Below are positions 1 through 34,008 of a stretch of DNA of 34,008 nucleotides, one piece after another. The notes below the pieces were generated by a model. The model ran no database searches, had not been told where the DNA came from, and saw only the letters and a list, made by a program, of their open reading frames with translations. The translations under genes and the position numbers were made by a program. The stretch's first letter is position 1. Each line of letters begins with the position of its first letter. The stretch is taken from positions 70,046 through 104,053 of the forward strand of contig NZ_QGKM01000006.1 of the NCBI RefSeq assembly GCF_003172875.1. The letters run 5' to 3'. The stretch comes from Leucothrix pacifica (GTDB taxonomy: Bacteria > Pseudomonadota > Gammaproteobacteria > Thiotrichales > Thiotrichaceae).

Positions 1-216
1 TCTTCAACTGCTGCAACAACTTCTTCAGCCTTCTCTTCTTCGACTGCTGCTACAACTTCTTCGGCCTTCTCTTCTTCGACTGCTGCTACAACCTCTTCAG
101 CCTTCTCTTCTTCAACCGCTGCAACCACTTCTTCAGTCTTTTCTTCTTCGACTGCTGCTACAACTTCTTCAACTTTCTCTTCTTCAGCGTCAGCAACAAC
201 TTCATCAGCTTTATCC
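1..216 (-). repeat. 36-bp in-frame tandem repeat
   Basis: Five 36-bp units fill 1-180 (boundaries at 36, 72, 108, 144 and 180), and a degenerate sixth unit covers 181-216. Each encodes 12 residues of the form VEEEKxEEVVAA, where x is A, A, A, T or V going from left to right. Most differences between units are at third codon positions, so the protein repeat is better conserved than the DNA. The array continues beyond the left edge, so its full copy number is unknown. Confidence 0.9.
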
Positions 217-932
217 TGGAAAGGACCCGGAGGTGGAGGTGGTAAATCACCCGATGCTTCTGCAACCTCTTCCGTTGCCTCAACAACAGCTTGCTCTGTA
301 GCAGACGTTTCTGATGTTGCTTCAGCAACAACTGTTTCAGCTGACTCAGCAACAACGACTTCTTCAGCGTCACTTGCCGCATCGGTAACAGCAGCCGCTT
401 CGGCCTCAACCGCATCACCTGCTGTTGTCTCAGCAGTCTCTGTCACTGTTGCTTCAACTTCTGTAACTTCTTCTGTTACGACATCTTTCGCATCATCACC
501 TGCAGCTGCAACAGCCGCCACGGCTGCAGTCGCAGCGCCAGCAACACCTGCGGCTACTTCAGCACCCGCATCACTAACTGCATCTTTTGCATCGGCAACA
601 GCAGCACCGTCCAATGAAGGTACTTCAGGGGCCATTTCCACTGCTTTCTCAACAGTTTCTGAAACAGCGGTTTGCACTGTGTCTACAGCACTCCCGGCAT
701 CAGCTTTAACTGTTTCAACAGCAGCAGTTGCTTCAGTCTTCACGTCTGTGACAACCTGTGAAGCTGTTTCTGTTACCGCCGAGGTAGCTTCCTCAGTCTT
801 AGCTACAGTTGATTCAACCGCGTTTTGAGCAGTATCAGCAACTTCACTATCCGGACCTGTAACTATGATGGCGCCAGAAGCAAGAACTGTAGCAGCAGTA
901 ACTGCCAAGACACCTTTATGCATCGATTTCAT
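1..932 (-). CDS. Ala/Glu/Val-rich exported repeat protein, partial
   Basis: The frame is open from an ATG at 932 to the left edge (310 codons seen, C-terminus missing). An AAGGA lies a few bases before the ATG. The protein begins MKSMHKGVLAVTAATVLASG, a short basic end followed by a hydrophobic stretch, which fits a signal peptide or membrane anchor. The remainder is very rich in Ala, Glu, Val, Thr and Asp, with helix-forming segments of the type DTVQTAVSETVEKAVE that suggest long amphipathic helices. A run of five prolines (PPPPPGPF, about residue 230) separates this from tandem 12-residue repeats (VEEEKAEEVVAA type) reaching the window edge. I do not recognise the family. The layout suggests an acidic periplasmic or surface structural protein. 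It lies 324 bp downstream of gspJ on the same strand but probably has its own promoter. Confidence 0.8.
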   Translation of the reverse strand, partial: MKSMHKGVLAVTAATVLASGAIIVTGPDSEVADTAQNAVESTVAKTEEATSAVTETASQVVTDVKTEATAAVETVKADAGSAVDTVQTAVSETVEKAVEMAPEVPSLDGAAVADAKDAVSDAGAEVAAGVAGAATAAVAAVAAAGDDAKDVVTEEVTEVEATVTETAETTAGDAVEAEAAAVTDAASDAEEVVVAESAETVVAEATSETSATEQAVVEATEEVAEASGDLPPPPPGPFQDKADEVVADAEEEKVEEVVAAVEEEKTEEVVAAVEEEKAEEVVAAVEEEKAEEVVAAVEEEKAEEVVAAVE

Positions 933-1256
933 AACGTTTCCTTCATGCTAAAATTTTTTTAGTATCCACCGTGAGCAGTGCACGACCATGAACTTTCGTA
1001 TTCCTCTAGTGAGAACTCAAATAGTCATCGCTAAGCAATTGTTCCACACACTAAGAGCAGATAACGGGATTATCCACTCAATGAATTTATAATAATTCAG
1101 GGATTTAGTCGCTGGAGCATTACCATATGGTTCATCTATTTTTATACTGCAGCCATTATAGACAAAACTTCGCCTAGTTGTCGCCTTCGATTCAGGAAAT
1201 ATTCACGACACTTGCAAATTATTTCGATTCGAAAGCGACATCTACAACGATAAGCC
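933..1256. other. intergenic region gspJ / repeat protein
   Basis: This 324-bp stretch has no convincing coding frame. It holds a candidate minus-strand promoter (1155-1184), a 13-bp near-perfect palindrome TTTCGATTCGAAA at 1222-1234, and a second TTCGATTC copy at 1186-1193. The region from the candidate start site to the ATG at 932 would be an untranslated leader of roughly 215 bases. No clear intrinsic terminator for the gsp genes is visible. Confidence 0.6.
1155..1184 (-). promoter_or_regulatory. candidate sigma-70 promoter for the repeat protein
   Basis: On the minus strand a perfect TATAAT (plus-strand 1155-1160) is preceded, after an 18-base spacer, by GCGACA (1179-1184), which matches TTGACA at four of six positions. 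It lies upstream of the repeat-protein gene and downstream of gspJ. The prediction is by eye only. Confidence 0.45.
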
Positions 1257-1844
1257 TCAATAATAGAGTGGAAATACGCGTCGCACGTTTCCCCATTGCT
1301 CATGGGTGAGCTTTAACTCGATACCAAGTGGCAGTTCATTCTTAGCCCACTCTGTTTCGTTTTCTCCTTCTGCCGACAAAAAGGCAAAGCTAACCTCATT
1401 AACTTCAGTCAATAAGTTCATTGTCAATGGCTCCGCGTCGTTATGGTCAACATGGTTCCAACTCATGCGCTGTAATGTATTATCCTCCAATACATAACGC
1501 ACACGCTGCAAGCTACTTCGGTTCAAGTCTGTAGGGTTTGAGTTACCGGCCCGAGTAAACTCCATTAAACCAGTATCATAACCACCATCTGACTTTAACG
1601 CCGGAATCAACTCGGAATAACCCGTATTCCTCGGCCTTAGAGTCATCTGTCGTAAATCTTTTTCAATAAAAACCAAGCTACGCTGAAGCTTCTTTAGCGC
1701 CGTTTCATGCTCCAACGAATCCCTGTCATGATTCATGATTGAGACTAAACCGGTATAAGCAACTACCGTCATTAAGGAAAATATTGCTACTGAAACCAGT
1801 AATTCAACCAGCGTAAAACCTGATTCAGAACGAGATTGGTTCAT
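1257..1844 (-). CDS. gspJ: type II secretion minor pseudopilin GspJ
   Basis: This 195-residue protein starts with a short leader and then G/FTLVELLVSVAIFSLM, the prepilin peptidase site with the conserved Glu at +5 followed by a hydrophobic helix. GspJ is a minor pseudopilin that forms the pseudopilus tip with GspI and GspK in the inner membrane and periplasm. The length and the end-of-cluster position after gspI fit GspJ. Its ATG overlaps the gspI stop by 4 bp, so translation is probably coupled. Its usual partner gene gspK does not follow; the next gene downstream is an unrelated repeat protein. Confidence 0.88.
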   Translation of the reverse strand: MNQSRSESGFTLVELLVSVAIFSLMTVVAYTGLVSIMNHDRDSLEHETALKKLQRSLVFIEKDLRQMTLRPRNTGYSELIPALKSDGGYDTGLMEFTRAGNSNPTDLNRSSLQRVRYVLEDNTLQRMSWNHVDHNDAEPLTMNLLTEVNEVSFAFLSAEGENETEWAKNELPLGIELKLTHEQWGNVRRVFPLYY

Positions 1845-2233
1845 AGTTTAGCCACAAAGCCCGTGACTGATGCCGTCAAATCATCGTCATCAGCATCTTC
1901 CAGACGAACATCGATGGTCACGCGCAGAACATTGTCATCGGGTGTTTTTTCTGCGCGTTGCTCCCAGATCCATGTGCGCTGCATCATCTCTTCCTTACCA
2001 CTTTCCGAGCGTACAGGCCACTGTCGACGCAATTTTACCGTTGACAGCTGATTAAGCCCCACCCATTGAGCAGCAGTACTGTCTACCAATATTCCACCAT
2101 TGCGCGCAGCATCCAACATCACCTTAGATACCGTACCCAAAGCGGTTGCAACAATGAGGAGTGCTATTAACACTTCAATTAAGGTAAACCCGGCCTTGTC
2201 CTTTAAACCTGAAGAGACTCTACTCTGACTCAT
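1841..2233 (-). CDS. gspI: type II secretion minor pseudopilin GspI
   Basis: A 130-residue protein with the leader MSQSRVSSGLKDKAG followed by FTLIEVLIALLIVATALG, the class III prepilin cleavage site with Glu +5 and the hydrophobic assembly helix. GspI nucleates the tip complex of the type II secretion pseudopilus with GspJ and GspK. The small size is typical of GspI. It overlaps gspH by 14 bp upstream and gspJ by 4 bp downstream, so the genes form one transcription unit. Confidence 0.87.
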   Translation of the reverse strand: MSQSRVSSGLKDKAGFTLIEVLIALLIVATALGTVSKVMLDAARNGGILVDSTAAQWVGLNQLSTVKLRRQWPVRSESGKEEMMQRTWIWEQRAEKTPDDNVLRVTIDVRLEDADDDDLTASVTGFVAKL

Positions 2234-2756
2234 TAAAGCTCTCCCGCTTCAACTCACCCAGAGGGTCGTACTCTAGTGTAGAGTAGATCTCCTCAGACAA
2301 TGATAATTGATAGGTGAAAGGAGTGATTTCTCCACTAGAGAGAAACAGCAGCTTCGGAGCGGGCACTTCACCATCAAGAGAATCTTCAACAATCAACTCC
2401 TGACCTTCTACCGATGCCAGCTGCCGGAGAAACTCGGGTATCTTTTGAGCCTGAAGTGGCTGTTCTTCTATCAGCTCCCAGCCAGACTTACCACGTTGCA
2501 TGAAACGATACTCACCCTCATCCACAACTAAGCCCAAATCCTGAGACTGCAGAACAGCATGTGTTTGGGCGTAAGAAACTCTGGACTCAAAACGATCTAG
2601 CTCTTCAAACAACAGCTCTTGCTTATCTCCCGGCAAGTACGGTAGTACAACAGAAGTGAGCAGCCCCATAATAGCAATTACCACCATCAGCTCGATGAGA
2701 GTATAACCCTGCTGATGATGGTGAATTGAAAATCGGTGAGGCCTAGACATCAACAT
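2220..2756 (-). CDS. gspH: type II secretion minor pseudopilin GspH
   Basis: A 178-residue protein with GYTLIELMVVIAIMGLL after a short leader: the prepilin cleavage site, Glu +5 and hydrophobic helix. The rest is a soluble domain of the GspH/FimT type. GspH is a minor pseudopilin joining the tip complex to the GspG shaft. The position between gspG and gspI is canonical. Two methionines open the frame (MLMSRPH); either could be the start. It begins 12 bp after the gspG stop. Confidence 0.85.
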   Translation of the reverse strand: MLMSRPHRFSIHHHQQGYTLIELMVVIAIMGLLTSVVLPYLPGDKQELLFEELDRFESRVSYAQTHAVLQSQDLGLVVDEGEYRFMQRGKSGWELIEEQPLQAQKIPEFLRQLASVEGQELIVEDSLDGEVPAPKLLFLSSGEITPFTYQLSLSEEIYSTLEYDPLGELKRESFNESE

Positions 2757-2768
2757 AAAAGTGACGTC

Positions 2769-3200
2769 TTACAGCTGCCAACTACCAATATCATCATCGC
2801 TTTTACGACCATCAGGGCCAAAAGACATAATATCGATATCATCGTGAACACCCGGATTAAGGTACTGATAAGGATTACCCCATGGATCAACAGGAATTGA
2901 TTCCAACTCTTGTTTCCAGCGGCTGCTTGGCTCAGGAGACCCCGTTGGCTTGGTGACCAGCGCCTGCAAGCCCTGCTCCGTACTTGGCAAATTGAAGTTT
3001 TTTAGCTTGTAGAAACCAAGAGCTCCCTTAATGCGCTTAATTTCTGTTCTTGCCACATCTTCCTGAACACCAGAAAACTTATCAATCACGTTAGGTGCGA
3101 CGATTGCCCCGATAATCGCAATGATAGTTACTACTACGATGATTTCCAACAAAGTAAAACCTTTCTGCAAAGAAGGTCTACGCATATTTCCTGTTCGCAT
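2769..3200 (-). CDS. gspG: type II secretion major pseudopilin GspG
   Basis: A 143-residue protein, the usual size for GspG, the main subunit of the secretion pseudopilus. It has KGFTLLEIIVVVTIIAIIGA (prepilin peptidase site, Glu +5), the conserved NVIDKFSGVQEDVARTEI region and the family motif VDPWGNPYQYLNPG. The acidic C-terminal loop (GPDGRKSDDDIGSW) matches the calcium-binding end of GspG. An inner ATG at 3185 would give an eight-residue leader before the cleavage glycine and has AGGA just upstream; the outer ATG at 3200 is also possible. First gene of the gspGHIJ run, divergent from the rhombosortase gene. Confidence 0.93.
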   Translation of the reverse strand: MRTGNMRRPSLQKGFTLLEIIVVVTIIAIIGAIVAPNVIDKFSGVQEDVARTEIKRIKGALGFYKLKNFNLPSTEQGLQALVTKPTGSPEPSSRWKQELESIPVDPWGNPYQYLNPGVHDDIDIMSFGPDGRKSDDDIGSWQL

Positions 3201-3246
3201 TTATCTGAAACCTGTTATTGTTTAAAATTTATCTAATTAAGGCATT

Positions 3247-3852
3247 TTGCCACAGTTGCCGTACTTTCCCAAAGCCATGAATACCAAACTCACCTTAGCT
3301 GTATTGATAGTGACTCTACTGAGCTTTAGTCTGCAGTGGTGGCAACCCGACTTTATTTATGTCAAAAACTCAGTCAATCATGGTGAGTGGTGGAGAGTTA
3401 TTACGGGTCAATTCGTACACACCAACTGGCCACATTTCGCATTAAATATTGGCAGCCTGATTCTATTCGCCTTGCTATTCTATAATACGATTCGTGTCAC
3501 AACCTTTACGATAAGTTTATTTTTATTAGTATTGAGTATTGGCTTATGCATTCACCTGTTTGAGCCCAGAATACACTGGTATGCGGGACTCTCTGGTGCA
3601 ATCTATGGATTATACATCATTGGTGCGCATACCGCTTATCGGGCGGGAGACAGGTTAGTTGGCTCTGCTGTCTCGATATTGGTGATTGGCAAAGCAGTCT
3701 ATGACCACTGGGCCGGCCCTCTTCAAAACAATGCTGAACTCATCGGCGCGCGCGTTGTTACCGAATCTCATTTATACGGTATCGCCACAGCAATCGTGAT
3801 GATTGGGCTTGCTAGCCTCTATCGACTGACTAGCAAACCCACAAGCCATTAG
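3247..3852 (+). CDS. rrtA: rhomboid-family protease, rhombosortase type
   Basis: A multi-pass membrane protein of about 201 residues. Rhomboid features are visible: FVHTNWPHFALNIGSL with the His/His/Asn pattern of helix 2 (about residues 57-71), the serine motif WYAGLSGAIYG (nucleophile Ser near 116) and the His of ESHLYG (near 175). The short form with the GLSG motif and a late His matches rhombosortases (RrtA), intramembrane proteases that process the GlyGly-CTERM tail of proteins exported by type II secretion. The TTG at 3247 has AAGG just upstream; an ATG at 3277 (MNTKLTL) is the alternative but lacks a clear ribosome site. It diverges from gspG and overlaps the convergent purD stop by 4 bp. 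No GlyGly-CTERM protein is visible in the window. Confidence 0.8.
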   Translation: MPQLPYFPKAMNTKLTLAVLIVTLLSFSLQWWQPDFIYVKNSVNHGEWWRVITGQFVHTNWPHFALNIGSLILFALLFYNTIRVTTFTISLFLLVLSIGLCIHLFEPRIHWYAGLSGAIYGLYIIGAHTAYRAGDRLVGSAVSILVIGKAVYDHWAGPLQNNAELIGARVVTESHLYGIATAIVMIGLASLYRLTSKPTSH

Positions 3853-5138
3853 CTTTGTGATTCACGCGCGACGGCTCTGTAGCCGATATCATCACGATAA
3901 TAAACGTTATCCCAGCTGATTTGATGTGTCAGCGCGTATGCTTTTTGTTGCGCCTCCGTGACACCCTTCCCCAGACCCACAGCACATAGCACCCGACCAC
4001 CCGAAGTCACTACATCATTACCTTGCGCTTTAGTACCTGCATGGAATACTTTAGCGTCATCCGCTGATTGTGCTGGTAAACCGTTAATCACAGTACCTTT
4101 CGCGTAATCCATTGGATAACCGCCTGCCGCTAAAACTACACCTAAAGCTGCACGTGAATCCCATTCACTTGTTGCCTGATCTAAAGAGCCATCCAGTGCA
4201 TGATCCAGTAGTTCAACTAAATCCGACTGTAGACGCATCATAATTGGTTGCGTTTCCGGATCACCAAAGCGTACATTGAACTCAAGCACCTTAATTTCAC
4301 CATCAGGCGATACCATCACGCCGGCATACAAGAAACCGGTAAATGAATTACCCTCTTCAGCCATGCCTTTAATCGTCGGCTCAATCACTTGCTGCATAAT
4401 CCGGTCGTGGATCTCAGGCGTCACGACTGGCGCTGGAGAGTAAGCACCCATACCACCCGTATTAGGTCCCAAATCACCATTATCTCTGGCTTTATGATCC
4501 TGAGAACTCGCCATTGGCATGCTGTGAACACCATCAGAGACAACGATAAAGCTCGCTTCTTCACCTGTCAGGAACTCTTCAACTACCACCCTATGCCCGG
4601 CATCACCAAACGCATTACCTGCGAGCATGTCATGAATCGCATCAATTGCTTCCTGCTCTGTCTGCGCGATGATGACGCCCTTACCCGCCGCTAAACCATC
4701 CGCTTTTATCACGATTGGAGCGCCAACAGACTTGACGTACTCAACCGCAGCATCAATTTCAGTAAAATTTCCGTAAGCAGCTGTCGGTATATTATGTCGA
4801 GCCAAAAAGTCTTTAGTGAATGCCTTAGAACCCTCTAACTGAGCAGCAGCCTGTGTCGGACCAAAGCACCTCAGACCCGCTTCCATGAAACGATCAACAA
4901 TACCAAGCACTAATGGCGCTTCCGGACCAACTACAGTCAGAGCAATATCATTTTCTTTAGCAAATGCCAGCAATCCATCCAGATCATCAGATGCAATCGC
5001 GACATTCTCAATGTTTGCTTCCAATGCTGTCCCGGCATTACCAGGGGCAACAAATACCTGAGTAACTTTAGATGACTGAGCTATCTTCCATGCCAACGCG
5101 TGCTCACGTCCACCATTACCTACGAGTAGTACCTTCAT
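3849..5138 (-). CDS. purD: phosphoribosylamine-glycine ligase PurD
   Basis: A 429-residue protein, the same length as the E. coli enzyme, which makes glycinamide ribonucleotide from phosphoribosylamine, glycine and ATP in purine synthesis. Visible are the N-terminal GNGGREHALAWK, the ATP-grasp segment KADGLAAGKGV, and FNVRFGDPETQ with metal-binding Glu/Asn residues. It stands alone here, without purH. It runs toward the rhombosortase gene and diverges from ispH; a promoter candidate sits at 5171-5199. Confidence 0.97.
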   Translation of the reverse strand: MKVLLVGNGGREHALAWKIAQSSKVTQVFVAPGNAGTALEANIENVAIASDDLDGLLAFAKENDIALTVVGPEAPLVLGIVDRFMEAGLRCFGPTQAAAQLEGSKAFTKDFLARHNIPTAAYGNFTEIDAAVEYVKSVGAPIVIKADGLAAGKGVIIAQTEQEAIDAIHDMLAGNAFGDAGHRVVVEEFLTGEEASFIVVSDGVHSMPMASSQDHKARDNGDLGPNTGGMGAYSPAPVVTPEIHDRIMQQVIEPTIKGMAEEGNSFTGFLYAGVMVSPDGEIKVLEFNVRFGDPETQPIMMRLQSDLVELLDHALDGSLDQATSEWDSRAALGVVLAAGGYPMDYAKGTVINGLPAQSADDAKVFHAGTKAQGNDVVTSGGRVLCAVGLGKGVTEAQQKAYALTHQISWDNVYYRDDIGYRAVARESQS

Positions 5139-5170
5139 GCTTTTTCAATCCGCTAAAAATCAACGCGCAT

Positions 5171-5199
5171 ACTATAACTGAATTCATGACAGTGGGTAA
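5171..5199 (-). promoter_or_regulatory. purD: candidate promoter for purD
   Basis: On the minus strand TATAGT (plus 5171-5176) is a good -10 element, preceded after exactly 17 bases by TTACCC (5194-5199), a weak -35. A start near 5165 would give a leader of about 25 bases. No PurR-like palindrome was recognised. Confidence 0.4.
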
Positions 5200-5228
5200 C
5201 TTTTGCTTTCAGGCTTAGGCCTCAATGC

Positions 5229-5237
5229 TGATACAAT
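5229..5237 (+). promoter_or_regulatory. ispH: candidate extended -10 promoter for ispH
   Basis: TGATACAAT is an extended -10 element (TGn followed by TACAAT, five of six matches to TATAAT). It lies 29 bases before the ispH ATG at 5267, giving a short leader. The -35 region is poor, as is common for extended -10 promoters. Confidence 0.45.
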
Positions 5238-5266
5238 CCTACTTTTAACTCCATCTGTAACCGATT

Positions 5267-6211
5267 ATGCAAGTAACTCTAGCTAACCCTCGTGGTTTTT
5301 GTGCCGGCGTAGATCGCGCCATTGACATCGTTGACCGTGCCATTGAGCTACTCGGTGCGCCTATCTATGTCCGCCATGAAGTCGTACACAATAAATTCGT
5401 AGTCGACAACCTACGTGACAAAGGGGCTGTCTTTGTCAACGAGCTTGACGAAGTACCGGATGATTCAACGGTTATTTTTAGCGCACATGGTGTATCCAGA
5501 AAAGTGCAGGATGAAGCTAAGCGTCGTGGCCTCAAAGTTTTTGACGCAACCTGCCCATTAGTGACTAAAGTTCACATGGAAGTGGTTCGCTACAGCCGTG
5601 AAGGTCGTGAAACGATACTGATTGGTCACCGTGGACACCCGGAAGTTGAAGGCACCATGGGCCAGTATGATGATAGCTTTGGCGGAGCAATTTATCGTGT
5701 CGACTCTGAAGAAGAAGTGAATGCATTGGAGATTGAAAACCCTGAACAGATTGGCTTTGTGACTCAGACCACACTTTCAGTGGACGATACCAATATGATT
5801 ATTGAAGCACTAAAGAAACGCTTCCCTTCTATTCAGGCACCTAAGAAGGACGACATTTGTTACGCCACTCAAAATCGTCAGGACGCTCTGAAAAACTTAG
5901 TCGACAATTGTGACTTGGTATTCGTGGTTGGTTCACCAAATAGCTCTAATTCAAACCGACTCAGAGAGATTGCTGAGAAGCGGGGCGTCCCAGCCTACTT
6001 AATCGATGGCGCTGATGATATTCAGGCTGAGTGGTTAGATGGCAAACAAAATATTGGACTGACGGCCGGTGCATCAGCACCTGAGGTATTGGTTCAGCAA
6101 GTGACGCAAAAGCTCACGGAAATGGGTGCAAACGTAATGCCTGACACCCAAGGAATCGTTGAAACTGTTTCTTTCGTACTTCCTAAAGAGTTACGTCAGA
6201 CAAGCAATTAG
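5267..6211 (+). CDS. ispH: 4-hydroxy-3-methylbut-2-enyl diphosphate reductase IspH
   Basis: A 314-residue iron-sulfur enzyme of the last step of the MEP isoprenoid pathway, turning HMBPP into IPP and DMAPP. The three cluster cysteines are present at 12 (NPRGFCAG), 96 ([11 protein letters not shown]) and 198 ([10 protein letters not shown]), with substrate-binding His41, His74 and His124 and Glu126 (HPEVEG). The length equals that of the family. There is no clear Shine-Dalgarno sequence before the ATG. The fkpB gene that often precedes ispH is absent. The stop overlaps the convergent pilin gene by 4 bp. Confidence 0.98.
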
Positions 6212-6759
6212 GGGACACTGACTAATCTCGCCCTGCCTGTGATTGATACGGTAATTCGCTTGCGAATATCATCAGAGGCAGGGCCGATGTTAAAGGTTGT
6301 ATTCGTGGAACGTCCTGAGAACTGGTAAGTCAATGAATCGGTCGCTTGCGCAGAGGAAATTGAAATACCTTTGATTGGTCCATGAACTCTGATTATCTTA
6401 TCCGGATCGTTAGTACCATCACCATCCAAGTCACAAGTAGTGACAGTTTTGGTGATAACACCATCCCCATTACAGTCAGTAAAAATTATCCAACCATGCG
6501 AATAGTCGTCTAATGATTTAGAACACGCTGTGTTGTTGCTACTGGTACAGAGACTTACCGAAATACTTCGTTTCGCCGCTTCACTTCGGGTAAGCATTAA
6601 TGCTGATAGAAAGTCGTTTGAAGACGATGAAACACGGTTGTTTTCAACCATGCTGGTGAAACCGGGTATTGCAATGCTAGCCAGGATAGCCGCAATACTA
6701 ATTGTGATAAGCGCCTCGATTAGGGTAAAACCAGAAGCTCGGCTAATTGTTGTTTTCAT
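6208..6759 (-). CDS. GspH/FimT-type minor pilin
   Basis: A 183-residue protein with [20 protein letters not shown]: prepilin peptidase site, Glu +5 and a hydrophobic helix, followed by the GspH/FimT-type domain ([25 protein letters not shown]). FimT/FimU proteins are minor pilins that prime type IV pilus assembly and, in some species, bind DNA. It has four cysteines (71, 79, 96, 109) and two Asp-rich loops, DCNGDG (95-100) and [11 protein letters not shown] (110-120), that look like calcium sites. No other pilin gene adjoins it, so it is an orphan. It could instead be a second GspH; the FTDxNGDG segment favours FimT. Confidence 0.8.
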
Positions 6760-6846
6760 TATTATATTCCCATTATGAGCCTAGCCGATTATACCCAACT
6801 CCATGCAAGACTTGGGCACCAAAAGACGAGCGGCATCACAAAAGCC

Positions 6847-8298
6847 TTATTGCCGCCAGAACACCGGAGTCAACACCACCAACAAAGTAAAGATTTCAAG
6901 GCGTCCCAGTAACATTGAAAACGATAATAACCACTTCGCGAAGTCATTAATTCCCGCATAATTGTTGGCGACATCACCAAGCCCCGGACCAAGATTGTTA
7001 AGCGTCGCTGCAACTGCCGAAAATGCCGTGACCTGATCTAAACCACTCGCCATCAGTAGTAACATAAACAATACAAAAATACCGATATATACCGAGAAGA
7101 ACCCCCAGACTGCTTGCATGACATTATCAGGCACCGGTTTGCGGTTGAGCTTTACCGATATGCGGGCGCTCGGGTGTATTAAACGTAATACCTCCCGCAT
7201 GCCTTGCTTAATTAACAACAGCACACGCACCACTTTCATCCCACCCGCCGTTGACCCTGCGCACCCGCCCATAAAACTTGAAAAAATGAGTAACACAGGA
7301 AGAAAGGATGTCCAGTAAACATACTCTGAGGTAGTAAACCCGGTCGTAGTAATCATTGAAACCACTTGGAACAATGATTTATAAACCGTTTCACCGAGCG
7401 TACTAAATTGATTTTCGATATACAGATAGACAATACACACCAAGCTAATCGCAGCCACACAATAGAGATAGAAGCGTAATTCAGAATCCTGAAAATACAG
7501 TTTTGGATTACGTTTTCGCCAGACTAAAAAATGCAGACTAAAGTTCGCACTAGAGAGCAACATAAAAACGATCGCAACGGTATCGATAGCGTCACTTTTA
7601 AAATACCCCATACTGTCGTCATGCGTCGAAAAACCACCAATAGCGACTGTCGAAAAGCTATGCCCTATGGCATCAAACCAGGTCATACCTGCGAGTTTGT
7701 AAGCAATGGCGCACACTAACGTAAAACCAAAATAGATCAGCCATAACAATTTGGCTGTTTCTTTAATTCGGGGTGTTAGTTTGGAGTCTTTTATCGGCCC
7801 GGGACTTTCCGCCCGGAATAACTGACTACCACCAACACCCAATATTGGCAGGATAGCCACCGCCAATACGATAATCCCCATCCCACCAAGCCATTGCAAC
7901 TGTTGTCTGTAAAACAAAATTGAATAAGGCAAATTATCAAGGTTAGTGATAACAGTTGCACCCGTTGTGGTCAGTGCAGAGATCGACTCAAAAATAGCAT
8001 CAGTCACTGAGATTTCTAACTGACCTGAGAGAATAAGCGGCAAAGACCCGCTAACACCAAGCACGCCCCAAAACAGAATAACGACAAGGAAGCCATCGCG
8101 TAAGCGTAATTCGTTACTAGACTGCCTGAAGGGATACCACGTGACCGCACCCGCAATCAATAAAGCAAAGAACGCTTCGACAAAGGGCATCACATCTGAA
8201 TCATTGTATATCCATCCCACGATCACCGGAAACAGCTGAGTAAAACTGAATAACATCAGCAGCAGCCCAAGAATCCTTATGATCACAGAAAATTGCAT
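6847..8298 (-). CDS. trkH: Trk potassium transporter membrane subunit TrkH
   Basis: A 483-residue integral membrane protein, the length of E. coli TrkH, forming the K+ pathway of the Trk uptake system. The four pore-loop filter segments are recognisable: SALTTTGATV, STVAIGGFST, MITTTGFTTS and LNNLGPGLGD. The gene begins 5 bp after trkA, so both subunits are made from one message. It is the last gene of the minus-strand run and no strong terminator follows. Confidence 0.97.
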   Translation of the reverse strand: MQFSVIIRILGLLLMLFSFTQLFPVIVGWIYNDSDVMPFVEAFFALLIAGAVTWYPFRQSSNELRLRDGFLVVILFWGVLGVSGSLPLILSGQLEISVTDAIFESISALTTTGATVITNLDNLPYSILFYRQQLQWLGGMGIIVLAVAILPILGVGGSQLFRAESPGPIKDSKLTPRIKETAKLLWLIYFGFTLVCAIAYKLAGMTWFDAIGHSFSTVAIGGFSTHDDSMGYFKSDAIDTVAIVFMLLSSANFSLHFLVWRKRNPKLYFQDSELRFYLYCVAAISLVCIVYLYIENQFSTLGETVYKSLFQVVSMITTTGFTTSEYVYWTSFLPVLLIFSSFMGGCAGSTAGGMKVVRVLLLIKQGMREVLRLIHPSARISVKLNRKPVPDNVMQAVWGFFSVYIGIFVLFMLLLMASGLDQVTAFSAVAATLNNLGPGLGDVANNYAGINDFAKWLLSFSMLLGRLEIFTLLVVLTPVFWRQ

Positions 8299-8303
8299 AG
8301 CGT

Positions 8304-9680
8304 TTAAATAAAGCCCATGCCAACCTGAAACAGCTTTTCAATAACCGGTATATAGCGTTTGTCAGACAAGAACAGAATCACATGGTCATTTTCTTCAATC
8401 ACGACGGAGTGACTTGGCAGAACCACTTTATTCTCTTTCACTACAGCGCACACCGTGGAGCCTGGCGGTAGTTTGAGTTTTTTGAGCGTTCGTCCCACTA
8501 CACGTGAAGTCTTTTCATCACCATGTGCCACTACTTCGATCACCTCAGCGGCTCCCCGACGCAATGCATGCACTGACACAATATCACCACGTCTCACATG
8601 GGCTAATAAGCCACCCAATGTGATTTGTTGGGGTGAAATAGCCATATCAATGATGCCACTCTCTACTAAATCCACGTAGCTCGGTCGATTGACTAGTGCC
8701 ATGACTTTTCTCGCGCCTAAGCGCTTCGCTAGCATGGCAGAGAGAATATTCGCCTCATCATCATCTGTCACGGCGCAGAAGACATCCATATTACTGATAT
8801 CTTCCTCTTGCAGCAGATGCTCATCCGCCGCATCCCCTTCCAGCACCAAGGTTTTGTCCAAACGCTCAGCCAGATAACCTGCCACATCGGAACTCTTTTC
8901 GATGATCTTAACCTGATAACGCTCTTTCTCCAGCAGTCCGGCAAGGTTCCCACCAACATTGCCGCCACCGGCTATCATAATTTTTTTATAGGGTTTTTCA
9001 GCGATGCTTAATTCACTCATTACAACACGAATGTGCTGCATACTGGCAATCACAAAGATCTCATCATCCACCTCAATGACCGTATCACCATCGGGCAATA
9101 TCGCTTTTCCATTACGGAAAATTGCAATAACCCTCACATCAACGTCGGGCATGTGATCGGCAAACTCACGAATCTGATGATCGATCAGCTTACCACCGTA
9201 TTGTGCTCTGAGAGCAACCAACTGCACATTACCATTAGCAAAATCAATCACCTGCAACGAGCCGGGATTGGCAATCAGGCTATATACATGCTCTGTGATC
9301 AACCGCTCCGGACTGATCAACACATCAATAGGAATCGCTTCTTTTGAGAATAACTCGGGATGATCCAGATAGCTGGCTGAGCGCACCCGTGCGATTTTGG
9401 TCGGTGTGTGGAATAGCTGATAAGCCACCTGACACGCTATCATGTTGACCTCGTCACTGCTGGTAACGGCGATCATCATATCCGCATTCATGACATTGGC
9501 ATTTTCCAAAACATCAGGATGTGAAGCATTCCCCTGATAGGTGTCAATATCCAGCTTTTCACGTAAATGACGCAGGCGCTCTGCATCATTATCGATGACG
9601 ACAATATCATTATCTTCAGTCGCCAGACTATCCGCCAGAGAGCCACCTACTTGCCCTGCTCCGATAATGACAATATTCAT
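8304..9680 (-). CDS. trkA: Trk system NAD-binding regulatory protein TrkA
   Basis: A 458-residue cytoplasmic protein with two RCK halves, each a Rossmann NAD-binding domain plus a TrkA-C domain. The nucleotide loops are GAGQVGG (residues 7-13) and GGGNVGG (about 237-243). TrkA gates TrkH in response to NADH/NAD+ and ATP. Its length matches the E. coli protein. It starts 3 bp after the ntrX stop and is followed by trkH after 5 bp, so potassium uptake is cotranscribed with the two-component genes. Confidence 0.97.
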   Translation of the reverse strand: MNIVIIGAGQVGGSLADSLATEDNDIVVIDNDAERLRHLREKLDIDTYQGNASHPDVLENANVMNADMMIAVTSSDEVNMIACQVAYQLFHTPTKIARVRSASYLDHPELFSKEAIPIDVLISPERLITEHVYSLIANPGSLQVIDFANGNVQLVALRAQYGGKLIDHQIREFADHMPDVDVRVIAIFRNGKAILPDGDTVIEVDDEIFVIASMQHIRVVMSELSIAEKPYKKIMIAGGGNVGGNLAGLLEKERYQVKIIEKSSDVAGYLAERLDKTLVLEGDAADEHLLQEEDISNMDVFCAVTDDDEANILSAMLAKRLGARKVMALVNRPSYVDLVESGIIDMAISPQQITLGGLLAHVRRGDIVSVHALRRGAAEVIEVVAHGDEKTSRVVGRTLKKLKLPPGSTVCAVVKENKVVLPSHSVVIEENDHVILFLSDKRYIPVIEKLFQVGMGFI

Positions 9681-9683
9681 TGA

Positions 9684-11078
9684 TTATTTACTAAACTGCT
9701 TAGGGTCAATATTTAGTGAGCGCATCTTACGGTACAAGTGCGTTCGCTCCATTTGAACACGCTCAGCAAGTTGACTGACGTTACCACCGCATTGTTCTAA
9801 CTGATAACTCAGGTAATCATGCTCAAACTGCTCTCGCGCCTGACGCAGCGGCAATTCAAACAATCTAATCGGCAACTGCTCCACGCCCTGACTAAAAATA
9901 GGAATACTTCTACCCAGAACCTCTTCAACCTCTTCCTGAGTGATTTCTGTATCTGTGCCTAATATCAACAGGCGTTGCACCAGATTTCTCAGTTCACGAA
10001 TATTACCGAGCCAATGATAATTACGCAGGTAATTCTGGGCCGCCACGGAGAAATGACGGTAAGACAAACCATCCAATGCAATCAGGCGATCCACATAGAA
10101 GTTTAATAGCTCTGTGACATCTTCAGGGTGCTCTCGCAGAGGAGGAATCACCAGCGGTACAACGTTGATCCTGAAATACAATTCTTCAGAAAACTGTCCT
10201 GCATCCACATCATCACGCAAATCATGCTGAGCCGACACAACCAAGGACGCCTGAAAATCGATCTTAGTCTGACCACCGATTCGGGTGTACTGCTTATCTC
10301 TCAACACTAATAAAAGGGCTTGCTGAGCCTCTGCATCGAGCGCAGGAATATCGCAAAGGTAGAGCGTACCACCCTGTGCTTCATCAAAGAGTCCGGGCGT
10401 TACCTTGCCATCCTCTTCTTTACCGAACAGCTCTTCAAGCAACGCTTCACTGCTAAATGAGGACACAATCGCCTTAACAAAGGAGTTATTTGCACGATCA
10501 CTTTTACTATGAATATATCGCGCAAATACCTCTTTACCGACACCTGACTCGCCATACAAGATCACGACGACGTCGGTATACTGGGAGATTCGCTCTGACT
10601 GTAAACGCAGCTCTCGCATTATCTGCCCTGAACCAATCGGCTCTGAGGGCGCTAATACTTGCTTTTTTAAGCCTTTATTTTCCTGCTCGAGCTGACTGGA
10701 TTTCAGTGCGTGATCGACCGACAGCAGTAACTTTGCCATCGATAGCGGCTTCTCAATGAAATCATAAGCACCAAGGCGCGTTGCTTCCACAGCAGTCTCA
10801 ATGGTGCCGTGACCTGACATCATGATGACCGGAGAATTTAATACGCCACTCTCATACCAACTTTTAAGCAAAGAAATCCCATCTTCACCCGGCATCCAGA
10901 TATCTAACAGAATAAGTTCGGGCCGACTGACTCTCACCTGCTCACGTGCTTGCTCAGCTGTCTCAGCAACAACAACCTGATACCCCTCGTCTTCCAGAAT
11001 TTCACTAACGAGCTGGCGTATATCCGGCTCATCATCGACGACTAAAATTCGGTGTTTTTCCGTCATTTTAAGAGACAT
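9684..11078 (-). CDS. ntrX: NtrX-type response regulator with degenerate sigma-54 AAA+ domain
   Basis: Layout: receiver domain (phospho-acceptor Asp in LLDIWMPG, about residue 63 counted from the outermost ATG at 11090), AAA+ domain, and a Fis-type helix-turn-helix at the end (NVSQLAERVQMERTHLYRKM). Walker A is intact (GESGVGKE, 180-187). The sigma-54 contact loop GAFTGA is missing: LFGKEEDGKVTPGLFDE stands in its place. Walker B reads GGTLYLCDIP where activators have GGTLFLDEI, so the catalytic Asp-Glu pair is Cys-Asp. This argues against normal sigma-54 activation. The start at 11078 is chosen because GAGG lies six bases upstream; ATGs at 11090 and 11066 are alternatives. It overlaps the 3' end of ntrY. 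Confidence 0.88.
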   Translation of the reverse strand: MSLKMTEKHRILVVDDEPDIRQLVSEILEDEGYQVVVAETAEQAREQVRVSRPELILLDIWMPGEDGISLLKSWYESGVLNSPVIMMSGHGTIETAVEATRLGAYDFIEKPLSMAKLLLSVDHALKSSQLEQENKGLKKQVLAPSEPIGSGQIMRELRLQSERISQYTDVVVILYGESGVGKEVFARYIHSKSDRANNSFVKAIVSSFSSEALLEELFGKEEDGKVTPGLFDEAQGGTLYLCDIPALDAEAQQALLLVLRDKQYTRIGGQTKIDFQASLVVSAQHDLRDDVDAGQFSEELYFRINVVPLVIPPLREHPEDVTELLNFYVDRLIALDGLSYRHFSVAAQNYLRNYHWLGNIRELRNLVQRLLILGTDTEITQEEVEEVLGRSIPIFSQGVEQLPIRLFELPLRQAREQFEHDYLSYQLEQCGGNVSQLAERVQMERTHLYRKMRSLNIDPKQFSK

Positions 11079-13290
11079 CTTTAACCTCATCGGCTATTTT
11101 TTTAGTTAATTCCAGCCCAGCATCAACTGGGAAGTAAACGCTGATTGTAGCGCCTTTTTGCTCATTATTCCGAGCAACCACTCTGGCAGAATGTTCCTCG
11201 ACAATCTTTTTGACAATCGAGAGTCCTAAGCCTGAACCTTTTTGCTTACTACTGACATAAGGCTCAAATAGTCTTGGCAGTACCTCTGCTGGAATTCCGG
11301 GGCCACTATCAGTAATACTAAGCTCAACCTCAAGTTTGCCTTTCGCATCCTCAACAGAGCGTGTTGCAATCTTCACTTCGCGCTGATCACACGCTTCATC
11401 AAACGCCTCAAAAGCATTTTTTAGCAAATTAACGACTAATTGCCGTATGCGACCTGAATCCAGATGAAGCTCAGGTATTTCTTTTGAATCAACAACAACA
11501 GTGACACCCTGATCATTCACTGCATATAACTCTGACACCTCGGTCACTAATGCATTAAGATCAATCCGTTGTAACTGTAGCGCGGGAGCACGCGCGTAAT
11601 CACTAAACGCATCCACCATTCCCTTCAAGCTATCCACCTGATTCACAATGGTACGACTCATTCTTTGCAGTAAATCAGCTGACTTCTCACTCAACTCAGG
11701 GTGAAGCCGGTGCTGCAATCGCTCTGCTGATAAGCGAATGGGTGTCAGAGGATTCTTTATTTCATGCGCTAAACGCCGCGCCACTTCACTCCATGCCGCT
11801 TCATGCTCCGCCTGAACCACATCGGTAATATCCTCCAATACCAACACATGTCCGGCCGAACCATCAATCAACTGGGGTAATGCGGTACCTCGGCATACCA
11901 GCATTTGTCTACCGGTATTTAATAATAAACTAACTTCACATTGCCACTCTTTATCATGACGCTCCAGATGAGGTGTAACCTCTTTGAGTAATGGTTCTAA
12001 TATCTCGTACCCAAGTCCTACATCAAACAAACTACGGTTAATGAAATCCGAGAGTGGCACTCCCAGTACATGCTCGGCTGCTGCATTGATCCGGCGAACC
12101 ACATATTTATCATCAATTGTAATAACACCCGATGTTAAGTGGTCCAGCACAACATTTAGGTAATCATGTTGACGCTGAACCTGCTGCTGACTTTGCTCAC
12201 TCTCGTGACGCGCATCAGACAAACGCGTTGTCATGGTGTTAAACGAACGCGCTAATAAACTAAAATCATCTTTATCGGATACTGGCAATTTTTTCTGCAG
12301 GTTTCCGGAAGCAACGGCTAGAGTACCTTCCAACAACTTACGTACAGGGGTTGTAAGACGTTTGGAATACAGAAAAGCAGCCCATACAGAGAATAGTATA
12401 GACAAAACCATAATCAGAAACAGGGTTAAACGGAAGCTTTGCTTAATTAAACCTCGTTGATAATTAATATTCTGATATTGGTTACGGGCTTCCTGCACAT
12501 TGCTGGACAAGCGCTGCTCGCGATCCGAAAAAGGAAACAACGCCGTTAGTACCAAGGTGGTTCGGGTTGAGTTTGGCCTAAGCGTGATGGCTACACGTGA
12601 GTACAGACTATCCCCACCGACGTATTCCAAACGATTCATGTATCCACGACTTGCCAGACTTCGCATGATTTCATCTGCCGGAAAATGCGGGATGATTGTA
12701 CCAATTTCCTGATTATCACCACTGTAGACCAATACACGATTATTTTTTCCGAGCAGCACCATTTCAAAAGCGCCGAGTTGACTCATGCGTGATTCGATTT
12801 TACTCGCATAATCTAATTCATCAGTCACAGTAAGCTCACGAGCCACCTTCTCAACATCATAAAGATGCTGGCGCATGCGAACCGTTAGGGAACTCCGGGC
12901 TAACTCCAAAGAATCATCCAGAGCACTCTCAATTTTAATATTGAACCAATTATCAATCCTGTCCCCCAAAAAATTCATTGAGAAATAAGTCACAATCAAT
13001 ACTGGGATGATGGTCAGAATTGAGAACGCCATCATTAGCCGCAATGTGAAACGCGACCCAGCCTGCTGAGTTCGCAGCCGGGTAATAGCCTGATACAGAT
13101 TAAACAGTATCAGAAAGCTAAGAATTAGGATGATGGCTATATTTAATGGTGCAAGCCAGCCAATGATTCCGTCAGACGTCTCCGGATTACGTGTTGAAAG
13201 ATTTAGAATTGCCAACGAAATTGCCAGCAAAATCGCAGTCAGGACTACCGGTAGTATTTGAAAAAAGAGTGTCCTTACTGCAATGGCCAC
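11068..13290 (-). CDS. ntrY: NtrY-type membrane sensor histidine kinase
   Basis: A 740-residue kinase. Three hydrophobic segments lie near 10-30, 45-68 and 83-103, then a periplasmic domain of about 180 residues, a fourth segment (287-308), a HAMP domain, a PAS domain (about 380-495), the phospho-acceptor His509 in RRLAHEIKNPLTPIR, and an ATPase domain with the N box (NLLKNAFEAF) and G boxes (DSGPGIP, GSGLGLSIVKKI). This is the NtrY layout; it would phosphorylate the neighbouring NtrX. The start is GTG at 13290 with GAGG seven bases upstream, overlapping the DUF4390 gene by 16 bp. The signal sensed cannot be read from the sequence. Confidence 0.93.
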   Translation of the reverse strand: MAIAVRTLFFQILPVVLTAILLAISLAILNLSTRNPETSDGIIGWLAPLNIAIILILSFLILFNLYQAITRLRTQQAGSRFTLRLMMAFSILTIIPVLIVTYFSMNFLGDRIDNWFNIKIESALDDSLELARSSLTVRMRQHLYDVEKVARELTVTDELDYASKIESRMSQLGAFEMVLLGKNNRVLVYSGDNQEIGTIIPHFPADEIMRSLASRGYMNRLEYVGGDSLYSRVAITLRPNSTRTTLVLTALFPFSDREQRLSSNVQEARNQYQNINYQRGLIKQSFRLTLFLIMVLSILFSVWAAFLYSKRLTTPVRKLLEGTLAVASGNLQKKLPVSDKDDFSLLARSFNTMTTRLSDARHESEQSQQQVQRQHDYLNVVLDHLTSGVITIDDKYVVRRINAAAEHVLGVPLSDFINRSLFDVGLGYEILEPLLKEVTPHLERHDKEWQCEVSLLLNTGRQMLVCRGTALPQLIDGSAGHVLVLEDITDVVQAEHEAAWSEVARRLAHEIKNPLTPIRLSAERLQHRLHPELSEKSADLLQRMSRTIVNQVDSLKGMVDAFSDYARAPALQLQRIDLNALVTEVSELYAVNDQGVTVVVDSKEIPELHLDSGRIRQLVVNLLKNAFEAFDEACDQREVKIATRSVEDAKGKLEVELSITDSGPGIPAEVLPRLFEPYVSSKQKGSGLGLSIVKKIVEEHSARVVARNNEQKGATISVYFPVDAGLELTKKIADEVKDVS

Positions 13291-13847
13291 GAAATGACCT
13301 CACTACTCAGACTATATTGATCGCTAAACAATGATTGAATTTTAAGTGGTAAACGCAATGTTGAGGGTGACAGGCGCACCCCCATAAACAAATAATGGTT
13401 ACCATCCAGTGTATTCATCGATAGCCCAGGTAATTTGTAATTGACAATATGCCCCATATTGCGCAATGCCGTTGATAAAGACCGGTAATTCCAGTTTTCA
13501 TTCGTGTCATTGCGTGTAAGTAGGAAATGCCTGCTCAGAGCATGGTATTTCAACTGGTAATTGATGGAGCTTAACGAGTCAGTTTTATTCCACCACCAGT
13601 TTCGGTGCTCACCCAAACCGAAATAAATACCTGTTTTAAGGACCACACCATTCATCAACGCCTGCTCCAGATAAGGCGTGAGTTGAAAATCAATTTGCGC
13701 ACTAACCAGATACACATTATTGATTGAGTCAACCTGATAAATAGAATGTCGTTTGAAAAAAATCCCTTCTTCAGCAAAACCGTGCTGGGTCAGGAGCATA
13801 ATCAGCAGAACTGGCTTGATGATGAATCTGGCTATCGACCTTTGCAT
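13275..13847 (-). CDS. DUF4390-type exported protein
   Basis: A 190-residue protein with an N-terminal hydrophobic export signal (FIIKPVLLIMLLTQHGFAEE) and a beta-rich remainder (SAQIDFQLTPYLEQALMNGV, GVRLSPSTLRLPLKIQ). It resembles the DUF4390 proteins commonly encoded between rsmB and ntrY. Function is unknown. Its position directly before the kinase gene suggests a link with NtrY sensing in the periplasm, but that is inference. It lies 1 bp from rsmB and overlaps ntrY. Confidence 0.8.
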   Translation of the reverse strand: MQRSIARFIIKPVLLIMLLTQHGFAEEGIFFKRHSIYQVDSINNVYLVSAQIDFQLTPYLEQALMNGVVLKTGIYFGLGEHRNWWWNKTDSLSSINYQLKYHALSRHFLLTRNDTNENWNYRSLSTALRNMGHIVNYKLPGLSMNTLDGNHYLFMGVRLSPSTLRLPLKIQSLFSDQYSLSSEVISWPLQ

Positions 13848-13848
13848 A

Positions 13849-15135
13849 TTACTGTTTTTCTAAAACCGCGTAATAAAAACCATCCATAGCATCCATTCCC
13901 GGCAACACCTGTCTTCCGTATTGCTGCGCGAGTCCCCATTCAGCCTCAATCGGCTTAATCACTACTTCTGGTGTTGCTGCTAAAAACGCAGCGATAATGT
14001 CTTCATTTTCCGCTGGTAGAATAGAACAGGTTGCATAAACCAAGCGGCCGCCTGGCTTCAGAATATTCCACATACTCCTCAAAATAGACGACTGCTGCTC
14101 GTGTAACTGCGCAATATCCTCTTCCCAGCGTAATACCTTGATATCAGGATGACGACGAATGACACCAGTTGCCGAACAAGGTGCATCCAGAAGAATCCTG
14201 TCAAAACCTTGCTGTGCCCAGTCACTTGGCTCGTTAGCATCACCTAATATAATTGTTGCCTCAAGACCCAATCTTTCAAGGTTCTCACCGATCCGGATCA
14301 ATCTGGTTTCTGTATTATCAATAGCAACCATATCTAAACCAGCGGTGTGTTCTAACATATGCCCTGTTTTACCGCCCGGTGCCGCGCAAGCATCCAATAC
14401 CCGCATGCCCGTTTCGGCCTGAACCAAAGACGCTGCAATTTGTGCAGCAGCATCCTGAACGGAGACATAGCCCTCGTTAAAACCGGGTAATTCAAACACG
14501 CTCATCGGACGCTCTAAAATCAGCGCTGACTCCACCGTAGGATGTAGTGTGCTCTCAATATCCTCAGCCTGTAAACTTGCCTGATATTCCTCGCGAGTAT
14601 TCTGTGACAAATTAACCCGCAACGTCATTGGGGCCCTCAAGTTGGCCTCTTCTAACACCGACTCCCACTGCTCAGGCCAAGCTTGTTTTATTGACTCAAT
14701 CAACCATTTGGGATGAGCATAACGAGCGGTTTCTATCTCTTGTATCTGGTGAACGAGCGACTCTTTACGCCGTAAGAACGTCCTCAGTACACCATTGACA
14801 AACTTCACAGCCCATGACTTTCTCAGTCCTTTCACGGCGGCTACGGTTTCATTCACCGCAGCGTACTCTGGTGTATTTTGATAGAGCACCTGATAAAGCC
14901 CAACCCGCAACAGACATTCAATATCTTTATCTTTTGTTTTTAAAGATTTGGTAAGCAGTTGATCTAAAATAGCGCTCAGGCGTTCGTGCCAGCGCAATGT
15001 TCCAAAGCACAGATCTTTAACCAGCGGATCAATCGAATCATCGTTATCAGACAAAAGCTGACTTAGCGACGTTCCATCGTAAATCACACGTTGCAGCAAC
15101 AGTGCAGCCGTTGCGCGAGGGTTTCTTTGGCTCAT
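13849..15135 (-). CDS. rsmB: 16S rRNA m5C967 methyltransferase RsmB
   Basis: A 428-residue protein, within one residue of the E. coli enzyme that methylates C967 of 16S rRNA using SAM. It has an N-terminal NusB-like RNA-binding domain (to about residue 140) and a Rossmann methyltransferase domain with the SAM motif DACAAPGGKTGH, the first conserved Cys in DAPCSATGVIRRHPD and the catalytic Cys in YATCSILPAEN. It overlaps fmt by 4 bp, so it is translationally coupled in the def-fmt-rsmB operon. Confidence 0.97.
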   Translation of the reverse strand: MSQRNPRATAALLLQRVIYDGTSLSQLLSDNDDSIDPLVKDLCFGTLRWHERLSAILDQLLTKSLKTKDKDIECLLRVGLYQVLYQNTPEYAAVNETVAAVKGLRKSWAVKFVNGVLRTFLRRKESLVHQIQEIETARYAHPKWLIESIKQAWPEQWESVLEEANLRAPMTLRVNLSQNTREEYQASLQAEDIESTLHPTVESALILERPMSVFELPGFNEGYVSVQDAAAQIAASLVQAETGMRVLDACAAPGGKTGHMLEHTAGLDMVAIDNTETRLIRIGENLERLGLEATIILGDANEPSDWAQQGFDRILLDAPCSATGVIRRHPDIKVLRWEEDIAQLHEQQSSILRSMWNILKPGGRLVYATCSILPAENEDIIAAFLAATPEVVIKPIEAEWGLAQQYGRQVLPGMDAMDGFYYAVLEKQ

Positions 15136-16076
15136 GAGGGGAAACTTTCTCCAGCCAGGCTACGACCATTTAAAAACTCAGTGACAGACATCGCCTTGCC
15201 GCCCGGCAACTGTAAGCGACTAATGGAAATCACACCGTCACCACAAGCAATTTGGATACCTGTTTTATCTTCTGATAACACGGTTCCGGGTGCTGCGCTG
15301 ACAGACTTACCTTCAACCACTTCCGACATCAGCAAACGCACCGGCTCGCCACCTTTTCGGGTAAATGCCACAGGCCATGGATTAAAGGCGCGGATCATCA
15401 AATCAATCTCACTAGCCGCTAACTGCCAGTTAATTTCCGCTTCTGCTTTGCTGAGCTTAGCCGCATAGCAAGTTTTAGATTCATCCTGAACTTCAGGCTG
15501 TAATGTACCGGCTTGTATCATTGACAAGACCTCGATCAATGCACTGGCACCATCATTGGCTAATGCATCATGAATCGTTTGAGCCGTATCGTCTTTGGAG
15601 ATTGTGCGGTGAGTTTTTAGTAGCATGTCACCTGTATCCAGACCTGCAGCCATCTGCATAATCGTGACACCAGTTTCTGCATCTCCGGTTTGAATCGCAC
15701 GTTGAATAGGTGCTGCACCACGCCATCTGGGTAACAGAGACCCATGAATATTCAAACATCCGAAACGAGGCATATCCAGCACTGCCTGAGGCAAAATCAA
15801 ACCGTAGGCAGCGACCACCATAACATCCGCCTTGTAGGCTTCCAGATGAAGACGATCAGACGCTTCTTTGAAGTTTTCTGGCTGCTCGACCGTGATTCCC
15901 GCTGCTAACGCAAGCTTCTTCACCGCACTAGGCTGTAGTTTACGCCCTCTGCCTGCCGGACGATCCGGCTGCGTGTAAACGGCCACTACTTCATGTGGGG
16001 AATCAATAAGTGCCTGCAGTGCGGGAACAGCAAAATCGGGTGTTCCGGCATAAATAACCCTAAGGCCATCGCTCAT
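15132..16076 (-). CDS. fmt: methionyl-tRNA formyltransferase
   Basis: A 314-residue enzyme that formylates initiator Met-tRNA from 10-formyltetrahydrofolate. The formyltransferase core is visible: [12 protein letters not shown] at the N-terminus, the catalytic [17 protein letters not shown] segment (Asn/His) and GLDTGDM (Asp). The C-terminal OB-fold domain follows from about residue 205. It overlaps def and rsmB by 4 bp on each side, so the two enzymes that add and remove the formyl group are produced together. Confidence 0.98.
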
Positions 16077-16579
16077 GCTGCCGCCTGCTTTGCCATTTTC
16101 TCTAGTTTCTTTCGCACTCGTTGCTGCTTCAACGGCGACAAATAATCCACAAACAACTTACCCTGCAAGTGATCCATTTCGTGCTGAATACAGACTGCCA
16201 GCAGCCCTTCAGCATCAATCTCGTAGGATTCTCCATCACGACCCAATGCCCGAACAGTGACTTTATCTGCGCGCTCTACTTCTGCGTAGTACTCCGGGAC
16301 TGACAAGCAGCCTTCTTCAGAAATTTCTTTTCCTGACTTGGCTATAATTTCCGGATTGACCAGATACAAAGGATCACTCTTGTCCTCTGACACATCAATC
16401 ACCACAATTTGCTGATGGATATTCACCTGAGTGGCTGCAAGACCAATGCCCGGTGCTTCATACATCGTTTCCAACATGTCATCCATGATGCCACGAATGT
16501 TATCGTCAACTACCTCCACTGGCGCGGCCTTGGTGCGCAAGCGTTTATCCGGATAGCTTAATACTTTTAAAACTGCCAT
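16073..16579 (-). CDS. def: peptide deformylase
   Basis: A 168-residue metalloprotease that removes the N-formyl group from new proteins. All three motifs are intact: GIGLAATQV (45-52), EEGCLSVP with metal ligand Cys91, and QHEMDHLQG with His133, Glu134 and His137. The size and residue numbering are within one of E. coli Def. First gene of the minus-strand run; it diverges from the LysM gene across a 98-bp gap. Confidence 0.98.
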
Positions 16580-16677
16580 TTAATAAATTACCGTAAGTCT
16601 GAAATTCATGCGTACTTAATAACGCCTAAGATACTATAGCTTGCATAAAATAACGAATAAGAACGAGAGGGCAAACC

Positions 16678-17877
16678 ATGTCTTTCACCAATTCACGGCA
16701 GATTTTAACCTCTGTTGCCGTACTTAGCGCCATTCTACTGAGTGCCTGCGACAAAGACACTATCAAAAAAAACTTAACCTCACCTTCTCGCCCGGCAGTC
16801 GCGCAGTCGGACAACCAGTATGACAGCTATTATGGGCTGCCAAACAACGCTTCTGCGAATTATAACAGCGGACCAAAAGTTAAGCGCACTGTTATCCGCA
16901 CCAAAGGCGTCTTGAAGGGCGACGCACCACTTCGCTATAAAGTCCGTAAGGGCGATACGCTATGGGGAATCGCCAATAAGTTCCTGAAAGACCCGTGGTT
17001 CTGGCCAGAGATCTGGGATAAAAACCAACGAATCAGTAATCCTCACCTCATATACCCTGGTGATGTACTTTATATTTACCAAGGCCCTAAGCAGGTTCGT
17101 GGTAAAGATACGGTGACCTTTAAAGACAAAATGATTCCACAAATTCGTGTTGAGCGAGCCGGTGGATACGGTGACCCTATTTCTACATTGGAGCCGTTCC
17201 TGTCATGGCCACGTGTACTTGATGAAGCAACCATCAAGAACGCACCGTATATCGTCGATGGTCAGGATTTCCATTTATTAATGGAAGCAGATAAAACCAT
17301 CTACATCAAAAACTTCCGCGGAAAAGCGCTGGAACGCTACGCCGTATTCTCTCAGGGCAAAGCGATGCATGACCCTGACACAGGCCAGCTATTAGGCCAC
17401 GAAGTCAGTTATGGGTCTCAAGCGCAAATTGAGCGCCCCGGTCCGGTAACAACTGCGCGTCTGCTTAATATGAAGCGCGAAGTCCGTATTGGTGACCGTT
17501 TACTGAATATTGAAAATCACGAACACTTCCTGAAAGCACCAATTCAGGCACCACGCCACAAAGTTCGCGGCACCGTCATGTCTCTCTACTCTAATTCCAT
17601 GATTAGTGGAACAGGGATGATTATTACTATTAATAAGGGCAAGCGCGACGGAATCAAGCCTGGCTACGTGTTAGGTGTCTACAAACCGGCGCGTCAGGTC
17701 AATGACCCTTATGCGGACACTAGCAAAGGCTTCTTATCAGATACTGATAAAATCATGCTGCCGCCTGAACGCGCAGCAAGCGCAGTGGTTTATAGCGTTA
17801 GTGACAGACTCAGCTATGCCTTGATTACAAAATCCGACCATGAAGTTAAAAATGGGTATAAAATAGGTAACCCATAA
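16678..17877 (+). CDS. LysM-domain lipoprotein
   Basis: A 399-residue protein with a lipoprotein signal: hydrophobic stretch then LLSAC, making Cys24 the lipidated residue. The next residue is Asp, which in enterics keeps lipoproteins in the inner membrane. A LysM domain follows (about 87-134: YKVRKGDTLWGIANKF to YPGDVLYIY), which binds peptidoglycan glycan strands. The large C-terminal part has no domain I can name. GAGAGG precedes the ATG. Such genes commonly sit upstream of dprA in gammaproteobacteria. A role in cell-wall upkeep is inferred. Confidence 0.9.
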   Translation: MSFTNSRQILTSVAVLSAILLSACDKDTIKKNLTSPSRPAVAQSDNQYDSYYGLPNNASANYNSGPKVKRTVIRTKGVLKGDAPLRYKVRKGDTLWGIANKFLKDPWFWPEIWDKNQRISNPHLIYPGDVLYIYQGPKQVRGKDTVTFKDKMIPQIRVERAGGYGDPISTLEPFLSWPRVLDEATIKNAPYIVDGQDFHLLMEADKTIYIKNFRGKALERYAVFSQGKAMHDPDTGQLLGHEVSYGSQAQIERPGPVTTARLLNMKREVRIGDRLLNIENHEHFLKAPIQAPRHKVRGTVMSLYSNSMISGTGMIITINKGKRDGIKPGYVLGVYKPARQVNDPYADTSKGFLSDTDKIMLPPERAASAVVYSVSDRLSYALITKSDHEVKNGYKIGNP

Positions 17878-17900
17878 TGGATTTCATCTCAGACCTGTGA
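17877..17900 (+). other. 7-codon ORF joining the LysM gene to dprA
   Basis: An ATG overlaps the LysM-gene stop (TAATG, stop 17875-17877). It opens a seven-codon frame whose TGA (17898-17900) overlaps the GTG start of dprA as GTGA. No Shine-Dalgarno sequence is evident for dprA, so ribosomes ending on this mini-frame could restart on dprA. This is a possible coupling device, not a proven peptide. Confidence 0.35.
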
Positions 17901-19024
17901 CTACTTCAATCTCATTACAATCCTGGATCTCGCTTTGGCGGGTTCCGGGCATTGGCTGCCAAACTTTTCATAAACTCCTTCAAAAATTTGGTGATCCTGA
18001 ATCAGTACTCAACGCGACCAATAATGCACTGAAGCAAGCAGGACTAACCGAACGCCAAAGTAACGCTATTCTCTCCAGTCAGTTAGACAATGCTAAGGCC
18101 GATATGCTCTGGCTGGATGAGGAGAATCATCACCTCGTCACCTTTCACGACGAGAAATACCCTACTCTGTTACGTGAAATCAGTGTTGCGCCTCCACTTT
18201 TGTATGTGCACGGTAATACCGAACTTCTGAATGACCCACAGATTGCCATAGTAGGCAGTCGTAACCCGACACAAAGCGGCCGAAACAATGCCTTTGAATT
18301 TGGCAGGCACTTTGCCAATACTGGCCTGTGTGTCACTAGCGGCTTGGCGCTTGGTATTGACGGAGAAGCGCATAAAGGTGCACTGGCGGATAACGGGGCA
18401 ACCATTGCAGTTACCGCAACCGGTCTGGACAGAGTCTACCCTGCTTCACATCGTCAACTGGCTCATCAAATTGTTGAGCAAGGTGCACTGGTGAGTGAAA
18501 ACCCAATTGGTACCGCACCCACTGCTAAAAACTTTCCACGGCGTAACCGGATTATCAGTGGCTTAAGTCTTGGCAGTCTTGTGGTTGAGGCGGCACAAAA
18601 AAGTGGATCATTGATCACTGCCGATTATGCTAATGAACAAGGACGAATGGTTTTCGCCATTCCCGGATCTATTCACAACCCTCTGGCCAGAGGTTGTCAC
18701 AAACTGATTCGTCAGGGCGCAAAATTGGTCGAAACCGCCAGTGATGTGATGGAAGATTTAGCCGCTCAAATTGACATAGAAACATTCAATGTACCACCTG
18801 AATCTGACTCCGGTAATGGTTCAGAAAATGACGACCCTACAGTATCAAATGATGATAACAGCCGACTACTGGAGGCAATGGGCTATGATCCGGTATCAAT
18901 AGACGATTTAGTCCTACAAACGGGATTGACCCCTGCAGCGCTTTCATCCATGCTTTTAGTCATGGAATTGCAGGGCTTAATTGCATCCAATGGAAGGGGT
19001 AGCTATACGCGTATCAGCGGCTAG
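17897..19024 (+). CDS. dprA: DNA-processing protein DprA
   Basis: A 375-residue protein, the size of enterobacterial DprA/Smf. DprA binds incoming single-stranded DNA during natural transformation and loads RecA. There is an N-terminal helix-hairpin region (WRVPGIGCQTFHKLLQKFG), the Rossmann-type core with VGSRNPTQSGR, SGLALGIDGEAHKGAL and FPRRNRIISGLS, and a C-terminal winged-helix domain (LLEAMGYDPVSIDDLVLQTG). The start is GTG at 17897; there is no obvious ribosome site, but it overlaps a mini-frame coupled to the LysM gene. Confidence 0.96.
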   Translation: MTTSISLQSWISLWRVPGIGCQTFHKLLQKFGDPESVLNATNNALKQAGLTERQSNAILSSQLDNAKADMLWLDEENHHLVTFHDEKYPTLLREISVAPPLLYVHGNTELLNDPQIAIVGSRNPTQSGRNNAFEFGRHFANTGLCVTSGLALGIDGEAHKGALADNGATIAVTATGLDRVYPASHRQLAHQIVEQGALVSENPIGTAPTAKNFPRRNRIISGLSLGSLVVEAAQKSGSLITADYANEQGRMVFAIPGSIHNPLARGCHKLIRQGAKLVETASDVMEDLAAQIDIETFNVPPESDSGNGSENDDPTVSNDDNSRLLEAMGYDPVSIDDLVLQTGLTPAALSSMLLVMELQGLIASNGRGSYTRISG

Positions 19025-19085
19025 TTGGGCTTCCATTGCGTGTTATCTGTCCGGCATACACAGCGGATGGAAAACTTAGGAAACT

Positions 19086-19562
19086 ATGAACACAAAAGAA
19101 AATACACTGGATGTGCTTTTTTACCTGTTTGAAAACTACTCGGAAGTAGATGACGTTACTCAAAACAAAGCTGCGCTGCACACTTATCTGGAAAGTGCCG
19201 GCTTTCCACAAAACGACATCAGCAAAGCGTTCGACTGGCTGGAAAGTCTGGCTGATAAAACTGAGGTCTACATCAGCGAACCTAGCCAACATAGCACCCG
19301 AATCTTTTCTCGCTACGAATCTCGCTACCTGAACTTTGAATGTCAAAGTTATTTAATGTTTCTGGAGCAATCGAAAGTACTTACTCATGAAATGCGTGAG
19401 CGTGCTATCGACCGTATCCTGGAATTAAAAGATAAGACGTTCGACATTAACAAGTTGAAATGGGTGATATTAATGTTGCTGCTGAATCAGCCGGATTCAG
19501 AAGCCTCTTATATATGGATGGACTGCGTTGCAATGGGCAACGAACCACTCAGTTATCACTAA
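19086..19562 (+). CDS. smg: Smg family protein (DUF494)
   Basis: A 158-residue protein, the size of E. coli Smg, starting with the typical LDVLFYLFENY and ending in the family's C-terminal region (WVILMLLLNQP). AGGA lies five bases before the ATG. Its biochemical role is not established. Its place between dprA and topA is the conserved gammaproteobacterial order. Confidence 0.93.
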   Translation: MNTKENTLDVLFYLFENYSEVDDVTQNKAALHTYLESAGFPQNDISKAFDWLESLADKTEVYISEPSQHSTRIFSRYESRYLNFECQSYLMFLEQSKVLTHEMRERAIDRILELKDKTFDINKLKWVILMLLLNQPDSEASYIWMDCVAMGNEPLSYH

Positions 19563-19696
19563 TAAACAGACCATCACTCGCTTAAAAATACGTCATATTA
19601 GAGCGCAGACTGAGTATTTTAGTAGGCAGGACTCTTTACTCTGCTTCTTAATACAGTGTATGGTTGCCACAAATTTATAACCATGACTGATAGAAT

Positions 19697-22324
19697 ATGA
19701 GCGAAAGTCTTGTCATTGTAGAATCACCTGCTAAAGCAAAAACAATCGAAAAATACTTGGGCAAGGACTTTGAAGTCTTGGCTTCGTACGGTCACGTGCG
19801 CGATTTAATCCCTAAGACGGGTGCAATCGACACCGATGACGACTTTGCGATGCACTATCAGTTGATTGACCGCAACAAAAAGCACGTTGATAAAATCGTA
19901 AAATCGCTTAAGAAAGCCAAAAATCTCTATCTCGCGACCGACCCCGATAGAGAGGGAGAAGCAATCTCCTGGCACTTATACGAGTATCTTAAAGAGAATA
20001 ACTTATTAAAAGATAAGGATGTCTCGCGTGTTGTTTTCTATGAAATCACCAAAAAAGCCGTTCAGGATGCAGTAGCCAACCCTAGAGATCTGGCAATGCC
20101 GATGATTGATGCGCAGCAAGCGCGAAGAGCATTGGACTATCTGGTTGGTTTCAATCTCTCCCCTTTATTATGGAAGAAGATCAAACCAAGCCTGTCGGCA
20201 GGACGTGTTCAAAGTCCGGCCCTGCGAATGATTGTGGAGCGTGAGGAAGAGATCGAAAAGTTCATTCCTCAGGAATATTGGACAATCGACGCCAGTGTTG
20301 AAAAAGACAAGCAACCTTTTACGGCCAAACTACATACTCTGGGTGGCAAGAACCTCAAGCAGTTCGATCTTAATAATACCGAACTGGCAATGGCGGCTAA
20401 AGGCACGTTGGTTAATGATTCGGGCATTGTAATTAACGCTGACGGCGAGACAACCACACCCGGCAAGCTCACCGTCACCCGACTCGAAAAGAAACAACGT
20501 AAGCGCCACCCTTCTGCACCGTTTACAACATCAACATTGCAGCAGGAAGCATCACGCAAACTGCGCTTTACCACTCGCAGAACCATGAGTGTTGCACAGC
20601 AACTCTATGAAGGAATCGACTTAGGTGATGGTGCAGTTGGTTTGATCACCTATATGCGTACTGACTCCGTGGCTTTGGCAAACGATGCAGTTGAAGATGT
20701 ACGTGGTCTGATTGATCAACGCTATGGCGCTACAGCAGTCAACCCTGAGGTGCGGACTTTCAAAACTAAGTCCAAAAACGCTCAGGAAGCTCACGAGGCC
20801 ATTCGCCCGACCTCGGCTGGCAATGTGCCGGATGAAATCAAGCAGCACCTCACTGATGAGCAATACAAGCTGTATGATCTGATCTGGAAACGTACAGTAG
20901 CCTGCCAAATGATCCATGCGACTCTGGATACTGTCTCTGCCGACTTATCATGCAGTGAAGGCAACTTCTTCAGAGCAACAGGCTCTGCAGTGCGTGACCC
21001 CGGGTTTATGTCGGTCTATCAGGAAAGTAATGACTCTGACAGCGACGAGAAAAAAGAAAAGACTGATGACAGTAAAGATCGCATCCTGCCTCTTATGGAA
21101 GAAGGCGACGTTATCGACTTAAATGCGATTTCTGCTGATCAACACTTCACTGATCCACCACCTCGCTTCTCAGAAGCTAGTTTGGTTAAAACGCTTGAAG
21201 AGTATGACATTGGACGCCCATCAACCTATGCAAGCATCATCTCAACACTGCAATCACGTGAATATGTAGAGCTGGAATCACGTCGTTTCTACCCTACCGA
21301 CATTGGTCGTATCGTGAACCGATTCCTGACTCAGCATTTCACTCAGTACGTGGATTATAACTTCACTGCTAATCTGGAAAATGAATTGGATGAGATCTCT
21401 CGTGGCGAGAAAGACTGGATTCCTGTGATGGATGCATTCTGGAAGCCATTCCACGAGCTGGTCGAGGACAAAGATAAGTCCGTCACACGTGAAGAAGTCA
21501 TGCAAGCACGTGTATTGGGTACTGATGAAAAAACGGGTAAGCCGGTATCTGTGCGCATGGGTCGATATGGACCGTTTGTACAAATTGGTCACCGTGATGA
21601 TGAAGAAAAGCCACAGTTTGCAAGCCTACGCCCCGGCCAGAAAATGGATAGTGTCACCTACGAAGATGCAATGGAACTATTCAAGCTGCCACGTGCACTC
21701 GGTGAGACCGAAGAAGGGGAAGCGATTAGTACTAACTTCGGTCGTTTTGGGCCCTATGTTAAGTACGGCAGCAAGTTTGTCTCTTTACCCAAAGACAACA
21801 ACGACCCTTACACCGTTACACTTGAACAGGCACTCGAACTGATTGCCGCGAAGAAAAAGGCTGATGCTGAGAAGCTGATTCAGGATTACCCTGATGAGGG
21901 CATACAGGTACTGAATGGTCGCTGGGGCCCTTACGTTACTGACAAAAACAAAAATGCACGAGTCCCGAAAGACGTTGATGCAAAAACATTGACCCTAGAG
22001 GATTGTGTAAAAATGTTGGCAGAAGCCCCTGAGCGTAAAGGTCGGGGAAAGAAAGCGGCAGCGAAGAAACCTGCTGCGAAGAAGGCACCGGCCAAAAAAG
22101 CGGCTGCTAAAAAACCTGCCACTAAGAAAACGGCAGCAAAAAAAGCTCCGGCGAAGAAAGCGACAGCCAAGAAAGCCGCGACTAAAACGGCAACCAAGAA
22201 GGCACCAGCCAAAACAACGGCCACTAAAAAACCAGCCACAAAGAAAGCAAGCACTAAGACAGCAGCATCAAAAAAAGCAGCTGAATCAAAGGATGCTGGT
22301 GACGGCGACTCTGCTGCAAGTTAG
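19697..22324 (+). CDS. topA: DNA topoisomerase I
   Basis: An 875-residue type IA topoisomerase that relaxes negative supercoils. The Toprim domain is intact (IVESPAKAKTIEKYLG with Glu9; TDPDREGEAISWH, 81-93), and the catalytic tyrosine is Tyr319 in LITYMRTDS, the same number as in E. coli. The C-terminus differs from the E. coli type: there are no Cys4 zinc ribbons, but instead repeats containing GRYGPFV, GRFGPYV and GRWGPYV, then a Lys/Ala/Pro-rich tail of about 85 residues. That plan resembles topoisomerase I of other bacterial groups, including mycobacteria in having a basic tail. It is followed by tsaC after 5 bp. Confidence 0.97.
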   Translation: MSESLVIVESPAKAKTIEKYLGKDFEVLASYGHVRDLIPKTGAIDTDDDFAMHYQLIDRNKKHVDKIVKSLKKAKNLYLATDPDREGEAISWHLYEYLKENNLLKDKDVSRVVFYEITKKAVQDAVANPRDLAMPMIDAQQARRALDYLVGFNLSPLLWKKIKPSLSAGRVQSPALRMIVEREEEIEKFIPQEYWTIDASVEKDKQPFTAKLHTLGGKNLKQFDLNNTELAMAAKGTLVNDSGIVINADGETTTPGKLTVTRLEKKQRKRHPSAPFTTSTLQQEASRKLRFTTRRTMSVAQQLYEGIDLGDGAVGLITYMRTDSVALANDAVEDVRGLIDQRYGATAVNPEVRTFKTKSKNAQEAHEAIRPTSAGNVPDEIKQHLTDEQYKLYDLIWKRTVACQMIHATLDTVSADLSCSEGNFFRATGSAVRDPGFMSVYQESNDSDSDEKKEKTDDSKDRILPLMEEGDVIDLNAISADQHFTDPPPRFSEASLVKTLEEYDIGRPSTYASIISTLQSREYVELESRRFYPTDIGRIVNRFLTQHFTQYVDYNFTANLENELDEISRGEKDWIPVMDAFWKPFHELVEDKDKSVTREEVMQARVLGTDEKTGKPVSVRMGRYGPFVQIGHRDDEEKPQFASLRPGQKMDSVTYEDAMELFKLPRALGETEEGEAISTNFGRFGPYVKYGSKFVSLPKDNNDPYTVTLEQALELIAAKKKADAEKLIQDYPDEGIQVLNGRWGPYVTDKNKNARVPKDVDAKTLTLEDCVKMLAEAPERKGRGKKAAAKKPAAKKAPAKKAAAKKPATKKTAAKKAPAKKATAKKAATKTATKKAPAKTTATKKPATKKASTKTAASKKAAESKDAGDGDSAAS
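22040..22290 (+). repeat. low-complexity Lys/Ala tail of topA
   Basis: Imperfect short repeats encode AAKKPAAKKAPAKK-like units over about 83 residues at the C-terminal end of topoisomerase I. The sequence resembles histone-H1-like basic tails and probably binds DNA non-specifically. The antisense frames stay open here only because of the composition. Confidence 0.85.
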
Positions 22325-22329
22325 TACTC

Positions 22330-22890
22330 ATGATTGTCTCGCAAAACATCAATGAAATAGCCACCTTAATTCAGCAAGGTGGCGTCATTGCCTATCCAAC
22401 TGAGGCGGTATTTGGACTCGGCTGTGACCCACGTAACTTGCCAGCGGTTCAGCGTTTACTCGACATTAAACACCGCCCTGCTGAAAAGGGACTTATCTTA
22501 ATCGCTTCAGATTTTGAGCAACTCAGACCGTTTCTTGCGCAGGATCTTCAGGCTAGTCCAGAGCAGATACAACCAAACAATATTACCTGGGTCTTCCCTG
22601 CCGATACCACTGTGTCGCCGCTGTTAAGAGGTAGCCACACAACGTTGGCTGTCCGCGTCACCAAGCACCCTTTAGTTCGCGAGCTGTGTGACGCGCTCAA
22701 TAGCCCTATTGTATCCACCAGTGCCAATATCACTGGTGCCGATCCGTGTCATAGCACACAGTCCGTTTTAGACCAATTCAAGCACCATCAACTTGCACCC
22801 GATGCAATCCTTGATGGCCCGACCGGTGGACAGCTCAATCCCACCGAAATCCGTGATGCTATTAGCGGAAAAATCCTTCGTCACAGCTAA
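22330..22890 (+). CDS. tsaC: threonylcarbamoyl-AMP synthase TsaC
   Basis: A 186-residue YrdC-domain protein close in length to E. coli TsaC. It makes threonylcarbamoyl-AMP from threonine, bicarbonate and ATP for the t6A37 tRNA modification. Visible family segments are GGVIAYPTEAVFGLGCDP, LDIKHRPAEKGLILIAS, TLAVRVTKHPLVRELC and SPIVSTSANITG. It has no extra Sua5 domain. It lies 5 bp after topA and 6 bp before uup, so the genes are likely cotranscribed. Confidence 0.95.
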   Translation: MIVSQNINEIATLIQQGGVIAYPTEAVFGLGCDPRNLPAVQRLLDIKHRPAEKGLILIASDFEQLRPFLAQDLQASPEQIQPNNITWVFPADTTVSPLLRGSHTTLAVRVTKHPLVRELCDALNSPIVSTSANITGADPCHSTQSVLDQFKHHQLAPDAILDGPTGGQLNPTEIRDAISGKILRHS

Positions 22891-22896
22891 TATTTT

Positions 22897-24831
22897 ATGG
22901 CTCTACTACGTTTGCAAAACATCCAACTCAGTTATGGCGGCCCTGCCCTGCTGGATGATATCAACCTCAGCATAGAACCCAACGAACGAATTTGTTTGAT
23001 TGGTCGCAATGGCGCGGGCAAGTCCAGCTTGCTGAAAATCATCAGTGGTAAGCACAAAGCCGACTCTGGTGAGCGGATTTTAGAAACGGGCACAGTGATT
23101 ACTCAGCTGGAACAGGAAGTCCCGCAACACTTAAGCGGCAGTGTCTATGATGTGGTTGCCGACGGGCTTGCAGAAGTCGGAGAATTACTCAGTCAGTACC
23201 ACCACCTAAGCACGCAAACAGACAACCATGACGAACAATGGATGGCAAAGCTGGAAGCGACTCAACAAAAGCTTGAGGCTTGCGATGGCTGGGGGTTTAG
23301 TCAAAACATCGACAATATCATTTCCAGACTTTCACTAAACGCATCGGATGAGTTCTCAAGGCTATCCGGTGGTGTAAAACGAAGAGTGCTACTGGCTCGC
23401 GCACTCGTGCAAGACCCTGACATTTTACTGCTTGATGAGCCAACCAACCATTTGGATATCTGCGTCATTCAGTGGATGGAAGAGTTCTTATTAAATTACA
23501 AGGCAAGCCTGTTATTTATCACTCACGACCGTAGTTTCCTGCGTCGTCTGGCCACACGTATCATAGAAATCGACCGAGGTAATGCAACGAGCTGGCCTGG
23601 TGACTACGACAACTTCCTACGCCGCAAGCAAGAACAGCTTGAAGCCGAGAGTGCAGAAAATGCTCGCTTTGAAAAGAAACTGGCCCAAGAAGAAGTATGG
23701 ATTCGACAAGGCATTAAAGCACGGCGCACCCGTAACGAAGGCCGCGTGCGCGCCTTGAAAGCAATGCGCGAAGAACATGCTGCGATTCGTAAGCAACAAG
23801 GTAAGGCCAAGTTGCAAATGGATAGTGGTGAAAAATCAGGTAAGAAAGTCGTTGAAGCTAAGCATCTTGATTTCAGCATCGAAGGCAAGCAGCTTATAAA
23901 AGACTTCTCGATTACAGTACAACGTGGAGACCGCATCGGCTTAATCGGCCCAAATGGTGTGGGTAAAACGACATTGCTTCGGCTACTACTTGGCAAATTA
24001 GAAGCCACCAAAGGCAGTGTCGAACTGGGCACAAATTTAGAAGTTGCCTACTTCGACCAGTTACGTGACCAATTAGATGAAGAACGCTCTGTAAAAGACA
24101 ATTTAGACCGAGGTGCTGACAATGTCACCATCAACGGTAAAAGCAAACACGTTATCAGTTACTTGCAGGACTTCTTATTTACACCACAACGCGCTAATTC
24201 ACCAGTAAACTCACTGTCTGGTGGTGAACGAAACCGACTATTACTAGCAAAACTTTTCATTAAACCAGCGAATATATTGGTACTGGATGAGCCGACCAAT
24301 GATCTCGATGTAGAGACACTTGAGTTACTCGAAGACTTGCTTATGAACTACGATGGAACAGTTCTGTTAGTGAGTCACGACCGTACTTTCATTAATAATC
24401 TTGTCACTAGTTGCTTAGTGTTTGAAGGTCAGGGCGTGGTACGCGAGTACATCGGCAGCTATGATGACTGCATGGCTCAGCAGGCCGAACGACAGGCACA
24501 AGAAGCACAACAGAAAAAGCCTGTCCCTGCACCTACAAAAAGTACAACAGAAAAAACGAAGGCTAGCGAGACTGCCGAATCAAAATCTGCCAATAAGACG
24601 ACGGGTAAAAAGCTGAGTTACAAATTACAACTTGAACTCGATAATTTACCGCAAGATATTGAAGCATTAGAAAACAAGATTGCTAAAATTGAAGAAGAAA
24701 TGGCCTCACCAGCATTTTTCAAACAAGACCACGCAACCTCACAGGCCACAACAGATGCATATCAGTCCTTGCAACAAGACCTCGAACAGAAGTATGCTCG
24801 ATGGGAGACTTTGATGGATGAATCAGCATGA
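22897..24831 (+). CDS. uup: ABC-F ATPase Uup
   Basis: A 644-residue protein with two ABC ATPase domains and no membrane segments. The first has GRNGAGKSS (36-44), LSGGVKRRVLLARAL and LLLDEPTNHLD; the second has GPNGVGKTT (about 351-359), LSGGERNRLLLAKLF and LVLDEPTNDLD. An Arg/Lys/Glu-rich linker lies between them, and a charged C-terminal extension ends in a predicted coiled coil. This matches Uup, an ABC-F protein linked to ribosome function and to limiting transposon precise excision. It ends overlapping the pdxH start by 4 bp (ATGA). Confidence 0.93.
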   Translation: MALLRLQNIQLSYGGPALLDDINLSIEPNERICLIGRNGAGKSSLLKIISGKHKADSGERILETGTVITQLEQEVPQHLSGSVYDVVADGLAEVGELLSQYHHLSTQTDNHDEQWMAKLEATQQKLEACDGWGFSQNIDNIISRLSLNASDEFSRLSGGVKRRVLLARALVQDPDILLLDEPTNHLDICVIQWMEEFLLNYKASLLFITHDRSFLRRLATRIIEIDRGNATSWPGDYDNFLRRKQEQLEAESAENARFEKKLAQEEVWIRQGIKARRTRNEGRVRALKAMREEHAAIRKQQGKAKLQMDSGEKSGKKVVEAKHLDFSIEGKQLIKDFSITVQRGDRIGLIGPNGVGKTTLLRLLLGKLEATKGSVELGTNLEVAYFDQLRDQLDEERSVKDNLDRGADNVTINGKSKHVISYLQDFLFTPQRANSPVNSLSGGERNRLLLAKLFIKPANILVLDEPTNDLDVETLELLEDLLMNYDGTVLLVSHDRTFINNLVTSCLVFEGQGVVREYIGSYDDCMAQQAERQAQEAQQKKPVPAPTKSTTEKTKASETAESKSANKTTGKKLSYKLQLELDNLPQDIEALENKIAKIEEEMASPAFFKQDHATSQATTDAYQSLQQDLEQKYARWETLMDESA

Positions 24832-25463
24832 ATATCGCAGACTATCGCAGGGAATACACCCAAAGTGGATTAAACCGCGCAGACCTTGAAACTGACCCTT
24901 TCAGACAGTTTGAACGCTGGTTTTCTCAGGCTCTGAAATCTGACTACCCGGATGCGAATGCCATGTCGCTTGCCACTGTTTCAGAAGATGGCAAACCGAG
25001 CCTCCGAACAGTGCTGCTTAAGGGCTTTGATGCGAAGGGATTTACATTTTTCACCAATTACGACAGTGACAAAGCACAACACATCGCCTCAAATGATCAG
25101 GTCTGTTTGCTGTTCTCATGGCTTCAGGTCGATCGCCAAATTGAAATTCGAGGAACGGCTAAGAAAGTTTCCAATGCTGAGTCAGCAGAGTATTTTGGTT
25201 CCCGCCCTGAAGGCAGCCAACTTGGTGCATGGGCCTCACACCAGAGTCAGCCTATCGACACACGTGAGCAGTTGATGGGGCAGCTTGAGGAAGTCACTGA
25301 GCGCTTCAAGGGCAAATCAGTACCACTCCCTGATAACTGGGGTGGATATCGCGTGATTCCGGAGAGTATTGAGTTTTGGCAGGGTCGTGAAAATCGCTTA
25401 CATGACCGCTTTGAGTACCGTCTTAAAGATGGCGCATGGGAATTGCGAAGACTTCAGCCTTAA
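24828..25463 (+). CDS. pdxH: pyridoxine/pyridoxamine 5'-phosphate oxidase
   Basis: A 211-residue FMN enzyme that oxidises PNP or PMP to pyridoxal phosphate. Family segments are ANAMSLATVSEDGKPSLRTVLLKGFD, FFTNYDSDKAQHI, RQIEIRGTAKKVS, SRPEGSQLGAWAS and the C-terminal EFWQGRENRLHDRFEY. The length is typical. It starts within the uup stop codon overlap and is the last gene before the terminator at 25505-25546. Confidence 0.97.
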   Translation: MNIADYRREYTQSGLNRADLETDPFRQFERWFSQALKSDYPDANAMSLATVSEDGKPSLRTVLLKGFDAKGFTFFTNYDSDKAQHIASNDQVCLLFSWLQVDRQIEIRGTAKKVSNAESAEYFGSRPEGSQLGAWASHQSQPIDTREQLMGQLEEVTERFKGKSVPLPDNWGGYRVIPESIEFWQGRENRLHDRFEYRLKDGAWELRRLQP

Positions 25464-25504
25464 CAGGCTTATGCGCCTAAAACGCCCATCTCACAAATCC
25501 AAGA

Positions 25505-25546
25505 CAAAAAAATCCCGGCGACTGTTTTCACAGGCCGGGATTTTTG
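25505..25546. terminator. bidirectional intrinsic terminator, pdxH / ctp
   Basis: A seven-bp stem TCCCGGC / GCCGGGA (25513-25519 and 25534-25540), with an inner CTGT/ACAG extension, is flanked by an A-run on the left and a T-run on the right. It can therefore end transcription of both the convergent pdxH and protease genes. Confidence 0.9.
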
Positions 25547-25558
25547 ATCTAACGCTGA

Positions 25559-26935
25559 TTACTGAAGCTGTTTAGCAAGTACCATGCTCTTCAACACATT
25601 CAGTGCCTCAAACAATTGATAATCTTCGACTACTAAGTTTTCCTTCTGAGCATCAGCTATCTTCTTCTTTTCTTCTTCAGTTTTCTCTTCGTCTTTCGTT
25701 GCTTCATTCGCAACATCCTGAGCAGACTTCGGTTTTTCCTCTGGATTTTCCAAATGCCCCGTCAAATCAGCTTCTGACAAAGGCTGGAACTCTTCTTCCG
25801 TCTCTTTCTTACCATTCGTCAACTGTAGCGGCTCAACTTTAATATCAGGCTCAATACCCGTCGCCTGAATAGAGCGACCTAACGGCGTGAAGTAGCGCGC
25901 CGTTGTCAGCTTGACGGCAGTGCTACGATCAATTGGCAGTACCGTTTGCACAGAACCCTTACCGAATGTTTTTACACCTACAATCAAAGCACGCTTGTGA
26001 TCTTGCAATGCTCCTGCCACGATCTCAGAAGCAGATGCCGAACCCTGGTTAACCAGTACAACTAATGGCGCACTATCAAGGATGTCACCTTTTTCGGCAT
26101 CATAACGCATCACTGCATCTTCAACCCGACCCTCAGTGTAAACAACCTTACCTGATCTCAGGAACAAGTCACTCACACCAACAGCACCATTAAGAACACC
26201 GCCCGGATTATTACGTAAATCCAGCACCAGTCCTTTTAACGGGCCTTTGTTCTCTTCAACCAGCTTCGCCACACCCTCTGCAACACCTTGTGTTGTTTTA
26301 GACTGGAAGCTTGAGATCCGAACATAACCGAAACCATCATCCAACATACGCTGCTTCACACTACGTACTTTGATAATGTCGCGAACCACTTTAATAGTAA
26401 ATGGTTGATCTTTACCTTCACGTACAACCATCAAATTGATTGGTGCGCCAGGCTTACCACGCATGATCTTGACCGCTTCGCTCAGCGTCAGACCTTTTAC
26501 AGGCTTATCATCCAAACGGATAATCAGGTCACCCGCTTCAATACCGGCTTTCTGCGCAGGTGTATCATCAATAGGTGAAATAACTTTAACAAAGCCATTC
26601 TCCATACCTACTTCAATACCTAAACCACCAAACTCACCAGAGGTACCAACCTGTAGCTCGGTAAATGCGTCTTCATCTAAATAAGCAGAATGAGGATCTA
26701 GCCCGGTCAACATACCGCTTATTGCATCACTGATTAAGCTTTTGTCATCCACTTCCTCTACATAATCGCGCTTGATTCGCATGTAGACTTCAGTGAACTT
26801 TCTAAGCTGCTCCAATGGGACTGCTGTGCGATTGTCCTTAAACGCAAATACGCTCAAACTGGCAGTAGAAGCTACTCCAATAATTGCGCCAGCAATAATG
26901 CCAGTGGTCAGTGTTTTATTCATCTTGATTTGCAT
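25559..26935 (-). CDS. C-terminal processing peptidase (S41, CtpA/Prc-like)
   Basis: A periplasmic serine protease of about 458 residues. It has an N-terminal hydrophobic anchor or signal (TGIIAGAIIGVASTASLSVFA), a PDZ domain (about 90-175, GLGIEVGMENGFVKV), and the S41 core with the Ser-Lys dyad in GSASASEIVAGALQDHKRA and GVKTFGKGSVQ. The C-terminal tail is Glu/Lys-rich. GGAG five bases before the ATG at 26935 favours that start over the in-frame ATG at 26959. Such proteases trim or degrade periplasmic proteins, including cell-wall enzymes. It follows envC on the same strand, as in other gammaproteobacteria. Confidence 0.94.
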   Translation of the reverse strand: MQIKMNKTLTTGIIAGAIIGVASTASLSVFAFKDNRTAVPLEQLRKFTEVYMRIKRDYVEEVDDKSLISDAISGMLTGLDPHSAYLDEDAFTELQVGTSGEFGGLGIEVGMENGFVKVISPIDDTPAQKAGIEAGDLIIRLDDKPVKGLTLSEAVKIMRGKPGAPINLMVVREGKDQPFTIKVVRDIIKVRSVKQRMLDDGFGYVRISSFQSKTTQGVAEGVAKLVEENKGPLKGLVLDLRNNPGGVLNGAVGVSDLFLRSGKVVYTEGRVEDAVMRYDAEKGDILDSAPLVVLVNQGSASASEIVAGALQDHKRALIVGVKTFGKGSVQTVLPIDRSTAVKLTTARYFTPLGRSIQATGIEPDIKVEPLQLTNGKKETEEEFQPLSEADLTGHLENPEEKPKSAQDVANEATKDEEKTEEEKKKIADAQKENLVVEDYQLFEALNVLKSMVLAKQLQ

Positions 26936-27112
26936 ATTTTCTCCAGTGTAAACATCCACTTTCTGCGGTGAATGTCAGTGTCTCGCTCATTATTATTCTA
27001 AGGCAGTCCACGACTTACAGAGTGTAAGCATTACCGCTGTATTTTGCACTTCGTTTATTATGAAAAATTGATAATTATCGAGACAACCATATAATTTCAG
27101 ACTAAAAACCCG

Positions 27113-28378
27113 CTATTTGCACCACCGTGCCGGGTTCTGAGTTGATGCGCCACGGCGTATCTCGAAGTAAAGCGCATTTTCATTCTGCCCACCAGAATTA
27201 CCAACCGCCGCGATCACTGCACCGGCGTTCACGACATCGCCTGTTTTACGGTACACTGCTCTGTTGTACGCATATAAAGTCCGATAGGATTTATCATGCT
27301 GCAAAATAACAACATATCCATAACCGCGTACCGGCCCGGCATACTCAACTTTACCGCGAGCAACCGCATGAACGCGCTGCCCTCCGGGGGCTTTAATAAG
27401 AACCCCTTTCCATTTTTGCTTAGCGTTACGACGACTCCCGTAATTCTTAGTAATCCGCCCTTTTACAGGCCAGGACAGTCTTCCGCGCAATGATGAGAAT
27501 GGCCTGTTGGCAACAAAGTTAAGACTTGTCTGCTTCCCTTTCGGCGCTGCTTTTTTAGTGGTAGTCGCTTTCTTAGTAACCGTCTTTTGTGCCGCCTGAG
27601 TTTTCTGTGCTGTCTTTTTCTTAGCCACTGCCGCACGTCTGGCAAGAGCAGCAGCATCTGCTTTTTGTTTCTTAATCAGGTTATCAAATACCGCCTGTAG
27701 AGCCGCCTCTTTCTTCTTTAGTTGGTTCAGCTTGCTTCGTTGGCTACTCTCCACAGACTTAGCACTTTTTAACGCTTTACTGTTTTTAGCCAACTCAGCC
27801 TGCAAACTCTTCTTATCTGCCAGTAATGAGACGCGCAGCGATTTTAACTCCTGACTATCTTTAGTAATTTTCGCCTCAAGCTTTTCAATTTCCTCGAGAC
27901 TTTTTCGAACATTTTGAATTCGATTGACACGACTGGTATTGAGGTATTCGAAGTATTTCGTCGTTCGGCTAATATCAGAAGGGTCATCTTGTTTTAGCAG
28001 CAGCCTCAAGTGTGATTCTTCACCAGAGCTATACATCGCTAGTAACTGCTTTGCTAAAATCTCTTTCTCGACTTTGATTCGCTCAGTCAGAACCTGCTTT
28101 TCTTTACTGGAACTAACCATTTGATCGGAAATGGCTTTGATTTTTTGCTCAGCCTGATATTCCTTACGAGACAAACGATTGATTTCTGCCTCGTTTCTCT
28201 CCAACTCAGACTGCAGCGACTTAGAAGTCGCCCTGGCTTTGTTGTAACTTTTGCTAACCTTGGATATTTCAGCTTTGACCTTCTTCTGCTCCGATTGAGT
28301 ATCCGCCGAGGCAGACGACATCAGGCAAGCCAACAAAATGACACTGGTTAGTAACAAACGATGAGCCAAAACAAACAC
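27113..28378 (-). CDS. envC: EnvC-type murein hydrolase activator
   Basis: A protein of about 421 residues (E. coli EnvC has 419): an N-terminal signal peptide (LLLTSVILLACLMSSASA), a long coiled coil (about 28-245), a Lys/Ala-rich linker, and a C-terminal LytM/M23 domain (about 300-421). The zinc ligands of active M23 enzymes are absent: TLYAYN replaces TLYAH and ALYFEIR replaces HLHFE. This matches EnvC, which activates amidases at the division septum rather than cutting murein itself. The frame begins at GTG (28378); a TTG at 28369, with AGG about eight bases before it, is an alternative. It diverges from the ArsR-type gene. Confidence 0.92.
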   Translation of the reverse strand: MFVLAHRLLLTSVILLACLMSSASADTQSEQKKVKAEISKVSKSYNKARATSKSLQSELERNEAEINRLSRKEYQAEQKIKAISDQMVSSSKEKQVLTERIKVEKEILAKQLLAMYSSGEESHLRLLLKQDDPSDISRTTKYFEYLNTSRVNRIQNVRKSLEEIEKLEAKITKDSQELKSLRVSLLADKKSLQAELAKNSKALKSAKSVESSQRSKLNQLKKKEAALQAVFDNLIKKQKADAAALARRAAVAKKKTAQKTQAAQKTVTKKATTTKKAAPKGKQTSLNFVANRPFSSLRGRLSWPVKGRITKNYGSRRNAKQKWKGVLIKAPGGQRVHAVARGKVEYAGPVRGYGYVVILQHDKSYRTLYAYNRAVYRKTGDVVNAGAVIAAVGNSGGQNENALYFEIRRGASTQNPARWCK

Positions 28379-28431
28379 CTAATTAAATAATTTTTTTAAT
28401 TCGTTTAGCTTATAACTTTAGGCATTTGATA

Positions 28432-28460
28432 TTCAAGTGACTTTGCAAAGAATCTATATT
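28432..28460 (+). promoter_or_regulatory. candidate arsR-type gene promoter with spacer palindrome
   Basis: TTCAAG (28432-28437, weak -35) and TATATT (28455-28460, five of six for -10) are spaced by exactly 17 bases. The spacer contains a perfect 10-bp palindrome, CTTTGCAAAG (28441-28450), the classic place for a repressor operator. A second, weaker dyad TACT-N8-AGTA lies at 28475-28490. Autoregulation by the ArsR-family product is inferred. Confidence 0.4.
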
Positions 28461-28513
28461 AAAGTATTGATGTATACTGAATTATTAGTAGAAAACGATT
28501 AAATGGAGACTCG

Positions 28514-28870
28514 ATGAGCAGCGTTGAACTTATAGAAGGTGACCTACACTCCCCTGTATTTAATAGTGCTGATCTCCTCACTCGCGAAAAAGACATCGAG
28601 CAAGCCTCTCGCTCACTCAAAGCCATTTCGCATCCATTACGCCTGAAGATACTGTGCGTACTCGGTAACAATGAAGTAAACGTACAAGACATTGTAGATA
28701 CAGTAGGCACTTCACAAAGTAATATTTCTCAGCATCTCGCGATTCTTCGTGACAAAGGCGTACTAGGTTCTCGCAAAGAAGCCAACAAGGTCTATTACAA
28801 GGTCGCTGATAGTCGCACGTTAAAGTTGATCGACATGATGCAAGAAGTCTTCTGTACACCTCAGCCGTAA
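28514..28870 (+). CDS. ArsR-family regulator, possible persulfide sensor
   Basis: A 118-residue winged-helix repressor. The DNA-reading helix region is VQDIVDTVGTSQSNISQHLAILRDKGVLGSRK, followed by the wing (ANKVYYKV). It has only two cysteines, Cys48 (LKILCVL, second helix) and Cys114 (EVFCTPQ, last helix). They are 66 residues apart, the spacing I recall for Cys41 and Cys107 of the persulfide sensor SqrR, and the BigR/YgaV group has a similar pair. Metal-binding ELCVC-type motifs are absent. A rhodanese gene lies just downstream. GGAG five bases before the ATG supports the start. Sulfur sensing is inference. Confidence 0.85.
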   Translation: MSSVELIEGDLHSPVFNSADLLTREKDIEQASRSLKAISHPLRLKILCVLGNNEVNVQDIVDTVGTSQSNISQHLAILRDKGVLGSRKEANKVYYKVADSRTLKLIDMMQEVFCTPQP

Positions 28871-28910
28871 TTACGACCAGCTAAAACCTTAATTCCCTCA
28901 CATAAATTGA

Positions 28911-28930
28911 CCGCATTGATTAATATGCGG
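28911..28930. promoter_or_regulatory. 6-bp inverted repeat upstream of the rhodanese gene
   Basis: CCGCAT and ATGCGG form a perfect inverted repeat separated by eight AT-rich bases, in the gap between the ArsR-type gene (stop 28870) and the rhodanese start (29001). There is no T-run, so it is not a good terminator. It might be an operator or part of a leader structure. Confidence 0.3.
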
Positions 28931-29000
28931 CGCGTGAAGCTTTACCCAATCGTTGCTAAACGGTATCTTTACGCACTGTCAATTCACTAATGGTTTCAAC

Positions 29001-29426
29001 ATGCAAGAATATATTGAATTTGCCCGCACCAACCCATTGTTAGTTCTGGGTTTCTTTGGTGTGCTAGCTCTGATCATCTGGACAGAATGGGGACGCCTCA
29101 ATCGTAAATACCAGCTAGCCCCAGTCAACACCGCCGTCAAAATGATGAATGATGATAAAACAGTGGTTGTGGACGTTCGTGAAGATCGTGAAGTAGCCGA
29201 TGGTATGATCAAAGGTGCAAAACACATCCCATTATCCACGCTGGCAACCCGCATTGGTGAACTGGATAAATATAAATCTGCCCCCATACTCGTCTACTGC
29301 CGCAGCGGAAACCGCTCTGGCAGTGCCTGCAGCACATTGACAAAAGCAGGTTTTGAGAATGTAAACAACTTAGTTGGCGGTATTACTGCTTGGGAAACTG
29401 CAAGCCTGCCGATTGCTAAGCGATAA
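29001..29426 (+). CDS. membrane-anchored rhodanese (YibN-like)
   Basis: A protein of 141 residues from the ATG at 29001 (MQEYIEFARTNP), with one N-terminal membrane helix (LLVLGFFGVLALIIWTEW) and a single rhodanese domain. The active-site Cys is in the loop YCRSGNRSG, and VVVDVREDREVADGMIKGAKHIP is the conserved first half. Such proteins carry sulfane sulfur as a persulfide. It matches E. coli YibN in start, layout and place before grxC-secB-gpsA. A TTG at 28953 would add 16 residues and is less likely. Confidence 0.9.
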   Translation: MQEYIEFARTNPLLVLGFFGVLALIIWTEWGRLNRKYQLAPVNTAVKMMNDDKTVVVDVREDREVADGMIKGAKHIPLSTLATRIGELDKYKSAPILVYCRSGNRSGSACSTLTKAGFENVNNLVGGITAWETASLPIAKR

Positions 29427-29440
29427 ATAGAGAGAAAGCC

Positions 29441-29704
29441 ATGAGCGCTAAAGTCGTAATGTATACCACTCGTTTCTGCCCTTACTGTATGCGTGCCCGT
29501 AGCATGCTCAAAAACAAAGGGATTGAATTTGAAGATATTGCAGTTGGAAACGACCCGGCACTGTGGCAGAAAATGCAGACACTTAGTGGTCGTGACACTG
29601 TTCCGCAAATTTTCATCAATGATCAAGCCGTTGGTGGTTATGATGATATCGCGCTTCTTGAGCGTCAGGGCAAACTAGATCCATTACTTAACATCGAACA
29701 ATAA
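29441..29704 (+). CDS. grxC: glutaredoxin 3
   Basis: An 87-residue glutaredoxin with the dithiol active site CPYC (13-16) and the glutathione-binding TVPQIFIND and GGYDDI segments. It reduces disulfides and mixed glutathione disulfides. The size and place between the rhodanese and secB match grxC. A GAGAG-type ribosome site precedes it. Confidence 0.96.
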   Translation: MSAKVVMYTTRFCPYCMRARSMLKNKGIEFEDIAVGNDPALWQKMQTLSGRDTVPQIFINDQAVGGYDDIALLERQGKLDPLLNIEQ

Positions 29705-29716
29705 AAGGAAATACTC

Positions 29717-30205
29717 ATGGCAGAAGAACAAGCCGCCGCAACAACTGCTCAGGAAGAACCACAATTCGTTATTGAGCGCATCTATCTAAAAGATGTTTCG
29801 TTTGAATCACCAGGCAGCCCTGCTGTTTTTACTAAAGAGTGGAACCCGGACACAAACCTGCAGCTAAACACTCAGGTCAACCCACTGTCTGACGGCCATT
29901 ACGAAGTTGAGCTCATGATTACAATTACCGTGAAGAGCAACGATGAAACTGCGTTCTTGGTTGAAGTGACTCAAGCGGGTGTGTTCAAGATTACTGGATA
30001 TCCACCAGAGCAGCTTAACCACTTATTAGCCAGCTACTGCCCTAGTAACTTATTCCCTTATGCAAGAGAAGCGATTGCAAGCCTGATCTCTAAAGGTAGC
30101 TTCCCTGAAATGCATCTTTCACCGATTAACTTCGATGCACTATATGCACAGCGTCAGGAAGAAGAAGCAAAAGCGAATGCAAATGGTGGTCAGGCTGAGG
30201 CTTAA
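29717..30205 (+). CDS. secB: protein-export chaperone SecB
   Basis: A 162-residue chaperone that keeps exported preproteins unfolded and hands them to SecA. Family segments are FVIERIYLKDVSFESPGSP, NTQVNPLSDGHYEVELMITITVK and the C-terminal YCPSNLFPYAREAIASLISKGSFPEMHLSPINFDALYA. AAGGA precedes the ATG. Its stop overlaps the gpsA ATG by one base (TAATG), so translation is coupled. Confidence 0.97.
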   Translation: MAEEQAAATTAQEEPQFVIERIYLKDVSFESPGSPAVFTKEWNPDTNLQLNTQVNPLSDGHYEVELMITITVKSNDETAFLVEVTQAGVFKITGYPPEQLNHLLASYCPSNLFPYAREAIASLISKGSFPEMHLSPINFDALYAQRQEEEAKANANGGQAEA

Positions 30206-31212
30206 TGTCGACGCGACCTGACACCTTTTCAGTGTACGGAGCCGGTTCCTGGGGAACGGCTCTGGCACTGCAACTCGCCAGAAATGGTATTGATGTAAAG
30301 CTATGGGGGCATCGTCCTTCTCAACTTGAGCAATACAATGCAGCACGAGAGAATACTGATTACCTATCAGGCATTCCATTTCCAGACACACTTCACTGTG
30401 AACAATCACTGGAAGCACTGGTAGACCACAGTCTTTATCAGCTAATTGTTGTACCCAGCCATGGCTTCAGAGCCTTACTCGAACAACTCCAACCTCTGCT
30501 TAGCTCACAGCACAAAATACTCTGGGCAACTAAAGGCTTGGAATTGAAGACTGGCAAACTGCTACACGAGTTAGTCGAAGACATTCTTCCGCAAACATCT
30601 CACTACGGTTTAGTATCCGGCCCTACCTTCGCTGCAGAAGTGGCAAGTGGCTTACCAACCGCCATGACTGTTGCTGCTAATGATGAAACACTTACCCAGA
30701 CTGTATCCGCTGCATTCCAATCCGAAAACTATCGCGTTTATACCAGCGACGACATCATTGGCGTCGAACTTGGCGGTGCGGTAAAGAACGTGTTGGCTAT
30801 CGCAGCCGGCATCACTGACGGACTTGGCTTTGGAGCAAACGCCCGCACTGCATTGATCACTCGTGGTTTAGCAGAGATTATGCGCTTAGGTACGACATTG
30901 GGCGCTAAAGCTGAAACACTGATGGGACTGGCAGGTATTGGCGATCTCATCTTAACTTGTACGGATGATCAATCCCGTAATCGACAACTTGGACTTGCGC
31001 TAGGTGCGGGAAAAACACTGGAACAAGCCATCGAAGATATTGGACAAGCGGTAGAAGGGGCTAAAACATCACAGAGCATTAACCTGCTCGCTAAACGTGT
31101 GGATGTTGAGATGCCTATCTGCACCGCTGTTCAGCAGATTCTGTACGAAGGACTACCTCCTCAGGAAGCTGTTCGGGCGCTTATTTCGCGTAAGCCAAAA
31201 CCAGAATTTTAA
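30205..31212 (+). CDS. gpsA: glycerol-3-phosphate dehydrogenase [NAD(P)+]
   Basis: A 335-residue enzyme that reduces dihydroxyacetone phosphate to sn-glycerol 3-phosphate for phospholipid synthesis. It has the nucleotide loop GAGSWGTALALQLARNG, WATKGLE, SGPTFAAEVASGLPTA, the catalytic Lys in GGAVKNVLAIAAGI, and GLAGIGDLILTCTDDQSRNR. It overlaps the secB stop by one base and ends the conserved grxC-secB-gpsA block. Confidence 0.97.
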   Translation: MSTRPDTFSVYGAGSWGTALALQLARNGIDVKLWGHRPSQLEQYNAARENTDYLSGIPFPDTLHCEQSLEALVDHSLYQLIVVPSHGFRALLEQLQPLLSSQHKILWATKGLELKTGKLLHELVEDILPQTSHYGLVSGPTFAAEVASGLPTAMTVAANDETLTQTVSAAFQSENYRVYTSDDIIGVELGGAVKNVLAIAAGITDGLGFGANARTALITRGLAEIMRLGTTLGAKAETLMGLAGIGDLILTCTDDQSRNRQLGLALGAGKTLEQAIEDIGQAVEGAKTSQSINLLAKRVDVEMPICTAVQQILYEGLPPQEAVRALISRKPKPEF

Positions 31213-31328
31213 AATCAACCGACGCTTAGCTACTTCAGATTTAAACTAATTTGTGGTAAAAGATAAGCTAGTGGTATTCAGGCCAGTCGGGCTTTATCAA
31301 GTTAGCAAACAATCAAGGAGACCTTGTT

Positions 31329-31532
31329 ATGCTAGACGATTTGAACATGAGTGATGCGGTAAGACTTGCATCAGGTGTATTAATTTTTATTTGCGCAATT
31401 CTTACAATGATCAGCTCAGGCTTCATCTGGTTACTGGTAATCGTTGGTGCGGTAATCATGCAATCTGCATTCACTGGCTTTTGCCCGATTACAATGTTAT
31501 TCCAAAAGTTGAACTTGTTTACTGATAAGTAA
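31329..31532 (+). CDS. DUF2892 small inner-membrane protein
   Basis: A 67-residue protein with two hydrophobic segments (LASGVLIFICAILTMIS and FIWLLVIVGAVIMQSAF) and the DUF2892 hallmark FTGFCPITMLFQKL. The same domain forms the membrane part of the E. coli rhodanese YgaP; here it stands alone, 1.9 kb after a separate rhodanese gene. AAGGAG lies eight bases before the ATG. It ends 50 bp before a strong terminator. The function is not established. Confidence 0.85.
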   Translation: MLDDLNMSDAVRLASGVLIFICAILTMISSGFIWLLVIVGAVIMQSAFTGFCPITMLFQKLNLFTDK

Positions 31533-31582
31533 GCGGCCTTCGTCATGAAAGTTATAGTGGCAGGTTTGCTTTTTGTCAGATC

Positions 31583-31612
31583 AAAAAAAGGGACTCGTTT
31601 GAGTCCCTTTTT
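31583..31612 (+). terminator. intrinsic terminator after the DUF2892 gene
   Basis: A perfect stem GGGACTC / GAGTCCC with loop GTTT is extended by A/T pairs and followed by TTTTT. It lies 50 bp after the DUF2892 stop and closes the plus-strand block. The flanking A-run could also let it work on the minus strand. Confidence 0.92.
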
Positions 31613-31825
31613 ATAATATCTCATCCAGAAGACTTTAAACCACTCTCTAGCTCCAAAGCCATGCATATAACCCCATCAACTTATTAAAGACTCATCAGAA
31701 CACTTCCAACTAGCTTTGCAACCATTTCAGATAAAAAAAGTATAATAAGCTTGATATAAAAAATTAACCCCCAATATTTCATCAAACCTAGAAACTTCTA
31801 AGAACTAAGATCACTGGAGCCTCAC
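31613..31825. other. AT-rich intergenic boundary
   Basis: About 210 bp without a convincing gene, clearly richer in A and T than the DNA to the left. It holds a perfect TATAAT at 31741-31746, with TTGCAA at 31716-31721 as a possible -35, although the 19-base spacer is long. The change of composition marks where the acquired right-hand segment probably begins. Confidence 0.5.
31716..31746 (+). promoter_or_regulatory. candidate promoter of the nuclease-NTPase gene
   Basis: TATAAT (31741-31746) is a perfect -10 element, 80 bases before the TTG start. TTGCAA at 31716-31721 is a possible -35, but the 19-base spacing is longer than the optimum, so only the -10 is convincing. Confidence 0.3.
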
Positions 31826-34008
31826 TTGAAAATTGAAGTAGCTGTACCACAAAAGGCCACAACAAAAGTTAAGGGAGACCTTCTTGAAAATATCGCTAAG
31901 AAACTTTTAGAAGCTCAGAATTATGAAGTTGAGCAAGAAGTTCGAAATACAGGAGTTGAAGTAGACCTTTTATGTCAAAGTAAGACCAATAATAACAAGA
32001 AAATCTCTGTTGAATGTAAGGCCTATAGAGATAAAAAAATTGATTCCGGAATCATCGACAAAATGCTTGGAGTTAAGTCACGGAAAAAGTATGCAGAAGC
32101 TTGGCTCATAACAACTAGCAGCTTAGGAAAAGATGCTAAAGGGATAATGGAGGAACTCCTTGAAGAAGGAAATTGTGACGTGCACATCTTTACTCCCGAG
32201 AAACTCATGCGTGCATTAGTTGATACTAATGTCATTGTTAGCATTGATATTCCTAAATCGAAAGTTTTAAATAACTATAGCGAAAATCAAATTTTTGATG
32301 AGGTTCTTCTTGTAACACCTAAAGGTTATTTCTGGGCCTTCTCTACCTCAAAGACGGGAAAAGCTGAGTTGGTCTTATTATTTGATGCAACTAATGGCCA
32401 AATGATTGTTCAGCACGAATTATTATATGAAGTTCAGATGCTAGACTCATCGCTAACGAACTTAGAATTCCCCTCAGAAGTAGGCATCTCAAGTACGAAT
32501 AACAGTGAAGAACCATGTAAGTTCAATCATGACTATTATCTAAAAACTTTAGATACCGGAGTTAAGTACACTCACCCCGACAAAAATATTATAAATGTCG
32601 ATGATATTTTCATATATCAAGACTTACAAGTATTAAATGAAGACAAGGAAATAAACTCCAGTAAAATTATAGTCAAAAATAATGAAAAACATCGATTATT
32701 TATATTCGGAAATGAACTATCCGGAAAAACTACTCTTGCATACAATATCCAAAGAAAAGTAATAAAAAATGGATTAATACCTGTTTATATAAATGCAGCT
32801 GGAATATCATCATCTGACATCAAGAAAATTGAAAAACTAGTAAAAAGAAAAATAATAGAACAATATGAAAATCCAATCACTATAAATTCTAATAAAAATA
32901 TAGACGAAAAAATAGTTTTAATTATAGATGATTTTCACACAATCAAGACAAACAATGGATCAACTGTAAAAGTAATTAATATTCTAAATGAAAAATACAG
33001 TAAGATTATTTTCTTTTCTAATTCAAGCAGAGAACTTAAGCTATTAATTGACAATGATTTAAATGATGCTTTGTCTAGCTACGATTTCTATAAAATAAAA
33101 GAACTTGGCTACAAACTTAGAGATGAAATAATAAAGAAATGGGTCTCAATAGGAAGAGATGAAACAATAGGTGACAACGAAAAATATACAAGAACAATTG
33201 AACTAGCAAATACAATAGATGTTACTGTCGGCAAGAACTTTGTACCAACATATCCCATTTACATACTGACTCTTCTGCAGTCATTTGAAGCATCGTCAGC
33301 AAAAACCTTGCAAGGTAGTGCTTATGCAGAGTTTTATAATTACTTGATTACGCAGTCTTTGGGTTCAATTGGAATTAAGCCTACGGAGCTTCACCTTTAC
33401 TTTAGCTTTCTCTCGGAACTTGCCTACTTTTTCTTTGACAAGAGTACTAAAGAAATATCTGAAACCGAACTAGAGTCATTTCATGTAAAATACTGTGAAA
33501 ATAAGATGATAAACTCTAACTTTGACCGACTAAGGAACAATCTCCTAAAATCTAAAATTCTAAAAGAAGAAATCGGTTCATTTTCCTTTAACCATAATTA
33601 CATCTATTACTTCTTTGCTGCCAAAAACCTGTCTGACCACATCGACAATGAAAACATCAGAGAACAAGTAAAAAAAATAACACAAAGATTATACAGAACT
33701 GAATTCGCCAATATTATTATATTTCTGGTTCATTTCACAAAAAACAAATTAGTCCTAAACGGAATAATTAATCAAGCAAAATCAACATTCTCTGAAATCA
33801 ACATTGCAACATTCTCCAAAGAAGAATTCGAAAACATAAATAAACTCATAAATCAAGAAATAAATATATTCATCGAAGACAAAAAGGTAGAAGAGTCTCG
33901 CGCCGAGGAGTTAACTTTAAAAGATAAAGCCCAAGGCAATGAAACTAACGAGTCTAACGACCCAGCAATAAAATATGATGAAGATATAAAAGAGCTATGG
34001 TCAAGAGT
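31826..34008 (+). CDS. Mrr-like nuclease fused to STAND/NACHT-like NTPase, partial
   Basis: The frame is open from TTG (31826) to the right edge (727 codons, C-terminus missing). GGAG lies six bases before the TTG, an in-frame TAA is at 31799, and the first in-frame ATG is about 80 codons inside, so TTG is the likely start. Residues 1-135 fit an Mrr-type PD-(D/E)xK nuclease: Glu21, VEVDLL (Asp47), VECKAY (Glu63, Lys65) and AEAWLITTSSLGKDA. Residues about 136-285 are unrecognised. Then comes a P-loop NTPase with Walker A GNELSGKT (295-302), Walker B IVLIIDDFH (Asp368/369), a sensor-like IIFFSNSSRE, and the NACHT/STAND-like helical motif FNHNYIYYFFAAKNL (588-602). Such nuclease-STAND proteins are antiphage sensors (Avs, bNACHT groups). 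AT-rich codons suggest transfer. Which subfamily it belongs to is unclear. Confidence 0.85.
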   Translation, partial: MKIEVAVPQKATTKVKGDLLENIAKKLLEAQNYEVEQEVRNTGVEVDLLCQSKTNNNKKISVECKAYRDKKIDSGIIDKMLGVKSRKKYAEAWLITTSSLGKDAKGIMEELLEEGNCDVHIFTPEKLMRALVDTNVIVSIDIPKSKVLNNYSENQIFDEVLLVTPKGYFWAFSTSKTGKAELVLLFDATNGQMIVQHELLYEVQMLDSSLTNLEFPSEVGISSTNNSEEPCKFNHDYYLKTLDTGVKYTHPDKNIINVDDIFIYQDLQVLNEDKEINSSKIIVKNNEKHRLFIFGNELSGKTTLAYNIQRKVIKNGLIPVYINAAGISSSDIKKIEKLVKRKIIEQYENPITINSNKNIDEKIVLIIDDFHTIKTNNGSTVKVINILNEKYSKIIFFSNSSRELKLLIDNDLNDALSSYDFYKIKELGYKLRDEIIKKWVSIGRDETIGDNEKYTRTIELANTIDVTVGKNFVPTYPIYILTLLQSFEASSAKTLQGSAYAEFYNYLITQSLGSIGIKPTELHLYFSFLSELAYFFFDKSTKEISETELESFHVKYCENKMINSNFDRLRNNLLKSKILKEEIGSFSFNHNYIYYFFAAKNLSDHIDNENIREQVKKITQRLYRTEFANIIIFLVHFTKNKLVLNGIINQAKSTFSEINIATFSKEEFENINKLINQEINIFIEDKKVEESRAEELTLKDKAQGNETNESNDPAIKYDEDIKELWSR

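Follow-up and report, generated by a model that had tools for sequence, protein, structure and literature searches.

A candidate DS-8-type STAND receptor gene of Leucothrix pacifica with an Mrr-type nuclease module, interrupted by an IS256-like element

We analysed a window of 34,008 nucleotides, by which we mean the whole stretch of DNA considered here. It covers contig C103:70046-104053 of the Leucothrix pacifica draft genome (5.02 Mb, 146 contigs), and the contig terminates at window base 34008. An open frame at 31826-34006 on the forward strand begins with TTG, has 727 codons and runs past the window end. A sequence-only reading had taken this single TTG-initiated frame for an antiphage protein that joins an Mrr-like nuclease to a STAND/NACHT-like NTPase. 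The frame itself was borne out and its start agrees with the annotated start in a Burkholderia relative. It also fits the ORF start in an Acinetobacter relative, in a stretch of that record which carries no annotation. As a receptor gene the frame holds for 31826-33991, but the bases 33992-34008 belong to an insertion element. The best E-value of the receptor protein in profile searches was 4.3e-136, so the domain match is not due to chance. All features are collected in Table 1.

Table 1. Features of the receptor locus; positions are those of the window unless contig C83 is given
Feature	Position	Strand	Basis or remark
gpsA, left flank of the variable site	30205..31212	+	name from translation
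Small membrane-protein gene, 67 aa, presumably DUF2892-like	31329..31532	+	conserved after gpsA in the genus
Terminator-like stem-loop downstream of the small gene; marks the left edge of the variable insert	31590..31607	+	sequence
GGAG, likely ribosome-binding site preceding the TTG start	31816..31819	+	sequence; start agrees with relatives
Mrr-nuclease/STAND receptor gene, 5' part, 722 codons	31826..33991	+	3' part at C83:20-679, same genome
N-terminal effector module, residues 1-215	31826..32470	+	common to proteins with a different STAND NTPase
Mrr_cat nuclease domain, residues 15-110	31868..32155	+	Pfam 45.2 bits, cut-off 21
D47	31964..31966	+	putative catalytic residue of the Mrr_cat domain
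E63	32012..32014	+	putative catalytic residue of the Mrr_cat domain
K65	32018..32020	+	putative catalytic residue of the Mrr_cat domain
Effector module second part, residues 136-215	32231..32470	+	conserved alongside the nuclease in relatives
DS-8/PDC-S60-type STAND (NACHT-like) core	32531..33991	+	NCBIfam, PADLOC, AlphaFold2 pLDDT 80.4
Walker A GNELSGKT, residues 295-302	32708..32731	+	sequence alignment
Walker B IVLIIDDFH, residues 363-371	32912..32938	+	sequence; D368 invariant
nSTAND_NTPase4 (PF24406), residues 542-598	33449..33619	+	Pfam 50.6 bits, cut-off 27
9-base target duplication, left copy	33983..33991	+	right copy C83:20-28
IS256-like element, first 17 bases; breaks gene and assembly	33992..34008	+	other end C83:1-19
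purL, right flank	C83:763-4656	-	name from translation

The earlier reading had proposed to obtain the sequence to the right of the window. On the far side of the insertion element, contig C83 carries the remainder of the gene. A profile search of the L. pacifica genome with the NCBIfam family DS8_antiphage matched in two places: the end of C103 covers model positions 300-794, and C83:20-610 covers 797-994. The reading frame of the remainder stops at C83:679. The two pieces of the model are also found in tandem in plasmid relatives, as for example in Paenisporosarcina (19640-21094, then 21104-21694). Both parts of the gene are in one frame up to the 9-base repeat, and by arithmetic the gene would therefore have had about 938 codons before the insertion.

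The last 17 bases of C103 have 16 exact copies in the L. pacifica genome and the first 19 bases of C83 have 10, while reversed-pattern controls for both ends gave 0 matches. For each of the 22 element-end copies that were fetched, the nearest contig end is no more than about 180 bases away, and the two ends are imperfect inverted repeats (12/17 match). The 9 bases preceding the element on C103 are identical to the 9 bases following it on C83. When the 10 right ends were compared with 12 of the 16 left ends, 7 of them had such a partner, C103/C83 being one of these pairs. Element DNA adjoining another left-end copy (C48:1-175) matches four plasmid records with 73-76% identity, and an IS256-family transposase is annotated there in all four. 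From the repeated exact ends, the 9-base duplication and the resemblance to IS256 we conclude that one IS256-like copy sits in the receptor gene after codon 722. The ends of C103 and C83 do not overlap. That the gene is merely cut by a contig end is ruled out by the multicopy element ends and by an in-frame stop within the first 16 bases of C83. The present product is without its last ~216 residues, and since the insertion removes the C-terminal part, the present allele has probably lost its function.

The N-terminal PD-(D/E)xK nuclease domain with Asp47, Glu63 and Lys65, as claimed before, is supported by the Mrr_cat match, and the three putative catalytic residues are intact and invariant in 6/6 aligned N-modules. 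The Pfam family NA-iREase1 (NACHT-associated inactive restriction endonuclease) also matches, at residues 23-127 with 35.7 bits (cut-off 27). No match was found for residues 136-215 in the Pfam scan. The Pfam list contains no DNA-recognition domain before the nuclease and no metallophosphatase match within residues 1-222, where Mrr_cat is found instead and which lie outside the match to NF053861. The predicted model of the module, from an alignment of 4 sequences only, has a pLDDT of 41.8, too low to speak for or against the PD-(D/E)xK fold.

The P-loop NTPase assignment, based on GNELSGKT and IVLIIDDFH, holds as well: G300, K301 and D368 are invariant in 8/8 aligned cores. The proposed FFAAKNL-type helical motif coincides with the nSTAND_NTPase4 match, and in full (YIYYFFAAKNL) extends to 33631, overlapping it. 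At the level of sequence we regard the domain identity and the intact catalytic and Walker residues as established. The subfamily, which the sequence-only reading could not name, can be named after all. DS8_antiphage matches residues 223-713 with 455 bits (model 300-794 of 994), and PADLOC PDC-S60 matches residues 243-713 with 260 bits. On C83 beyond the insertion, DS8_antiphage gives a further 182 bits for the C-terminal part of the model (799-994). The 455 and 182 bits come in two pieces and the NCBIfam cut-off of 790 is not reached. The Pfam NACHT family scores 13.6 bits on the receptor protein, below its cut-off of 26.7.

Structure prediction of the NTPase had been suggested as a check, and the AlphaFold2 model of the core (30 sequences, pLDDT 80.4) has NACHT proteins as its best fold matches. 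The core used in models and trees includes up to 5 residues derived from the insertion element. Among solved structures the top match is NLRC4 (E 3e-9, TM 0.36, rmsd 12.9). NLRP3 is also among the best, and Avs4 with a phage portal is found at rank 29 (E 4e-6, TM 0.29). By VIA-align, NOD2 reaches Z 15.2 over 366 aligned residues at rmsd 9.6, and ORC-type AAA+ proteins come close behind (Z 12.2). On this modelling the core is predicted to be NACHT-like, though the TM-scores are low. Searching solved structures by sequence gave nothing relevant for the whole protein or the N-module, and generic P-loop matches only for the core.

We next to this compared the heads carried by homologues of the core, which were found at at least 62 loci in genome contigs and 12 in viral contigs, that is at least 74 loci. 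For the 74 listed loci a first pass gave 37 TIR heads, 26 metallophosphatase heads and 11 with neither, and the upstream frames of these 11 revealed 5 more TIR and 1 more metallophosphatase. The totals are 42 TIR, 27 metallophosphatase, 5 without an assigned head (L077, L080, L103, L118 and L122, with L103 and L122 truncated where their contigs stop) and not one Mrr nuclease head. These loci include near copies (L090/L091 and L126/L132). A second nuclease-headed copy was not found elsewhere: among 57 genomes searched only the L. pacifica genome was positive, and a phage search gave no match. In the class (369 genomes) the core exceeds 400 bits only in L. pacifica, G223, G196 and G270, and Mrr is present only in L. 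pacifica. In the phylum (398 genomes) the full N-module is restricted to the L. pacifica genome, and in the order (63 genomes) a strong core is found in L. pacifica and in the TIR-headed G804, with the N-module only in L. pacifica. No relative carrying the whole single protein was confirmed. The sole nuclease-headed example among the loci and genomes searched is thus a broken gene.

The N-module by itself has matches in 7 plasmid records and in the viral contigs L135, L136, L137 and L157, of which L136 and L137 are alike. Identity is 44% with Acinetobacter (4 plasmid records, residues 1-215), 41% with Burkholderia (residues 1-221), and 29% with both Fuscovulum (residues 2-145) and Allocoleopsis (residues 13-181). 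In all four carriers scanned with Pfam (Acinetobacter, Burkholderia, L135 and L136) the partner of the module is nSTAND1. Judging by the translations of its neighbours, the module gene of L157 sits in a P2-like prophage, with replication genes on one side and portal/terminase genes on the other.

The direction of the exchange was addressed with trees of the core. A tree of 76 cores holds 46 TIR rows, 27 metallophosphatase rows, 2 without an assigned head and the window, and leaves out 6 of the 74 loci (L072, L077, L080, L091, L122 and L131). In this tree the window core falls in a set of 5 rows with 4 metallophosphatase rows (SH-aLRT 98). This set is nested in one of 27 rows, the other 26 of which are all metallophosphatase, and one further metallophosphatase row, L082, whose branch is long, is placed on the TIR side. 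A second tree of 32 rows (19 metallophosphatase, 12 labelled TIR including L118, whose head is not assigned, and the window) groups the window with 4 metallophosphatase rows at 100/99 support. On these 32 rows an AU test rejected the 19 metallophosphatase rows as a group excluding the window with p 0.004, a value which is optimistic because the test was chosen after the first tree had been seen. The nearest relatives of the core, among the matches listed, are from Lambdaproteobacteria and Campylobacterota (37-38% identity). Since the window core nests among metallophosphatase receptors, effector replacement is likely, in which a metallophosphatase head was exchanged for the Mrr-type module. 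Taken with the carriers of the N-module, the comparison shows an apparent exchange between two STAND lineages with a sharp boundary at about residues 215-243, and on this evidence we count the module exchange as established.

The gene also appears to be a newcomer at its site, as the sequence-only reading had suggested, and it is the only gene of the insert in the gpsA-purL gap. Its GC content of 31.9% (N-module 36.3, core 29.8) compares with 42.1-50.1% in the 26 window ORFs that we took as genes. The gpsA-purL distance was compared in six other genomes of the genus. G003 has about 376 bp between the two genes and G005 about 412 bp, a space that contains the small, presumably DUF2892-like gene. 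The gap of G006 measures about 3.3 kb; besides the small gene it contains an HNH nuclease, a ParE toxin whose weak RHH match stays under the cut-off, and presumably an acyltransferase-like gene. A different gene neighbours purL in G002, and the fragments available from G001 and G004 are uninformative. Seven more genomes of the family were checked, and there gpsA and purL either lie far from each other or are not on the same contig. The empty gap in two sister genomes and the other content in a third indicate that the site is variable within the genus, and the foreign GC together with the empty sites supports acquisition of the gene. Foreign composition, site variability and the insertion are direct observations. 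The description of the gene as lying past a strong terminator in AT-rich DNA is right for the composition and for the presence of a stem, but the consensus scan does not list the stem at 31590-31607. The same scan gave 1 promoter-like site against 1.9 in shuffles.

Reading the translations across the window and over the initial 20 kb of C83 showed no defence island in L. pacifica. The earlier reading had also proposed to tabulate the neighbours of homologues. We scanned 124 of 167 ORFs at 34 of 42 eligible loci, with 7 viral and 1 near-duplicate locus and some over-long or antisense ORFs dropped. These 124 ORFs match 244 PADLOC models at E<=1e-15, many of them redundant for one ORF. Among the best 25 of the 244 models, Type I methyltransferases lead (up to 4 ORFs per model), together with Type II (3) and Type III (2) methyltransferases, Type I restriction enzymes (2) and SoFic (2). 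The control, 102 ORFs taken at 48 other loci, gave matches to 3 models only (mad2 2, mad3 1, HNH 1) and to no restriction-modification model. Restriction-modification genes are thus present beside the homologues and absent from the control, with small per-model counts and control ORFs that are shorter on average. There is no signal for mads_2 (3/124 against 2/102). The Pfam scan, which covered the neighbours of the homologues alone, found phage integrases (6/124) and ParE (2) along with everyday genes, tRNA synthetases for instance. In three cases a TIR 'neighbour' may be the head of a split system that has become detached. We also viewed five annotated plasmid relatives of the core: Paenisporosarcina and Lactococcus have restriction-modification genes nearby, and Vibrio, Streptococcus and Jeotgalibaca do not; among the neighbours of the latter three are one antirestriction protein and one SNF2-related protein.

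We suggest, with a probability of roughly 0.76, that the gene is a single-gene anti-phage receptor of the DS-8/PDC-S60 family whose metallophosphatase head was replaced by an Mrr module and which was later interrupted by an IS256-like element. Its part in defence, with trigger sensing, oligomerisation and DNA cutting by the receptor, is something we infer. In the uninterrupted form the NACHT core would be autoinhibited, and the helical C-terminal part would sense a phage-derived trigger. The triggered core would then oligomerise, and the clustered nuclease domains would cut DNA of the phage and probably of the host, leading to abortive infection. The present allele still encodes effector and NTPase, has lost the C-terminal part and probably does not function. 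The antiphage function proposed by the sequence-only reading is plausible for the family, which includes the validated DS-8, but the allele at hand is interrupted and probably nonfunctional. A consequence of the broken state is that only an uninterrupted allele or a chimera is testable.

Other explanations concern either the role of the N-terminal domain or the state of the gene. The domain might have the restriction-endonuclease fold but be inactive and act as a DNA-binding sensor or adaptor, as the NA-iREase1 match would suggest. We consider this unlikely, as Mrr_cat scores higher and D47, E63 and K65 are invariant in the aligned modules. The protein could also be a type IV restriction enzyme, powered by ATP and dependent on DNA modification, that itself recognises DNA and is no receptor for a phage ligand. 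It does have an Mrr-type nuclease domain, and Mrr and McrBC of E. coli are modification-dependent. This is very improbable given that no domain stands ahead of the nuclease, that the NTPase is of the DS-8 type with a NACHT-like model, and that the same core elsewhere bears TIR or metallophosphatase heads.

With regard to the state of the gene, the element has inserted downstream of both the NTPase and the nSTAND_NTPase4 region and has spared the effector and the NTPase residues, so one could imagine that the interrupted gene still yields a shortened receptor which works or is constitutively active. The lost part is conserved in the DS-8 model, and it sits where STAND receptors carry their sensor, according to PMC12169576; we find a working shortened receptor rather improbable. 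It is also quite unlikely that an intact gene exists, either because just a fraction of the sequenced population carries the element or because the contigs were misassembled. The many breaks of this draft at copies of the same element would be in line with such an error, but the assembly contains no uninterrupted copy (one match) and the duplication on both sides is the mark of a real insertion.

If the preferred reading of an exchanged head is right, a natural chimera of a DS-8 core and a DNase-type head points to heads being interchangeable, and DNA loss might serve as a readout for what the DS-8 core senses. The chimera would also argue that the original DS-8 head damages the cell directly. 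A broader idea, which we hold tentatively and at somewhat less than even odds, is that the DS-8 core is a general chassis for at least three unrelated heads (metallophosphatase, TIR and Mrr nuclease). On that view the DS-8 metallophosphatase would more likely do damage itself, for example by cutting nucleic acids or nucleotides, and would less likely modulate a cyclic-nucleotide signal. One such exchange, made within the metallophosphatase branch, would be preserved in the window gene, and the burden of carrying a DNase head may be why this gene became interrupted.

In PMC13092281, DS-8 is described as a single protein with metallophosphatase and NACHT domains and as validated against phages. 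Mutation of either domain abolishes its defence, and the substrate of the enzyme was unknown at publication. The same source reports 31 additional validated systems, 13 with PD-(D/E)XK and 7 with P-loop NTPases. Mrr does not appear in its main text, and an overlap with the window gene is possible through its additional systems. Mrr-like, calcineurin-type and TIR domains are variable effectors in other conflict systems, as stated in PMC7159879. We found no description of a DS-8-type core with an Mrr nuclease head in the literature searched. The earlier suggestion of an undescribed variant therefore stands for the effector-core combination only, as the core subfamily can be named and is already known, and Avs is not the closest system.

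The type IV enzyme Mrr has an N-terminal DNA-recognition domain ahead of its nuclease, whereas the nuclease of the window gene starts at residue 15. Avs (AVAST) systems share the layout of nuclease and STAND and include one of the fold matches of the core, but are much larger (1541 residues in the chain of the Avs4 structure). Avs was not among the PADLOC matches at E<=1, in a library from which Avs models may be absent. bNACHT25 and bNACHT32 (clade 6) have an N-terminal PD-(D/E)XK DNase and NACHT, similar to the layout of the window gene by description; D48A abolishes their defence and DNA is degraded on infection, as given in PMC12169576. They carry an NCH1 C-terminal domain, whereas the window gene has a DS-8-type core. 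NCH1 was not among the Pfam matches of the receptor or the module carriers, in a Pfam set from which this domain may be absent. Membership in Avs or bNACHT was set aside, PADLOC and NCBIfam pointing to DS-8/PDC-S60. The Mrr-nSTAND1 proteins (Acinetobacter L035, Burkholderia pBVIE01 L034, L135 and L136) share the N-module with 37-44% identity, but their NTPase is nSTAND1 and their C-terminal part another one. The TIR-headed DS-8 relatives (among them L036, G196, G270 and G804) have the same core as the window gene, but a TIR effector, and belong to another side of the tree (G804 is outside the trees). The closest known system is DS-8 itself (DefensePredictor; NF053861; PDC-S60), a single protein with an N-terminal effector and a homologous core and C-terminal part. 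It differs from the window gene in having a metallophosphatase head where we find an Mrr-type nuclease, in the family cut-off that the two pieces stay below, and in the interruption of the window allele near codon 722.

Homologues of the STAND core, the NACHT-like NTPase part of the receptor, are also found without a recognised fused effector head. In cyanobacterial versions (L118 and L077) a fused head of a recognised kind is absent, and a small ORF of 168-182 aa lies directly upstream; it may serve to link the core to an effector acting in trans, as an adaptor. In five other loci (L121, L127, L128, L130 and L081) a TIR domain is found upstream of the core, in a different frame or in its own ORF, and these are split or frameshifted TIR/core forms. 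The Mrr nuclease module is also found with a different STAND-like part, in a P2-like prophage where the gene is flanked by replication and portal/terminase genes.

Features and their coordinates
Feature	Location	Remark
Module-carrying gene, different STAND-like part	L157:6001-8751	
IS256-like element ends at receptor gene	window 33992-34008; C83:1-19	
Cyanobacterial core versions	L118:7408-10040; L077:7357-10028	
Small variable locus (L052)	G006:C2:100000-103700	corresponding gpsA/purL gap, sister genome
Frame with acidic repeats	window 3-932	minus strand
Second P-loop protein (L169)	G000:C122:145-486	own genome

The L. pacifica IS256-like element is multicopy (16 left ends, 10 right ends) with 9-base target duplications, and its copies cause many of the assembly breaks. 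The sister locus encodes an HNH nuclease, a ParE-like toxin together with its partner, and an acyltransferase-like protein. The acidic repeats are almost identical (VEEEKAEEVVAA) and their frame continues past the window's left edge. The P-loop protein, the second in the L. pacifica genome, is of weak similarity (27 bits).

In the metallophosphatase-headed protein L003 (G223, same class) the N-terminus also scores 57 bits against a PADLOC model whose description is effector/endonuclease, which hints that the metallophosphatase could cleave nucleic acid.
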